A DNA stretch of 64,000 nt from the NCBI GenBank assembly GCA_023382055.1, contig JAMCQN010000147.1:35899-99898 (forward strand), in the 5' to 3' direction. Below are positions 1 to 64,000 of this stretch, piece by piece (within the stretch, counting starts at the first letter, position 1; the number at the start of each line of letters is the position of its first letter). Both the position numbers and the translations under genes were made by a program. Below the pieces are notes generated by a model. It worked only from the letters and a program-made list of their open reading frames with translations, made no database searches and was not told the origin of the DNA. The stretch is from Chloroflexota bacterium. Its GTDB lineage: Bacteria; Chloroflexota; Anaerolineae; J036; Brachytrichaceae.

Positions 1-79
1 AGCTTGTCCGTTGCGCCCAATAGAGCGTCATAATTCCTATCATTCCTGAGGAGGAAGCAGTATATCCGCCAGCAAGCGA

Positions 80-160
80 ATGAGTCGTCGTCAGTTTCCC
101 ATAGTCAGCAGCGCCATTGTCGCGGCAGGCGCATTGCTAACCGCCTGTGGATCACGATGA
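80..160 (+). pseudogene. Truncated Tat/lipoprotein signal-peptide remnant (MSRRQFPIVSSAIVAAGALLTACGSR*)
   Basis: Translated by eye: twin-arginine SRRQF, hydrophobic stretch and lipobox LTAC|GS, then TGA at 158-160. Typical start of a secreted binding protein with no body following. Confidence 0.5.
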
Positions 161-446
161 TGGGGTCGTGCAGTTAAAGGGACATATCAGAATCGCCATT
201 GTGGCACAGAAGGTATTACGCGCCGTGGCGGAATGAGGATTGCGTATCGCCACAGCACATCAGTGTTCCCACTCAGTTGATCTGGCGAGACTCAGTTCGC
301 CCCGTACCCAGGGAGTGAACTCTCAGGAGGTGACGTAACTCAAATTTATCAACCGATTTCCACCCGATTCTGCTTGACTATAGCGCCGGAGCGTGTCCTT
401 CCATCGTGAGAGGGGTAAGCCCTACAAACAAAACAGGAGAAAAGCC

Positions 447-2312
447 ATGACTCGGAATCGCTTGTTTACTCGATCGTCGTTGTTGCTTGCTGCGATGATG
501 CTGTTAAGCGCGTGCACAGGCGCCGCGCCTCAACCCACTGCGGCTCCGGCCGCCACACAGGCTACGGGGGCCACCAAAGCACCCGAAGCGACGAGCGCCC
601 CCGCAGCCACCACGGCGCCCCAGACTGGCCAGGTTAAAGACGTGCCGCGTGAGAAGACCTATGTCGTTACACTCTGGTCCGATACTGGCGGCGCGATCCC
701 GGGTTTTGACAACTGGAACCCACTCATGAATGCCGGCTCCCTGCGAAATAACGGCGGAAACGCAGGACTGTCCGAAGGCCTCTTCTATCGCGACTTGAAC
801 AATGGCCAGGAAACCCCCTGGCTGGGCGAGAGTTATGACCACAACGCCAATTTCACCCAGTGGACGATTAAGTTGCGCAAGGGTGTCGAGTGGTCGGATG
901 GGCAGCCTTTCACCTGCACAGACGTGAAGTTCACTCTCGACACGTTGATAGCCAACGCTCCCGACATGAACCAGTCATCCTACTTCAAGGAATGGACAAA
1001 GCAGGTGACCTGCACGGATGACTACAGCGTTGTCATAGACTTGAACAAGCCTTTCGCGCGTTATATGTACCCGCTGGTAGTCGGCTGGGAATACCACGTA
1101 GCCATCGTCCCCGAGCATATCTGGAAGGGCCAGGATCCCAAGAAATTTACCTTCTTCGACCTGGCCAAGGGCTGGCCCGTGTTCACCGGCCCATACAAGC
1201 TGGTCGCCACGTCAGGCACCCAGGTGGTCATGGATCGCCGTGATTCATGGTGGGCGGTCAAGACCGGCTTCCAGAAGCAGATGCCGGCTCCCGAGCGCAT
1301 CATCGTCATCCCCTTCGGCAACGACACAGCGATGGCCGAGAAGTACATCACCAACCAGATCGACTATGGTGGGCCTTTGCTGATCGGCACCTACCTGTCT
1401 GCCGCGCAGAAGAATCCCAAACTGGTTCCCTGGTTTAAGGACGGTAAAGTACGCGGCGCGCCGGATGGCTGCCTCTACCAACTAGAGCTGAATAACGACT
1501 TACCGCTCTTCAAGGACAAGAATGTCCGCCTGGCGCTGAACTATGCCACCGACCGCAAGAAGCTGGTGGACCTGGCCTACCTGGGCTCCACTCACCCGGC
1601 GGTAGTCCCATTCTCCAGCTACATCTCAAACTGGGTCACCGGCGACCTGAAGGCCGCCATCGACAGCTACGACCGCGTCACGCCCAGCGCTCAGAAGGTC
1701 GAACAGTACATGACGGCCGCCGGCTACAAGAAGAACGGCAGTGGCATATGGGAAAAGGATGGCAAGACCGCCAAGTTCACCATTGTCACCCCCGACTGGC
1801 TGGCGCCCATCGGTCCGGTTCTGACCCAGCAGTACACCGATGCCGGCTTCGATGTCACCGAAAGCCCTGACCGCACAAACGCCTACGGCAACGCTTTGGT
1901 CGCGGGGACGTTCGAAGCCACGGTCTTTATTTTCTGCGGCAGCACCTTCGACCCGTATGACACCCTGCAGTATTACCAAAGCAAGTTCTACGCGCCAATC
2001 GGCACGAAGGCCCTGAACGGCATGGCTGGGTGGCGCTACAAGAACCCCGCCATGGACGCGGCGGTCCTGGCCATGGAAGGCATGATCCCCAATAAGGATG
2101 ATGCGAAGTATATGACGCAGGTTGTCGCTGCGACGAAGATCTACCTGGAGGATATGCCTGATATCATCCTGGCAGAAGAATTGCACGTGATCCCTGGCAA
2201 CTACACCTACTGGAAGGGTTACCCGAACTCGGACGACCCGTACGTGGCGCCGTTCCCCTGTTGGAGGGATATCTTCCTGATGACATTGAAACTGCAACCC
2301 GCTACCAACTAG
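447..2312 (+). CDS. ABC transporter substrate-binding lipoprotein, peptide/oligopeptide family 5
   Basis: Lipobox LLSAC, TP/AT-rich linker, SBP family 5 features (WTIKLRKGVEWSDGQPFTCTDVKFTLD); RBS-like aggaga before ATG 447; followed by permease and ATPase genes. Confidence 0.93.
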   Translation: MTRNRLFTRSSLLLAAMMLLSACTGAAPQPTAAPAATQATGATKAPEATSAPAATTAPQTGQVKDVPREKTYVVTLWSDTGGAIPGFDNWNPLMNAGSLRNNGGNAGLSEGLFYRDLNNGQETPWLGESYDHNANFTQWTIKLRKGVEWSDGQPFTCTDVKFTLDTLIANAPDMNQSSYFKEWTKQVTCTDDYSVVIDLNKPFARYMYPLVVGWEYHVAIVPEHIWKGQDPKKFTFFDLAKGWPVFTGPYKLVATSGTQVVMDRRDSWWAVKTGFQKQMPAPERIIVIPFGNDTAMAEKYITNQIDYGGPLLIGTYLSAAQKNPKLVPWFKDGKVRGAPDGCLYQLELNNDLPLFKDKNVRLALNYATDRKKLVDLAYLGSTHPAVVPFSSYISNWVTGDLKAAIDSYDRVTPSAQKVEQYMTAAGYKKNGSGIWEKDGKTAKFTIVTPDWLAPIGPVLTQQYTDAGFDVTESPDRTNAYGNALVAGTFEATVFIFCGSTFDPYDTLQYYQSKFYAPIGTKALNGMAGWRYKNPAMDAAVLAMEGMIPNKDDAKYMTQVVAATKIYLEDMPDIILAEELHVIPGNYTYWKGYPNSDDPYVAPFPCWRDIFLMTLKLQPATN

Positions 2313-2328
2313 CTTTATGCGACGCGAC

Positions 2329-2354
2329 GAGGGCAGCCCCCAGGGGCTGCCCTC
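2329..2354 (+). terminator. Intercistronic hairpin between SBP and permease genes
   Basis: GAGGGCAGCCCC-CA-GGGGCTGCCCTC, perfect 12-bp arms; no U-tract, so attenuator or mRNA-stabilising hairpin rather than full terminator. Confidence 0.7.
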
Positions 2355-2380
2355 TCCCCGCCTAAGAACAAGGAGGCTCG

Positions 2381-3379
2381 ATGCTTCGATACATCGGCCA
2401 GCGATTTCTCCAGTATCTTCTGATCATTTTCATCGCCAACTCGCTCACCTTCCTGCTGCCACGCATCATTCCTGGCGACCCGATCCAGGAGGCTTTACAG
2501 ACGAAGGCAGCCGCAGCCGGCCACCAAAATGTCGATATCCAGGCCTGGGTCGCTGAGTACAACGCGAAATTCGGGCTGGACCAACCGCTCTGGAAGCAGT
2601 ATCTTAATTACTGGGGCAACATGCTCCGCCTCGATTTCGGCTATTCACTCTTCGATTTTCCCGCCACAGTCATGTCGAAAATTACGGCGGCCATCCCCTG
2701 GACGCTTGGCTTCATGACCATGGCCATCATTATCGCCTTCGTGGTCGGAACAATCCTGGGAGCGTTACTGGCCTGGCCGAACTCGCCTCGCTTCCTTCAA
2801 GGCGCCGTACCGCTTTTGATGGTGATCTCAGCCATTCCGTTCTACCTTTTCGGGCTGGCGCTGATTTTCATCTTTGGAGTCGAGTTGCACATCCTGCCCA
2901 CCGGCGGGGGCGCAGACCCGACCTTGATCATGCGCTGGGATTGGAATACGTTAGGGAATATCCTTCAGCACGCCATTCTGCCGGCGTTCGCTCTCGTTTT
3001 GTACGGAATCGGCTCCTGGGCGCTCGGCATGCGCGCTACCCTGGTTACCGTACTCGGCGAGGACTACATCACCTTCGCTCAGGCCAAGGGCCTGCCCGAC
3101 CGACAGGTCTTCACACGCTACGGCGTTCGCAACGCGCTGCTCCCGCAGGTGACTGGGCTGGCAATTTCCTTTGGCCTCATCCTGGGTAGCGGCGTATTGA
3201 TTGAGTCGATTTTCAATTATCCTGGGATTGGCAGTTTGATCTTTGCCGCCATCAACTCGAAGGACTATTTTGTGATCAACGGCACGGTGGCGATCATGGT
3301 ATTTACCGCATCCACCGCTTTGTTGATCGTGGATCTCATCTATCCTCTCATCGATCCGCGCATCCGATTCGGCAAATAA
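2381..3379 (+). CDS. ABC transporter permease (DppB-like)
   Basis: MLRYIGQRFLQYLLIIFIANSLTFLLPRIIPGDP N-terminus and EAA-like loop EDYITFAQAKGLPDRQVFTRYGVRNALLP. Confidence 0.93.
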   Translation: MLRYIGQRFLQYLLIIFIANSLTFLLPRIIPGDPIQEALQTKAAAAGHQNVDIQAWVAEYNAKFGLDQPLWKQYLNYWGNMLRLDFGYSLFDFPATVMSKITAAIPWTLGFMTMAIIIAFVVGTILGALLAWPNSPRFLQGAVPLLMVISAIPFYLFGLALIFIFGVELHILPTGGGADPTLIMRWDWNTLGNILQHAILPAFALVLYGIGSWALGMRATLVTVLGEDYITFAQAKGLPDRQVFTRYGVRNALLPQVTGLAISFGLILGSGVLIESIFNYPGIGSLIFAAINSKDYFVINGTVAIMVFTASTALLIVDLIYPLIDPRIRFGK

Positions 3380-3437
3380 ACCATGCCGCGAGTAATTGAA
3401 CAGGACAATCTTCTTTAGCAATAATACTGAGGATAGC

Positions 3438-5390
3438 ATGGCATCACAAAAACGAGGTTTGTTACGGGACCCGAGGATCAATCCCAGCTTGATCTTTGGC
3501 GTGGTAGTGATCATCCTGATGATCCTGGTCGGCATTGTCGGTCCTATGTTGTTGAACGAGAAGTTGGCGCGTGTGGGGGCGGTGGAACCAAATATGCCGC
3601 CATCTGCACAGAATGTCTTCGGCACTGATTCCCAGGGGCGTGATGTATTCACAACTTTGATCATGGCCATACCACCCACCTTGCGCGTGGGGGTGATCGC
3701 GGGAGTGATCAGTGTTTCCCTCGGCTTGGCATTGGGCTTAATCGCAGGATTTTTCGGCGGTTGGGCCGATTCGCTGATCCGAACCTTTTCGGACGTTTTG
3801 ATGGCCATACCCTCCCTCGCCTTCATGATCCTGGTGGTTGCGCGTATGGATCGTCCGAACATCTTAGTCGTGGCCGTTATCGTCGGTTTCCTGACCTGGT
3901 CTGGCACTGCCCGGGGCATCCGCTCGATGGTGCTCTCGATCCGTGAGCGCTCCTACACGGCTGTGGCGCGCGCCAATGGTGAGACTGAGGTGGAAGTGTT
4001 GTTCCGTGAGGTCATGCCCAACCTGCTGCCATTGATGTTAGCGAGCTTCATCGGGGCGGTCACGATGGGCATTTACACCGTAATGGCTCTGGAAGTACTT
4101 GGTTTAGGTAGTAACGTCATTCCCACCCTGGGCATGATGATCTTCTGGTCGCAACGCTTCAGTGCTGTGCTGCGAGGCATGTACTGGTGGTGGAGCCCGC
4201 CCATTGTGGTTATTGCCTTAATCTTCATCGGCCTGTTCTTCCTTTCGTTCGGGTTGGATCGTTTCATAAACCCAGCCATCCCCATTAAAAGGGGGCGGTC
4301 CCGTATCAAGCTACCCACTCAGCCGACCGCCCCTGACACGGCAATAGACCCGCGTGACGCCATTATGGAGGTACGAAACCTGCGCGTCGTATACGAAACG
4401 CCGGCTGGTCTGGTTAAGGCAGTGGACGATGTCTCGTTCTCACTGCGACCGGGTGAGCGCATGGGGTTGATCGGCGAGTCGGGCTCAGGAAAAACCACCA
4501 TGGCGACGGCGATGATGCGCCTGTCGCGCCCACCGGCTTACGTCGCCGGAGGTCGGGTGCTCTTGGAGGGTCGCGATCTATTTAACATACCAGATCGCGA
4601 GCTGAACAAATTGCGCTTAAAGGAGATCGCCCTGATGCCGCAGGCCGCCATGAACTCGCTGAACCCGGTAGTGCGCGTGGGGCCACAGTTCAAGGATGCC
4701 ATCGTGGCGCACTTAGGGCGCTTACCCGATAACCAGCTTAACGAAATGGTGGCTCAGGCGTTGACCAAGGTCGGCCTCAAACCCGATGTTGCGAGGAACT
4801 TCCCGCACCAGTTGAGCGGTGGCATGAAGCAACGCGTAGTGATGGCCATCGCCACCATCCTTAACCCTAAAGTCATCATCGCTGATGAGCCCACCAGCGC
4901 CCTCGACGTTGTTGTGCAACAGCAGGTCATGCAGACATTAGGCCGCCTACAAAAGGAACTCGCAGCAGCCGTCATTCTCATCGGCCATGACATGGGCTTG
5001 ATCACGCAATTTGCAGACACGATTGGCGTGCTTTACGCCGGCAAGCTGGTCGAGCGTGGCGACGTGCAGACCGTGCTGGATAACCCTCTGCATCCGTATT
5101 CTCGCTTGTTGATCGATAGCCTCCCCACGCTTGACGGTAAGCATGATCTGGTGGGCATCCCCGGCCTTCCGCCCGAACTGTTACACCTGCCGAATGGTTG
5201 CGCCTTCCACCCGCGCTGTCCGTTCGCGATGGAACGCTGTCGCACAGAGACCCCCGTGTTGCAGACACCGCTGGCCGGACGACAGGTATCCTGTCACCTG
5301 TACCCCGAGCATACCCAACTGCCGCCGTTGACGATCGGGATCGATAGTTCGTCCGCTGTCATTGAAGTAGCCAGTAGTATGGGTGCTTAA
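3438..5390 (+). CDS. Fused ABC permease (DppC-like) / ATP-binding (DppD-like) protein
   Basis: N-terminal permease (FGTDSQGRDVFTTLI, EAA loop) continuing in one frame into an ATPase with Walker A GESGSGKTT, LSGGMKQR, ADEPTSALDV and C-terminal oligopeptide/dipeptide signature (FHPRCPFAMERC). Confidence 0.92.
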   Translation: MASQKRGLLRDPRINPSLIFGVVVIILMILVGIVGPMLLNEKLARVGAVEPNMPPSAQNVFGTDSQGRDVFTTLIMAIPPTLRVGVIAGVISVSLGLALGLIAGFFGGWADSLIRTFSDVLMAIPSLAFMILVVARMDRPNILVVAVIVGFLTWSGTARGIRSMVLSIRERSYTAVARANGETEVEVLFREVMPNLLPLMLASFIGAVTMGIYTVMALEVLGLGSNVIPTLGMMIFWSQRFSAVLRGMYWWWSPPIVVIALIFIGLFFLSFGLDRFINPAIPIKRGRSRIKLPTQPTAPDTAIDPRDAIMEVRNLRVVYETPAGLVKAVDDVSFSLRPGERMGLIGESGSGKTTMATAMMRLSRPPAYVAGGRVLLEGRDLFNIPDRELNKLRLKEIALMPQAAMNSLNPVVRVGPQFKDAIVAHLGRLPDNQLNEMVAQALTKVGLKPDVARNFPHQLSGGMKQRVVMAIATILNPKVIIADEPTSALDVVVQQQVMQTLGRLQKELAAAVILIGHDMGLITQFADTIGVLYAGKLVERGDVQTVLDNPLHPYSRLLIDSLPTLDGKHDLVGIPGLPPELLHLPNGCAFHPRCPFAMERCRTETPVLQTPLAGRQVSCHLYPEHTQLPPLTIGIDSSSAVIEVASSMGA

Positions 5391-5402
5391 GGGAGACATG
5401 CC

Positions 5403-6446
5403 GTGCCCAATTTGATACAAGTCCAGAACGCTTCGAAGATTTACGGCGGTGGACTCATCAAGCGCAGCGACGCCACGATTGCCGTGGATAAAGTGACCTT
5501 CACGCTGTCCGACGAGTACCCTACCATCACCGCCATCGCGGGTGAGAGCGGTAGCGGCAAGACCACGCTTTCGCTACTGATGATGGGTCAGATCAGCCCT
5601 GACGCGGGTCAGGTGCTATACCGCGGCAGGGACATTGCCAAGTTGAATAACGAAGAACGGACGATAATGCGACGCGAGGTACAGCCCATCTACCAGGATC
5701 CATACGCGGCCTACAACCCGTTCTATCGAGTAGACCACGTACTGCAGATGCCGATCAAGCGCTTCCGGCTGGCCAGGACCAAGGCCGAGGCCACGCGGGT
5801 CATTGAGAATTCGATGGAGATGGTGGGGCTGCGGCCAGCGGAGACACTGGGGCGCTTTCCTCACCAGCTCAGCGGCGGCCAGCGCCAACGCCTGATGGTA
5901 GCGCGCGCGCTGCTGTGTAAGCCTCAGGTCATAATGGCCGATGAACCCGTGTCCATGGTGGACGCGTCGTTGCGCGCCACCATCCTGGCCAGCCTGCGAA
6001 AACTAAATAGTGAACTGGGCATCTCGATCATCTACATCACACACGATCTGACCACTGCCTATCAGATCGCAGAGAACATCATCATTATGTACTCCGGCTG
6101 CGTCGTTGAGTCCGGCGCGGTAAACCAGGTAATCCGCAGCCCCAAGCACCCTTACACAAAGCTGCTGATCTCGTCGATTCCTCTACCCGACAAGAGCAAG
6201 AAGTGGGGCGGGCAGGAGGCGGACGAGACGCAAAACAAGGGCCGAAAGAGCACTGGTTGCCGGTTCGCGAATCGCTGCCCTGTGGCAATGGACATCTGCT
6301 GGAAGGAGAAACCACCGCTATACACGACCGACCCTGACCGCGCCGTAGCCTGCTTCCGCTATGACGATAGCCCGGTTATGGAGTCGTTGGACGTCGCAGC
6401 CGTCTTCTCGCGCAAAGGTAAAGCCCAGCCCGGCGCGACTCAATAG
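5403..6446 (+). CDS. Oligopeptide ABC transporter ATP-binding protein (DppF/OppF-like)
   Basis: GESGSGKTTLSL, LSGGQRQRLMVARAL, ADEPVSMVD, C-terminal FANRCPVAMDIC. Confidence 0.93.
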   Translation: MPNLIQVQNASKIYGGGLIKRSDATIAVDKVTFTLSDEYPTITAIAGESGSGKTTLSLLMMGQISPDAGQVLYRGRDIAKLNNEERTIMRREVQPIYQDPYAAYNPFYRVDHVLQMPIKRFRLARTKAEATRVIENSMEMVGLRPAETLGRFPHQLSGGQRQRLMVARALLCKPQVIMADEPVSMVDASLRATILASLRKLNSELGISIIYITHDLTTAYQIAENIIIMYSGCVVESGAVNQVIRSPKHPYTKLLISSIPLPDKSKKWGGQEADETQNKGRKSTGCRFANRCPVAMDICWKEKPPLYTTDPDRAVACFRYDDSPVMESLDVAAVFSRKGKAQPGATQ

Positions 6447-6474
6447 TTGCTAGCCGAGCGCGCAATCAAGCCGT

Positions 6475-6510
6475 AAAACACGACAGGTGCAGTAGCGCCT
6501 GTCGTGTTTT
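6475..6510. terminator. Bidirectional rho-independent-type terminator
   Basis: AAAACACGACAGG-N10-CCTGTCGTGTTTT, 13-bp perfect stem between convergent genes. Confidence 0.85.
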
Positions 6511-6515
6511 CGTTT

Positions 6516-7619
6516 CTACTGATCGAGTTCACTTGCAGTCAACCCGGTGGGCAGCGGCGCAGGACGTTCGCAGGTACTCTCGAGCACGATATGCCGGGAT
6601 TCGTGCGAGGCGTCGTGGACGGTGTACATCACATCCAGCACGTGATAAGCGAGAGCGCCGCTCGCACGGTGAGACCTGCCGGAGCGCAAGGCGTACGCCA
6701 AATCGGCCACACCCAGGCTGCGGCTGTTCTCGGCGCGCAACGGCAGCAGTGGCGCCTCCTCCCAGCTCTTGGACTCCGGCTTCCACAGTTTGACCGGGCC
6801 GCCGAAAGTATTCGGATCCGGGACGCTCAAGGTGCCTTCGCTACCGTATATTTCGATGCGCGGCAACTGGTGCGCCCACACATCGAAGCTGGTGATCAGG
6901 TTGCCCACCGCCCCCGATGCAAAATCCAGCACGCCGACGATGTGCGTCGGAATCTCGACCTTGATCTTGCTGCCTTTCCTGGGGCCGCTGCCGATGGTGC
7001 GCTCTGCGAAAGAAATCTGCGCGGAACCTGTGACCCGCTTGACGGGACCCAGCAGGCTGACCAACGCCGTCACGTAATACGGCCCCATGTCAAACATCGG
7101 TCCGCCGCCAACCTGATAGAAGAACTCGGGATTGGGATGCCAGGGCTCCGGCCCGCGCCCCAGCATGAACGCGGTCGCGGCCAGCGGCCGGCCAATCGCA
7201 CCTTCATCGATTAGCTTGCGGCAGGTCTGCAGTCCGGCGCCCATAAAGGTATCCGGCGCGCAACCGACCCGTAAGTGCTTCTCCGCAGCCAGTTCCAGCA
7301 GGCGACGAGCATCCTCTCGATTCACTGCCAGTGGCTTCTCGTTATAGACGCTCTTTCCCGCCTCCAGGGCGCGCAGCGCTATGGTGGCATGCGCCGCAGG
7401 CGGCGTCAGATTGACGACGATGCTGATTTCCGGGTCGGCCAAAAGCTCATCCACCGAGCAGGCGCGCGGGACGCCGAACTCCTGCGCCCTGGATTTCGCC
7501 AGGTCTGGAATCGCATCGGCGCATGCGACCACTTCGAGTATGTCAAACGTCGGGGCAACTTTCAGGTAGGTGCCGCTGATATTGCCGCAGCCTATGATTC
7601 CAATCTTCGTTTTATTCAT
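6516..7619 (-). CDS. Gfo/Idh/MocA family oxidoreductase
   Basis: N-terminal [17 protein letters not shown] Rossmann motif and EKPLAV motif. Confidence 0.9.
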
Positions 7620-7767
7620 GATTTGGCTCCACCGCCCAACTATGGCGCAGATTCACGTAGCGTGCAAGCTGATTAGGATTCCTGTACTGAGACCCACCCA
7701 ACCGTGGCGCGGTGACGCGCCGAGAGTGGACTACTGAATGGGCGGATGTGGCAAGTCCCACGTGCGA

Positions 7768-8784
7768 TTACTGTTTTGCCGGCCAGGCCCGCTCGTAGGC
7801 CGTAAGAATGTTGTCCCATAACCGGTTGGCCGGGGCGTCTATCGATTGCCGGGCAGGGTCTGCTTCAAACCAGGCAAGCGCCTTTCGCACGCCCGCCGTC
7901 CACGGCACCGTGGCAACAAAGTCGGGAACGAACCGTTTAATCTTGCTGTTGTCGAAGACTACACTGTAAATTTTGTCGCCGATCAGGCTGCCGTAGGAGT
8001 CCGGATCGAATGCGGCGATCAGATCGGAAGGGATATGCACCAGTTTTGGTTCGACACCGAGGGCGTGAGCCAGTTCGATATAAATCTGATTCCAGTTCAG
8101 CACCTCGTCAGACGTGATGTGGAAGGCATGGCCGATAGCCTGTTCGCGCCCGAGCAAGCCGACCAGCCCCCTGGCAAAGTCGCCGTTCCAGGTCAGCGGC
8201 CACAGTGATGTGCCGTCGCCCGGGACGATCACCGGCCTGCCCTGTTTCATGCGCTCGACGATCGTCCAGGGATGCTGCCAGCTCCCCATGACGATCGGGA
8301 TCTGCGATGGTCCGTACGTCAGCGAGGGCCGGATGATCGTGATTGGGAAACCGCGCTCGCGATATTCGCGCATCAGCCGTTCCTCGCAGGCGATCTTGTT
8401 CTGGGAGTAGGCCCAGTGCGGGTTCGCCAGCGGAGTATCTTCCGTGATGAGGTAATGGTTGGGCGGTTTCTGGTAAACACTGGCCGAACTGATGAAAATG
8501 AACTGGCGCGTCCTGCCGGTGAAGAGCGCGATATCGGCCTCGATATCAGCAGGGGTAAAGGCTATCCAATCGACGACCGCGTCGAAATGGTGGTCATTCA
8601 GCATTTCCGCCACGGCCGCGCGGTCTGCGTGAACATCGCCGACCAGCAGATGCGCCCCGGCAGGGACATCGTATTTGCGCGAGCGGCCCCGGTTCAGGAT
8701 AAAGAGATCGATGCCGCGATCGACGGCTAACTGCGAACATGCGGAACTGATCAGGCCGGTTCCTCCGATGAACAGCACCTTCAT
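7768..8784 (-). CDS. NAD-dependent epimerase/dehydratase family protein (extended SDR)
   Basis: MKVLFIGGTGLISSACSQLAV Rossmann motif, SSASVY, IIRPSLTYG. Confidence 0.88.
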   Translation of the reverse strand: MKVLFIGGTGLISSACSQLAVDRGIDLFILNRGRSRKYDVPAGAHLLVGDVHADRAAVAEMLNDHHFDAVVDWIAFTPADIEADIALFTGRTRQFIFISSASVYQKPPNHYLITEDTPLANPHWAYSQNKIACEERLMREYRERGFPITIIRPSLTYGPSQIPIVMGSWQHPWTIVERMKQGRPVIVPGDGTSLWPLTWNGDFARGLVGLLGREQAIGHAFHITSDEVLNWNQIYIELAHALGVEPKLVHIPSDLIAAFDPDSYGSLIGDKIYSVVFDNSKIKRFVPDFVATVPWTAGVRKALAWFEADPARQSIDAPANRLWDNILTAYERAWPAKQ

Positions 8785-8882
8785 ACAAGCCTCCTGGATA
8801 TGCGTTCAGGTTTTTGAACTTCGAGTATAGCGAATAACGCAATACTTACCGCGCCCAGGGGCATTGATGCAGGATCAGCGGG

Positions 8883-9548
8883 TCAAACGGGCTGAACCAG
8901 GTCTGAATCGTCGTTTGCAGGCGCATTGACGCGCCGTGAGACAGCAAAGGCCTGCATTTCATCAGCAGGATAGGGCCTCAGTAGCGCCGCCAGTGCAAGC
9001 GGACCGATTGAATCATCCAGCCAGTCCGATTCCATGTAGCGTGGCAAAATGACCGGCATGCGATTATGAATCGGCGCAACCAGTTCGTTTGGGTTTGTGG
9101 TGATGATCGTGCATGTACGTCTGGTCCGCCCATCCGGGGACGTCCATAGCTCCCATAGACCCGCCATCGCGAAAGGTTCACCGGACTTCAGCCGAACCAG
9201 CATGGGCGTCTTGGTTTTCACGTCGTCCTCTTTGCGCCACTCGTAAAACCCGTCAGCCAGGACAAGGCAGCGACGTTTCTTGAATGCGGCGCGGAAGGCC
9301 GGCTTTTCCGGGACGGTCTCGGCGCGCGCATTGATCATCTGAGCGCCGATCGCCGGATCCTTCGCCCACGGCGGTATCAGACCCCACTGCACCGTGGAGA
9401 GCCTGGTCGGTGACTCATTCAACACGACTGGGACGTTCTGCGTCGGAGCGACATTGTAGCGTGGAGCCGGCATCTCATCGGCCGCTTGGAGATGGAAGCG
9501 TTCCATCAACTCCTCGGGGTCGACTGTAACGGTAAATCGTCCACACAT
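8883..9548 (-). CDS. SOS response-associated peptidase (SRAP/YedK/HMCES family)
   Basis: Starts MCGRFTV with conserved Cys2; RYNVAPTQNVPVV, INARAETV, RCLVLADGFYEW, IHNRMPVIL. Confidence 0.95.
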   Translation of the reverse strand: MCGRFTVTVDPEELMERFHLQAADEMPAPRYNVAPTQNVPVVLNESPTRLSTVQWGLIPPWAKDPAIGAQMINARAETVPEKPAFRAAFKKRRCLVLADGFYEWRKEDDVKTKTPMLVRLKSGEPFAMAGLWELWTSPDGRTRRTCTIITTNPNELVAPIHNRMPVILPRYMESDWLDDSIGPLALAALLRPYPADEMQAFAVSRRVNAPANDDSDLVQPV

Positions 9549-9561
9549 GATAATGCCAGTA

Positions 9562-9577
9562 TAGAACTAATGTTCTA
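9562..9577 (-). promoter_or_regulatory. Putative LexA (SOS) box upstream of SRAP gene
   Basis: On the minus strand TAGAACATTAGTTCTA (core GAAC-N4-GTTC, as in the Gram-positive LexA box), followed directly by TATACT (-10-like) and the SRAP ATG. Confidence 0.75.
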
Positions 9578-9633
9578 TATCGTCAAATCCAGACGCTGCT
9601 GTGCGGGCAATTTCCGGCTGGTCCTGTGAGGTG

Positions 9634-10692
9634 TTACTGGCGTAGCGCATCAACCACGGGCCGCGGTTTGCCTGATGGATCGATGATCGAAAACCACTTC
9701 ATCTGTTCGCAGGGATCGGGGTAGAGCGGCGAGCGGCTGAAGTCATAGTTCCACAGAAACATGACGCCCATCCACGGCCAGTTGGCCCGGGCGTAATCGT
9801 ATGCCCGCTTCACATAGTCGGCCTGCTGCGCTGCGGATACGCGCTGCCAATCCAGATCGGGCCACGAACAACTCACGCCCTCTTCCTGCGGGTTCATCAG
9901 CCAGCCGAACTCGGTGGCCCACATTTGCTTGTTGGCAGCGCCATACTGTTCCATGAGCGCGCGATGCGCCTCAGCGCGGCGAAACGCCAGGCCATTGACG
10001 TTTGGCGCGTTTGGGTCCTGCTCGGGCGGGAAGGCGTAGCCGTAGGGATGGAAACCGTAAGCGTCGAACAAGCCCGCAGCGCCCGCGGCAAACATGCTGC
10101 GCGCATATGACAAGTCATCGATATGGCCCGGACCATCGCCTCCTGTCGGAGCCAGGCCGGCGGATACCACGATCGCATTCGGGTCGCCGGTTTTGATGCG
10201 GGCATATGCGATTGCGAGCAGGCGCGTATAAAGCAGCGCATCTGGCTGAGCGTTACCCCACTCGCGCGATAGATTCACCTCATTGCCGATTGCATAAGCC
10301 TGGATCAGACCGCGCTTTTCGCGCGCCGTATTTTCCAGCGCATCCGCCCACGCATTGATGTCTTCGCTGCGTCCGCTGACGGCATTGCCCAATGGGATGC
10401 GATATAGAATCTTGAACGGCGGCACGGGATAATCCGGCGGGAGGAATACCTCGATCCACTGGAACTTCAACTCTTTGAGCAACCCAACATCAGTGGTGTC
10501 TGCCACATTGATCCCGCGTTCGGATTGCAACTGAGGAGGGGCGGTCTGGTTCAGCGGCGCATGAGCTGTTGTGTCAGCCTTTGCTGACTTATTCCCATGA
10601 ACCCATGCTAAGCCGATCAAAAAAGCGCCAACGATGACGAGAGAGACGGTCGTTGCGACAGACGCGAGATGTTCATTTCTACTGTGCATCAA
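9634..10692 (-). CDS. Membrane-anchored/secreted glycosyl-hydrolase-like protein (TIM-barrel)
   Basis: N-terminal hydrophobic segment; RGINVADTTDVGLLKELKFQWIEVFLPP, AIGNEVNLSREW, WATEFGWL resemble clan GH-A glycosidases. Confidence 0.65.
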   Translation of the reverse strand: MMHSRNEHLASVATTVSLVIVGAFLIGLAWVHGNKSAKADTTAHAPLNQTAPPQLQSERGINVADTTDVGLLKELKFQWIEVFLPPDYPVPPFKILYRIPLGNAVSGRSEDINAWADALENTAREKRGLIQAYAIGNEVNLSREWGNAQPDALLYTRLLAIAYARIKTGDPNAIVVSAGLAPTGGDGPGHIDDLSYARSMFAAGAAGLFDAYGFHPYGYAFPPEQDPNAPNVNGLAFRRAEAHRALMEQYGAANKQMWATEFGWLMNPQEEGVSCSWPDLDWQRVSAAQQADYVKRAYDYARANWPWMGVMFLWNYDFSRSPLYPDPCEQMKWFSIIDPSGKPRPVVDALRQ

Positions 10693-11837
10693 TCAGTCTT
10701 CTTATTTCCCGTCAGCAATTGCTGGCGTTTGCGCTCCTGGCGCTCCAGGAACGCCAGTATCGTAAACGCCTCTCTGATGTCTTCAACGCCGATCAAGCCC
10801 AGATACGTTCCGTTGTTATACACAGCGGCAACATGCTTGCCATTTTGCGACAGGCCCTCGCTGACATCCTGCAGAGTCTTCGTGGCATCGACTTTCAGCA
10901 CATCGCGTTCCATGATCTCAGTAGCGAACAGGTCAGTGGTGCTCGTCGCAAGCGCGCCCAACACATCGTCGCGCGTCACGATTCCCAGCAGGTTGCTGCC
11001 CTGCATGACGGCGAAATCGGGTTGGTGGCTGGTTAGTAGATAATCGACCGCTTTACTCACGCGGTCGCCGACTGTCAGCGTCAGGGCATTCTTGTTATAA
11101 GCATCCCCCACCCGCCGGGTTGTCAGTACGGTCTTGGAATCCGCCGTGGCCGTTTCCTGACCTGCGCCAAAAAAGACGAACACGGCGATGAGTATCAGGA
11201 TGAAGTTGCCGTCAACCAAACCGAAAATACCGATTCCCAGCGCAATCACCTGGCCCACTACCGAGGCAATCCGCGTCGCACGACGATAACCGAGTGGAAT
11301 CGCCAGCAGGGCGCGCATGAATCGCCCGCCGTCGAGTGGAAACGCCGGGATCAGGTTAAACGCCACCAGCGTAACATTCGCCGCTAACAGCCACAGCAAC
11401 ATGCTCGTCAGACTCGGTTTACCCATGTCGCCCAGCAGTCCGCGACCATTGAGTAAATCCACACCGCCAAGCCCACCCAGGGCGACAAAAAGAATGACGG
11501 CAATCACGACATTGACAAATGGGCCGGCAATCGCGATCAGCATCTCCTGTCGCGGTTTGTCCGGATTCCTGGTGATCAAGGACACACCGCCCAGGGGGAG
11601 CAAAGTGATTTCACGCACGGGTATGCCAAAGTGAACGGCGACGAGGCTGTGCCCCAGTTCGTGCAGCGTGACGCAGGTGAACAACAGGATCATCAGCACG
11701 ACGCCGTATAAAGCGCCTTCTGTTGTCCCTGTGATGCTGCCCCACTGGACTGCGCCAAGGATCAGGATCAGGAAAAAGGTGATGTGTACCTTGATCGAAA
11801 TTCCATTGATGCGCGCGATCTGGAATGACCAACCCAT
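10689..11837 (-). CDS. Site-2 protease family membrane metallopeptidase with C-terminal CBS domains
   Basis: HELGHSLVAVHFGIPV (HExxH), NLIPAFPLDGGRFMRALL, two C-terminal CBS-like segments (MQGSNLLGIVTRDDVL, YNNGTYLGLIGVEDI). Confidence 0.92.
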   Translation of the reverse strand: MGWSFQIARINGISIKVHITFFLILILGAVQWGSITGTTEGALYGVVLMILLFTCVTLHELGHSLVAVHFGIPVREITLLPLGGVSLITRNPDKPRQEMLIAIAGPFVNVVIAVILFVALGGLGGVDLLNGRGLLGDMGKPSLTSMLLWLLAANVTLVAFNLIPAFPLDGGRFMRALLAIPLGYRRATRIASVVGQVIALGIGIFGLVDGNFILILIAVFVFFGAGQETATADSKTVLTTRRVGDAYNKNALTLTVGDRVSKAVDYLLTSHQPDFAVMQGSNLLGIVTRDDVLGALATSTTDLFATEIMERDVLKVDATKTLQDVSEGLSQNGKHVAAVYNNGTYLGLIGVEDIREAFTILAFLERQERKRQQLLTGNKKTD

Positions 11838-11849
11838 GCTTATTACTCG

Positions 11850-13238
11850 CTATTGTTGCATGATTAACGCGGGTGTACTGGTTGCCTCGAATGGCAGGAA
11901 GGTGTCGAGCAGGCGTCCCGGTATTCGCCCTGCCATGAAAATCGCCCGTTCTTCCGGCATTTCTGCATCTACCACACCTTCGCGACGGAATAAAGCCATC
12001 AGGTCGCCGGCCCTGTAAGGTAAGCGCACTTTGATCGAGACCATGCGCTCGTACAGCACAGCCTCAACCTCCTGCAGCATCGCTTCCATCCCGGTTTTAC
12101 GCAAGGCCGAAATCGGTATCCCTTCACTCAGCAAACCTTCCTGCTGCGCAAAGCGCGGTCTATGGGCGTCATCGACCTGTGCAGAGGCAGCAGCCAACCG
12201 ATCCGCCTTATTTAGCGCAAAGACCATCGGCTTATTGCCTGCGCCCAACTCAGCCAGAGTATCCATAACCGTTGCGGCTTGAGCCGCGCTATCGTGGTGG
12301 GTGATATCGACAACGTGCAGCAGGGCGTCAGCTTCGGTAATTTCCTCCAGAGTGGCGCGAAACGCAGCCACCAGTTGCGTGGGCAGTTTCTGGATGAAAC
12401 CGACCGTGTCGGTGAACAGAACCACATGCCCGCCCGGCAGGCGCACGCGGCGTGTCGTCGGGTCCAGTGTCGCGAACAACTTGTTCTCCACCAGCACATT
12501 TGCGTTGGTCAGCGCGTTGAGCAATGTGGATTTGCCGGCATTGGTGTAACCTACGATGGCGACGACCGGAATCTCATTGCGGCGCCGATGGGCGCGATGC
12601 TGCGCCCGCTGTGCCCGCACGTCGTCCAGTTCGGCGCGCAAATGCGCCAAGCGCTCGCGGATGCGCCGCCGGTCGATTTCCAACTGCTTCTCGCCGGGTC
12701 CGCGCAACCCTACACCGCCATTGCCGCTGCGTCCGGTGCCTCCGCCGGCCTGTCGCGCAAGATGCGTCCACTGGCGGGTCAGGCGCGGTAAACGGTATTG
12801 ATACTGCGCCAGCTCAACCTGCAGCGAACCTTCCCTGGTCTGCGCATGCTGGGCGAATATATCGAGAATCAGCGCCGTCCGGTCGAGCACCAGGATATTC
12901 TCACCCAGCGCTTCCTCAAGCTCGCGCTGATGACGGGGAGAGAGTTCATCATCAAAAACGACGACGCTAAAATCCAGAGCGGCGCGCCATGCCTGGAGTT
13001 CCTCGACTTTACCCGAACCGATGTAGGTGTTGGGATTGGGGGCTTCCAGCGTCTGCGTGGTCTCACCGACAACTTCGAGGCCGGCCGTCTCGCATAATTG
13101 CGCCAGTTCCTGCATGGATGCATCCAGTGCAAGCCGCGCATGCTGCTGTCGGAACGTCTCGCCGGTCAGGTTAACCCCGACCAGGAATGTGCGCGGCGCC
13201 GCGCTTTGTGTTTCAATCTTCAGTTTGCTTTTAGGCAT
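11850..13238 (-). CDS. hflX: GTPase HflX
   Basis: YIGSGKVEEL, GPGEKQLEIDRRRIRERL, GYTNAGKSTLLNALT, FTDTVGFIQKLPTQLVAAFRATLEE. Confidence 0.96.
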   Translation of the reverse strand: MPKSKLKIETQSAAPRTFLVGVNLTGETFRQQHARLALDASMQELAQLCETAGLEVVGETTQTLEAPNPNTYIGSGKVEELQAWRAALDFSVVVFDDELSPRHQRELEEALGENILVLDRTALILDIFAQHAQTREGSLQVELAQYQYRLPRLTRQWTHLARQAGGGTGRSGNGGVGLRGPGEKQLEIDRRRIRERLAHLRAELDDVRAQRAQHRAHRRRNEIPVVAIVGYTNAGKSTLLNALTNANVLVENKLFATLDPTTRRVRLPGGHVVLFTDTVGFIQKLPTQLVAAFRATLEEITEADALLHVVDITHHDSAAQAATVMDTLAELGAGNKPMVFALNKADRLAAASAQVDDAHRPRFAQQEGLLSEGIPISALRKTGMEAMLQEVEAVLYERMVSIKVRLPYRAGDLMALFRREGVVDAEMPEERAIFMAGRIPGRLLDTFLPFEATSTPALIMQQ

Positions 13239-13341
13239 ATGTTCTCTGATAAGCTGATAGCTTTCCCCTGGTCTCGCGGCTAAGCCCTCAACCTCCGTTA
13301 TCGACAGATTTCAACATAATCTTACAACACTTCGACATCAA

Positions 13342-14280
13342 TCAACGCGGATGCAGGTCTATCAGCATGTGGTTCTTCGTCACCAGGATGCGCTCAAACC
13401 AGTAATTCGCAGCGGCGGTATCCAACTCGTGCTGTAACCAGTCAGTAAAGAAACTCATCAGGTCAACCGGTATCAACACCCAGCCGAAGTATGTATTCGG
13501 CAACCCCAGCAAATCCAGGGCTACGGCCTTGGGTTTCAAAATCAGCCGTCCACCATCCGCGACGATAGCCATTGCCGTCACTACTCTCCGATTGCCAAAG
13601 GCCGTCATGCGGGTGTTCATGACGACGTCCCCGCCATCCAGGAACTGGATGTGAACCTCACTAACTGGAGAATCGGGGAAAACCAGAAGCTGGTCTGCCA
13701 GTGAGGTGGCCTTGATATTGTCGTAGTTGAGTTCAACCGTCGCGCCCGACGGGACGAACTGCAATTCACGCAACTCCTGTACAGCAACGCCGCCGGCTTC
13801 CTGGCTAACAGGCACCGGGGCGAATGTCACCGAGATAAACCGGCTGGCGAACAAACCTCCGCTGAAGGCGCACACCACCAGCAGCATCGCCAGCACACCC
13901 ACAAAGATGCCGATCTTGAGCGCGCGGTCAGCCGGCAGGTTGAGTATCTGCCGGCCGCTATCGGCGTCCACAAGTGGCGTGGCGGCGCGGAACGATTCCG
14001 GACTCTTTAACGCTGCCAGACGCAACCCGGACCAGTCGACAGTGGGTCGTAGATGGGCGCACCGGTCAATCAGATCAACGATACGCCCATTTCTACTGAA
14101 GTACTCGATTACCTTGACGACTTTCGCTGCCTTGCCGTCACCGGACAAACCATCGTAATCCAGTCCAAGATCAAAACACAGCGACTCAAGGTCGCCCACC
14201 TCGAAATAACTCACGAGGTTTTCTCGCAGCAGCGCTGCAGAAGAGGGCTGATCGTGGACTGACGCAGCGGTATTGCCCAT
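13342..14280 (-). CDS. Single-pass membrane protein with N-terminal effector-associated (EAD-like) domain and novel extracytoplasmic domain
   Basis: LRENLVSYFEVGDLESLCFDLGLDYDGLSGDGKAAKVVKVIEYFSRNGRIVDLIDRC resembles EAD-type domains (probably EAD7); TM helix IGIFVGVLAMLLVVCAFSGGLF; C-terminal about 160 aa unassigned. Confidence 0.6.
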   Translation of the reverse strand: MGNTAASVHDQPSSAALLRENLVSYFEVGDLESLCFDLGLDYDGLSGDGKAAKVVKVIEYFSRNGRIVDLIDRCAHLRPTVDWSGLRLAALKSPESFRAATPLVDADSGRQILNLPADRALKIGIFVGVLAMLLVVCAFSGGLFASRFISVTFAPVPVSQEAGGVAVQELRELQFVPSGATVELNYDNIKATSLADQLLVFPDSPVSEVHIQFLDGGDVVMNTRMTAFGNRRVVTAMAIVADGGRLILKPKAVALDLLGLPNTYFGWVLIPVDLMSFFTDWLQHELDTAAANYWFERILVTKNHMLIDLHPR

Positions 14281-14289
14281 AGATGGGAT

Positions 14290-15447
14290 TTACAAAGCGA
14301 TGCGCTCCATCGCCTCCTTAATGCGCGCAGTAGGCGTGCCCAGTGAAATACGCACATAGCCGGCCCCGTGCGCGCCGAAAGCGGTTCCGGGTGTCAATGA
14401 GATTCCCTTCTTCTCCAGCAGATATTCAGCCCATTCCGTAGCGGACTGATACGAGGCTGGGATTTTAGCCCAGACATAGATGGTCGCCCTGGGTACATCG
14501 ACCTCACAGCCGGCGGCGCGTAATCCTGCGACGACGATATCACGGCGCTCCTTATAAGTCTCCTGGCGCTCGTAGAGCCACTCCTGGTCGCCAGTCAGCG
14601 CAGCAATCGTCGCATCCTGGATGCCGATATAAGGCCCCGAGTCCACGTTCGTTTTCAACATGCCGATCAACCCGATCGCCTCTGAGTTTCCCAGAATGAC
14701 GCCGACACGCATACCGGCCATGTTATGGCTCTTCGATAACGAGAAAAACTCGATAGAGATGTCTTTGGCGCCCGGCACCTGTAGAACGCTGGGGGCGACA
14801 TAGCCGTCATAGCCATTTTCGCAGTAAGGATTGTCGTGGCACAACAGAATATTGTGCTGCTTGCAGAAGGCCACCGCTTTCTCGAAGAAGGACATGGGCG
14901 CAATCCCGGTCGTCGGATTGTTCGGATAATTCAGCCACATCAGCTTGGCCTTTGCCAGCACGTCGGCAGGGATCGCATCGAGATCAGGCAGCCAGTCGTT
15001 CTCCTTTAACAACGGCATGAAATATGGCGTTCCGCCGGCGATCTCGGTTCCCGCGGTATAGGTCGGATATCCGGGGTCCGGCACCAGGGCAACATCGCCG
15101 GGATTCAGGTAGGCAAATGCGGTGTGGTAAATCCCTTCCTTTGAACCAAGCAACGGCAGCGCTTCCTTTACCGGGTTCAGTTCGACGTTAAACCGGCGCG
15201 CGTAATACTGGGTGAATGACTTGCGAAATGCCGCGGAACCGGTAAATCCGCCATAACCATGTTTGTTCGGATTGCGCGTCGACGTCACCAGTGTTTCGAC
15301 GATCTCCGCATTAGGCGGCAGGTCCGGTGAACCCATATCGAGCGCGATAATATCCATGCCGCCAGCCTTTAACTCGTCCTTACGCTTGTTGAGCTTGGCA
15401 AACACGTAAGGTTTTACGACTGACATGCGTTGTGAAGGTGCGATCAT
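14290..15447 (-). CDS. PLP-dependent class I/II aminotransferase
   Basis: MGSPDLPPNAEIVETLV, NYPNNPTTG, SLSKSHNMAGMRVG (PLP Lys). Confidence 0.92.
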   Translation of the reverse strand: MIAPSQRMSVVKPYVFAKLNKRKDELKAGGMDIIALDMGSPDLPPNAEIVETLVTSTRNPNKHGYGGFTGSAAFRKSFTQYYARRFNVELNPVKEALPLLGSKEGIYHTAFAYLNPGDVALVPDPGYPTYTAGTEIAGGTPYFMPLLKENDWLPDLDAIPADVLAKAKLMWLNYPNNPTTGIAPMSFFEKAVAFCKQHNILLCHDNPYCENGYDGYVAPSVLQVPGAKDISIEFFSLSKSHNMAGMRVGVILGNSEAIGLIGMLKTNVDSGPYIGIQDATIAALTGDQEWLYERQETYKERRDIVVAGLRAAGCEVDVPRATIYVWAKIPASYQSATEWAEYLLEKKGISLTPGTAFGAHGAGYVRISLGTPTARIKEAMERIAL

Positions 15448-15499
15448 GCTGTGAACTCCTTATTTGCTCTTTGCACGAAGTATAACCATTATCTGGCTA

Positions 15500-16441
15500 C
15501 TATTGGCTTTCCAACCAGACCTGCAGGGTCCGGCCAACCCTTGCCAGGCTGTCCGGGCTGATTTTATCAGGCGTGTCCTGCACGGTATGCCAGTATGGAT
15601 AATCGAAGTCGATGACATCTACCGCTGGCAGGCCTTTCTCAAGGAACGGCGTGTGGTCATCGAGCATGGACCACTTCAACTGCCGGATAAACTGACTGCT
15701 ATAGCCCAGCCCCTGCGCCACATCCCAGATGCGCCCTGCCAAAGCTTGATTCGAGTTGCGCTCCAGGTAAATGTCCTGTTGCATGTCTCCCACCATATCG
15801 ACAACGACAACCGCTGTCGGTGTGATCGAGAGACTATTTGCAAAATAGCGCGAGCCGACCAGCCAGGGCCACCCATCCAGGTCGCCATTATCTTCGGCGT
15901 CGAAGAAAACCAGCCACACCTGTTTCCCGGTTCCATTCAACCGCAGCACACGCGATAGTTCGAGCAGGACGGCGACACCGCTGCCGCCATCGTCGGCGCC
16001 GGGAACCGGCTGGTCGGGGTGTTGTTGGTCTCGATCGGCGCGGCGACGCGTATCGTAGTGCGCGCCGAGGATGATGATGTCCTTTCCGGTTCCCTTGACG
16101 CCCACAAGGTTGCGCACCGGCGTGTTCATATAGCTGAATACCTGCGTCTGCGTGACCCAGCCATTCGCGGCAAGCTGGTTCAGAATCTGGTTGCCCAGGT
16201 TCCGGTTAGGCCAACTGCCGGTAATGCGGGGGCCTAGCGCCACCTGCTGCTCGACCGAACTGTATGCGCGCGCGCCGGAGAAGACCAGCGGCGTTGCGCT
16301 TGGTGGGACTACCGTTGCCGCGAGAGTCGGAGTAGAACCGATGACGGGAGCCGGCTGTTCCACAACGCATCCGGCGCTCGTGATGAGACTGAGTGCAATG
16401 ACTCCACGCCATAGAGTTGACCAGTTCATGATATCCGCCAA
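15500..16441 (-). CDS. M28 family zinc peptidase, lipoprotein
   Basis: Lipobox-like SAGC; GAHYDTR, PGADDGGSGVAVLLEL, VFFDAEDNG, DHTPFLEKGLPAVDVIDFDY. Confidence 0.9.
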   Translation of the reverse strand: MADIMNWSTLWRGVIALSLITSAGCVVEQPAPVIGSTPTLAATVVPPSATPLVFSGARAYSSVEQQVALGPRITGSWPNRNLGNQILNQLAANGWVTQTQVFSYMNTPVRNLVGVKGTGKDIIILGAHYDTRRRADRDQQHPDQPVPGADDGGSGVAVLLELSRVLRLNGTGKQVWLVFFDAEDNGDLDGWPWLVGSRYFANSLSITPTAVVVVDMVGDMQQDIYLERNSNQALAGRIWDVAQGLGYSSQFIRQLKWSMLDDHTPFLEKGLPAVDVIDFDYPYWHTVQDTPDKISPDSLARVGRTLQVWLESQ

Positions 16442-16448
16442 TTGCGGG

Positions 16449-17879
16449 TTAGACCGGGGCTTGCAGGTCTACTGCGGCCGCTGCTTGAATACTCAAACTT
16501 GGCGAACTGGCGCGGTAGGCTTCCAGATCGCGTTGCGCGCGTTGCGCATACAGCGTGGAACGCGCGCGTTTATCGCGTGGGGGATTGTCCAATGCAGGCA
16601 GGATTCCGAAATTCGCTTTCATGGGCTGAAACAGCCTGGGTTCCGCATGCGATATGTAGTGACACAACGCGCCCAGCATGGTTGTTCCAGGAAGTTCAAC
16701 CAGCGGCTGGCCGGATACCAGCGCCGCTGCATTGATTCCTGCAACCAGGCCGGTTGCTGCGTTGCCCACGTACCCTTCCACGCCAACGATTTGGCCGGCG
16801 AAAAACAGCGAATCATGCGTCACCGTATTGACCGCGCCGGCACGAGCCTTGGGCGCATATCGAAGCGACGCATCCAGAAGCAACGGCGAGTTGATGAAGG
16901 TGTTGCGGTGCATGTGACCGTGGCGCACAAACTCCGCATGGCCGAGGCCAGGGATCATGCGCAGGACGCGATCCTGCTCCGGGTACTTCAGGTTAGTCTG
17001 GAATCCTACGATGTTGTAAAGCGAGCCGGCGACATTATCCTGGCGCAACTGCACAACCGCGTAAGGACGGCGTCCCGTGCGCGGGTCTTTGATGCCGACC
17101 GGGCGCATAGGCCCGAATGCCAGCGAGTCTCTGCCGCGCCGCGCCATCACCTCTACCGGCAGGCATCCTTCAAAAAACTGGCCGGTGTTGATCTCAAAAT
17201 CGCGCAAGGTCGCCATCTCGGCGCTAACCAGCGCGTCAATAAAGGCGTAATATTCATCGCGCGACATCGGGCAGTTGATATAGTCCCCCTCACCCGGGTT
17301 TTCCCCAGGCGCGGTGACAGTTCCGTCACCATGCTTGCCATAGCGTGAGGCGCGAAAAGCAATGTTGAAATCGATCGATTCCAGCGAAACAATCGGCGCG
17401 ATGGCGTCCCAGAAATAGAGATGACCAGCTCCCGTTAAAGCCGCAATCTCTGCTGCCAGCGCATCCGATGTCAGCGGCCCGGATGCAATGACGGTCACAC
17501 CTGCGGGTATGTGAGTGACTTCCTCATGCACCACCTCGATATTGGGGTGTCCCTCGATCTTCGCGCTGACCAGGCTGGCGAAAATATCGCGGTCCACAGC
17601 CAGCGCGCCGCCGGCAGGAACACTGGCCGCTGCCGCGCATTCCATGATCATGGAACCCAGCGTGCGCAACTCATGTTTCAGCAAACCGGGCGCGCGATCC
17701 ACCTGGTCAGAGCCCAGGGAATTACTGCACACCAGTTCCGCCAGTTTCCCCGTTGTATGCGCGGGGGTCATCTTGCGGGGCCGCATCTCGTATAACCGCA
17801 CAGGCACGCCGCGCTGAGCCGCCTGCCAGGCCGCCTCTGTTCCCGCCAATCCTCCGCCAACCACCGTGATTTCATTCAT
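16449..17879 (-). CDS. trmFO: Methylenetetrahydrofolate-tRNA-(uracil54-C5)-methyltransferase TrmFO
   Basis: MNEITVVGGGLAGTEAAWQAAQRGVPVRLYEMRPRKMTPAHTTGKLAELVCSNSL; start placed at internal Met. Confidence 0.95.
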   Translation of the reverse strand: MNEITVVGGGLAGTEAAWQAAQRGVPVRLYEMRPRKMTPAHTTGKLAELVCSNSLGSDQVDRAPGLLKHELRTLGSMIMECAAAASVPAGGALAVDRDIFASLVSAKIEGHPNIEVVHEEVTHIPAGVTVIASGPLTSDALAAEIAALTGAGHLYFWDAIAPIVSLESIDFNIAFRASRYGKHGDGTVTAPGENPGEGDYINCPMSRDEYYAFIDALVSAEMATLRDFEINTGQFFEGCLPVEVMARRGRDSLAFGPMRPVGIKDPRTGRRPYAVVQLRQDNVAGSLYNIVGFQTNLKYPEQDRVLRMIPGLGHAEFVRHGHMHRNTFINSPLLLDASLRYAPKARAGAVNTVTHDSLFFAGQIVGVEGYVGNAATGLVAGINAAALVSGQPLVELPGTTMLGALCHYISHAEPRLFQPMKANFGILPALDNPPRDKRARSTLYAQRAQRDLEAYRASSPSLSIQAAAAVDLQAPV

Positions 17880-18023
17880 AACAGCGATCTCTATTCCTTG
17901 CCGGTATGTGTGGTTATCTCTCACAGTTTACCGATAGATACCCAACTCTCAATCGTTATGACACTGCTTTTTACACCGTTTTGACAGTTTTCTCATAACG
18001 CAGTCACAACATGCGCCTATTGT

Positions 18024-19604
18024 ATGCGCATGAGCAGCAGAAATCAGCGTCAATCCGTAGCGATAACGCGGCGGAACTTTCTGAAAATCAGCATCGCTGC
18101 CGCTGCGCTGGCGGCATGCAGCCGTATCCCCGGCGCCAGCGCCATTACCAGCGATTCAACAACGATCGGTCAGTTGCCAGCGACACTTACGCCTGCAACA
18201 TTACCGGCTGCCACTGCGCAATCGCCTACCGCCGTTCCGCAGACGGTTGAACCCCTGAAGCGACCTGCGCTTGCCTGGCTCGCCGCCAACCGGCTCATGT
18301 ACGGCCCGCGCCGGGGCGACCTGCAGCATATCGACGACATCGGAATCGACGGGTTCATTGAGGAGCAACTGTCATCAAACGCAACCGATGATGCCGGCCT
18401 GCAGGCTAAGCTGGCGCCTCTCACAACACTGAATATGAACGCCGCGCAACTGGTGCAGTTCTCGCAGGGCGCCAGGGCGAACATCCTGATGGAATTAGAG
18501 CAGGCCACCTTACTTCGAGCGGTCTATGGGGCGCGCCAGTTGCATGAGGTGATGGTGGATTTCTGGACTAATCACTTCAACATCTACTTTGGTAAGAACC
18601 AGGATCGCTTCCTGAAGACTGTCGACGATCGCGAGGTGATCCGCCCGCATACACTGGGCAAGTTCATCGATCTGCTCGACGCGAGCGCGCACAGCCCGGC
18701 CATGCTGGTGTTTCTGGATAACCAGACCAACCGCAAGGGCAATCCAAACGAGAATTACGGACGCGAATTGATGGAACTGCACACCATCAGCGTCGATGGC
18801 GGTTATACCCAGGACGACGTGGTCGCAGTGGCGCGCGCATTCACAGGCTGGACGGTGCGCGGCTATAACAAGAATAATCCCAATCCAGACGCAGGGCAGT
18901 TCTACTTCAACGCCAAAGAGCATGACAGCGACGCCAAGATCATCCTGGGACAGACATTTCCCGCTGGCGGCGGCGAACAGGACGGCCAGAAAGTGCTCGA
19001 TCTGCTGGCGCACCATCCGCACTGCGCCACCTTCATCAGCGCCAAACTGGCGCGGCGCTTCATTGCGGACCAGCCGCCCAGCGCCGCCGTTCTGGCAGGA
19101 GCTGCCGCATTCAGCAAGAGTGATGGGGACATCAAGGCCACACTGGGCGCCATTCTGCACGGCGAAGACTTCAAAAACTCCTTTGGTCAGAAGGTCAAGC
19201 GCCCGCTGGATCTGCTGGCATCAGCCCTGCGCGCCCTGGATGCCGACACCGATGCCGGCGCTCCGCTGATTGGCGCGCTGGCGTTGATGGGACAGCCGCT
19301 GTTCCAATGGCAGTTCCCCAATGGCTTCCCGGATAGCAACGGGGCGTGGTCGGGGGCCGGCGCGATGTTGATGCGCTGGAATCTGGGACTGGCGCTGGGG
19401 GCGAATGCCATCAAAGGCACGCATATCGATTATCCGGCGCTCACGCAGGGCGCGTCCGGCGAGGCTATCGACAACCTGAGCACGCGTCTACTCGGCGCGC
19501 CGCTGCCCGCAGACGTGCGCGAGATACTCAAACCGTTTACCGGCGATACATCCACTCTAGCCGCACTATTGCTCGCGTCGCCCCTGTTCCAGATGAAAGG
19601 CTGA
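18024..19604 (+). CDS. DUF1800 family protein, Tat-type lipoprotein signal
   Basis: TRRNFLKISIAAAALAACS; HEVMVDFWTNHFNIYFGKN, NENYGRELMELHTISVDGGYTQDDVVAVARAFTGW. Confidence 0.92.
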   Translation: MRMSSRNQRQSVAITRRNFLKISIAAAALAACSRIPGASAITSDSTTIGQLPATLTPATLPAATAQSPTAVPQTVEPLKRPALAWLAANRLMYGPRRGDLQHIDDIGIDGFIEEQLSSNATDDAGLQAKLAPLTTLNMNAAQLVQFSQGARANILMELEQATLLRAVYGARQLHEVMVDFWTNHFNIYFGKNQDRFLKTVDDREVIRPHTLGKFIDLLDASAHSPAMLVFLDNQTNRKGNPNENYGRELMELHTISVDGGYTQDDVVAVARAFTGWTVRGYNKNNPNPDAGQFYFNAKEHDSDAKIILGQTFPAGGGEQDGQKVLDLLAHHPHCATFISAKLARRFIADQPPSAAVLAGAAAFSKSDGDIKATLGAILHGEDFKNSFGQKVKRPLDLLASALRALDADTDAGAPLIGALALMGQPLFQWQFPNGFPDSNGAWSGAGAMLMRWNLGLALGANAIKGTHIDYPALTQGASGEAIDNLSTRLLGAPLPADVREILKPFTGDTSTLAALLLASPLFQMKG

Positions 19605-19610
19605 ATCAGC

Positions 19611-20852
19611 ATGTACAAGTCTCAAACACTCAACGCACTCAACGTCAATCTGCCGGCATGGATGCCTCGCATGGCCTTTGCGCCACAGGGTCAGGCGCCG
19701 CGCGGCGATGTTATTGTGTGCATATTCCAGCGCGGGGGCATGGACGGGCTGAACGTCGTTGTGCCTGTGGCGGATTCAAATTACTACCAACTGCGCCCCA
19801 CCATCGCCATCCCGCAGCCCAAGTCAAGCGACCCGAAGGCCGCAATCGACCTGGATGGCCGCTTTGGTCTGCATCCGGCGCTGGCAGCGCTCAAGCCTCT
19901 CTATGATGACGGCGCGCTGGCGCTTGTGCACGCCTGTGGTTCGCCCGACCCTACTCACTCTCACTTCGACGCGATGGATTACATGGAACGCGGCACGCCC
20001 GGCGCGCGCACCTTGACCACCGGTTGGCTGGCCCGCCATCTTACGGCCGTGAACGACGGCAACACCTCGCCGCTACGAGCAGTTGGCATCAGCGCCATGT
20101 TGCAGGCATCGCTGCGCGGCGAGGTGCCGGCTGTGGCGTTGCGGTCGATTGCAGATTTCCACCTGCGCGGCCGGCCAAAAGACATCGTGACGCTGCAAAA
20201 GACACTGGCGACGCTGTATGCCGCACCGATCACCACCGATCGCTATCTGCAGAATCCGGCGCGTGAAGTGGAGGACATCAGCCAGTTGCTCGCCAAGGTC
20301 AATATGGCAACTTATAGTCCGGCGAATGGGGCGGCATATCCCAAGGGCAGCTTCGGCAATGGCATGCTGCAGGTCGCGCAACTGATCAAAGCCGAAGTGG
20401 GTCTGGAAGTCGCCTGTATCGATGTGGGCGGCTGGGATACGCATTCGAACGAGGGCGGCTCCGATGGTCAGATCGCTCGATTGCTGCGAGAGCTGGGCGA
20501 TACGCTGGCCGCCTTCTATAGCGATCTCGGTGATCACTCAAAGCATGTCATTGTCGTCACCATGAGCGAATTCGGACGGCGCGCCAAAGAGAACGGCAGC
20601 GGCGGCACCGACCACGGTCATGGCAACGTGATGTTTGTCATGGGGGGCAGCGTGGTCGGCGGAAAAGTGTACGGGGACTGGCCCACCCTGACGCCCGACA
20701 AGCTGGCAGCGCCCGGCGATCTGGCTGTCACCACCGATTACCGCGATGTGCTGGCGGAGATCGTCAGCAAGCGCCTCGGCAACCCCAAGATCGATCAGGT
20801 ATTTCCGAACTACACGCCCACGATGCGCGGCGTCATCACTTCCGCTGCGTGA
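19611..20852 (+). CDS. DUF1501 family protein
   Basis: VIVCIFQRGGMDGLNVVVPV, THSHFDAMDYMERG, DVGGWDTHSNEG, SEFGRRAKENGSGGTDHGHGNVMFVMG; pairs with the upstream DUF1800 gene. Confidence 0.93.
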   Translation: MYKSQTLNALNVNLPAWMPRMAFAPQGQAPRGDVIVCIFQRGGMDGLNVVVPVADSNYYQLRPTIAIPQPKSSDPKAAIDLDGRFGLHPALAALKPLYDDGALALVHACGSPDPTHSHFDAMDYMERGTPGARTLTTGWLARHLTAVNDGNTSPLRAVGISAMLQASLRGEVPAVALRSIADFHLRGRPKDIVTLQKTLATLYAAPITTDRYLQNPAREVEDISQLLAKVNMATYSPANGAAYPKGSFGNGMLQVAQLIKAEVGLEVACIDVGGWDTHSNEGGSDGQIARLLRELGDTLAAFYSDLGDHSKHVIVVTMSEFGRRAKENGSGGTDHGHGNVMFVMGGSVVGGKVYGDWPTLTPDKLAAPGDLAVTTDYRDVLAEIVSKRLGNPKIDQVFPNYTPTMRGVITSAA

Positions 20853-20962
20853 GCACTGCGCTCAGTGTTGTCACTCTAAAACTCCTGCCGCACAAACATC
20901 CATCCATCAGATAAAGCCGGCGGCCGGCACACACGAAACCGGCCAAGGCGCATTACGTTTCG

Positions 20963-20995
20963 ATAATCCCGGAATCTCCAAGATTCCGGGATTAT
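20963..20995. repeat. Palindromic intergenic element, 15-bp perfect stem with 3-nt loop
   Basis: ATAATCCCGGAATCT-CCA-AGATTCCGGGATTAT; flanked at 20914-20950 and 21013-21045 by two imperfect direct copies of (c/t)ggcggc(c/t)ggcaca..cgaaacc. Confidence 0.85.
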
Positions 20996-21165
20996 GCCAG
21001 CCACCGAATGAGTCTGGCGGCTGGCACAGGCGAAACCGCCAAAGCTGGTTGCCGCTTTCCCCATCCGTATTATGATCGGGGAACGCGGCTGGCGGCGCGA
21101 TCAGAAACGTCCGAGCGATCCATCCCCGCGCAGTTTGCCTAGCACGATCCGGTAAAGGAGTCTCT

Positions 21166-22059
21166 ATGCGTTTTGGGATTATGGAGATGCAACTCGGTAT
21201 GCTGATACCAGCCGATGCGCCGCCCCATGAGATCATGGCACGGGTAGCGGGCTTCGAGCATGTTGAACTGACACGCAGGCTGGCAAGCAGCGGCTTCAAG
21301 GTGGTGGAGCTGGGAGGAGACCTGACGCTGTTCTTTCCCAGCGCCTATTCGCCCGCGGCGATGGAAAAGCTCGCTGCGCTGAAACAGGAGCTTGGCCTGT
21401 CCTATACCGTGCATCTGCCGTTGTGGTCTATCGAGCCATCCACGCCGCTGACGCCCGTAAGGCGCGGCTCGGCCAGCGTGATGATCGATATCATCCGCGC
21501 GACCCTGCCCCTGCAGCCGGAAGACTATGTCATCCATGCGACGGGTCCGCTCGCGGCGGAGTTCTACCGCATGTCCATGCCCGCGCCGGCTCATACGCTG
21601 TTGCTGCGTCAGTTCCAGAACTACGCGCGCGACAGCCTGGATATGATCCTGCGGGAAACGGGCATTCCCAGCCGGAAACTGGCCATCGAGACAATTGAGT
21701 TTCCTTTCGATCTCACCGTTGAACTGGCGGATGAGCTCGATACGTCCATCTGCCTGGATACCGGTCACATCCTGTCCGGCTTTTCGGGAGCGGTTGAACT
21801 TTTTGCGGCGGTGGAGCGCTGCCTGCCGCGGCTGTCACAGGTTCACCTGCACGATGCGCCGCAGTGGCACAGCGGCGAGCCAATCGTTTACGGCAAAGAT
21901 CACCAGCCTCTCGGCGCTGGAAATCTGGATGTGGGCCGGCTGCTGGATCGTCTGGCTGCCGCGAACTTCACAGGTCCACTCGTGCTTGAACTGACCGTCC
22001 AGCAAGCACTCGACTCGCTCGATGTCATCAGGAAAATCCGCCCCGGCATGGTTGACTGA
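21166..22059 (+). CDS. Sugar phosphate isomerase/epimerase-like TIM-barrel protein
   Basis: TIM-barrel features: VELGGDLTLF, YTVHLPLWSIEP, LAIETIEFPF, SICLDTGHILSGF, QVHLHDAPQWH. Confidence 0.8.
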   Translation: MRFGIMEMQLGMLIPADAPPHEIMARVAGFEHVELTRRLASSGFKVVELGGDLTLFFPSAYSPAAMEKLAALKQELGLSYTVHLPLWSIEPSTPLTPVRRGSASVMIDIIRATLPLQPEDYVIHATGPLAAEFYRMSMPAPAHTLLLRQFQNYARDSLDMILRETGIPSRKLAIETIEFPFDLTVELADELDTSICLDTGHILSGFSGAVELFAAVERCLPRLSQVHLHDAPQWHSGEPIVYGKDHQPLGAGNLDVGRLLDRLAAANFTGPLVLELTVQQALDSLDVIRKIRPGMVD

Positions 22060-22065
22060 ACAGGA

Positions 22066-23358
22066 ATGACGAAGCCCCTGCCCTTGTTAAGACTGTTGGC
22101 AATCAGTGCATTTGGTTTCGCGCTGACGATGTTGTCGAATACACTCGAACCCGCCGTGCTGGGTCACAAGGTTCTGGAACTGGCGCCAAATCAGCCGAAT
22201 ACCGCGCTGGGTTTCACGACTTTCGCCGGATTGATCGTTGCCATCCTGGTTCAACCGATCGTCGGCGTGCTATCGGATCGCGCCCGCACGCGCTGGGGCC
22301 GCAGAATGCCATTCTTCGTGGTGGGCACGCTGCTCGTCATGGCGTGTCTGTTGCTCATTGCGCTGGCGCCTGACTTTGCCTTACTGGTTGCCGGCGTGTT
22401 GATGATTCAGTTTGCATCCAATACCGTACAAGGTCCGTGGCAAGCCTTGATCCCCGATCATGTTGCGGAGAAACAGCGCGGTCAGGCATCCAGCATCAAA
22501 GCCATATATGACATACTGGCATTGATAGCAGGCCGCGCCATCGCCGGGCAGTTGGTAGGTCGCTTCAGCCAGTGGGGCCAGATCGCCATTCTGGCGGCAG
22601 TCGGCGTCCCATCGCTGGTGTTTGTAGCCGCCCTGATCATCACAGGTTTCAGCGCCCGCGAAGGCGAAGATACCGCCAATGCCGCGCCGCAGATGACGAT
22701 CAGGCAGGCGTTATCCAGTTCGTTCAGAATCGACCTGCGGGCGCATCCGGCGTTTGGCTGGTGGTTCGCCAACCGCCTGTTGTTCTGGGCAGCCTTTATC
22801 GCGTTGAACACCTTTCTGCTTTTCTATGCCATCGATGTCATCAAACTCCAGCAGGATGAGGCGCAGCGCTATATCGGGACATTGTCAACCGTCCTGGGCG
22901 CCGCGCTGGTGATCATCTCGATTCCATCAGGTTGGATCACAGATCGCATCGGGCGCAAGCCGCTGATCGTGGCGGCGGGACTCATCGCCATGCTCGGAAC
23001 GCTCATCATCCTGATCGCGCGTGACCTGGGGCTGGTTACCGTTGCAGCGGGTGTCATCGGCATCGGTATTGGGATGTTCCTGAGCGCCAACTGGGCGCTC
23101 ATTACCGACATCGTCCCGCGCAATGAGGCGGCGCGTTATCTGGGCGTCGCCAATATCGCGACGGCCGGCGGCAGCGCCATTGCCCGGTTCATCGGCGGCG
23201 CCATCATCGATCCCTTGAACCATCTGCTTGGCTCATCTACAGCCGGATACATGGCGCTCTACGCCATAGCGGCGCTATTCTTCCTGCTGAGCGCGCTGGT
23301 AATCTTGCCGCTGCCGACTAAACCTGCAGGTGTGGCAGCAGATGCCGGTAACCGTTAA
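22066..23358 (+). CDS. MFS transporter
   Basis: 12-TM-like hydrophobic profile; GVLSDRARTRWGRRMPFFVVG and GWITDRIGRKPLIVAAG loops. Confidence 0.9.
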   Translation: MTKPLPLLRLLAISAFGFALTMLSNTLEPAVLGHKVLELAPNQPNTALGFTTFAGLIVAILVQPIVGVLSDRARTRWGRRMPFFVVGTLLVMACLLLIALAPDFALLVAGVLMIQFASNTVQGPWQALIPDHVAEKQRGQASSIKAIYDILALIAGRAIAGQLVGRFSQWGQIAILAAVGVPSLVFVAALIITGFSAREGEDTANAAPQMTIRQALSSSFRIDLRAHPAFGWWFANRLLFWAAFIALNTFLLFYAIDVIKLQQDEAQRYIGTLSTVLGAALVIISIPSGWITDRIGRKPLIVAAGLIAMLGTLIILIARDLGLVTVAAGVIGIGIGMFLSANWALITDIVPRNEAARYLGVANIATAGGSAIARFIGGAIIDPLNHLLGSSTAGYMALYAIAALFFLLSALVILPLPTKPAGVAADAGNR

Positions 23359-23414
23359 GCAAATGCGCAACGTGTCCCCGTCCTCGCGGACGCACACGAA
23401 TGCCGCCCCGCGGA

Positions 23415-23635
23415 CGGATTCTGTTGGCGAAATTGGTTACGAGAACCCAGACTCCCGGAATCTCAAGCTGAGCTTTGCTCAGCCAGATTCCGGGAGTCTA
23501 TGCGCGGTGGACGCGGATAACGATATCGTCATTCCCCGCTTGCGCGGGGAATCCAGTGCTTACCGCGGCCTCTGGATGCGCTACGCGCATTCGCGGGCGT
23601 GACGTGCCCAGTGGCGAATTCTCCAACAGAATCCG
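23415..23635. repeat. MITE/REP-like intergenic element with 13-bp terminal inverted repeats and internal hairpins
   Basis: CGGATTCTGTTGG (23415-23427) vs CCAACAGAATCCG (23623-23635); internal AGACTCCCGGAATCT/AGATTCCGGGAGTCT (23449-23463/23485-23499) enclosing GCTGAGC-TTT-GCTCAGC; ATTCCCCGC-TTGC-GCGGGGAAT (23531-23552). Confidence 0.65.
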
Positions 23636-23726
23636 AGACAGGGATGCGAGCAGCGCCATTCGCCTGTTGTCAGTATCAAAACTTCAGCATGTCAGCCTGA
23701 TCCGGACAAACCCCGGCGACACAAAT

Positions 23727-23742
23727 TAGAACATTTGTTCTA
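23727..23742 (+). promoter_or_regulatory. Putative LexA (SOS) box overlapping a -10
   Basis: TAGAACATTTGTTCTA (core GAAC-N4-GTTC) running into TATAAT (23741-23746), about 10 bp before ATG 23753. Confidence 0.78.
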
Positions 23743-23752
23743 TAATAGGGTG

Positions 23753-25060
23753 ATGGACGCAACTGACAAGTTCGAGTTGTTCGCCGGTTACATGAGCCTG
23801 GAACCGGCGGAAGAGCATACGCCTGCGCAACCCGCGGCTGTGCGCTACCAGTCGAGTAAACGCCATACTTCAGAAATACCTGTGCGCGAGCAGCGCCCCA
23901 TGCCCGCATCGGCATATCAACGCGCGCCCTGCGGCAGTTCACCCGCGGAACTGCGCAGCCTGGTGGCCGAGCCACACACATCTGGTCAACTATCCGCGAG
24001 TGAGGTGAAGAAGAATGCCCTGGGTGTTTCATATGCTGCAATGCCCGGCGGCAAAAGAATCGCGCTGCTAAAAACGCTGCTGACCTCGGCATGCGAGCGC
24101 AACTGTTACTACTGCCCGTTTAGAGCAGGGCGTGACTTCCGGCGGGCGACATTCCGCCCCGAGGAAATGGCGCGCGCATTCATGCAGCTCTACCAGTCCA
24201 GAACGGCGGAAGGCTTTTTCCTGAGCTCGGGGATTGCTGGCGGCGGAATGCGCACTCAGGATAATCTGATTGACACTGCGGAAATCCTGCGCCGCAAGCT
24301 GGACTATACCGGCTACCTGCACCTGAAGATCATGCCCGGCGCCGAGCGCGCGCAGGTGGAACGCATGATGGCGCTGGCGGACCGCGTCTCAGTCAACCTG
24401 GAAGCGCCGAACGCCGCCCGCCTCGCGCGGCTGGCGCCGAGCAAGGTATTCATCGAGGAGTTGCTGCGGCCTTTGCAATGGGTTGAGGAAATCCGCCGCA
24501 CCCAACCTTCACATTTGGGCTGGCGGGGCAAGTGGCCGTCATCGGTGACGCAGTTCGTGGTTGGCGGCGCTGATGAAAGCGACCTGGAAATCATGAGCGT
24601 CAGCGCCGAACTGTATAAGCGCCTGCGACTCTCGCGCGTCTACTATTCTGCATTCCACCCGGTCATGGATACGCCGCTGGAAAACCATCCCGCCGAAAAC
24701 CCCTGGCGCGAGTTCCGCCTGTACCAATCCTCATTTCTGCTGCGCGATTATGGGTTTGACCTGGAGGACCTGCCATTCATGGACTCCGGCAACCTGCCGC
24801 TCGAAATCGATCCGAAAATCGCCTGGGCACAGCACAACCTGACTGAAACGCCGGTTGAGGTCAATAAGGCTGACCGGCAGACCCTCCTGCGCGTGCCGGG
24901 TATTGGGCCCAAAGGGGTCAATGAGATCCTGGCCGCGCGGCGGAGGATGACATTCCGCAACCTGCGCGACCTTCAGAAGACAGGCGTGCTGGCCAACCGC
25001 GCGGCGCCATTCGTCCTGCTGGATGGCCGCCGGCCTGCACAGCAACTCAGTCTGTGGTGA
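23753..25060 (+). CDS. Putative DNA modification/repair radical SAM protein with C-terminal helix-hairpin-helix
   Basis: CERNCYYC (CX3CX2C) after ALGVSYAAMPGGKRIALLKTLLTSA; C-terminal HhH VNKADRQTLLRVPGIGPKGVNEILAAR; C-terminus QLSLW. Confidence 0.88.
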   Translation: MDATDKFELFAGYMSLEPAEEHTPAQPAAVRYQSSKRHTSEIPVREQRPMPASAYQRAPCGSSPAELRSLVAEPHTSGQLSASEVKKNALGVSYAAMPGGKRIALLKTLLTSACERNCYYCPFRAGRDFRRATFRPEEMARAFMQLYQSRTAEGFFLSSGIAGGGMRTQDNLIDTAEILRRKLDYTGYLHLKIMPGAERAQVERMMALADRVSVNLEAPNAARLARLAPSKVFIEELLRPLQWVEEIRRTQPSHLGWRGKWPSSVTQFVVGGADESDLEIMSVSAELYKRLRLSRVYYSAFHPVMDTPLENHPAENPWREFRLYQSSFLLRDYGFDLEDLPFMDSGNLPLEIDPKIAWAQHNLTETPVEVNKADRQTLLRVPGIGPKGVNEILAARRRMTFRNLRDLQKTGVLANRAAPFVLLDGRRPAQQLSLW

Positions 25061-25154
25061 TGAACTTCCTCAAACTCGATTAAGATTAGTAGTCTGGATG
25101 TCGGCGCATCATAGTGCGTCGCCCCATACGAAGAATCATATTCGATGCCACAAG

Positions 25155-26579
25155 ATGAGCAAATTACGCATTCCTGTGCCCATACTGGCCTTTGCGCCGT
25201 TCAGACGCCTGTCGCTGGCATCGCAGTTCATGTTGCTCGGCGCACTGATATTGCTGTTTGGAGCATTAATCGTCGGCTGGTGGATCAACCACGAAATAGA
25301 ACAGCAGGTATTGAGTTACTCCGCGCGCGTGACAGCGGTATTCGTCGATAGCAGCGTCGCCCCACTCCTGTGGGGTATTTCTGATCTCAACTCGGTAACC
25401 CCCGAAGAGCATGCACAGCTCGATCAGGCATTGCACACCAATATGCGCACGGGCGATTTCGTTGCGTTTCATATCGCCAGACCTGACGGCAAACTCATTT
25501 ACAGCAGCGTGCCGATATCAGCCAGTACCAACATGCGCACGCCTGGCATGGAATATGCACTGGCTGGGCAGATACACAGCCAGTTGGCAGATGGGATCGA
25601 TTTCGCCCCGCCAGACTGGCGTCATTACACCAATCTGGTTGAGACGTACTTCCCGGCACACGACAAGTCGGGCAAAAAGATCATCGCAGTGGCGAGTTTC
25701 TACCAGTCGCTGGACAACCTGCAGCAGTCGATCCTTGAAGCACAACTGAGAGGATGGGTGGTAGTAGGTATTGCAACCTTCCTCATGTATGTCATGTTGT
25801 TCGGGCTGGTAAAGCGCGGCAGCGATACCATCATACGGCAGCAGCAAGACCTTTCCGAGTCGCGCCAGCAAATCCAACACGCCGCGGTGCGCGCCGCCGA
25901 GGTCAATGAAGATGCCATGCGGCGCCTGGGGGCCGACCTGCACGATGGCCCGGCGCAGGACCTGGGAATCGCCTTGATGCGCATGGAACCATTGCGCGAG
26001 GCGCTGGTGCAGAAAGATAACGCTGATAAGACACCGCCGGATGCCGAGGTGATCGCCTTTGACCTGAACCTGATTCACACTGCGCTGCAGAGTTCGCTGC
26101 AGGAGATACGCAACATGGCGAGTGGTCTGCGCCTGCCCGCCATGGAAGACCTCGATCTGGCTGGAGCGATTCATAAAGCGGTCAGCGATTACAGCCGCAA
26201 GACAGGCCGGCATGTCATCGTGGAAGGGCCGGAATTGCTGGAAGGCAATGCCGCCCTGAAGTCTGCTTCCTACCGCATCGTACAGGAGGCGCTCAACAAC
26301 GGTCACCTGCACGGCAACCCGACGCAACAAACCGTGCAATATGCCGTCAGCGACGATATTCTCAGTATCCTCATCAACGATAACGGCAGCGGCTTTGACG
26401 TTGACAAACTGGCGGATCGAGCCGGCCGACGGCAACTGGGCTTGGCGGGACTGCAGGAACGCGCCGAAATCCTGGGCGGCCGTTTCGTCATCGAGTCGGC
26501 GCCTGGTCAGGGCACTACCATTGAGGCGATATTTCCCTACAACACCTTCAGTTCTGACGGCGATACCGATGTAGGATAG
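25155..26579 (+). CDS. Sensor histidine kinase (HisKA_3/NarL-type) with extracytoplasmic sensor region
   Basis: Two TM segments; LHDGPAQDLGIALMRME phosphoacceptor, NNGHLHGNPTQ and DNGSGFD ATPase motifs; followed by a LuxR-type regulator. Confidence 0.92.
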   Translation: MSKLRIPVPILAFAPFRRLSLASQFMLLGALILLFGALIVGWWINHEIEQQVLSYSARVTAVFVDSSVAPLLWGISDLNSVTPEEHAQLDQALHTNMRTGDFVAFHIARPDGKLIYSSVPISASTNMRTPGMEYALAGQIHSQLADGIDFAPPDWRHYTNLVETYFPAHDKSGKKIIAVASFYQSLDNLQQSILEAQLRGWVVVGIATFLMYVMLFGLVKRGSDTIIRQQQDLSESRQQIQHAAVRAAEVNEDAMRRLGADLHDGPAQDLGIALMRMEPLREALVQKDNADKTPPDAEVIAFDLNLIHTALQSSLQEIRNMASGLRLPAMEDLDLAGAIHKAVSDYSRKTGRHVIVEGPELLEGNAALKSASYRIVQEALNNGHLHGNPTQQTVQYAVSDDILSILINDNGSGFDVDKLADRAGRRQLGLAGLQERAEILGGRFVIESAPGQGTTIEAIFPYNTFSSDGDTDVG

Positions 26580-26583
26580 GCAT

Positions 26584-27249
26584 ATGTCACCAATACGAGT
26601 GCTGGTCGTGGATGACCACCCATTATTCCGGCAAGGCGTCCTTTTCACGCTTGGACGCAACCCGGACATAGCCGTTGTGGGAGAGGGCGAGAATGGGCGC
26701 CAGGCAGTGGAAATGTCCCAATTCCTGCATCCCGATGTGCTGCTGCTTGATATCACGATGCCGGAAAGCGATGGACTGCAGGCCGCCGCGGCAGTCAGGC
26801 GCGTATCGCCCGACACGCACATTGTCATCCTCACAGCATCCGAAGAGGGCGACGACCTGATGGCTGCCATGAAGGTCGGCGCGCAGGGCTATGTGGTGAA
26901 AGGCGCAGGCGCCGGTGAGATCGTCACGGCAGTGCTGGCGGCATCGCGGGGAGAGGCCTACATCACCCCTAAAATGGCCGGGAATCTCCTGCGTGAGATG
27001 ACACAGAAACCCGGTAACGATCCCCTGGCTGAACTCACGGAGCGCGAGCGGCAGGTATTAGGGCTCGTCGCGCGCGGATTGAGCAACAAGGAAGTGGGTG
27101 CCGAGTTGGGTCTGGCTGAGAAAACGGTCAAACACTATCTCACATCGGTGCTGCAGAAACTGCACGTGCGCAGCCGTGTCGAAGCCGCCCTGCTGGCTCA
27201 GCGACATGGTATAGGCCAGGATCCTCAGAATTCCAGCGATCCGCGTTGA
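26584..27249 (+). CDS. NarL/FixJ-type response regulator
   Basis: IRVLVVDDHPLFRQGV receiver, LLLDITMPESDG, C-terminal LTERERQVLGLVARGLSNKEVGAELGLAEKTVKHYLTSVLQKLHVRSR. Confidence 0.96.
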   Translation: MSPIRVLVVDDHPLFRQGVLFTLGRNPDIAVVGEGENGRQAVEMSQFLHPDVLLLDITMPESDGLQAAAAVRRVSPDTHIVILTASEEGDDLMAAMKVGAQGYVVKGAGAGEIVTAVLAASRGEAYITPKMAGNLLREMTQKPGNDPLAELTERERQVLGLVARGLSNKEVGAELGLAEKTVKHYLTSVLQKLHVRSRVEAALLAQRHGIGQDPQNSSDPR

Positions 27250-27273
27250 GATTGGAACGCTTCCCCTGATTCG

Positions 27274-27297
27274 TTCATCAGACCAAGGTCTGATGAA
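27274..27297. promoter_or_regulatory. 24-bp perfect dyad, possible operator
   Basis: TTCATCAGACC-AA-GGTCTGATGAA between the response-regulator stop and the DoxX-like gene; no U-tract. Confidence 0.5.
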
Positions 27298-27422
27298 GTC
27301 ATATACCTACTACCCATATTCATATAGCAGGCTGCACCTGCCCGAATGCACCGGCGCTGGGTATAGTCACACCATCTTTACAGTTTTTGAACCAAACAAA
27401 AAAGGGATATGAGGTAAGCAGA

Positions 27423-28019
27423 ATGACTAACATAAAGAATCCAAAGACCGTAGGTGGTCGTGTAATTGAAGACCCGAAGATCGCCAGATTCTTGTTTTCC
27501 GACGTTCGTATGAGCTGGGTGTGGCTTGTCCTGCGCGTCTGGTTGGGTTATCAGTGGATTGATGCCTCGCTGCACAAAGTCACGAATCCGGACTGGGTGA
27601 GTACCGGTAATGCCCTGAAAGGATTCTGGTCGGGTGCAGTGACTGTCAAGAACGGCAGCGGACCCATCGCTTTCGGTTGGTATCGCAACTTCCTGAACTA
27701 CCTGCTGAACACGCAGGCCTACACCTGGTTCGGTAAGCTGGTGGCCTATGGCGAGTTGCTGATCGGAATCGGCCTGGTCGTCGGAGCGTTTGTAGGCATC
27801 GCAGCATTCTTTGGCGCGCTGATGAACTTCAACTTCATTATGGCCGGGTCAGCCAGCACCAACGGTTTGCTGCTACTCGCCGCACTGCTGCTCGTAATGG
27901 CCTGGAAGATCGCCGGTTATATCGGCGCCGACTACTTCCTGCTGCGTTTTGTCGGCGTGCCCTGGAAGATTCGGGAATCGGAAGAAGCACAGCCCGTACC
28001 GGCGCACGCCGCCAGATAA
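27423..28019 (+). CDS. DoxX/DoxD-like membrane protein
   Basis: Four-TM small protein, VWLGYQWIDASLHKVTNPDW, LVAYGELLIGIGLVVGAFVGIAAFFGALMNFNFIMAGSASTN. Confidence 0.85.
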   Translation: MTNIKNPKTVGGRVIEDPKIARFLFSDVRMSWVWLVLRVWLGYQWIDASLHKVTNPDWVSTGNALKGFWSGAVTVKNGSGPIAFGWYRNFLNYLLNTQAYTWFGKLVAYGELLIGIGLVVGAFVGIAAFFGALMNFNFIMAGSASTNGLLLLAALLLVMAWKIAGYIGADYFLLRFVGVPWKIRESEEAQPVPAHAAR

Positions 28020-28044
28020 GCAGAACAAGCACGACTGCATGAGG

Positions 28045-28077
28045 ATAAACCCCACACTGGGTGGGGTTTATCGTTTT
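28045..28077 (+). terminator. Rho-independent terminator of the DoxX-like gene
   Basis: ATAAACCCCAC-ACTGG-GTGGGGTTTAT followed by cgttttt. Confidence 0.88.
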
Positions 28078-28095
28078 TCCAGTAAGATAATCAGT

Positions 28096-29205
28096 ATGTC
28101 ATCACAAAACTCGACATCCACTAATCCGCCTGTTGCGGGCGCCTACACGCGAGCGGAGATTCTCAGCCAACCTGGAAGCTGGCAGTCAGCTATAGATGCA
28201 GTGATCTCACGGCAGACGGATCTTAAAACGTTATTTGCACAGCATCGCGATCGCCCCGTCGTATTCGTCGGCTGCGGATCGCCCTATTACCTGGATATGA
28301 GCGCGGCAGCGACCTATCGGACGCTGACCGGCAAATGGGCGATAGCCGTACCAGCCTCGGAGATACTGTTCAACCTGTCGAATGTGATTCCAGGCGCACT
28401 TGCTCCACTCGTGGTTGCCGTCAGCCGCAGCGGTGAGACGAGTGAGTTGATGGCTGCCTGCCGCATGCTCAAAGCAGAGCGCAGTTGCCCCGTCGTCGCT
28501 ATCACGGTATCAGAAAACACCACGCTCAGTCAAATCGCCGATGTGACGGTATATATTCCTCATGCCGCAGAACGGAGCGTCGCGCAAACACGTTCGTTCG
28601 CGGCTATGCTGGTTGCGACGCTGGCGACTGTTGCACTGGCAGCCGGTAGAACCGACCTCCTGGGCGAATTGCAGGCGGCCGCCGGCCAGGGCGATGCTTA
28701 CCTGCAACGCATCGAACCGCCCATCGCACAAATCATCGGGCGCGGGTTTGATCGCATGTTCTTCCTGGGATCGGGTCTGCGCAACGGCCTGGCGCATGAA
28801 GGCTCGCTGAAGATGAAGGAGATGTCGCTCAGCAATTCGGAGCCATTCCACTTCATGGAATTCCGGCACGGACCGCAATCGATGATCGATGAGCACACGC
28901 TGGTGGTCGGGCTGGTATCGCAACACGCCAGGACTGCGGAGATCCAGGTGCTGCATGAGATGGTCTCTCTCGGTGGCACAGTGGTCGCCATTCAACCGCC
29001 CTCAGATGATCCAGCAACAGCGCCTTTTACGAAGATTACGCTGCCCGCTGGTTTTTCCGAAGTAGCAGGGCTTGTCTTTTACATGCCCGTGCTGCATCTG
29101 CTGGCCTATCACCAGGCGATGCGCAAGGGTCTGAACTGCGACAGCCCGCGCAATCTGCATGCCTGGATCAAGCTGCCCGATGTCAGCCCGTTATCCGGAC
29201 AATAA
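28096..29205 (+). CDS. SIS domain sugar isomerase/deaminase-like protein (GlmS C-terminal/AgaS type)
   Basis: PVVFVGCGSPYYLDMSAAATYR, AVSRSGETSELMAACR, MFFLGSGLRNGLAHEGSLKMKEMS, EFRHGPQSM. Confidence 0.9.
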   Translation: MSSQNSTSTNPPVAGAYTRAEILSQPGSWQSAIDAVISRQTDLKTLFAQHRDRPVVFVGCGSPYYLDMSAAATYRTLTGKWAIAVPASEILFNLSNVIPGALAPLVVAVSRSGETSELMAACRMLKAERSCPVVAITVSENTTLSQIADVTVYIPHAAERSVAQTRSFAAMLVATLATVALAAGRTDLLGELQAAAGQGDAYLQRIEPPIAQIIGRGFDRMFFLGSGLRNGLAHEGSLKMKEMSLSNSEPFHFMEFRHGPQSMIDEHTLVVGLVSQHARTAEIQVLHEMVSLGGTVVAIQPPSDDPATAPFTKITLPAGFSEVAGLVFYMPVLHLLAYHQAMRKGLNCDSPRNLHAWIKLPDVSPLSGQ

Positions 29206-29208
29206 CGC

Positions 29209-30363
29209 TCACGGCCGGTTGTACACGATCCTGCCGCCGACGATGGTCGTTTGTACCTGTAGTTGGTTATCCAGGATCGTGATATCGGCATCGTAACCGG
29301 GCGCCAGGTTGCCCTTGCGGTCACCCAGCTTGATCGACGCCGCCGGCGTCAGCCCACACATCATAACCGCTTCATTCAGAGTGCAGCCGGTCGCTGTCAT
29401 GATGTTGCGCATCGCCGTATCAAGCGTGAGCGTCGAGCCCGCCAGGCTGCCGCTGGCCGTGCGCGCCTGGCCATCGCGCACGGTGATCGTCTGTGGACCC
29501 AGTTTATAAGCGCCGTCGCCCAAGCCTACAGCTTCCATGGCATCGGTGATCAACGCAAGTTTCGCCGGCGTCTTGCACTTGTAGATGATATTCATCACCG
29601 CCGGATGCACGTGCACGTTGTCTGCGATCAGTTGCGCCACAACGTTGTCATTTGCCAGCACGGCGCCGGCAACGCCCGGTTCGCGATGATGCAGTCCGCG
29701 CATGCCGTTGAACGTATGGGTCGCCTGCGAGACGCCGCGCATGAAACAGCGCTGCGCCGTTGCATAATCGGCGTCGCTGTGGCCGATCGCCACAGTCACA
29801 TTCGACAGGAGCGCCTCGTCAATCAAGTCGGCATTGGCCGCGATCTCCGGCGCAATTGTAATCAGGCGCGCGATGCCGCGCTCAAACCAACTGCAGTACT
29901 CTTCGCGGTTGGCCGGTCGGATCAAGTCCGGAAACTGCGCGCCGCACTGTTTGACATTCAGGTAAGGTCCTTCGATATGCGCACCCAGAATCTGGGCTCC
30001 GGACGTGCCGCGCGACATCATGACCTTGATATTGTCCAGAGCAGCGTCGATCTCGGCGCGCGCAGCGGTCATCGTGGTGGGAACGAAGCTGGTAACGCCA
30101 TGGCTGGCAAAGAAACGGGACATGGCTTCCAGTGCTTCAGGCGTAGCGTCCATGGTGTCATGATCCAGCGCGCCATGAACGTGGATATCGACAAAACCTG
30201 GAACTACCGTGCGGTCGCCGGCGTCGACATAGGTTGCATCCGACGGTATATCCGCCGCTGCGGTAATCCGTTTGATGACGCCGTCTTGCGCCAGTATATA
30301 CACGTTGTGTTGTGTCTCAGTGGGCATGACCAGCGTGCCGCATCGCACCACCAGTGTTGACAT
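29209..30363 (-). CDS. nagA: N-acetylglucosamine-6-phosphate deacetylase
   Basis: VPGFVDIHVHGALDHDTMDA, GAHIEGPYLNVKQCGAQFP, THTFNGMRGLHHREPGVAGAVL, LITDAMEAVGLGDG. Confidence 0.95.
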   Translation of the reverse strand: MSTLVVRCGTLVMPTETQHNVYILAQDGVIKRITAAADIPSDATYVDAGDRTVVPGFVDIHVHGALDHDTMDATPEALEAMSRFFASHGVTSFVPTTMTAARAEIDAALDNIKVMMSRGTSGAQILGAHIEGPYLNVKQCGAQFPDLIRPANREEYCSWFERGIARLITIAPEIAANADLIDEALLSNVTVAIGHSDADYATAQRCFMRGVSQATHTFNGMRGLHHREPGVAGAVLANDNVVAQLIADNVHVHPAVMNIIYKCKTPAKLALITDAMEAVGLGDGAYKLGPQTITVRDGQARTASGSLAGSTLTLDTAMRNIMTATGCTLNEAVMMCGLTPAASIKLGDRKGNLAPGYDADITILDNQLQVQTTIVGGRIVYNRP

Positions 30364-30424
30364 GGCTTGACTCCTTATCGATCCAGCAGGATCTCAGGTG
30401 ACATTGTAATATGAGGGGATTGCC

Positions 30425-31474
30425 ATGAACACCAAACTGATTTTATCGGCGCTAGTGTGTCTATCCGTTACAGCCTGCAGCCAGGCGGCGCCGCTCGCAA
30501 CACCCACACTGTCATTGAAAGCTACGCCGCAAGCCACTCGCACCTTAACGAGCATCCCAACCATAACATCAACCCCGACTCCCGCTCCTGCGACGCCGAC
30601 ACCGCGCCCCACGGCCACTGCAACAACAGTGCCGACCAGCACACCCACCCCACCGATCAGCGATGCCGTGCTGATCGCCGGCGGGGATATTGCCAGTTGC
30701 GATAACACGGGCGGCGCACAGACAGCAGCGCTATTGAAGAACATCACCGGCACTATCGCTACACTCGGCGACACGGCCTACCAGACCGGCAGCCCACAGG
30801 AGTTCGCTAAATGCTACGCGCCAACCTGGGGGCAATTTAAGGATCGCACGCGGCCCGCGCCCGGCAATCATGATTACGTCACCAAAGGCGCCGCCGGGTA
30901 CTATGGCTTCTTCGGCGCCGCTGCGGGTGATCCCGCTAAAGGTTACTACAGCTACACCCTGGGGCAGTGGCACATTATCGCCTTGAACAGCAACTGCGAA
31001 TCCGTCAAAGGCGGCTGCGGCGGCCAGTCACCACAAGTTCGGTGGCTTATTGCAGACCTGACCGCACATCCTGCCGCCTGCGTGCTGGCGTACTGGCATC
31101 ATCCACAGTTCAGTTCCGGCCCGCACGGCGCCGCGCCCGATGAGGATGTCAGCGCGTTCTGGAAGGCCTTGTATAGCGCCGGCGCCGATATCGTGTTGAA
31201 TGGGCACGACCATATCTATGAGCGTTTTGCGCCGCAGGACCCTGATGGCGCGCCTGATCCAGCGCGCGGCATCCGCGAGTTCGTCGTCGGCACGGCCGGC
31301 GTCGGGCATTATGGCATCGCCAGCATCAAGCCCAACAGTCAAGTGCGCAACACCGACACCTTCGGTGTGCTGAAACTGACATTACATGCAACCAGCTACG
31401 ATTGGCAGTTCATCCCGGTCGCCGGCAAGACTTTCACCGACCACGGCTCAGGGCAGTGTCGCCCCAAGCCATAA
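30425..31474 (+). CDS. Metallophosphoesterase lipoprotein
   Basis: Lipobox LSVTACS, TP-rich linker, VLIAGGDIASC, LGDTAYQTG, APGNHDY, VLNGHDHIYERF. Confidence 0.9.
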   Translation: MNTKLILSALVCLSVTACSQAAPLATPTLSLKATPQATRTLTSIPTITSTPTPAPATPTPRPTATATTVPTSTPTPPISDAVLIAGGDIASCDNTGGAQTAALLKNITGTIATLGDTAYQTGSPQEFAKCYAPTWGQFKDRTRPAPGNHDYVTKGAAGYYGFFGAAAGDPAKGYYSYTLGQWHIIALNSNCESVKGGCGGQSPQVRWLIADLTAHPAACVLAYWHHPQFSSGPHGAAPDEDVSAFWKALYSAGADIVLNGHDHIYERFAPQDPDGAPDPARGIREFVVGTAGVGHYGIASIKPNSQVRNTDTFGVLKLTLHATSYDWQFIPVAGKTFTDHGSGQCRPKP

Positions 31475-31492
31475 CGGCCTGGGGCTTTTGCG
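31464..31492 (+). terminator. Rho-independent-type terminator
   Basis: GCCCCAAGCC-ataac-GGCCTGGGGC followed by TTTT. Confidence 0.8.
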
Positions 31493-31512
31493 TTCCCCGG
31501 CAGCACCCGCAC

Positions 31513-31692
31513 TCACGATATAACCGGGAAATAGACGGTGTAACGCTCATCGCGTATCTCGTGCAGCAGGTTCTCGCTGCTCAGGCTCATCATGTACCTG
31601 CGGTTCAGCGCATAACGCTGTTTGAACATGCTGGGGAGGAGCTGCACGCGATCCGTTGCCATCGGTTGGAACGTGTATTGCATGGCGTTCAT
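31513..31692 (-). pseudogene. 59-aa remnant resembling the N-terminus of a GH127/DUF1680-type glycosidase
   Basis: Hand translation: MNAMQYTFQPMATDRVQLLPSMFKQRYALNRRYMMSLSSENLLHEIRDERYTVYFPVIS*; the VQLLPSMFKQRYALNRRYMMSLSSENLLHEIR part resembles the conserved GH127-type start. Confidence 0.4.
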
Positions 31693-31739
31693 TTTCGCCC
31701 ATTTTGCTACATTGATAAAATGGGTTGAGGAGGAATCTC

Positions 31740-32939
31740 ATGTCCCAGATAAAAGCCCCTCTCCGCGTCGCGATCATCGGCACAGCCCGCCGTTCGGATT
31801 ACCTGTATGGACCTATTCTGGCCGCATTACCCGATAAGGTCCAACTCGTCTCGGTGTGGGGTCGCAGCCCCGACTCTGCCCGCAGACTGGGTGAAAGCCT
31901 CGGCGCTCCCTGGTTCACCGATCTCGACAAGCTGGTGCGCGAAACCGCGCCGCAGGTTGGCATCGTATCGGTCAACTACAACGCGAATGGACAGGTCGGC
32001 CTGATGGCTGTCCAGGCCGGTCTGCACGTGTTGCTGGAGACGCCCATCGCGCATAAGCTGAGCGAAGCCGATGCCATCATTGCGGAAGCGGCGCGGCGCG
32101 GTTTGAAGGTCGAGGTGGCGGAGCAGTTCCATCGCCGTCCGCTGGAGCAGATCAAATTGAAGCTGATCGACGCCGGTATTTTCGGACGTGTCTACTCCTC
32201 TTTCAACGATTTTGCCGGTCACGGCTACCACGGGGTAAGCGTCATGCGCAGCTACCTGGGCTTTGGCGCGCGACCCATCCAGGTAACCGGCGCCGTACGC
32301 AAGTATGACCTGGCCGAACACTGGTCGCGCCTGAGCAACACGACGACCGCGCGTTCAGAAACGCAGGAGCATGCCATCGTTGAGTTTGAGGGCGGGCAGG
32401 TCGGCATTTTCCACTGGACTGATGTTGGATATGACTCACCCTTGCGATGGTGGCGCAGCAGCCGTTTCCTGGCCGAGCGCGGGATGGGGATTACTGTCGG
32501 CGTCGGGCTGGACGTGGAGGAGCGCCTCAGCACGCTCAGCAGCGATGGCGAAGCCGCGCAATTCATCGCGCTGGAACGGCGCTGGGAGCGCGTCGATGGC
32601 GGCGCGCTGGAAGCGATGGTCGCCCACACCTCGAATCCCGAACGTCCGACGGTGACATGGCAGAATCCTTTCCGCCCGGTTCGCCAGGGCCATGGCCCGC
32701 AATGGCACGATGATGAAATCGGGGTAGCCGGCTGTCTGCTCAGCCTGGTGGACGCCGTGCAATCAGACACACAGCCGACCTATGGCGCGCAGCAGGCCAG
32801 GCTGGATCAGGAAATTATCCTGGCAATCAGACAGTCCTCTCAACAGGGCGGACAGCCGGTCAAATTGCCATTGGATCCAGCCAATTTGTTCGTTGGTGGC
32901 GCCTTCTCTGGCCGCGTAGACATTGATAAATACAGCTGA
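31740..32939 (+). CDS. Gfo/Idh/MocA family oxidoreductase
   Basis: LRVAIIGTARRSDYLYGPI, ETPIAHKLSEADAIIAEA; RBS gaggaggaa before ATG 31740. Confidence 0.87.
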   Translation: MSQIKAPLRVAIIGTARRSDYLYGPILAALPDKVQLVSVWGRSPDSARRLGESLGAPWFTDLDKLVRETAPQVGIVSVNYNANGQVGLMAVQAGLHVLLETPIAHKLSEADAIIAEAARRGLKVEVAEQFHRRPLEQIKLKLIDAGIFGRVYSSFNDFAGHGYHGVSVMRSYLGFGARPIQVTGAVRKYDLAEHWSRLSNTTTARSETQEHAIVEFEGGQVGIFHWTDVGYDSPLRWWRSSRFLAERGMGITVGVGLDVEERLSTLSSDGEAAQFIALERRWERVDGGALEAMVAHTSNPERPTVTWQNPFRPVRQGHGPQWHDDEIGVAGCLLSLVDAVQSDTQPTYGAQQARLDQEIILAIRQSSQQGGQPVKLPLDPANLFVGGAFSGRVDIDKYS

Positions 32940-33209
32940 CTGAGGCGTTCGATATTGGCGCGCCACAGCCTGCAAGCGTCGCAGTGCGCGGCCAGTCCAC
33001 TGGGCGTCCTACGCGTCGTGACGACTCGCAGGAGTTATGGCGTCAAACGCTACGCGCAAGCTCCGCGCCGGCAGGACCTCGAGATCGAGTCCTGTGCCGC
33101 ATCTGCAGGTATCCCGATGGCGCTTCCAGTCAGAACCTTCTGTGCCACAATGGCCGACTGCATGATGCAACGCCCAATTGTCAAGCAACCTGCCATCCAG
33201 ACATCCAAA

Positions 33210-34202
33210 TTATTGTGCCGGCGTCGACGTTGGGGTTGGCACAGCCGTCGGCGGGAGCTTCAGGAAACTCTGCCGGCTGGACGTGACGAACGCGTCCAGT
33301 TCATAACTTCCTACGCGCACGTAATACGGCGACTCGTTCGACGCGACCGTATAACTGTTCTCGGCGCTATCTTTCATTCCAATCTGGATTACAACCGGCT
33401 TGATACTCACCGTAGCCGTCGGTTGCAGCGTCAGCGTAATAGTGGCAGCGGGCGACGTCAACCCGAATTCAGGTTTCAAGCTCTGTCCAAGCGGTCGGAT
33501 GAGCGACAGCGGCGTAATCTGCCCCACCATACTCGTGATTTTTGCAGCGTCGAACGTTTCACCGCTATTCAGCCCTTTCATCTGCCAGGCGTTCGCTGCG
33601 TCTTTCGCAAATGAGAACGAGCCATTCGCATTCGTGATGTCCACTGCAGTCACCTGATCGGGCAGCATGGCGATATAGGTCGGGTTAATCCAATTGACCG
33701 CATCGGGCGCCGCATCACTGCTGCTGAGACCGTCGACCAGATAAACCTCTTTGGCGCCGTCGGCGCGCACGTGCACCGACCCCGCAGACGGCGACGTGCC
33801 GATCAGCAGGACGTGAGAGTCGCCATTAGCCAGTTTGAACACTACCTTCTGTGCAAATTGGTTATCAGCGACCTGCAATCTCGCATAACTGGCCGGTGTT
33901 TGCGCGATCAATCGTCCGGTCTCGATTTTCAACACTTTATCCAGAAACGCTGTGATTTTTGTCGCATCGGCAGGATAGTTGCCGGCCTGCGGCATAACCC
34001 AGTTTGTCTCATTCCTGGTCAGATCGATAGTCTTTCCGGTCGGGTCCTGCAATGTAACCTGTGTGATATCAGTCGCCTTGACGGCGCCGAAGATCGGTTT
34101 GCCCGGCACAGTCGTCGCCGTAGCGCGCAACGAAGCCAGTAGAACAATCAGGATTACCTGCGCCAGCAATGCGACCGTCAAAAAACCATTGCGTCGATTC
34201 AT
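33210..34202 (-). CDS. DUF4340-type secreted/anchored protein
   Basis: N-terminal TM; IDLTRNETNWVMPQAGNYPADATKITAFLDKVLKIETGRLIAQ typical of DUF4340; next to GldG-like gene. Confidence 0.8.
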   Translation of the reverse strand: MNRRNGFLTVALLAQVILIVLLASLRATATTVPGKPIFGAVKATDITQVTLQDPTGKTIDLTRNETNWVMPQAGNYPADATKITAFLDKVLKIETGRLIAQTPASYARLQVADNQFAQKVVFKLANGDSHVLLIGTSPSAGSVHVRADGAKEVYLVDGLSSSDAAPDAVNWINPTYIAMLPDQVTAVDITNANGSFSFAKDAANAWQMKGLNSGETFDAAKITSMVGQITPLSLIRPLGQSLKPEFGLTSPAATITLTLQPTATVSIKPVVIQIGMKDSAENSYTVASNESPYYVRVGSYELDAFVTSSRQSFLKLPPTAVPTPTSTPAQ

Positions 34203-34277
34203 TCTTTCGATTCTCCGTGTCAGGGCTTGAAGTTGCCCAGGTACGACTCTGTGGGCATCGAGTGATTGTTCAATCTA

Positions 34278-37187
34278 TCAAGCTTCCGCTGAACTGGCTT
34301 CAGCACCCACGCTGGAAAGGTTCATGGGTAGTTCTGCGCGCTGGCGCAAACGCCATACGACAGCGATACCAATAAGCGCCGAAAGCGCCACCACATAATT
34401 CAATACTTCCCAAAAAGTGCGTTGATTGCCCGTCAGCGGTTGAAGCACATGCGTTGTCGTCCCGCGCGCCCGTATGCTGAGCAGATCGAGATCCTCCACC
34501 GACCAGTCAACTGCGTTTTGTACTAATTGCAGACTGTTGAGATAGCGATCCTGGCTTAATTGCGACGACAACTGCAGGATCAAGTCGTTCAGGAACTCGG
34601 TGCTGCCAATCACCACCAGGCGCGCCGTGTCCGGCGACTGGTTAATGGCACTCGATGGCAGGATAGGTTCGGGCGTAGCTGTAGCTGATGCTGGCGAAGC
34701 GGCAGGCGCCGCAGTGGGTTTTACTTCCAATGGCGAAGGTTTACCTTTGAAGTAACTGTCAAAAACGCCTTGGACGGCAACCGCCAGTGGGTAGGATTGA
34801 GGTTGACCCTCAACCGCAAAACCTATGTTGGGATAAGCCTGGTAGTTCGGTTGTATATCGATATTGGTGCGCAGCCACGATTGCGCGCTTGAGTGAAGCA
34901 GGACTTCCGACTTGCGGCTTGCATTCCTGACCGCATCGAGTTCAACAGGAGATACCCAGTTCAGCGTCACTGCCGGAAGTCTGGACACGATAGGGCTTGC
35001 GGTGTCCATGGCATCCGGCCTGACATCCACAAAGAATGGATAATTGAGCGCCTGGATCTCCCGGACGGTTGCGCCATTGACATCTCTGCTCACTTGTGAA
35101 GGAAACGGCTCATTCTGGGTATCCAGTACCAGTGCATTGCTGACTGTGATTCCATAAGATGCGAGCATATCATCCAAACCGTTCTGCACCGGCTGCAAAC
35201 TGATTCCAGTCTGGCTTGGCGCAATCGTATAGTTGCCTGCCGCAACGATGACCGATCCGCCGCTCATCAGGTATTGATCGATGGCATAGCGTTCTTTGTC
35301 GGTCATATCACTCGGTCCGATGACCAGAAGGCTATCGATGTTGGGAGGAACCTGACCGGTGGATAGATCGACCGTTTGAACACTATAGTTCTGCTTCAAT
35401 TGATCCATGATGGATTGGAAACTCTCAGTACCGCCCCCACCCTGGCTATATGGATTCTGCGCGACTTGCGGCGGCGTCCACACGCCCACCACTTTGAGAA
35501 AACCTGACGTCGTGCGCTTTAGCGCAGACTCAATGGCTGTGCGAACCGACGCTTCACTGAAGTCTCCCGAAGGATAAATCAACTGTCCCTTGCCGCCGAT
35601 GACCATCAACATATTGAGGTAATACGTTTGATCGGAGAAGAGCGAAACGGGAGTGGGCTGCAAACTGAATTGCTGTTGCAGTGTGCTTCGTGTAAAAGCG
35701 CTGTTGGGATCATCCGGGTTCACCACCTGGACGGTGAATTTGCCACTGGAGTGCGCCTTGATGTCGTTTGCCACTTTCTCAATGATGGCCGGAGTATCTT
35801 TCAAGGACTGAGGCAGGGAATTCGGCGTATCGATAATGTAGAACTGGATAGGGTCCTTGATGGAGGCGAATACCGAATCTATACTCTGGAATCCATAAGC
35901 CACTTTCTTGACTGCACTGGTCAGGTCATATTCAAGGTTGCGGAACTGCACGTCAGCGCTGCCGTCACGCTGGGGGGTGACCTGTATCAGGTCACGGAAA
36001 TTCAGGACGGTATTCTGGTCGCCATAGCGCACCAGAATATCGAAATAAGTGTTGATAACGGAGGTTTCATACCTGCCAGCCACCTGCAATGGGGTCGGCT
36101 GGATACCGTAAGTCTGGCTGGCTTCCGCCGCGGCCGCAGTATCCTGGCTGGGGTCAACCACCTCCGCAGTGACCTTACCGCCACTGGCGATCTGGTATTC
36201 ACTGAGCATATCCCTGACCTGTGGAACCAGCGGTGCGAGGAGAGGGTGAGTATTCTGGCTGATGTACGCCCTGATCAACAACGGTTCCTGCAGGCTTGTG
36301 AGCAGGTTGATTGTTGCGGGTGAGAGGCTGAATTGATGCTGCTCCGTCAGATCGGCGCGCAACCCGGTCAGCGGCGCCACCCAGATATTCAACGCCACCA
36401 GATTCAGAGCCACCAGTCCACCGGTCAGGTTCATGTTTCGGCGGTACGTCAGAGTGCGGTCGCCGGTGCTCCAGCGTTTACGATCCAGCGAGAGCGTATT
36501 CAACACAAGAAAAAGCGCCGTCAGCGTCGCGTAATAAATCAGGTCGCGAATGTCGATGACACCGCGTTCGATGCTCTCGAAACGGCTGCCTGTGCCGATC
36601 GCGCGCAGAATGTCGCCGACCTGCCCGCCGACGAAATCAGTTAATGCGGCGCTGCCGACCAGGTAAAAAAGACCGCCGATGATCAGTGTTACGATGAGAG
36701 CGACGATCTGGTTATCCGTTCGTGATGACACGAACAGCCCGATGGCGGCATAAGAGGATGCCAGCAACAGTGCGGCGATATAGCCTCCAATGACCGGTCC
36801 GAAATCGAGGTTGCCTAGAATAGCAACCGTGATCACCAGCGGTAAAGTCAGAGCCAGCGCAATCGCCGCAAGAATGATGACCGACAGAAACTTTCCTATA
36901 ACTAATCTCGCGTGCTGGACTGGCAGCGTGAGAAGCATCTCCAGTGTGCCTGACCGCTGTTCTTCGCTCCACTGGCGCATGGTGAGTGCCGCGACCAAAA
37001 AGATCAAGAGTATCGGCATTCTCAGGAACAGCGGACGCACGTCCGCGATACCGCGTGCAAAAAACGCATCAACCCAGAAGAAGGTAAAGAGGCTGGCTGC
37101 AAGGAACGTGCCGATGAATATGAGCGCCATCGGCGAGCCAAAGTATCCCTTGAGCTCCTTACGCATTATGGCAAGTATTGGTTTCAT
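34278..37187 (-). CDS. Fused ABC-2 permease / GldG-like protein (GldF-GldG fusion)
   Basis: N-terminal MKPILAIMRKELKGYFGSPMALIFIG permease (about 240 aa) followed by GldG-like extracytoplasmic region and C-terminal TM. Confidence 0.87.
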   Translation of the reverse strand: MKPILAIMRKELKGYFGSPMALIFIGTFLAASLFTFFWVDAFFARGIADVRPLFLRMPILLIFLVAALTMRQWSEEQRSGTLEMLLTLPVQHARLVIGKFLSVIILAAIALALTLPLVITVAILGNLDFGPVIGGYIAALLLASSYAAIGLFVSSRTDNQIVALIVTLIIGGLFYLVGSAALTDFVGGQVGDILRAIGTGSRFESIERGVIDIRDLIYYATLTALFLVLNTLSLDRKRWSTGDRTLTYRRNMNLTGGLVALNLVALNIWVAPLTGLRADLTEQHQFSLSPATINLLTSLQEPLLIRAYISQNTHPLLAPLVPQVRDMLSEYQIASGGKVTAEVVDPSQDTAAAAEASQTYGIQPTPLQVAGRYETSVINTYFDILVRYGDQNTVLNFRDLIQVTPQRDGSADVQFRNLEYDLTSAVKKVAYGFQSIDSVFASIKDPIQFYIIDTPNSLPQSLKDTPAIIEKVANDIKAHSSGKFTVQVVNPDDPNSAFTRSTLQQQFSLQPTPVSLFSDQTYYLNMLMVIGGKGQLIYPSGDFSEASVRTAIESALKRTTSGFLKVVGVWTPPQVAQNPYSQGGGGTESFQSIMDQLKQNYSVQTVDLSTGQVPPNIDSLLVIGPSDMTDKERYAIDQYLMSGGSVIVAAGNYTIAPSQTGISLQPVQNGLDDMLASYGITVSNALVLDTQNEPFPSQVSRDVNGATVREIQALNYPFFVDVRPDAMDTASPIVSRLPAVTLNWVSPVELDAVRNASRKSEVLLHSSAQSWLRTNIDIQPNYQAYPNIGFAVEGQPQSYPLAVAVQGVFDSYFKGKPSPLEVKPTAAPAASPASATATPEPILPSSAINQSPDTARLVVIGSTEFLNDLILQLSSQLSQDRYLNSLQLVQNAVDWSVEDLDLLSIRARGTTTHVLQPLTGNQRTFWEVLNYVVALSALIGIAVVWRLRQRAELPMNLSSVGAEASSAEA

Positions 37188-37196
37188 GGCATTCTG

Positions 37197-38150
37197 CTAA
37201 TTAGTCGTATCCTCTTCAGACTCGGCGACCAGCTCCGAGGTTGCCAACTCGTTGAATACGGTCTCCAGCGTGCGGGCATCGCGCCGCAACTCGCGTAAAG
37301 GCCAATTATTGTTTCTCGCGGCGTCATACAGAGCCGGACAGATATCTGCGCCAGTCCGGCCATAAACGCGATAACTCTGGCTTCCGTTTTTGAGATCGAC
37401 GGCTTCCACACGCTGGATGATCGGCAGTTGCAATAACACGGATTCAAGGTTGCTGATCTTTTTCTGCAGCACCAGGACGGCGTTGTCTGTGGCCTCCAGT
37501 TCCGCCAGGCGTGCGTCCGCCCGTATCAGACCATTCATGATGATGATGACACGATCGCACAAGGCCTCAACTTCAGGCAGGATGTGGCTTGAGAATAGAA
37601 TCGTACTGTGCCGGGACATCCGCCGAATCAGGCTGCGTATTTCGACGATCTGTGTAGGGTCAAGACCGACAGTCGGTTCATCGAGGATCAACAGCCTCGG
37701 TTTGTGCAGGATAGCCTGCGCCAGCCCAACCCGCTGCCGCAGGCCTTTGCTGAGCTTTCCGATGGGGCGAGTCAGGTATTCAGTAAGCGAAGTCGCACGA
37801 ACTGCCTCAGAGATGTCGGTAAGTTGCCTTTCTGCCGGTATCTCCCTGAGTTCGGCGATCATTTTGAGGTAGTCCTGTACGCTCAGCTCCGGGTAAAGCG
37901 GGGCGTTTTCGGGCAGATAGCCGATGCGCGTCTGCACATCACGCGGTCGAGTAAGTACATCAATGCCATCCACCTCAACTTCACCTTCGTCAGGCTGCAG
38001 GTATCCGGTCAGTATCTTGATCATCGTCGTTTTACCGGCGCCGTTAGGGCCCAGCAGCCCGACGATCTCACCCTCTTCAACATTGAAAGTGGCGTCGCGC
38101 AAAGCGCGCACTTCGCCATATGACTTGCTCAAGCCCTCAGCTTTTATCAT
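37197..38150 (-). CDS. ABC transporter ATP-binding protein (GldA-like)
   Basis: MIKAEGLSKSYGEVRALRDATF, GPNGAGKTTMIKILTG, LSKGLRQRVGLAQAIL, LILDEPTVGLDP. Confidence 0.93.
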   Translation of the reverse strand: MIKAEGLSKSYGEVRALRDATFNVEEGEIVGLLGPNGAGKTTMIKILTGYLQPDEGEVEVDGIDVLTRPRDVQTRIGYLPENAPLYPELSVQDYLKMIAELREIPAERQLTDISEAVRATSLTEYLTRPIGKLSKGLRQRVGLAQAILHKPRLLILDEPTVGLDPTQIVEIRSLIRRMSRHSTILFSSHILPEVEALCDRVIIIMNGLIRADARLAELEATDNAVLVLQKKISNLESVLLQLPIIQRVEAVDLKNGSQSYRVYGRTGADICPALYDAARNNNWPLRELRRDARTLETVFNELATSELVAESEEDTTN

Positions 38151-38274
38151 GCAGCATCCCCTCCGCTGTCGGTACTCGTCGATATCGCTAAGTTGGGCAT
38201 TATATTCACCAAACAAAAGCTGTGATTTAGTACAACCTTAGCGTTCTCTTAGCTTTCGCATGCAAAGTGTCAGT

Positions 38275-38302
38275 AATACGTGTGACAAAAGTCACTTGTA
38301 TT
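38275..38302 (+). promoter_or_regulatory. CRP/FNR-family-type operator upstream of gltB
   Basis: AATACGTGTGACAAAAGTCACTTGTATT; core TGTGA-N6-TCACT matches TGTGA-N6-TCACA. Candidate -35 TTGTAT (38296-38301), 16 bp, -10 TATATA (38318-38323). Confidence 0.6.
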
Positions 38303-38440
38303 GCATAAATATCATGCTATATATGCTTCCTTAAGCGGAGCCCCCTTCGCCCGAGCCAAGATGCTCCAGGCAATTGCATTCTCCAGGATGAGAGAGCGGT
38401 GACCGTATCCAGGTTACCAACTGATCGTTTAATCGTTCTT

Positions 38441-41400
38441 ATGGAAGATACACAATACCGATCTCAGTTTCCGCAGGCAGAAGGGCTCTACGACCCTAAA
38501 TTTGAGCACGATGCGTGCGGCGTAGGCTTGATCTCCAATATCAAAGGGCGGCAGTCGCACGATATCGTTCGCATGGGCCTTGAGATGCTGGTGAACCTCA
38601 GTCACCGCGGCGCGGTTGGCAGCGACCCCGAAACTGGCGACGGCGCCGGCATACTCATGCAAATCCCGCACCAGTACCTGAAGGAACAATGCGCGGACGT
38701 GGGTATTCATCTCCCACAACCGGGGCAGTATGCGGTTGGCATGCTGTACACGCCACGTGATAATCCTGGGCGCTCCATGGAAATCTTCGAGAAATCACTC
38801 CGCGACGAGGACTTTAGGGTATTGGGCTGGCGCCGGGTTCCCACTGAACCTCTTGCAGTGGGGGTGACTGCGCGCAGCACAGTCCCGGAGGTAATGCAGG
38901 TATTCGTATCAAATCCTGGCGTCGACTACCTGACTTTTGAACGACAGATGTTTATAGCCAGGCGCGTCGCCGAAAACGCGGCCCTGAGAGAAGGCGGTAT
39001 CGTAGCTGATCGTTTCTATATACCGAGTCTGGGCAGCCACACGATTGTTTATAAAGGGATGATGATGGCCCATCAGTTGGGTCAGTTTTATCCTGAGCTG
39101 AACGATGAACAAGTTTCATCGGCTGTAGCCATCGTGCATGCGCGCTACAGCACGAATACTTTCCCCAGTTGGCCGCTCGCCCAGCCATTCAGGGCTATGT
39201 GTCATAACGGCGAGATCAACACGCTTCGCGGGAATATCAATAAACTGCTGGCTCGACGGTCGATGCTGGCGACAAAAGCATTCGGCGACGACATAAAGAA
39301 GTTGATGCCCATCATAATCGAGGGCATGAGCGACTCGGCATGCTTCGACAACATGCTCGAGATGCTCTACCTGGGTGGACGCAGCCTGCCTCACTCCATT
39401 TTGATGATGATCCCGGAAGCCTGGGGCGACAAATACTATATGGGCCATGACCGGCGCGGTTTCTATGAGTATCACGCCAATATCATGGAACCCTGGGATG
39501 GGCCAGCGGCGATCCTGTTCACGGACGGGATCCAATCCGGTGGCATTCTGGACCGCAATGGTCTGCGGCCGTTGCGCTATACCATTACAAAGAATGACCT
39601 GCTCGTGCTGGGTTCCGAAACCGGTGCGCTGGAAATTGAGACCGAGGACATTATCCAGCGCGGCCGTCTCCGTCCCGGCAAGATGATGATCGTGGATGTC
39701 GCCAAACAACGCGTTTTCAACAACGACGAGGTGAAGGCGGATATATGCCGTCAGCAGCACTACCGGCGTTGGGTGACGGCCAACCATATCGAGTTCCAGG
39801 GATTCGGTATTGGAGCAGGCGCAACGGACTATGACGCAGAGACATTGCTGACCCGCCAGATTGCATTTGGCTATACCCGCGAGGACCTGAACATCCTGAT
39901 CAGGCCCATGACATCGACCGCGACCGAACCGATCGGCTCAATGGGCAACGACACGCCGTTGGCAGTGCTATCGGATCAACCTCAACTGGTCTTCAGCTAC
40001 TTCAAACAGATCTTTGCGCAAGTCACCAATCCACCGATAGACCCGATTCGCGAGCGACTGGTCATGTCATTGACGACCTTCCTGGGCGGCGAAGGCAATA
40101 TTCTCGAAGAAAAACCGGATCATGCCCGGCGACTCAAACTCCGTGCGCCCATCCTGACAACAGCCGACCTGGAGCGCATAAGAGGCTCGAAGCTGCACGA
40201 GTTTCGCGCGGTTACACTGGAATGTCTCTTTGACGTCAACCAGGGAGAGAGTGGGCTTGAGTTAGCCATGCAGGAGCTATGCAAACAAGCTGCCGATTAT
40301 GTCGATCAAGGCTATGCGATCATCATTCTCAGCGACCGTAATGTATCGCCTGAACGCGCGCCCATCCCCAGCCTGCTGGCAGTGTCAGGTGTGGCGCACC
40401 ATCTGATCAATGCCGGCGTTCGCAATCGTGTGGGATTAATCGTTGAAAGCGGCGAGCCGCGCGAGGTCAATCACTTTGCGCTGCTGCTGAGTTTCGGCTG
40501 CGACGGTATATGTCCTTACCTCGCCTTCGAGACGGTAGCCAGCCTGCACGCCGACGGCGAGTTGCCAAAAACGCTTACACTGCAGGATGCCATCGAGAAC
40601 TATATCAAAGCAGTCAGTGATGGGATTCTCAAGATACTATCGAAGATGGGCATCTCGACGCTGCGCAGCTATAACGGCGCGCAGATATATGAGTGCATCG
40701 GTTTCAACAGGGAATTCATCGACAGGTACTTTACCAAGACTACCTCGCGGATTGGGGGGATCGGCATCGAACACGTTGCGCGCGAGACGCTTATGAGGCA
40801 CAACCAGGCCTATGAGGTGCGCCGCGGCGCTGATCCAGCGTTGCGCAGCGGCGGTTATTACTCATACCGGATGGACGGTGAGAGGCATTTGTGGTCTCCC
40901 GAAGCCATTTTCTATCTACAGCAAGCCACACGCCAGGCTAGCGCGCCACTCTATCGCAAGTTTGCGGATGAGATCAACTGCCAGGATAATCGCTGGGTGA
41001 CGCTGCGCAGCCTGCTGGATTTCAAGACCGATCCCGCCGGCGCCGTTCCTCTCGACGAAGTCGAGCCTGCCGACGAGATCGTCAAGCGATTCGCGACGGC
41101 CGCCATGTCTTTCGGCTCGCTCAGCCGTGAAGCCCATGAAACCATGGCTATCGCCATGAATCGCATGGGCGCGCGATCGAACAGCGGTGAAGGCGGCGAA
41201 GATTCCGCGCGCTATGTACCGCTGGCAAACGGCGACTCACGCTCCAGCGCAGTGAAGCAGGTTGCTTCAGCTCGTTTTGGCGTTACGGCAGAATATCTGG
41301 CTAACGCTAAAGAGATACAAATCAAGATAGCGCAGGGCGCCAAACCCGGTGAAGGCGGCCACTTGCCGGGACACAAAGTGAATGTGGAGATCGCCCAGAC

Positions 41401-43006
41401 GCGCAACTCTACTCCCGGCGTCAGCCTTATATCGCCGCCGCCGCATCACGACATTTACTCCATCGAGGACCTGGCGCAACTGATTTTCGATCTGAAGAAC
41501 GCAAATCCAACCGCCCGCATCAGCGTGAAACTGGTGTCTGAGGCCGGGGTGGGAACTATCGCCGCGGGCGTGTGCAAAGGCCACGCCGACATGGTGCTGA
41601 TCAGCGGCGGCGACGGCGGCACAGGCGCAAGCCCGCTATCGAGCATCAAGCACGCCGGTTTGCCGTGGGAACTTGGGATTTCAGAGACGCATCAGACGTT
41701 GGTGAAGAACGACCTGCGCGGCCGCATACGGTTACAGGTCGACGGGCAGATGCGTACGGGGCGCGATGTCGCAATGGCTGCCATGCTGGGAGCCGAAGAG
41801 TTTGGATTCGGCACCAGCCCGTTGATCGTGCTTGGCTGTGTGATGCAGCGCAAGTGCCACTTGAATACGTGCGCGATGGGAGTGACCACCCAGAATCCGC
41901 TTTTGCGCGCGCGCTTTCAAGGTAAACCCGAATTCCTCATCCGGTATTTCCACTTTGTGGCAGAGGAATTGCGCGAGATCATGGCCGCCCTTGGCGTGCG
42001 CACAGTGAATGAATTAGTCGGGCGCACCGACTTGCTCAAGGTTCGGCCGAACATCACCCACTGGAAAGCCAAAGAACTGGACTTCAGCGTAATCCTGCAC
42101 CAGGTGGACGCGCCGGCGAACATTGCACGGTTTCGCGTCCAGGAGCAGAACCACAACATCGACAACGTACTCGATCGCATCCTGCTCGATGACGCCATGC
42201 CTGTGATTGAGTGCGGTAATGGTAAAGTGGAGAAGAGCTACAACATTCGCAATTCGAACCGCACTACGGGAGCTATGGTGTCCTTTGAAATAGCCAGGCG
42301 CTATGGGCACAAGGGACTGCCGGAAGACTCCATCACCTTCAGCTTCACTGGATCGGCCGGGCAAAGCTTCGGCGCTTTTGCGGCCAGGGGACTGTCGCTT
42401 CATCTGGAAGGCGATGCGAATGACTATGTAGGCAAAGGATTATCGGGCGGTAAACTGGTCATTCGACCTCCGCAACGCGCACACTTCGATCCGGCAGAAA
42501 ATGTCATCGTAGGAAATACGGTGCTTTATGGCGCGACTTCGGGCGAAGTCTACTTCAACGGCCTGGCTGGCGAGCGCTTTGCAGTGCGCAACTCCGGCGC
42601 GATCGCCGTCGTCGAGGGCGTAGGCGACCATGGCTGCGAATACATGACCGGCGGCACCGTGGCAGTACTCGGTCCTATCGGGGTGAATTTCGCCGCCGGG
42701 ATGAGCGGCGGCATCGCCTATCTGTATGACCCCACGCAGGATGTCGATGTCATGGTGAACCATGACATGGTTGATCTCGATCCACTCACCGATAGCGAAG
42801 ACGTAGAGCAACTGAAAGAGATGATCGAGAAACACTGGATGTACACGGGCAGCCCCCGCGCGCGTTTCATGCTGGACGACTGGGATATCGTGCGGCGTAT
42901 GTTTGTCAAAGTCTTCCCGATGGAATATCGACGCGCCCTGGGCCAGATGAAGAAAGTCGAGCGCGATGTGCGCCGCACCGAGGGCGAGAAAGTGGAGCAG
43001 GCATAA
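38441..43006 (+). CDS. gltB: Glutamate synthase large subunit
   Basis: EHDACGVGLISN (class II GATase Cys), NGEINTLRGN, GDGGTGASPLSSIKHAG, C-terminal GXGXG domain; followed by gltD. Start 38399 is also possible. Confidence 0.97.
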   Translation: MEDTQYRSQFPQAEGLYDPKFEHDACGVGLISNIKGRQSHDIVRMGLEMLVNLSHRGAVGSDPETGDGAGILMQIPHQYLKEQCADVGIHLPQPGQYAVGMLYTPRDNPGRSMEIFEKSLRDEDFRVLGWRRVPTEPLAVGVTARSTVPEVMQVFVSNPGVDYLTFERQMFIARRVAENAALREGGIVADRFYIPSLGSHTIVYKGMMMAHQLGQFYPELNDEQVSSAVAIVHARYSTNTFPSWPLAQPFRAMCHNGEINTLRGNINKLLARRSMLATKAFGDDIKKLMPIIIEGMSDSACFDNMLEMLYLGGRSLPHSILMMIPEAWGDKYYMGHDRRGFYEYHANIMEPWDGPAAILFTDGIQSGGILDRNGLRPLRYTITKNDLLVLGSETGALEIETEDIIQRGRLRPGKMMIVDVAKQRVFNNDEVKADICRQQHYRRWVTANHIEFQGFGIGAGATDYDAETLLTRQIAFGYTREDLNILIRPMTSTATEPIGSMGNDTPLAVLSDQPQLVFSYFKQIFAQVTNPPIDPIRERLVMSLTTFLGGEGNILEEKPDHARRLKLRAPILTTADLERIRGSKLHEFRAVTLECLFDVNQGESGLELAMQELCKQAADYVDQGYAIIILSDRNVSPERAPIPSLLAVSGVAHHLINAGVRNRVGLIVESGEPREVNHFALLLSFGCDGICPYLAFETVASLHADGELPKTLTLQDAIENYIKAVSDGILKILSKMGISTLRSYNGAQIYECIGFNREFIDRYFTKTTSRIGGIGIEHVARETLMRHNQAYEVRRGADPALRSGGYYSYRMDGERHLWSPEAIFYLQQATRQASAPLYRKFADEINCQDNRWVTLRSLLDFKTDPAGAVPLDEVEPADEIVKRFATAAMSFGSLSREAHETMAIAMNRMGARSNSGEGGEDSARYVPLANGDSRSSAVKQVASARFGVTAEYLANAKEIQIKIAQGAKPGEGGHLPGHKVNVEIAQTRNSTPGVSLISPPPHHDIYSIEDLAQLIFDLKNANPTARISVKLVSEAGVGTIAAGVCKGHADMVLISGGDGGTGASPLSSIKHAGLPWELGISETHQTLVKNDLRGRIRLQVDGQMRTGRDVAMAAMLGAEEFGFGTSPLIVLGCVMQRKCHLNTCAMGVTTQNPLLRARFQGKPEFLIRYFHFVAEELREIMAALGVRTVNELVGRTDLLKVRPNITHWKAKELDFSVILHQVDAPANIARFRVQEQNHNIDNVLDRILLDDAMPVIECGNGKVEKSYNIRNSNRTTGAMVSFEIARRYGHKGLPEDSITFSFTGSAGQSFGAFAARGLSLHLEGDANDYVGKGLSGGKLVIRPPQRAHFDPAENVIVGNTVLYGATSGEVYFNGLAGERFAVRNSGAIAVVEGVGDHGCEYMTGGTVAVLGPIGVNFAAGMSGGIAYLYDPTQDVDVMVNHDMVDLDPLTDSEDVEQLKEMIEKHWMYTGSPRARFMLDDWDIVRRMFVKVFPMEYRRALGQMKKVERDVRRTEGEKVEQA

Positions 43007-43009
43007 ACA

Positions 43010-44473
43010 ATGGACAAGACTACCGGCTTCATCAACATCACGCGCAAAACCGCAGGCAAGCAGCAGGTCGAGGAACGCATCAGCCATTACTCGGAATTCC
43101 GCCAGGGTTTATCGCCTGAGGAATCGCGCGAGCAGGCTGCGCGCTGCATGGATTGCGGTGTCCCGTTTTGTCATAGCGCGGGATGCCCGCTCGACAACGC
43201 CGTCCCCGAATTTATCGACCTGGTCTACCGCGACCGCTGGCGCGATGCGGTCAACCTGCTGCACCAGACCAACAACTTTCCCGAAATCACCGGACGAGTT
43301 TGCCCCGCCCTGTGCGAGGCCGCCTGCGTGAACTCAATCGACAGCGAACCAACCAGCATTCGTGAACTCGAACTGGAGGTCATAGAGAGGGCATTCGAAG
43401 AAGGTTGGGTGGAACCGAAACCGCCCTCGATCATAACGGGCAAGCGCGTGGCAATCATCGGTTCAGGCCCGGCGGGACTGGCAGCGGCGCAGCAATTGCG
43501 TCGCGCCGGGCACAAGGTCGTCGTTTTTGAGAAGGCCGACAAGCCAGGCGGCAATTTGCGCTATGGCATTCCAGACTTCAAACTGGATAAGGCGGTTCTC
43601 GATCGCAGACTGGATCAGTTGCGCGCGGAGGGCGTGTCGATCAAGTGCCAGGTTGAGATCGGCAGAGATGTGTCAATTGATTACTTGAAACGCGGCTTCA
43701 ACGCCATCTGCGTCACGGTGGGTGCGATGCAACCCCGGGATCTACTGATTCCAGGTCGCGAATTGAAGGGCGTGCACCACGCGATCGAGTATCTGACTCA
43801 GAATAACCGGCGCGTCGCGGGGCAGACCATCCCGGTCGAGCAATCGATCCTGGCGACTGATAAAGATGTCGTCGTGATCGGCGGCGGCGATACGGGCAGC
43901 GATTGTGTAGGAACAGCCATCCGTCAAGGCGCGCGCAGCGTCCAGCAGTTGGAGTTGCTGCCGCGACCTCCGGAAACCCGTCCGGACAACAATCCCTGGC
44001 CGCAGTGGCCCCTTATTCTGCGCAGCAGCACCTCACACGAGGAAGGCGGCAATCGGGACTGGTCCATCAACACAAACTGCTTCCAGGGTGAGGACGGGCG
44101 CGTGGAATCGATGGAATGTGTACGACTCGAATGGGCCAAAAACGCGGAAGGCCGAACTGTGATGACTCCTATTCCGGGGAGCGAATTCGCATTAAAAACC
44201 GACCTGGTGTTACTCGCTATGGGTTTCGTCCAGCCAGTTCATGAAGGATTGCTGGATAACCTGGGCGTGGCATACGACCAGCGCGGTAATGTCAAAGTAG
44301 ACTCCGAAATGATGACGAGCGTTCGCGGCGTTTTTGCAGCCGGCGATGCGAATACCGGCGCATGGCTGGTTGTCGGCGCTATCGCCGCGGGTCGCCGTCT
44401 GGCGCATCGTGTTGACCGCTATCTCATGGGCGAGACGGCATTGCCGGACACGATACTGCCGACGAAGCTATAA
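43010..44473 (+). CDS. gltD: Glutamate synthase small subunit
   Basis: CMDCGVPFCHSAGCPLDN, VCPALCEAACV, VAIIGSGPAGLAAAQQLRRAGH; adjacent to gltB. Confidence 0.97.
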   Translation: MDKTTGFINITRKTAGKQQVEERISHYSEFRQGLSPEESREQAARCMDCGVPFCHSAGCPLDNAVPEFIDLVYRDRWRDAVNLLHQTNNFPEITGRVCPALCEAACVNSIDSEPTSIRELELEVIERAFEEGWVEPKPPSIITGKRVAIIGSGPAGLAAAQQLRRAGHKVVVFEKADKPGGNLRYGIPDFKLDKAVLDRRLDQLRAEGVSIKCQVEIGRDVSIDYLKRGFNAICVTVGAMQPRDLLIPGRELKGVHHAIEYLTQNNRRVAGQTIPVEQSILATDKDVVVIGGGDTGSDCVGTAIRQGARSVQQLELLPRPPETRPDNNPWPQWPLILRSSTSHEEGGNRDWSINTNCFQGEDGRVESMECVRLEWAKNAEGRTVMTPIPGSEFALKTDLVLLAMGFVQPVHEGLLDNLGVAYDQRGNVKVDSEMMTSVRGVFAAGDANTGAWLVVGAIAAGRRLAHRVDRYLMGETALPDTILPTKL

Positions 44474-44486
44474 CCGCAGTGCCCGG

Positions 44487-44924
44487 TTATTGCACGCCGG
44501 TTGAGCCAAAACCGCCGTCACCTCGCGGAGTCGCGCTCAGTTCCTCCAGGCTGGCCGTTTGTATAACGCCGGCTGTGTAACACGGAATCACGATCATCTG
44601 CGCGATGCGATCATTGATGCGAATCCGGTAAGGCGCCAGGCCGCGATTCTCAAGAACGACCTTGATCTCACCGCGGTATGCCGCATCAATGACGCCGGCC
44701 GACAGCCGCAACCCGGCCCGCGCGCACGAGCTGCGATCTTTCAGTATGCCGACCATATCATGAGGTATCTCGACATGCAGCCCGGTTGATAACAGCGCTT
44801 GTTCGCCGGGATGCAACTCGAGATTTTCGTTGCTGCGGATATCGTAGCCGGCATCGCCCGCTGCAGGCGGGCGCAACGGTGTAACACCATTGAGCCGGGC
44901 TGACTCGTCGAGATAGAATCGCAT
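44487..44924 (-). CDS. dut: dUTP diphosphatase
   Basis: DAGYDIRS, DRSSCARAGLRLSAGVIDAAYRGEIKVVLEN, RIAQMIV, RGDGGFGSTG. Confidence 0.95.
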   Translation of the reverse strand: MRFYLDESARLNGVTPLRPPAAGDAGYDIRSNENLELHPGEQALLSTGLHVEIPHDMVGILKDRSSCARAGLRLSAGVIDAAYRGEIKVVLENRGLAPYRIRINDRIAQMIVIPCYTAGVIQTASLEELSATPRGDGGFGSTGVQ

Positions 44925-44973
44925 CACTTGCTCCTCGATAACCATCTATATATGACTGACACTCAATAAAGTC

Positions 44974-47067
44974 CTACGAACTGGGTTTTGCCTGTTCATC
45001 AACTTTGCGCGTACCCCGGCATTTGGGGTAGCGCGAACAACCCAGAAACGTGCCGCGAGGCCCGCTGCGCTGAACCATTGGCGCGGAACACAGGGGACAA
45101 TGAACATCAGGCAACACAACAGGCTCTTTTCGACGTTGTGCCTTAGCGCCCCTGCGCACCCTACTCTTCCCGGATGTTCGCTTCACACTCCCCGGTTCAT
45201 CGTTTCCAGCAGCAGTCGCACTATCAATATCATCATGCTGGCCGGTTTCATCAGCGGGCTGCGGTCTGGGTACGCTGCGCATTTTCGCCTCAGCCTGGCT
45301 CAGCGCCGCTGCAAATGGCGTATAGAAATCGTGCAGAGTTTTAACCCATGGGGTATCTCCGCGCGAGACGTCATCGAGCCATTCCTCGACCTGCGCCGTA
45401 AAACCGTAATCCATCAGATCGGGGAAAGCGGCTACCAGGCTGTCACAGGTGTACTCTCCAAGCGTCGTGGGGCGGAGCAGGCGTTTCTGTGAGACCACGT
45501 AATCGCGGCTGTGCAAAGTGCTCATGATGGCGGCATAGGTGCTGGGGCGGCCGATGCCGCGATCCTCAAGCGCCTTTATCAGCCCAGCTTCGGTGTAGCG
45601 TTGTGGCGGTTGTGTAAAATGCTGCCGCGCGATGAGCGCCAACAGGTGTAGCAGTTGCCCTGGGCTCAATTCGGGCAGCTTCTGCGCTGTGTCCTCATCT
45701 TCGTTTCCATCATCGCTCTCCTGCCACACACGCAGGAAGCCATCAAACTGCAACATACGCCCTGTCGCGCGAAAGATAAACGGCATAGGCGCCGATACGT
45801 CAGCGGCGGGCAATCCGGGAAGATCCAATTCTCCGCCCGCCTCCGCCAGCGCAACAACATCTGCAGTGGTGACATCATAAACAGCCGGCGCCATCTGCGA
45901 TGCCACGAATCGGCGCCAGATCAGATCGTAAAGCTTGAACTGCCGCTCGCTGAGATAAGGCTTGATTGTGTTGGGATAACGAAACACATCCGTCGGGCGG
46001 ATGGCTTCATGCGCTTCCTGGGCATTCTTGACCTTTGTCTTGTAGGTCGGTGGAGAAGCCGGCAAGTACTTGCTGCCCAGTGTCCTGGAAATCATATCGC
46101 GCGCAGCGGCCTGGGCTTCTGGCGCAATGGCCGTCGCGTCCGTGCGCATATACGTAATCAGACCTTCTGCCTTATCAGTGCCGATGTTGATGCCCTCATA
46201 AAGCTCCTGCGCCGTCTTCATCGTATCGGCCGGCGACATCCTCAGCCGCGCGGACGCCGCCTGCTGCAAGGTGCTGGTGGTGAACGGAGGCCACGGTTTA
46301 CGCTGTTGTATAGACTGATCGACGGATTTCACATGGTAGACGGCCCCGTCCAATATCGCCTTAACTTTATCGGCATCGGCCTGGGTATCCAGGTGGATGG
46401 GTTGGTTTAGCCCCACCTTGTGGCTGCCAACCTGGATGAGCCGCGCAAGAAAATGTTGCGCATGATCATCCGGCAGCGCCAGATCGGCGTGGATGCTCCA
46501 ATACTGGCGCGGTACAAAGGCCTTTATTTCGCGTTCTCGATCCACCACCAGCCGTAATGCCACACTCTGGACACGCCCGGCGCTCTTCCCCTTGGTCGTG
46601 CGCCATAATAGTGGACTCACCTGATAGCCGACCAGCCGATCCAAAATGCGCCTGGCCTGCTGAGCATCAACCAGGTTCATATCCAGCCCGTTCTGAGGAT
46701 GGGCAAACGCGTCATGGATTGCCCCAATCGTGATCTGGTGAAAGGCAACACGCTGAACAGGCTTATTCCTGGGTTTCAGCACCTGCAGCAGGTGCCAGGC
46801 AATCGCTTCACCTTCCCGATCAGGATCGGTAGCCAGGAAGAGCGTCTGCGACTCCCGCAGTGACTCACGCAGCGCCTTTAGCGTTTTAGACTTCTGCCTG
46901 AGCACCATGTAAGCCGGCTTAAAGTTATCCTCGATATCGACGCCCAGCGCATCATCAGGCAGATCGCGCACGTGCCCCATACTCGCCTTGACGATGTAAT
47001 CCGGCCCGAGTATCGGCGCAAGCGTTCTGGCCTTTGTGGGCGACTCGACGATGACGAGCGATTTCAT
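44974..47067 (-). CDS. topA: DNA topoisomerase I
   Basis: MKSLVIVESPTKARTLAPIL, TDPDREGEAIAWHL, EGLITYMRTDATAI, C-terminal zinc ribbon CPLCSAPMVQRSGPRGTFLGCSRYPKC. Confidence 0.97.
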   Translation of the reverse strand: MKSLVIVESPTKARTLAPILGPDYIVKASMGHVRDLPDDALGVDIEDNFKPAYMVLRQKSKTLKALRESLRESQTLFLATDPDREGEAIAWHLLQVLKPRNKPVQRVAFHQITIGAIHDAFAHPQNGLDMNLVDAQQARRILDRLVGYQVSPLLWRTTKGKSAGRVQSVALRLVVDREREIKAFVPRQYWSIHADLALPDDHAQHFLARLIQVGSHKVGLNQPIHLDTQADADKVKAILDGAVYHVKSVDQSIQQRKPWPPFTTSTLQQAASARLRMSPADTMKTAQELYEGINIGTDKAEGLITYMRTDATAIAPEAQAAARDMISRTLGSKYLPASPPTYKTKVKNAQEAHEAIRPTDVFRYPNTIKPYLSERQFKLYDLIWRRFVASQMAPAVYDVTTADVVALAEAGGELDLPGLPAADVSAPMPFIFRATGRMLQFDGFLRVWQESDDGNEDEDTAQKLPELSPGQLLHLLALIARQHFTQPPQRYTEAGLIKALEDRGIGRPSTYAAIMSTLHSRDYVVSQKRLLRPTTLGEYTCDSLVAAFPDLMDYGFTAQVEEWLDDVSRGDTPWVKTLHDFYTPFAAALSQAEAKMRSVPRPQPADETGQHDDIDSATAAGNDEPGSVKRTSGKSRVRRGAKAQRRKEPVVLPDVHCPLCSAPMVQRSGPRGTFLGCSRYPKCRGTRKVDEQAKPSS

Positions 47068-47091
47068 GTCTCTGCCAAGTCGGGCCGGCGA

Positions 47092-47829
47092 TCAAAAACC
47101 GGCTGCACCAAAGGCGTGCAGGATCGCGACAATCAGCGGCCCGATCAGAAGAGCCGGCAGGAAGTTTGCCATGCGTATTTTCTTTATATCCAGCAATGTC
47201 AAGCCAATTCCGATGATGAGCAATGCGCCCACGGCTGAAAGCACTGCCAGCATCGGTGAACTGAAGATGCTTTGCGCTGCTCCTGCAGCCAGCGATATGC
47301 CGCCCTGGAAAACCAGGATCGTGATAATGCTGAACCCTACCCCGAAGCCAAGCGATGCGGCAAACGCAAGGGCGGCGAATCCATCCAATGTGCTTTTAAT
47401 AGCCAATAGTGAAAAGTCGCCGCTTATTCCATCCTGTATTGAGCCGAGGATCGTCATCGGCCCGACACAAAACACCAGACTCGCCACGATGTAACCGCGT
47501 ACAAAGCGCGCGGTGCCTTCCGCATCGGCATTTCGCGCGAATCTGCTTTCCAGCCATCTTCCAAATCGGTTCAGCAGGGGATCGAGTCCAATCAACTCGC
47601 CGGTTACACTTCCAAACAGGACCGACAACAGCACGACGATGAATTTGGCCGGGACATTTTCCTGCCGCGACATGGCGTCCACAAGGCTGAGGATGGCGTA
47701 ACCGATTGTTGATATGCCCAGCCCGTTCAAAACTGTCTCGCGCACTCGTTCCGGCAGGCGGTTGCCCAGAATCACCCCAAGTGATGTACCCAGGAAAACA
47801 GTGACGATATTTATGATGGTACCGGTCAC
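47092..47829 (-). CDS. DUF554 family membrane protein
   Basis: Hydrophobic protein, MTGTIINIVTVFLGTSLGVILGNRLPERVRETV start and FCVGPMTILGSIQDG. Confidence 0.9.
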   Translation of the reverse strand: MTGTIINIVTVFLGTSLGVILGNRLPERVRETVLNGLGISTIGYAILSLVDAMSRQENVPAKFIVVLLSVLFGSVTGELIGLDPLLNRFGRWLESRFARNADAEGTARFVRGYIVASLVFCVGPMTILGSIQDGISGDFSLLAIKSTLDGFAALAFAASLGFGVGFSIITILVFQGGISLAAGAAQSIFSSPMLAVLSAVGALLIIGIGLTLLDIKKIRMANFLPALLIGPLIVAILHAFGAAGF

Positions 47830-47833
47830 GCTG

Positions 47834-48070
47834 CTAATCTCCTGACTCGAGTTTTTTTACCTTCAATTCGGCATGATCCAGTTGCGTTGCACACAGCGAT
47901 GCGAGTTGTTGCCCGCGTGTGTGCAACTCGATGGCCTGTTCGAGCGGCAAGTCGCCCTGTTCAAGTCGCGCCACGATCTGTTCAAGCTCACGATAAGCAG
48001 CCTCAAAAGACACTTCCGTTGTCTCAGGCGCAGCGGTTTCACTCGGCGTAACACTGGATTTCTTTGGCAT
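47834..48070 (-). CDS. xseB: Exodeoxyribonuclease VII small subunit
   Basis: SFEAAYRELEQIVARLEQGDLPLEQAIELHTRGQQLASLC. Confidence 0.92.
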   Translation of the reverse strand: MPKKSSVTPSETAAPETTEVSFEAAYRELEQIVARLEQGDLPLEQAIELHTRGQQLASLCATQLDHAELKVKKLESGD

Positions 48071-48150
48071 GGCTCTATCTTATCCTGCGTTTCATTTTCT
48101 GATAAGGCTGTACGCTGCCTGTGTATCGGAATCAGTGTAATATAGCGTGC

Positions 48151-48244
48151 GAGGGTGGATACGCTCCGGTGGGCGTCCTGGTCTTCAAAACCTGTGGCAG
48201 GTTGCGTTGCAAGCTGCGGTGAGTTCGACACTCATCCGCCCTCG
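48151..48244 (+). tRNA. selC: tRNA-Sec (anticodon UCA)
   Basis: Hand fold: 8-bp acceptor GAGGGTGG/CCGCCCTC, 6-bp D stem ACGCTC/GGGCGT with 4-nt loop CGGT, anticodon loop CTTCAAA (TCA), long variable arm GCAGGTTGC/GCAAGCTGC, T arm GTGAG-TTCGACA-CTCAT. CCA not encoded; one T-T mismatch in the anticodon stem. Confidence 0.9.
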
Positions 48245-48333
48245 CTGAAGCTGCCGTTTGACGGCGTACACAGAATTCCGCCTGCTATCCTGACCAGGCG
48301 GGCGCGGGAATACCACAAGCGCCAGATGTAAAC

Positions 48334-50556
48334 ATGGAACCAACTTACAGCGAGAAAATCAAGCGCCTGCCATGGGCAATCGCCAACCAATCGCTTAATG
48401 CGGTCTCGGCTCAGATGACGTTCGGTGGGCCCGTTCTCCTGCTCTTTCTGGATATCCTCGGGCTGTCAAGACTGTATATCGGGCTCCTGTTGGCTTTTTT
48501 CCCCTTATCAAGCCTGATAACGCTCGTATTGGAACCGTTTGCGGCGCGGCTGGGGTACAGGAAAACATACCTGGTTTTTTATACAGCCAGAACACTGGTT
48601 CTGGCCCTGCTCCTGTTTTCGCCATTCGTGATTGCCCATTCCGGCTTGACGGGACTGGCGGCGTTTGTATCGCTGGTAATGCTCTTTTTCGCGGCAATGC
48701 GGGCTGTTGCTTCAACTGGTTTCAATCCGTGGTACCAGGAATTTGTGCCTAATGCCTCTCGCGGTCAATACGCCTTGTTATTGAATGTAACCTCCAACAT
48801 CACGAGTGCGCTGGCATTGGCGGCTGCAGGCGTTGTGATCGGCGCTGCGCACGACATGAACGAGTTCATGATTCTGCTCTCCGGCGGGATCATCGTGAGT
48901 CTGGCGGCTGACCTTTGCGCATTCTTCATTCCAGGCGGCGAGCGTACAAAAGACAAACGCCGGACTGTTGGGCTTAGCGCCATGCTGGATACACTGCACA
49001 CGCGGGAGTTCGGCATTTACCTGATCGGCATTGCGCTGATCACACTGGGTTCAGCGCCGTTGCAATTCGTGCCGCTTCTTATGAAGGATCGCATCGGTTT
49101 GCCTGACGGCATTATCCTCCTGTTGAGCGCGGTGACTTTGATCGGCGGGTTGCTGTCCAGTTTTCTCTGGAGCTGGGCGACCGATCGCTGGGGCAACAAA
49201 TCCATTATCGTTGCGAGCCTCAGCGCAGTGGCGATCATGCCGCTGGTCTGGTTGGCTGTACCCGCAAATAACTCACTGACACTGACTCTTGCAGTCGCAG
49301 CATCCATCATGGCGGGACTGGCAAGTTCAGGCTGGAGCGTCGGATCGGTGGGCCTTCTCTTCAATGGTGTTGTGACGCCTGAGCGCAAGTCCGACTTCCT
49401 GGCGACCAATTACGCCTGGGCAGGTCTTATTGGCGGCCTGGGTGCAATACTGGCCGGCGGCGGTCTGGATTTCATTCAGACCTTAATCAGAAATAGTCGT
49501 CTTCAGGCTCCAGATGCGTATACGCTGCTATTTGCTTTAGCTTTCCTCATCAGCGCAGCGAGCATTCCTGTCTTCAGGCAGGTCAGGGAATACAAAGCAA
49601 TCGGCCTGCGCAAGTTGCTTGTCATGGTGTTCTGGGGGAATCCTATCCGTGCAATCGGATCATTGCTGAAATATCGCCGTGCGCGCGCCGAATCAGAGCG
49701 GATTTCCGTCACCGAGAGCATGGGCAGCGCAAGGAGTCCGTTGAATATCGACGAGTTGCTCGATGCGATGTCGGATCCCAGTTTTCACGTCAGGCATGAA
49801 GCCGTTATCGCCATGGCGCGCATGCAGCCCGACGACCGCATCATCAATGCACTCATCGAGGTGCTGCACGGCAATGAACCTGATCTGAGCATCAGCGCAG
49901 CCTGGGCGCTCGGGCGTCTGGGCGACAGACGCGCTATAGAACCGCTGCGTGAAGCGATGGACTCTCCTTATCCATTGATTCGGGCGCGCGGCGCGCGCAC
50001 TCTCGCCATACTCGGCGACTACGATGTTACACCGCTGCTATTGGACAAGTTTGAAACAGAATCGGACGAAGGGCTGCGAATAGCCTACGCGTCAGCCCTG
50101 GGTGCATTGCACTCGCGCGATTCCATCCCGGGGTTAATGGCATTCCTCTATACGGTCCGAGGAAAAGATACTCGTCTGGAGCTGGCATTAGCCATCGCAC
50201 AAACAGCCGGCAATCCAGATTACTTTGCCTTTGTCGCCCGCCAGGCAAGAACCAGAACTGGCGCTGCCTATCGGCGCGCGCTATCGCAGATGAAACGTTC
50301 CACGAACCTGCCAGTAAGCTGGATTGAGAACGCTTCACTGATAGATCATTGCGCCCAGACGTTTTTGCAGGCCGATCATGGACGCGCTATGCTGGAATTA
50401 GCAGACATCCTGGAAACCTGCAGGCCATCCGAAATGGGTGAAACTCATGCGCTCATCCTGCATGAGTGCGCGATGCGGTTGCGGGAATTTGGAGCTGTGC
50501 GCAGCGAGTATGCCGTACTTGGCTTGAACATACTGCGCGCGGCAATCGAAGCCTGA
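48334..50556 (+). CDS. MFS transporter fused to C-terminal HEAT-repeat region
   Basis: N-terminal about 430 aa 12-TM MFS; C-terminal repeats VRHEAVIAMARMQPDDRIINALIEVL, ISAAWALGRLGDRRAIEPLREAM, IRARGARTLAILGDYDVTPLLL. Confidence 0.87.
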   Translation: MEPTYSEKIKRLPWAIANQSLNAVSAQMTFGGPVLLLFLDILGLSRLYIGLLLAFFPLSSLITLVLEPFAARLGYRKTYLVFYTARTLVLALLLFSPFVIAHSGLTGLAAFVSLVMLFFAAMRAVASTGFNPWYQEFVPNASRGQYALLLNVTSNITSALALAAAGVVIGAAHDMNEFMILLSGGIIVSLAADLCAFFIPGGERTKDKRRTVGLSAMLDTLHTREFGIYLIGIALITLGSAPLQFVPLLMKDRIGLPDGIILLLSAVTLIGGLLSSFLWSWATDRWGNKSIIVASLSAVAIMPLVWLAVPANNSLTLTLAVAASIMAGLASSGWSVGSVGLLFNGVVTPERKSDFLATNYAWAGLIGGLGAILAGGGLDFIQTLIRNSRLQAPDAYTLLFALAFLISAASIPVFRQVREYKAIGLRKLLVMVFWGNPIRAIGSLLKYRRARAESERISVTESMGSARSPLNIDELLDAMSDPSFHVRHEAVIAMARMQPDDRIINALIEVLHGNEPDLSISAAWALGRLGDRRAIEPLREAMDSPYPLIRARGARTLAILGDYDVTPLLLDKFETESDEGLRIAYASALGALHSRDSIPGLMAFLYTVRGKDTRLELALAIAQTAGNPDYFAFVARQARTRTGAAYRRALSQMKRSTNLPVSWIENASLIDHCAQTFLQADHGRAMLELADILETCRPSEMGETHALILHECAMRLREFGAVRSEYAVLGLNILRAAIEA

Positions 50557-50760
50557 GATACCGTGTCACGGCTGCAGGGCAGGCGGATAAACTGGCCATA
50601 CTCCTCGGCCGTGAGGGGTCTACTGCAAGATTGTTCTCCAGGAATCGCCTGTATATTCATGCTGCCTGGGTGTTATCGCCGAGCAAGGTGATTGCGTGGC
50701 GCTTGAGCGACCCGAAATGCTTGATCACAGCGCTTTACGAGTTGGATGAACCGTCGAGCC

Positions 50761-52002
50761 TCACGGCCGCACGATTGAACCGTCGGCACGCCGGTCAGGT
50801 TCGTCGTGGATGGTGGGGCGCGCGGCCTTCTCCTGGTTGAATAGCGCTTTTGCCTTCACCTCATCGATGTCGATGCCAAGACCAGGCTGCGTATTGGGAT
50901 ACAGGTAACCCCCTTCAAGGACGGCATGGCCGGGGAACGCATCGAGTTCCGGTTTGCTGAAGTGGTTTTCCTCCTGTATGCCGAAACTCCAGCTCAACAT
51001 GTCAAGATGGCAGGCTGCCATCTGGTTGACCGGGTCGTTATCGCCGCCCTCCTGCCAGGCTGTCTGCACGCCAAACCACTCGCACAACGTGGCGATCTTT
51101 CTGCATTGCGTAATGCCGGCGCCTTTGGAAACACGCACGCGCACATAGTCAATCAGGCGTTCGGTGATCAGCGGCAGCCATTCGTGCGGATTGACAAATA
51201 GCTCGCCCATAGCCTGGGGCGTCGTGCACTGCTCGCGAATCAGGCGATACCAGTGGATCTGTTCCGGCGACAGCGCATCTTCCAGAAAGAATAGCCGGTA
51301 CGGTTCCAGCAGCTTGGACAGTTGTACGGCTGACTGAGGACGCAGATGCTCGTGCACGTCGTGGGTCAGCTTGACGCCAAAACCCAGTTTGGAGCGCAGA
51401 TATTCGAACATCTTTGGAATGTTCTCCAGATACGCTTCGTCGTCAAAGACACGCCCGCGCGTCCAGGCGTTTTTTGGCAGTTTAGCCTGGGCGGGTTCAA
51501 GGAAACCGCCGCCGCCGTATGCCCCAAGCTGGCAACGGATGATGTCGTAGCCTTCCGCCATATAGCCGCGAACAGCATCTTCGAGTTCCGCCAGGTCGCG
51601 TCCTCCCGCATGGGCATAACAAGGCACCGCCGCGCGCACGGCGCCCCCGAGCAGGGCATAGACGGGCATACCCGCTTCCTTGCCTTTGATATCCCACAAC
51701 GCCATGTCGATGCCAGCCAGCGCGGTGTTGAGAATGGAGCCGTTGCGCCAATAGCCGCTGGTATACACATTCTGCCAGTTGTCTTCGATCAGACCGGCAT
51801 CCCGGCCGATCAACAACGGGGTAATGGTTTCCACAGCCTTGATCACGGTCTCGGGGTGCCGCACGTCGCTCGCCGAGCCTATCCCATATAGACCCGGTTG
51901 ATCTGTGTAGACCTTAACAATCGTCCACATGCCGTCGGCGCGTGTGCGTATGCACTCGATTCCTGTTATTTTTGACATCGATATGTAGTCCTCACCATTC
52001 AT
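50761..52002 (-). CDS. Enolase-superfamily dehydratase (ManD/RspA-like)
   Basis: MALWDIKGKEAGMPVYALLGGAVR, KLTHDVHEHLRPQSAVQLSKLLEPYRLFFLEDALSPEQ, AMGELFVNPHEW, HLDMLSWSFGIQEE. Confidence 0.9.
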   Translation of the reverse strand: MNGEDYISMSKITGIECIRTRADGMWTIVKVYTDQPGLYGIGSASDVRHPETVIKAVETITPLLIGRDAGLIEDNWQNVYTSGYWRNGSILNTALAGIDMALWDIKGKEAGMPVYALLGGAVRAAVPCYAHAGGRDLAELEDAVRGYMAEGYDIIRCQLGAYGGGGFLEPAQAKLPKNAWTRGRVFDDEAYLENIPKMFEYLRSKLGFGVKLTHDVHEHLRPQSAVQLSKLLEPYRLFFLEDALSPEQIHWYRLIREQCTTPQAMGELFVNPHEWLPLITERLIDYVRVRVSKGAGITQCRKIATLCEWFGVQTAWQEGGDNDPVNQMAACHLDMLSWSFGIQEENHFSKPELDAFPGHAVLEGGYLYPNTQPGLGIDIDEVKAKALFNQEKAARPTIHDEPDRRADGSIVRP

Positions 52003-52049
52003 TTACATGCGCTTATTCGAACACTGCATTCGTCAAAACTGGGGGATGC

Positions 52050-53279
52050 TTATTCACCCCACCAGGGTTCGCCATCAGCGCTATTTGCTTTCAGATAATC
52101 CTGGTCGAGCTCAATCCCCAGCCCGGCCAGGTGTGACACTTTCATCTTGCCATCATGGATATCCGGCAGGTTCCCCGCGGCTTCGGGTGCGATATCCGCG
52201 TTGCGCGTACACTCCATCAGCGGGCAATTGAATACTGCCGCTGACCATTGCTGCGATGCCAGGTTCAGCGCGTAGCCGCTGACGTTATGCAGGCAGACCG
52301 GCACGCGATAGAGCGCGGCAATATCCGCCATAATCCTGGCGCCGGTAATGCCGCCGCAGTTTATCAGATCGGGCTGCAGGCAGTCTACGGTCTGGCGCAG
52401 GATGAATGGCATGGCGTTCTCAGGCAGTTCGATGTTCTCGCCGGTGAGGATCGGGATGCGCGTGGAACGGCGGAGCGCTTCCCATGCTTCGGAATAGGCC
52501 GGCGCCAGGGGGTCCTCGAAGTAAAGCGGCTTTATAGGTTCTACCGCGGCGGCTACCTTGATCGCACTGGCGACATCCAGTTCGGCATGGCAGTGAACGA
52601 TGATGTCGATGTCGTCGCCCAGCGCTTCGCGCGCCAGCGCGTAAGCCTGCTGCACCTGGCGCGCTTCAGCGGGACCGATGCTCGGGATAAATTGCTGCAT
52701 CGGTGTGCCAAATACACTGTGTATGTCAACCTTGTACGCCTTGAATCCATGCGGGTCGCGTTTCATTGCTTCAGCGCGTTCATTCCAGGCGTGCCGGTCC
52801 AGGAAATCGCCTTGCGGGCAGTGCGAATAGAGCTTGATCTCATCGCGGAAGTTGCCGCCCAGCAGTTTACACACCGGCTGTCCGAGTATCCTGCCCGCCA
52901 GATCCCACAGCGCGATATCGATGCCGCTCAGTACGCGCACCTGCCTGCCGCGCTGAGGGAATGCGTAGAACATATTGTGGTAATGCACCTGGATAGCCAG
53001 CGGGTCTTTGCCGATCAACCCCAGATGCGGGAGTCTGCCATGCTGCAGCTTCGCAATCACATCCCGCGCAAATGGACCGCTTTCACCGCATGGGCCATAT
53101 CCGCTGATGCCGGCGTCAGTCTCTATTTTGATCAACGTAGCGCCTTGTTTTGGTTGCAGCGCCTTGATTGCCGTTATGCTGATCTGCCCAGATGCCGCAT
53201 CAGCGATCTTTGCCAACATCGTTTCACCCGCGCCTGTCGCATCCGGCTTGCCTGCGAAGGAGTCAGCTTTCTCGTTCAT
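52050..53279 (-). CDS. Enolase-superfamily (mandelate racemase/muconate lactonizing) protein
   Basis: DIALWDLAGRILGQPVCKLLGGNFRDEIKLYSHC, IIVHCHAELDVASAIKVAAAVEPIKPLYFEDPLAP, LLTGENIE-like ILTGENIELPENAMPF. Confidence 0.9.
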   Translation of the reverse strand: MNEKADSFAGKPDATGAGETMLAKIADAASGQISITAIKALQPKQGATLIKIETDAGISGYGPCGESGPFARDVIAKLQHGRLPHLGLIGKDPLAIQVHYHNMFYAFPQRGRQVRVLSGIDIALWDLAGRILGQPVCKLLGGNFRDEIKLYSHCPQGDFLDRHAWNERAEAMKRDPHGFKAYKVDIHSVFGTPMQQFIPSIGPAEARQVQQAYALAREALGDDIDIIVHCHAELDVASAIKVAAAVEPIKPLYFEDPLAPAYSEAWEALRRSTRIPILTGENIELPENAMPFILRQTVDCLQPDLINCGGITGARIMADIAALYRVPVCLHNVSGYALNLASQQWSAAVFNCPLMECTRNADIAPEAAGNLPDIHDGKMKVSHLAGLGIELDQDYLKANSADGEPWWGE

Positions 53280-53283
53280 CTTT

Positions 53284-54339
53284 TTACCACTCGTTAGTTC
53301 TCGCAGTGATTGCCAGACCGCCCGTGGGCAATTCCTGCTGTAACCGGTTTATCTGATCTGCGTTGAGTTTGCCTTCTAACAAGAGGGGTTTCACCTTGAG
53401 GATTTGAGTAAATATCGGCAACAGCGTCTCCAACGCCGGCCCTTTCGGTTCGCTTTCAAGAGTCACTTGAATTGCATGGGGGTGTTCCTGCATGAGCAAT
53501 GCGCCAACCGTGTGCAGCGAACAGGAATGCAGGTGCATGAATGAGTAATCAAATGCGCGGCAGATATACAAGTCGTGCGGCAAAAACCAGTCCACATACT
53601 GTGTAGCGGAAAGAAAGGCGGTTGCATCGCACTGTGTCCTGACTACCGTGCCTGGCGCCCATATACCAAACGGACTGATATACCCACCGGCGACAGTCGG
53701 GATAATGGACAGCAACTCGGTCAGCACCGCAATGAAGGTGTCCGTAACCTCAACAAGAAAGTGGCGCAGGGCCGCAGGATCGTCGTACATCGAGTAACAC
53801 ATGAGGAGCGGACCGAGCAAGGCTTCTGCCAGGTCGGCGGGGCCGCGCATCGTGGGCTGCACTACAGCCACGCAATTGCTGCTTCGTTGCGCCAGCAGAT
53901 CGGTCAACCGGAGCAGGAACCTGAACCATTTCTCTTCACAATGAGAGGGTTGGCTGTTCCAGGCATCCCAACTATCGATACACGATCGCGTACGCATACT
54001 GCCGCCGCGAATGGTCGCGTGAATCGGGCTGCCGAGTATGGCCTCCACCCAGGGTATCTTGCCGTAAGGATCAACCACTTCGAACAGGTCGCCCTTGATC
54101 GCTGGATTACCGGGATTGCGCAGCGGTCCGGCCAACCGATCCAAATCGAGGGCATCTGGGGTGATGTCCATATCGTCGGCAGCCAGCGTTTTGTCTGCAA
54201 GAGGCAGCCACAGGTCACCCAGTGGACTCCCGTCCACTATCGTAAGGAGCATTTCTTCACGCCGCCACCAGAACGCATGCCGTTCGATGAGATTCGCGCA
54301 TGCCGCATCGGGCGCTGCGACAGGATTTACCATGACCAT
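53284..54339 (-). CDS. Uroporphyrinogen decarboxylase-like family protein
   Basis: Length, cluster context and segments such as DLFEVVDPYGKIPWVEAILGSPIHAT and LHSCSLHTVGALLMQEHPHAIQVTLE suggest a UroD-like barrel; no decisive motif. Confidence 0.5.
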   Translation of the reverse strand: MVMVNPVAAPDAACANLIERHAFWWRREEMLLTIVDGSPLGDLWLPLADKTLAADDMDITPDALDLDRLAGPLRNPGNPAIKGDLFEVVDPYGKIPWVEAILGSPIHATIRGGSMRTRSCIDSWDAWNSQPSHCEEKWFRFLLRLTDLLAQRSSNCVAVVQPTMRGPADLAEALLGPLLMCYSMYDDPAALRHFLVEVTDTFIAVLTELLSIIPTVAGGYISPFGIWAPGTVVRTQCDATAFLSATQYVDWFLPHDLYICRAFDYSFMHLHSCSLHTVGALLMQEHPHAIQVTLESEPKGPALETLLPIFTQILKVKPLLLEGKLNADQINRLQQELPTGGLAITARTNEW

Positions 54340-54458
54340 TCCCTGCCCAGGTAATCCACCAGCGCCAGCCGATCTTCGTCGTCGCGATTCGTGAGGAAAA
54401 ACGGCAGCGCGTTACCCACGCCGCGATCGGCGCCCGTCACAACAGCCATAGATTGCAT
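54327..54458 (-). pseudogene. 43-aa ORF with short-chain dehydrogenase N-terminus, probably internally deleted
   Basis: Hand translation: MQSMAVVTGADRGVGNALPFFLTNRDDEDRLALVDYLGREWSW*; VTGADRGVGNAL is the SDR TGxxxGxG motif, then abrupt change. Stop overlaps the start of the next gene. Confidence 0.5.
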
Positions 54459-54474
54459 CGGTATACCACCCCCT

Positions 54475-55104
54475 CTATAGTTGAGCGCACCACCGCAGGG
54501 AACTGAGTATCAGTTGCTGGTAAGTGGGGTGCAACCAAACATCCAGGTTGTGCCCCGGCGTCAACATGCAGACACACCCCTGCCCTTCAGTGCGCAGCCA
54601 GCCGGCCGGTTGTTCGCCATGCTGTGACTTCGACACCAGGAAAACCTCAACATCATCTGCGTCGAGTGACATAAAGTAGTGCTCATCCTGCATGGTAAAT
54701 TCGCCTAGCCCCGTGGTGAGTCCGTGTGTGGTGTGTGGAACCCATGTTATCGGGCACTGCGGTGGATGCTGGATGAAGACGCCGCCCATCAGTCGGCGCA
54801 GTTCTGCGCATTGCTGGTAACCGGCCGAGCCCGAATGGATAACGGCTAATCCGTGACCGCTCTGTACGTAGCGCACAAAGGATGACTGAACGCCATCCGT
54901 CATCCAGGGTGTCTGATCGGTCGACGTAACATTGTTCGACTTTGACAAAACAACCAGAGGATAATCGGCCATCTTTACGGGAGTCCAGTCTTTGGCGTCG
55001 GTAATCCAGTCAAACTCGAAACCTTGCTCGCACAAAGGCTTCAGGCCTGCCTGTGGAACTCCGGCTGGATGCCAGTAATCATCTGCAAGGACAAGAACCC
55101 GCAT
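54475..55104 (-). CDS. ThuA-like (class I GATase-like) protein
   Basis: MRVLVLADDYWHPAGVPQAGLKPL, GHGLAVIHSGSAGYQ, C-terminal CVCMLTPGHNLDVWLHPTYQQLILSSLRW. Confidence 0.82.
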   Translation of the reverse strand: MRVLVLADDYWHPAGVPQAGLKPLCEQGFEFDWITDAKDWTPVKMADYPLVVLSKSNNVTSTDQTPWMTDGVQSSFVRYVQSGHGLAVIHSGSAGYQQCAELRRLMGGVFIQHPPQCPITWVPHTTHGLTTGLGEFTMQDEHYFMSLDADDVEVFLVSKSQHGEQPAGWLRTEGQGCVCMLTPGHNLDVWLHPTYQQLILSSLRWCAQL

Positions 55105-55105
55105 G

Positions 55106-55336
55106 TTAGTGTTCTCCACTGCCTGTCGGCGCCAACCACTTCGCCGTATTGTGCAGGAGGCGCTGTACCATCGCGTGGCGCAGGATTTCGAGCGTATGGC
55201 CGTTAGCCAGATAGGCTACCCTGCCTTTGCCGTACTCGTATGCCCAGCCTGCCGACTCCAGCGCAGGCCCAACCCCTGCAAACGCATCATCGGCCTTGTG
55301 ATAACGATCACCCGCCAGTAATATCGCATCGTACAT
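55106..55336 (-). pseudogene. Mini-ThuA ORF: ThuA N-terminus joined to ThuA C-terminus
   Basis: MYDAILLAGDRYHKADDAFAGVGPALESAGW resembles a ThuA start; AYEYGKGRVAYLANGHTLEILRHAMVQRLLHNTAKWLA resembles a ThuA end; the central catalytic-fold region is missing. Confidence 0.6.
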
Positions 55337-55579
55337 GTTTGACTCCTGTTATCGCTGCAACCCGCCAACATGCCGACGAACGCGAGTGTGGTTCTGCGTA
55401 TATTGACCCGGATGCAGACGCCGGCAGAGCTTCCCACGTTATACTGCCACAATGGACAGAGCACAATCCAGCAGCGAGTTTGGTAATATGCAGCATATTG
55501 GGTTTGTCTGATGATATAGCGCTTGTGCAGGGCGGCGCAGCACAACACCAGTCATCAGACGATAGTCACAGGAGACCTG

Positions 55580-56695
55580 ATGCCACACACACCGTTTGAC
55601 CCGACCAGGAATGGCTATAAGTTCGCTAATGTGTTCGATAACTCGATTAAGATACCGGGTGTCGGCAACGTGGCTTTTGCCGCCGGAAGGTGTGGGGGGA
55701 TGGCTTTTACCTCGCTGGATTACTACTTTGCAGGCGCTGCTATCCCGGATACTGGAACGAACCCGCCAGGTGACAACACCAGTCTTGGTCAGTTTATCCT
55801 GCAACGGCAGATTGCCAGTTTCTTCCTTCCCAGCGCGGTAAAGTTTTTCCAGTGGTCGGCGCTCCCGGATAATCCGCCGCCCTTTATCCGCCCGATTGCC
55901 GATATCTCGCGCGATCAGGAGTTCGCGAGAATAACGGCGAGCATCGATGCAAACCAGCCGATATCACTGGGGCTTGTTGCCGCACAGGGTCTATCGATAG
56001 ATCAGCTCGGTCGCAATCACCAGGTTGTCGCTACCGGATATGACATGCAGCCGGGCGGTGTATCCAGCATATTCATCTACGATGTGAATTTCCCAGGCAC
56101 AGAAAACGTGATCCAGGTTGACGCCGCATCAAACGCCTTTCCGGAACGATCGGCCAGCGGGTCCGTGGTGAGTACATGGCGTGCGTTTTTTGTTCAGGAT
56201 TATTACCGGCAGACACCGCCCGTAAACATTACAGGAATCGCAACCGGAGTCGCGGCTGCCGGCGCCGCTGCCGCCGAGAAAACCCTCTTGGCAACGGCAG
56301 ATCAACCCAGGAAGCTGCGCATCACCTTTGACCATTTCACCATGTCCCCCGGCCCCGAACCGTCGACAACGCAACTGGCGCTACGCCTGTCCGTTAGCGC
56401 CAGCATGTTCCGATGGCCGCAGCGCGGTTACATGACAGTGGCACAAGGGCAGACGCGCCCCATTGGGAAATCTGTCGATATCGAAATCGCCGCCAACGAG
56501 TCACTGATCATCGCTGCCCAACTCGATGGGCGCGACTACAGACACTTATCAGCATTTGGTATCGCTCCAGCCTCCGCTGCGATGATCCTTGACCCATCCT
56601 CAAGCGACACACAGCGCATGCACGAACTAAGCGGCAGTGACAATGGGCGATCTTTTACTGTGGGATTCACCATTGAGCCGTTGGGTGCTGGTTGA
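55580..56695 (+). CDS. Putative papain-like cysteine peptidase fold protein with C-terminal beta domain
   Basis: Candidate triad Cys in AAGRCGGMAFTSLDYYF, His in GRNHQVVATGYD, Asp/Asn in IFIYDVNFPG; start Met after aggaga. Confidence 0.5.
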   Translation: MPHTPFDPTRNGYKFANVFDNSIKIPGVGNVAFAAGRCGGMAFTSLDYYFAGAAIPDTGTNPPGDNTSLGQFILQRQIASFFLPSAVKFFQWSALPDNPPPFIRPIADISRDQEFARITASIDANQPISLGLVAAQGLSIDQLGRNHQVVATGYDMQPGGVSSIFIYDVNFPGTENVIQVDAASNAFPERSASGSVVSTWRAFFVQDYYRQTPPVNITGIATGVAAAGAAAAEKTLLATADQPRKLRITFDHFTMSPGPEPSTTQLALRLSVSASMFRWPQRGYMTVAQGQTRPIGKSVDIEIAANESLIIAAQLDGRDYRHLSAFGIAPASAAMILDPSSSDTQRMHELSGSDNGRSFTVGFTIEPLGAG

Positions 56696-56796
56696 ATGCG
56701 CCGCGCTAACCTGTTCTTTGCCGCTCTCTGCCTGGCCACCCTGGGCGCATTTGCATTACGGCGCGGATCATGTGCTGTTGCCTTTGCCGGTGACGG

Positions 56797-57948
56797 TTAA
56801 GTAGGCGGCTGAGCCAACGGGTCGTGTGTTGGTATCAGGTTCATCGGATACTCCGAAAGGTTCTCAGCGCCGGTCTCGGTGATGAGATACATATTCTCGA
56901 TCCGCACGCCTGATCGCGCTTCGGCGACATAGGCGCCTGGTTCTACGGAGATGATGTTGCCGGGTTCCAGGATACCTTCTCGATCGCGATTCAGGTCCGG
57001 CGCTTCGTGCGCGCGCAGCCCCACCCCATGCCCTGCATGATGCACAAGCCCAAAGTCGGCGAGTGCGGGATGCTCGCGGATCTGCCTATCCAGAATCTTC
57101 CACAGCTCAGTGCCGCGCAGACCCGGCTTTAACAGCGTGACCAGATTGCGCTGGATAGCGGCGATATGCGCATAGATGGACTGCTGCAGATCCGTGGGCT
57201 GGTTTCCAACGCTATAAGCGCGCGACAGGTCGCTCCAGTAACCGCCGTAGACTGTTTGCGCATCGACGATGTACAACTCGCCCGCCTCGATCCTGCGATC
57301 TCGCGCGCTACCGCCCATTTCACCGCTGCAGTAATCACCGCCATGGTAGACGCTTTCACCGGCATCCAGCATGGCTGCCCGCTGCGCGACTGCAAGCACC
57401 TCAAGCTCATTGACGCCTGGCGCGATTGCAGCCTGTGCCGCAGTATAGGCTGCCAGATCCGCCCTGATGCTGCGCCGGATCAACTCTATCTCGTCCAGGT
57501 CCTTACGGCGTTGCATATCAGCCAGAGTATCGTCAAGCGCAGTCCAGCCTACCGGATCCGTCGTACGCGCAACTGTGATTGCCAGCACATGCGGCATCGC
57601 CTCGGCCTGCCAACCGATCCGTCGCGCCTTGAAGGAGCCGCTCAGTTTCCTCTCCACGATCGCGTTCAAGCGACGCATATTATCCGGATTGTTGGTGTAG
57701 AGTGTATGCGGCTCGTACGAGATATATTCCTGCACGCATGGCTTGCCCTCGGTCGAAGGCGCTACGAGCCATGAGTTGCCCGCCGCGTCCAGCATGAGAC
57801 AGGCCGGCCATTGCTGTTGCAGCAGACCCGTGAAATAGTAAATATCTCGGTTATCGGCGATGAAAGCGACATGGACGCGCAGCGATGCCATACGCTCGCG
57901 CAGGCGTTGTTGCCGGTTCAGACAGCCCTGTTGTGTGAGAATCATCAT
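56797..57948 (-). CDS. M24 family metallopeptidase (Xaa-Pro aminopeptidase-like)
   Basis: LYIVDAQTVYGGYWSDLSRAYSVG, GLVHHAGHGVGLRAHEAPDL, GNIISVEPGAYV. Confidence 0.93.
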   Translation of the reverse strand: MMILTQQGCLNRQQRLRERMASLRVHVAFIADNRDIYYFTGLLQQQWPACLMLDAAGNSWLVAPSTEGKPCVQEYISYEPHTLYTNNPDNMRRLNAIVERKLSGSFKARRIGWQAEAMPHVLAITVARTTDPVGWTALDDTLADMQRRKDLDEIELIRRSIRADLAAYTAAQAAIAPGVNELEVLAVAQRAAMLDAGESVYHGGDYCSGEMGGSARDRRIEAGELYIVDAQTVYGGYWSDLSRAYSVGNQPTDLQQSIYAHIAAIQRNLVTLLKPGLRGTELWKILDRQIREHPALADFGLVHHAGHGVGLRAHEAPDLNRDREGILEPGNIISVEPGAYVAEARSGVRIENMYLITETGAENLSEYPMNLIPTHDPLAQPPT

Positions 57949-57992
57949 GGTACACCTGTGAACGCTAAACGGGTTCGGTCACGACCTCCGGC

Positions 57993-60932
57993 TTACTCAG
58001 CTTCGCCAAGTTTTACCGCCTGGAATATCTTAATACGGCGCAGGAATAGCACCAGCGCGGGCACCGCCACCAGAAAGAGCGCGCCGAACAGAATGTATAC
58101 ATCGTAGATGGCGTCCCAGTTCGTCAGTACGACAAACGGCAGCGCATGCGTCGGATCGCTGGCGCTCTCCTGCAGAAATGGGATATACAGCCGGCTGACA
58201 AATAAGCCCAGCCCGGTACCGCACAGCATACCGAGTCCCAGCAACAAAGCAATCTCCCATGCCAGCGATAAGGCCATTTGCGTGGCGCTCAGCCCAATCG
58301 CCCTCAGCATGCCCAGTTCGATAAATCGTCTGCGGAAAGAAAACACGGCATACAGGAAAAACCCCAGCACCGTAAAGAGCGCGGCCGCAAGGAACCCAAT
58401 CGATAACATACCGAACAGACCCTGCCGCTCCGGTTTCGTCTGTTCGCCGGCGATCATGCTGTTCACGTCGGTTCCACTCCAGGCGCTTTTGTCGATCAGG
58501 CGCGCTTCGGGAATAACCGCCGCGGGATCGTGGCCGGGCTTAACCTTGATCCAGACATCGTATGGCGACTGGCCGCCGGAATTTTCGAAGAGATAGTCGA
58601 GGTTCGCGACGATCAGCGTCCCATCGTCTTTTACGTTCGGAAACCACGCCGGCCACAGTTTGAATGACCCTACGACCCTGAAGGTCATATCGACGTCAAC
58701 CGAAGGGAATTGCACCTTGGCCTGCAGCGCATCGCCAATGCGCATGACATGGTCCGACAGGGCGTTCTCTGAAACAAGGACGCCATCGGGTGTCATTGCC
58801 AGCGCGTTCATCAGTGAACCAAATGGCTGTGCGGCGAAATCGCTGCGCCAGAAAGCGATATTGGCGAAATCGCTGCGGTCAATGCCGATAACATGGCCGC
58901 TGGTATCGCCCCCTACGCTGAAGTGCGCGATGGCTGGGTAACGGCCAACCCGCGTCGCGGCCTGCACATCCTTGGCATTCAAGTAGTCGCTGATCGGCAC
59001 GAAAAGCCAGCGCGGACCGGCGTCCTCAGCCTGGGCCTGCTGTAAGGCGGCAGTCAGATCGCCGCCGGAATCGCTGCTCATCGAGCCAGCCTGACCGAAA
59101 CTGCCCGGCGCCTGGGCAGGCGGAGGTTGTGAACTCTGGCCGGTGCTGGTTAATTTGACATCGCCCCCAACGGTATAGCGGGCGCGCTGTTCGGTGTATT
59201 GATCCAGTGTTGTCGCGATGGTCGTGGTAAAGGTCGCCAGAGACAGCGTGAGCACCAGCAGCAGCATCGGTGTCGTATACAGACCGGGGGATCGCGCCAG
59301 TTGCCGCATCGCCAGCACCAGCGAGATGCCCGGCAGCTTGCCAAGCAGCCACGCCAGCGCGCGCAACAGAAACGGGAGGAGCCGGATCAGGAATAGCGTC
59401 ATCGCAAACATCATGAGCGACGGCACCAGGAAGAGCGCAGGGCTGCTCAGCGGATTCCCGCTGGATGTGCCCAGCAACGGCACGTCGATAACACCCTGTT
59501 TCTGGAGCATATAGGTCCAGTAAACCGTGGGGATTAACAGAAGCACGTCAAGCCACATGCGCTGCCAGGATGGGGTCTTCAGTGCCCGTGCACGCTCAAG
59601 CCGATAAGTAATGATCGTATGGCGCGCCGCGTCGATTACCGGTATCACGGTTATCACAATGGTTACACCGGCAGCAATAAGACCGAAAGGCAGGCTGGAC
59701 CGGGAGACCGCAACTGGAAGCAAGTCGCCTGATGCAAAGACCAGAAAACTGCGCGCCTGGCCGATCAGGGCGGCGATTCCCAGCGCCGCCAGCGCGCCGA
59801 GTCCCAGCGAGAACAACGCGAGTACGATGGACTGCATCGATGCGATGCCCATCACCTGCCAGGCTGTGGCGCCTCTGCTGCGCAAAACGGCTATCTCATT
59901 GCGCTGGCTGTTCACTGTCAGACCGGCAACGAGAATGACAAATGCAAACACCAGCAGAAATAACGGAACGCTGAATGCATACAACTGCAGCATAAGCGCC
60001 CGACTATCACGCTGATACCTCAGCAGTCCGTCCTGCGGCGACGCGCTCATATCGACATTGATGTTTTGCGCTTTTTCCGCCGCCAGCAATCCATCAATTC
60101 TCGCCAGGAAGTCTGGCACATTCCAGACCCGCAGCGAGTCGCCATTGAAATCCATGAACCAGATCGCCTCGTTCATGTTCTGCCCGAGCGTTGGCGCGAT
60201 ATTATGCGTAAACGCGGTGTCTGTGGTCAATAGCATAATGTCCAGCAGGTCAGGCCGATAAAACCAGTAGGAGTCATTGCGGTCGCGCGGTTCCCAGACG
60301 CCGCTGACGACTACAGGAACCCGTATAGCCCCGCGATCCTCGCGCCCGGTAAAGGCCACATACTTGTCGCCAACCTGCACGCCCAGGCGATCAGACACCA
60401 GCTTGCTGACGAGCACGCCGGTATAGCCGTCGGCGGTTGGCGTGTCTGCCGGGAGCTTACCCTGGATCAGGTTGATGTGATTGCCCAGATCGCCTATGGC
60501 GACAAGCGGTATCAACAACAGTGGCTTGCGCTGCGCGAACGCGCTGGGATCAGTCAGCGAAAACAGGCGTAGATTCGCCGTCTGGTAATACCTGAGCAGT
60601 TCCTTGCGCGGAAGTCCCACCAGGCTGGGAACCTGCTGGTCCATAAAGCGGTCAACCGGCGCGATATCGGACCACTGTGCCGATTCCTGGAAAAACGTCC
60701 GCAGCTTGAAGATAAAGGAGAAGGGCGGCAGCGCCGATGAGCCGGGATCCGTAATGCCAAGCTCGCGTGTGAGGATGCGATGGTATACCGCATCGGCATA
60801 CATAGGCACACTGAATGCCAGCGCGATGGCGGCGATGAAGCCGAGCGCGCTGGCAAGGGCCAATCCGCGGGTAGACCACAAGCGCCGTGCAGCAACAATG
60901 AATATGGCGAGGAATGTTCTTATGGGACGCAT
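57993..60932 (-). CDS. FtsX-like ABC transporter permease (MacB-type)
   Basis: Long membrane protein with two FtsX-type modules (NEIAVLRSRGATAWQVMGIASMQSIVLAL; FIELGMLRAIGLSATQMALSLAWE). Confidence 0.9.
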   Translation of the reverse strand: MRPIRTFLAIFIVAARRLWSTRGLALASALGFIAAIALAFSVPMYADAVYHRILTRELGITDPGSSALPPFSFIFKLRTFFQESAQWSDIAPVDRFMDQQVPSLVGLPRKELLRYYQTANLRLFSLTDPSAFAQRKPLLLIPLVAIGDLGNHINLIQGKLPADTPTADGYTGVLVSKLVSDRLGVQVGDKYVAFTGREDRGAIRVPVVVSGVWEPRDRNDSYWFYRPDLLDIMLLTTDTAFTHNIAPTLGQNMNEAIWFMDFNGDSLRVWNVPDFLARIDGLLAAEKAQNINVDMSASPQDGLLRYQRDSRALMLQLYAFSVPLFLLVFAFVILVAGLTVNSQRNEIAVLRSRGATAWQVMGIASMQSIVLALFSLGLGALAALGIAALIGQARSFLVFASGDLLPVAVSRSSLPFGLIAAGVTIVITVIPVIDAARHTIITYRLERARALKTPSWQRMWLDVLLLIPTVYWTYMLQKQGVIDVPLLGTSSGNPLSSPALFLVPSLMMFAMTLFLIRLLPFLLRALAWLLGKLPGISLVLAMRQLARSPGLYTTPMLLLVLTLSLATFTTTIATTLDQYTEQRARYTVGGDVKLTSTGQSSQPPPAQAPGSFGQAGSMSSDSGGDLTAALQQAQAEDAGPRWLFVPISDYLNAKDVQAATRVGRYPAIAHFSVGGDTSGHVIGIDRSDFANIAFWRSDFAAQPFGSLMNALAMTPDGVLVSENALSDHVMRIGDALQAKVQFPSVDVDMTFRVVGSFKLWPAWFPNVKDDGTLIVANLDYLFENSGGQSPYDVWIKVKPGHDPAAVIPEARLIDKSAWSGTDVNSMIAGEQTKPERQGLFGMLSIGFLAAALFTVLGFFLYAVFSFRRRFIELGMLRAIGLSATQMALSLAWEIALLLGLGMLCGTGLGLFVSRLYIPFLQESASDPTHALPFVVLTNWDAIYDVYILFGALFLVAVPALVLFLRRIKIFQAVKLGEAE

Positions 60933-61096
60933 TATGAAGCTGATACGCAATACTTGACCGTAACCAGGAATGACCAGGCTGACCATGCATGCGGATAACG
61001 ACGAGCGGAATCCGTACCTTGGCGACGGCGGCAATGACGATCTAGATCATCCACGAAAACTTCCAGAAACACATCCGTGAAAAGTGTAGCATGTAA

Positions 61097-61870
61097 TTAG
61101 GGTCTGGGATCTCGCAGTCTTCTCAGCCAGGTCAACAGTTCATTCGCATCGAGCGCGAGGTTGTCCGGTGAATCGTCTTTCACAAACTCAATCATGGCAT
61201 AGGAATCCCGCTCCATGCAATCGACAATACTCAGGTACTGAGGCCATTCACCCGCGCATTGAGCCAGCAAGCGGCGTTCGGTGTTCGGGCGCCAGCAGAA
61301 TACATGAATATGGGTAAGCCACGGGAGTATGTCATTTAGGCCGCTCAGACAAAGACTGGCTGGCATATCGACCGGGGGCTGCCAGTAAGAACACATGGCT
61401 GGATGGTCAACCGCCTGCAACAAAGCAATGGCCGAGGAACTGGTGTCGGTAAGTGTTCCGCCATGATATTCATACGACACCGTCATATGCGCAGCCTGGG
61501 CTAATTGCGCGATGCGGCGTGATTCCCGGATAACGTGTTCGCGATGGGGTGCATCTGCATCGACCGACGACCGCTTCCCGGCCCAGACCCGGATGGTCGG
61601 CGCGCCGAGATCAGCAGCGGTTTCAATGATGGACTCAAAATCGCCCTGGTCAGGTTCGCCGACGCGATAATATGAACCATAAGCCGCTACCTGCAATCCA
61701 GCATCGCGCGTCATATGCGCCGCGTCTCTGGCTGCAGCCCGATCGCCATGCGGGACATGCACATCGCCGCCCCACTCTATTCCCTCAAGACCTGCCTGCT
61801 TGACCAGGGCGACGATCTCAAGAGGTGTCAGTTTCCGGAATGTAATCGACACCAGGCCGGAATGTATCAT
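61097..61870 (-). CDS. Sugar phosphate isomerase/epimerase (TIM barrel)
   Basis: LEIVALVKQAGLEGIEWGGDVHVPHGD, TIRVWAGKR, VSYEYHGGTLTDT, WLTHIHVFCW. Confidence 0.9.
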   Translation of the reverse strand: MIHSGLVSITFRKLTPLEIVALVKQAGLEGIEWGGDVHVPHGDRAAARDAAHMTRDAGLQVAAYGSYYRVGEPDQGDFESIIETAADLGAPTIRVWAGKRSSVDADAPHREHVIRESRRIAQLAQAAHMTVSYEYHGGTLTDTSSSAIALLQAVDHPAMCSYWQPPVDMPASLCLSGLNDILPWLTHIHVFCWRPNTERRLLAQCAGEWPQYLSIVDCMERDSYAMIEFVKDDSPDNLALDANELLTWLRRLRDPRP

Positions 61871-61938
61871 GCTGAAAACCTCTCCAACACAGTGGATTGA
61901 GCGCCATGCGCCACAGTCACATCACCCATAATCGCCAA

Positions 61939-62640
61939 TCAATGCCTTGGGGGTACCGTCGGCGCCGGCGTTGGTGTAGCTTCACCACCGGCTACAATGA
62001 CCACATTGGCTGCAACCCAGCCGTAATGCCCTTTATAGTCTATCTTGATCCATCCGCGATTGTCGCTGTAACTCACCACCGGCACAATTTGTCCCGGTTT
62101 GAGTTGACCGATCACGCGATACTTAGCGCCAGGTCCACCGCGCACATTAACCGCAGTATCAGATTGCATGATCGGCTGGCGCGAGTGTTGTGTTGAGTCG
62201 CTCTCAAGCACCTGGCCGCTCAAAGTAACGGTGTTGGCAGGAATCCAGCCGGTTGGCGTAATCCCAATCCGCAGCCACAAGCCGTCGTCGGTGATCTCGT
62301 TAATCGGCACGAAAACGCCGGGTGGAAGGACACCTACGACCTTGGACTTCTGTTTCGGTTCGCTGAGTAATTGTAGTTTGGCATCAAACCGCACCGAAAC
62401 TACCAGCGCCATAGGCGTCGGCAACGGCGTCGGCGTCGGCGTGGGAGTCGGAGTCGGTGTTGGCGTTATGGTGGCTGTAGGTGCAGGGGTTGGCGTATTG
62501 ACCGGGGTCGGAGTTGCCAGCGGAATAGGCTCAAGACTGCAGGCGCCAGCCATAAGTGACAGGATAAGCGTACAGCACAGCCGCACATGGCTGACGGACC
62601 GCTGTAAAGTTGTGCTGCGCCTAGTGGGAATCATCATCAA
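61939..62640 (-). CDS. SH3-domain lipoprotein with TP-rich linker
   Basis: Lipobox LMAGACS, long (TP)n linker, two bacterial SH3-like segments (VGVLPPGVFVPINEITDDGLWLRI; AVNVRGGPGAKYRVIGQLKPGQIVPVV). Confidence 0.85.
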   Translation of the reverse strand: MMMIPTRRSTTLQRSVSHVRLCCTLILSLMAGACSLEPIPLATPTPVNTPTPAPTATITPTPTPTPTPTPTPLPTPMALVVSVRFDAKLQLLSEPKQKSKVVGVLPPGVFVPINEITDDGLWLRIGITPTGWIPANTVTLSGQVLESDSTQHSRQPIMQSDTAVNVRGGPGAKYRVIGQLKPGQIVPVVSYSDNRGWIKIDYKGHYGWVAANVVIVAGGEATPTPAPTVPPRH

Positions 62641-62777
62641 TCAGATGGATGTTGTCGCAGATAACCGTGTCCTCACTCCATATAGTCATTATCGTCTTCT
62701 CAACTGCCATGTTAGCATCGATACAGTCCGCGACTATTCAGATACATAAAACATAGACCAGATAGGAGTATCACTAC

Positions 62778-63875
62778 ATGTTTACACCAGCCCCCACCCC
62801 TGGGAACGTGGCATGGTTCGTACAAGATCGCTTCGGCATGTTCATACATTGGGGACTCTACTCCCTGGCTGCGCGACACGAATGGGTTAAGTATAACGAA
62901 GCCATCCCAGATGAGGTTTACCAACGCTATTTCGTCCAGTTCAATCCGGATCTGTACGATCCCCGCAGTTGGGCCAGGGCTGCGCGCGAAGCCGGAATGA
63001 AGTATGTCGTACTAACCGCCAAGCACCATGAAGGATTTTGCCTGTGGGATTCGAAGCTGACTGATTACAAAATCACCCGCACACCCTATGGGAGAGATGC
63101 GTTACAGACCTATGTGGAGGCTTTCCGCGCCGAAGGGTTGAAGGTTGGTTTCTACTATTCCCTTATTGACTGGCATCACCCGGACTTCCCGATCGATGGG
63201 CAGCATCCAATGCGCGATGATCCTGATGCAATCAACCGTAACAAAACGAAGTCCATGCAGAGATATGCCGAATACCTGCATGGGCAGGTCAGGGAATTGT
63301 TGACGGAGTTTGGACGAATCGATATCCTCTGGTTCGATTTCTCATACCCCGACTTCACCCATCGTGGGCTGCCCGGTAAAGGGCGCGCGGACTGGCAAAG
63401 TGACAAGCTGCTGCAGATGGTGCGCCAGCTTCAGCCCGGCATCATCGTAAATAATCGCCTTAACCTGCCGAAGGGAAATGCGGATTTCTATACGCCGGAG
63501 CAATATCAACCGCGCTCATGGGTGCAGATCGACGGCGAACCCGTGGTGTGGGAAGCGTGCCAGACTTTCAGTGGATCATGGGGCTACTATCGCGACGAGG
63601 ATACCTGGAAGAGCCCGGAGCAACTCATCCAGATGCTGGTCAATACGGTAGCCTGCGGCGGGAACCTCATCATGAACGTCGGGCCGACAGCGCGGGGTTC
63701 ATTCGACCAGCGCGCCCTCAATTCGCTGGGGGTCTACGCTGAGTGGATGCGCGTGCATTCGCGCGCCATTTATGGCTGTACTCAGAGCAGCTTTACACCG
63801 CCGCAGGATTGCCGCTTTACTCAGTCCGGCAATCGCCTCTATCTGCATGTTTTTAACTGGCCTTATAAACACATT
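62778..63875 (+). CDS. GH29 alpha-L-fucosidase, 3' end probably disrupted
   Basis: RFGMFIHWGLYSLAARHEWV, YVVLTAKHHEGFCLWDSKLTDY, IDILWFDFSYPD, NLIMNVGPTARG; homology-like reading ends at LYLHVFNWPYKHI. Open frame continues to 63995 with unrelated residues. Confidence 0.9.
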
Positions 63876-64000
63876 GGCTCATGTCTAGAAACAGTGCTAA
63901 CCGGATCATACATGATGGACATACGCGCTAGACTACGGGCATGGAATTCCCGATCATCGACCTGCTGGATGAGGACATTAGTGAAACATGGCTGATGAAA
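63876..64000 (+). mobile_element. Left end of a probable insertion sequence with start of transposase-like ORF
   Basis: After the fucosidase breakpoint: GGCTCATGTCTAGAAACAG..., then ATG at 63941 reading MEFPIIDLLDEDISETWLMK to the window edge; resembles N-termini of zinc-ribbon (IS1595-like) transposases. Confidence 0.5.

Follow-up and report, generated by a model that had tools for sequence, protein, structure and literature searches.

Radical-SAM enzymes in SOS responses and the comparison locus

To our knowledge, spore photoproduct lyase is the only well-known radical-SAM enzyme of DNA repair. COG4277 and TIGR03916, which we take to be the same family, are found at annotated canonical loci in which the next gene encodes UdgX or a TIGR03915 protein, and the UdgX protein examined carries TIGR03915 and TIGR03914 domains. 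These partners mark the handling of uracil or abasic DNA, where the canonical relatives are thought to act. SOS control of COG4277 together with a COG1573 UDG has been described in Bacteroidetes (PMC8565304), and SOS control of the COG4277 family is also cited there for Verrucomicrobia and Alphaproteobacteria. The radical-SAM DNA repair enzyme SplB (COG1533) is likewise SOS-linked in several species (PMC8565304). SOS control was predicted for CAC3343-CAC3344 of Clostridium acetobutylicum (PMC3828012), and an Acinetobacter member of the family was induced on desiccation (PMC13130816). Control of this superfamily by the SOS response is already known in other phyla, and hence is not new; a narrow literature search gave no report of it for Chloroflexota members.

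The window analyzed here is the whole 64,000-nucleotide stretch of Chloroflexota DNA, in which positions 23753–25060 (+) encode a 435-residue protein with radical-SAM and helix-hairpin-helix (HhH) domains (Table 1). Its reading frame, CX3CX2C motif, C-terminal HhH (LLRVPGIGPKGVNEILAARR), and RRPAQQLSLW end matched the original prediction exactly by sequence and Pfam. The Radical_SAM model of Pfam was matched at E = 1.5e-7 and HHH_3 at E = 6.8e-6 (residues 366–410), the latter with 26.5 bits, slightly below its 27-bit cut-off. The best NCBIfam model was TIGR03916 rSAM_link_UDG (283.5 bits, E = 3e-84), and this was the only TIGR03916-like gene found in the source genome. The score is below the curated cut-off of 343.5 bits and covers profile positions 36–380 only, while the canonical controls L103 and L107 gave 535 and 683, respectively.

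Table 1. Features of the radical-SAM gene, its promoter, and its product (window coordinates).
Feature	Position	Strand	Remarks
LexA/SOS box GAACATTTGTTC	23729..23740	+	exact GAACN4GTTC; conserved in orthologs
Putative −10 element TATAAT	23741..23746	+	directly abuts the SOS box; ATG at 23753
Radical SAM + HhH protein, 435 aa	23753..25060, stop included	+	TIGR03916, Pfam, AlphaFold2
N-terminal helix + LEPAEE motif, residues 3–21	23759..23815	+	conserved in the Chloroflexota clade
Disordered polar linker, residues 22–77	23816..23983	+	pLDDT < 50; length variable in orthologs
CX3CX2C [4Fe-4S]/SAM motif, C114-C118-C121	24092..24115	+	kept throughout: Chloroflexota-type 88/88, canonical 20/20
HhH DNA-binding element, residues 366–411	24848..24985	+	PF12836 HHH_3; P382, G385, R396 invariant
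Clamp-binding-like peptide QLSLW, residues 431–435	25043..25057	+	Q431 invariant; tail of low model confidence

The AlphaFold2 model of this protein (pLDDT 87.6, pTM 0.83) contained a confident N-terminal helix (residues 3–11; mean pLDDT 94 over residues 1–10), for which the Chloroflexota-clade consensus is MDxxxKLxxLxxxxxLEPA. The polar segment that had been noticed behind it is genuine, as pLDDT fell below 50 at residues 22–41 and 43–77, and the distance preceding CX3CX2C was 46–113 residues in nearly all orthologs. A sequence search of the PDB yielded no relative. By fold, the best PDB match of the model was HydE, followed by HydG, ThiH, BioB, and LipA, and also viperin; these are radical-SAM barrels matched with a TM of about 0.4 by query, and CX3CX2C lies inside a barrel resembling the HydE/BioB/LipA type. 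The chemistry of the protein cannot be read from such modeled fold matches. Spore photoproduct lyase was absent from the 50 PDB fold matches listed, which gave no evidence of SplB (COG1533) membership, and that assignment was discarded.

Matches to the protein were obtained in 41 of 60 related genomes; it was not found in the other 19, which indicates that the enzyme is non-essential. The comparison set comprised 66 GTDB loci, nearly all of which bear the label Chloroflexota, and a further 27 loci sampled across that phylum; its canonical relatives came from plasmids, from phage records, and from a single viral contig. Cultured species with an ortholog include Levilinea saccharolytica and Anaerolinea thermolimosa (loci L096, L099). 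The viral contigs scanned gave nearly nothing, namely a single canonical-type locus (L126). In the resulting tree the canonical proteins formed one side of a long branch with 100% support. The protein shares with TIGR03916/COG4277 the CX3CX2C core, the C-terminal HhH, an SOS-type promoter, and a clamp-like C-terminal peptide; it differs from that family in its sub-threshold score, the lack of an adjacent partner, a variable disordered linker, and the absence of three N-terminal cysteines (YDxSC...CH...GRC). These cysteines were present in 20/20 canonical sequences versus 0–1% of the Chloroflexota-type ones; some other Chloroflexota members have a cysteine near the first position, and none has the canonical set. 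The predicted relation to the UDG-linked family thus stood as a relation to TIGR03916 and not as strict membership, since the protein belongs to a sister lineage outside the canonical TIGR03916 clade.

At the canonical loci L102–L110 and L127–L135 the three extra cysteines are invariant and precede CX3CX2C. They suggest an auxiliary metal site that may accompany the TIGR03915/UdgX partner. In some Chloroflexota genomes the radical-SAM gene is present as two divergent copies (genomes G206, G221, and G150; loci L180, L185, L191, L194, L198, and L200). The N-terminus of one group is of the R[FY][ED]xC or GYEAC type, and its C-terminus reads EQLSLW, EQLSLF, EQLTLW, or DQLSLW.

The clamp-like peptide at the C-terminus

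Bacterial proteins such as Pol IV, MutS, and Hda carry a clamp-binding motif, of which the pentapeptide QL[S/D]LF and the hexapeptide QLxLPL are the consensus forms. The present family is similar to them in having a flexible terminal Q-L-x-L-aromatic peptide with penta- and hexapeptide variants, and is different in that the peptide sits on a radical-SAM enzyme. A lack of conservation of the terminal pentapeptide would have refuted the original prediction, and this comparison did not refute it: Q431 was one of the 35 invariant columns of a 58-sequence alignment. Of the Chloroflexota-type sequences 87/88 retain this residue, as do 20/20 of the canonical ones, while the adjoining residues vary. 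The last tail position among the 88 Chloroflexota-type members was F in 32, W in 30, and L in 15. The view of W as a plausible variant of F was borne out, and the idea that W breaks the motif was rejected, as the two residues are nearly equally frequent in this column.

A strict pattern, Q[LM]x[LM][FW] within the last 10–15 residues, was present in 44–45 of 91 family members versus none of 1284 flanking ORFs. When the last 15 residues of each member were shuffled, the pattern was recovered in 0.5%, as compared with 43/87 observed. Approximately half of the Chloroflexota-type members fall outside it; some of these end in a variant such as QPxLF, QTxLF, or the QLSF type, and in a few the motif is followed by further residues. 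The peptide recurs in relatives from Chloroflexota, Proteobacteria, Clostridia, and Bacteroidales, and pentapeptide (QLSLF/W) and hexapeptide tails (QLSLGF, QLILPF, and QLALPM) are all found within one family. Canonical proteins end, for example, in PPPRQLSLF (Azospirillum), QYQQLSLF (Lachnospira), QLSLGF (Acinetobacter), and DRQLILPFID (Parabacteroides). Their segment from the HhH to the end is longer and very different in sequence, and the clamp-like peptide is nonetheless kept. Across the superfamily, the linker before the peptide varies in both length and sequence, and such a conserved peptide behind a variable linker is what a short linear motif for clamp binding would be expected to show. 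The distance from hairpin to tail ranged over 47–81, a value to be taken cautiously, as the regular expression missed 41 of 132 sequences owing to failure of its anchor pattern.

The confidence of the AlphaFold2 model was good up to approximately residue 430 and dropped to a pLDDT of about 62 in the last block, which is consistent with a free C-terminal tail. A conserved QLxL[FW] or hexapeptide-consensus sequence is hence located at a flexible end. It occurs on both sides of the 100%-supported branch, so the tail is probably older than the divergence of canonical and Chloroflexota-type proteins. From these sequence comparisons we consider it likely that QLSLW binds DnaN. The dnaN gene was not found in the source assembly, which is 82.7% complete; this looks like an assembly gap, as 29/30 relatives carry the gene, and a same-genus genome has it at G003:C202:15707-16834. 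In the open-access literature, no paper was found on a radical-SAM enzyme with a clamp-binding motif, titles retrieved with "sliding clamp" and "radical SAM" point to other subjects, and none on radical SAM and UdgX appears to treat a TIGR03916-like family. The clamp tail and the partnerless form of the family, as read here from sequence, were likewise found in no open-access paper.

The SOS-type promoter

The SOS control proposed in the original prediction was strengthened by conservation of the box in orthologs and by further boxes in the source genome. Upstream sequence was long enough for 92 orthologs. The box is exact in 47 of them, versus 0.1% of shuffles, and deviates at no more than one base in 76, versus 4.8% of shuffles; it is mostly located 24–27 nt before the ATG. 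In the source genome, GAACN4GTTC occurs in two copies before lexA and also before uvrB and uvrA, both of which were identified from sequence. At uvrB, the box, TATAAT, and ATG are arranged as they are in the gene studied here, and a TATAAT-like hexamer lies at the equivalent place in most orthologs. A box common to the lexA and uvr genes is therefore found at an ortholog-conserved promoter position, and the gene is probably induced by damage, as judged from this arrangement. Given the place of the putative −10 element, the mRNA may be leaderless or nearly so, starting at the ATG. Relatives carry SOS boxes appropriate to their own lineages: GAACN7GAAC was located upstream in 8/8 Alphaproteobacteria and one viral contig, and exact GAACN4GTTC upstream of the Clostridia members L104 and L107 and of the gut contig L133. 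A Y-family polymerase (PF00817) was not found in the 82.7%-complete source assembly; if this absence is real, the SOS response here operates without the usual translesion polymerase.

Proposed role, partners, and alternative readings

These features can be assembled into a mechanism. The SOS box abutting the −10 element would constitute a LexA-controlled promoter of a COG4277/TIGR03916-superfamily enzyme, at which LexA represses the gene until its cleavage after DNA damage frees the promoter. The barrel would hold a [4Fe-4S] cluster and SAM to generate the 5'-deoxyadenosyl radical, and the C-terminal HhH would hold DNA. The flexible QLSLW would fit into the hydrophobic DnaN pocket and so bring the enzyme to clamps located at stalled forks or repair patches; its target there would be a nucleotide that is damaged or modified. 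In Chloroflexota this would be a simpler form, which has neither the TIGR03915/UdgX operon partner nor the three extra cysteines. We favor, with reasonable though not strong confidence, the reading of a radical-SAM enzyme that is induced in the SOS response, is recruited to the clamp, and acts on damaged DNA; a DNA lesion as the substrate is held to about the same degree, and we infer that repair, rather than another modification, is the outcome.

The original prediction proposed that the protein may act alone. The adjoining genes are indeed those for an MFS transporter and a histidine kinase, the latter paired with a response regulator, and no TIGR03915/UdgX gene is adjacent. By profile search, TIGR03915 was absent from the source genome and from 60/60 related genomes, which sets the locus apart from the UdgX/TIGR03915 systems. 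The claim hence holds at the level of the operon; the genome search for a UDG-like partner, however, revealed a non-adjacent family-4 UDG (G000:C17:3291-3917) that ends in EQLSLF. QLSLF-type ends of this UDG follow a variable linker (L147–L176) in 29/30 loci including the source genome, providing independent support that clamp-like tails occur on repair enzymes in Anaerolineae. A search for conserved neighbors in Chloroflexota found none in more than 7 loci. The best neighbor encodes DUF6504 and follows the radical-SAM gene on its downstream side in 7 Chloroflexota loci including L010, three of which have it at a distance of 3–36 nt; on this count the idea of a new and general partner in the operon was rejected.

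The family-4 UDG leads to one alternative, in which the enzyme works with a non-adjacent partner, most likely this UDG: the clamp would be their meeting place, where the radical enzyme would alter the lesion and the UDG would excise it, or the reverse, in replacement of TIGR03915/UdgX. The operons of canonical relatives do include UdgX or TIGR03915 proteins, and in Anaerolineae TIGR03915 is gone while a UDG with an almost invariant QLSLF is present. The UDG nevertheless has an SOS box in 0/30 loci and is matched in 59/60 genomes, many of which lack the radical enzyme, so that it looks like a housekeeping protein and not a dedicated partner; we regard this reading as very doubtful. Another explanation for the conserved end is that QLxL[FW] packs against the body of its own protein or binds another repair protein, and never meets the clamp. 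The closest orthologs also conserve the preceding APFILLDGRRP, by which the whole end could be structural. This is distinctly unlikely, because canonical members keep the peptide behind an unrelated and longer segment, the family uses both forms known for bacterial clamp motifs (the hexapeptides being QLSLGF, QLILPF, and QLALPM), the last residues are modeled with low confidence and unpacked, and the unrelated family-4 UDG ends in a matching peptide in these genomes.

The target might also be something other than damaged DNA, such as a free nucleotide, RNA, or a replisome protein, within the SOS response. None of the nearest solved folds (HydE, HydG, ThiH, BioB, LipA, and viperin) acts on DNA. 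Lipoyl synthase has an auxiliary-cluster segment, and the order in which the canonical three-cysteine N-terminal segment precedes CX3CX2C may resemble it. The invariant P382 and G385 of the C-terminal HhH and the operon association of relatives with uracil-DNA binding proteins argue against such a target, which makes this rather unlikely. To return to the clamp-recruited enzyme acting on lesions, its conserved tail suggests that an uncharacterized type of DNA-repair chemistry is brought to the replication fork. If true, it would represent a second family that is widespread, under SOS control, and physically attached to the replication clamp, with a new lesion chemistry; the function of COG4277/TIGR03916 would become testable, as point mutants of the clamp peptide offer a simple handle, and the Chloroflexota form, having no partner, would be the minimal enzyme to assay. 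A wider proposal, to which we give somewhat less than even credence, is that the whole superfamily is SOS-induced, is recruited to the clamp by its C-terminal peptide, and carries out on fork lesions a radical reaction that has not been described, with Chloroflexota holding a stand-alone form devoid of both the extra cysteines and a partner of the UdgX type.

Other features were recognized in the window. An SRAP-domain (HMCES/YedK-type) gene lies at 8883–9575 (−) with an exact SOS box, GAACTAATGTTC, at 9564–9575, the gene start lying 27 nt away from the box's first base; it is a probable second SOS repair gene in the window, as judged from sequence. Between the MFS gene and the radical-SAM gene there is an inverted repeat with 15-nt arms (23449–23463/23485–23499, 100% identical) and a second with 17-nt arms (23415–23431/23619–23635, 94%). 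These repeats, spanning 23415–23635, are possibly a terminator or a small mobile/REP-like element.
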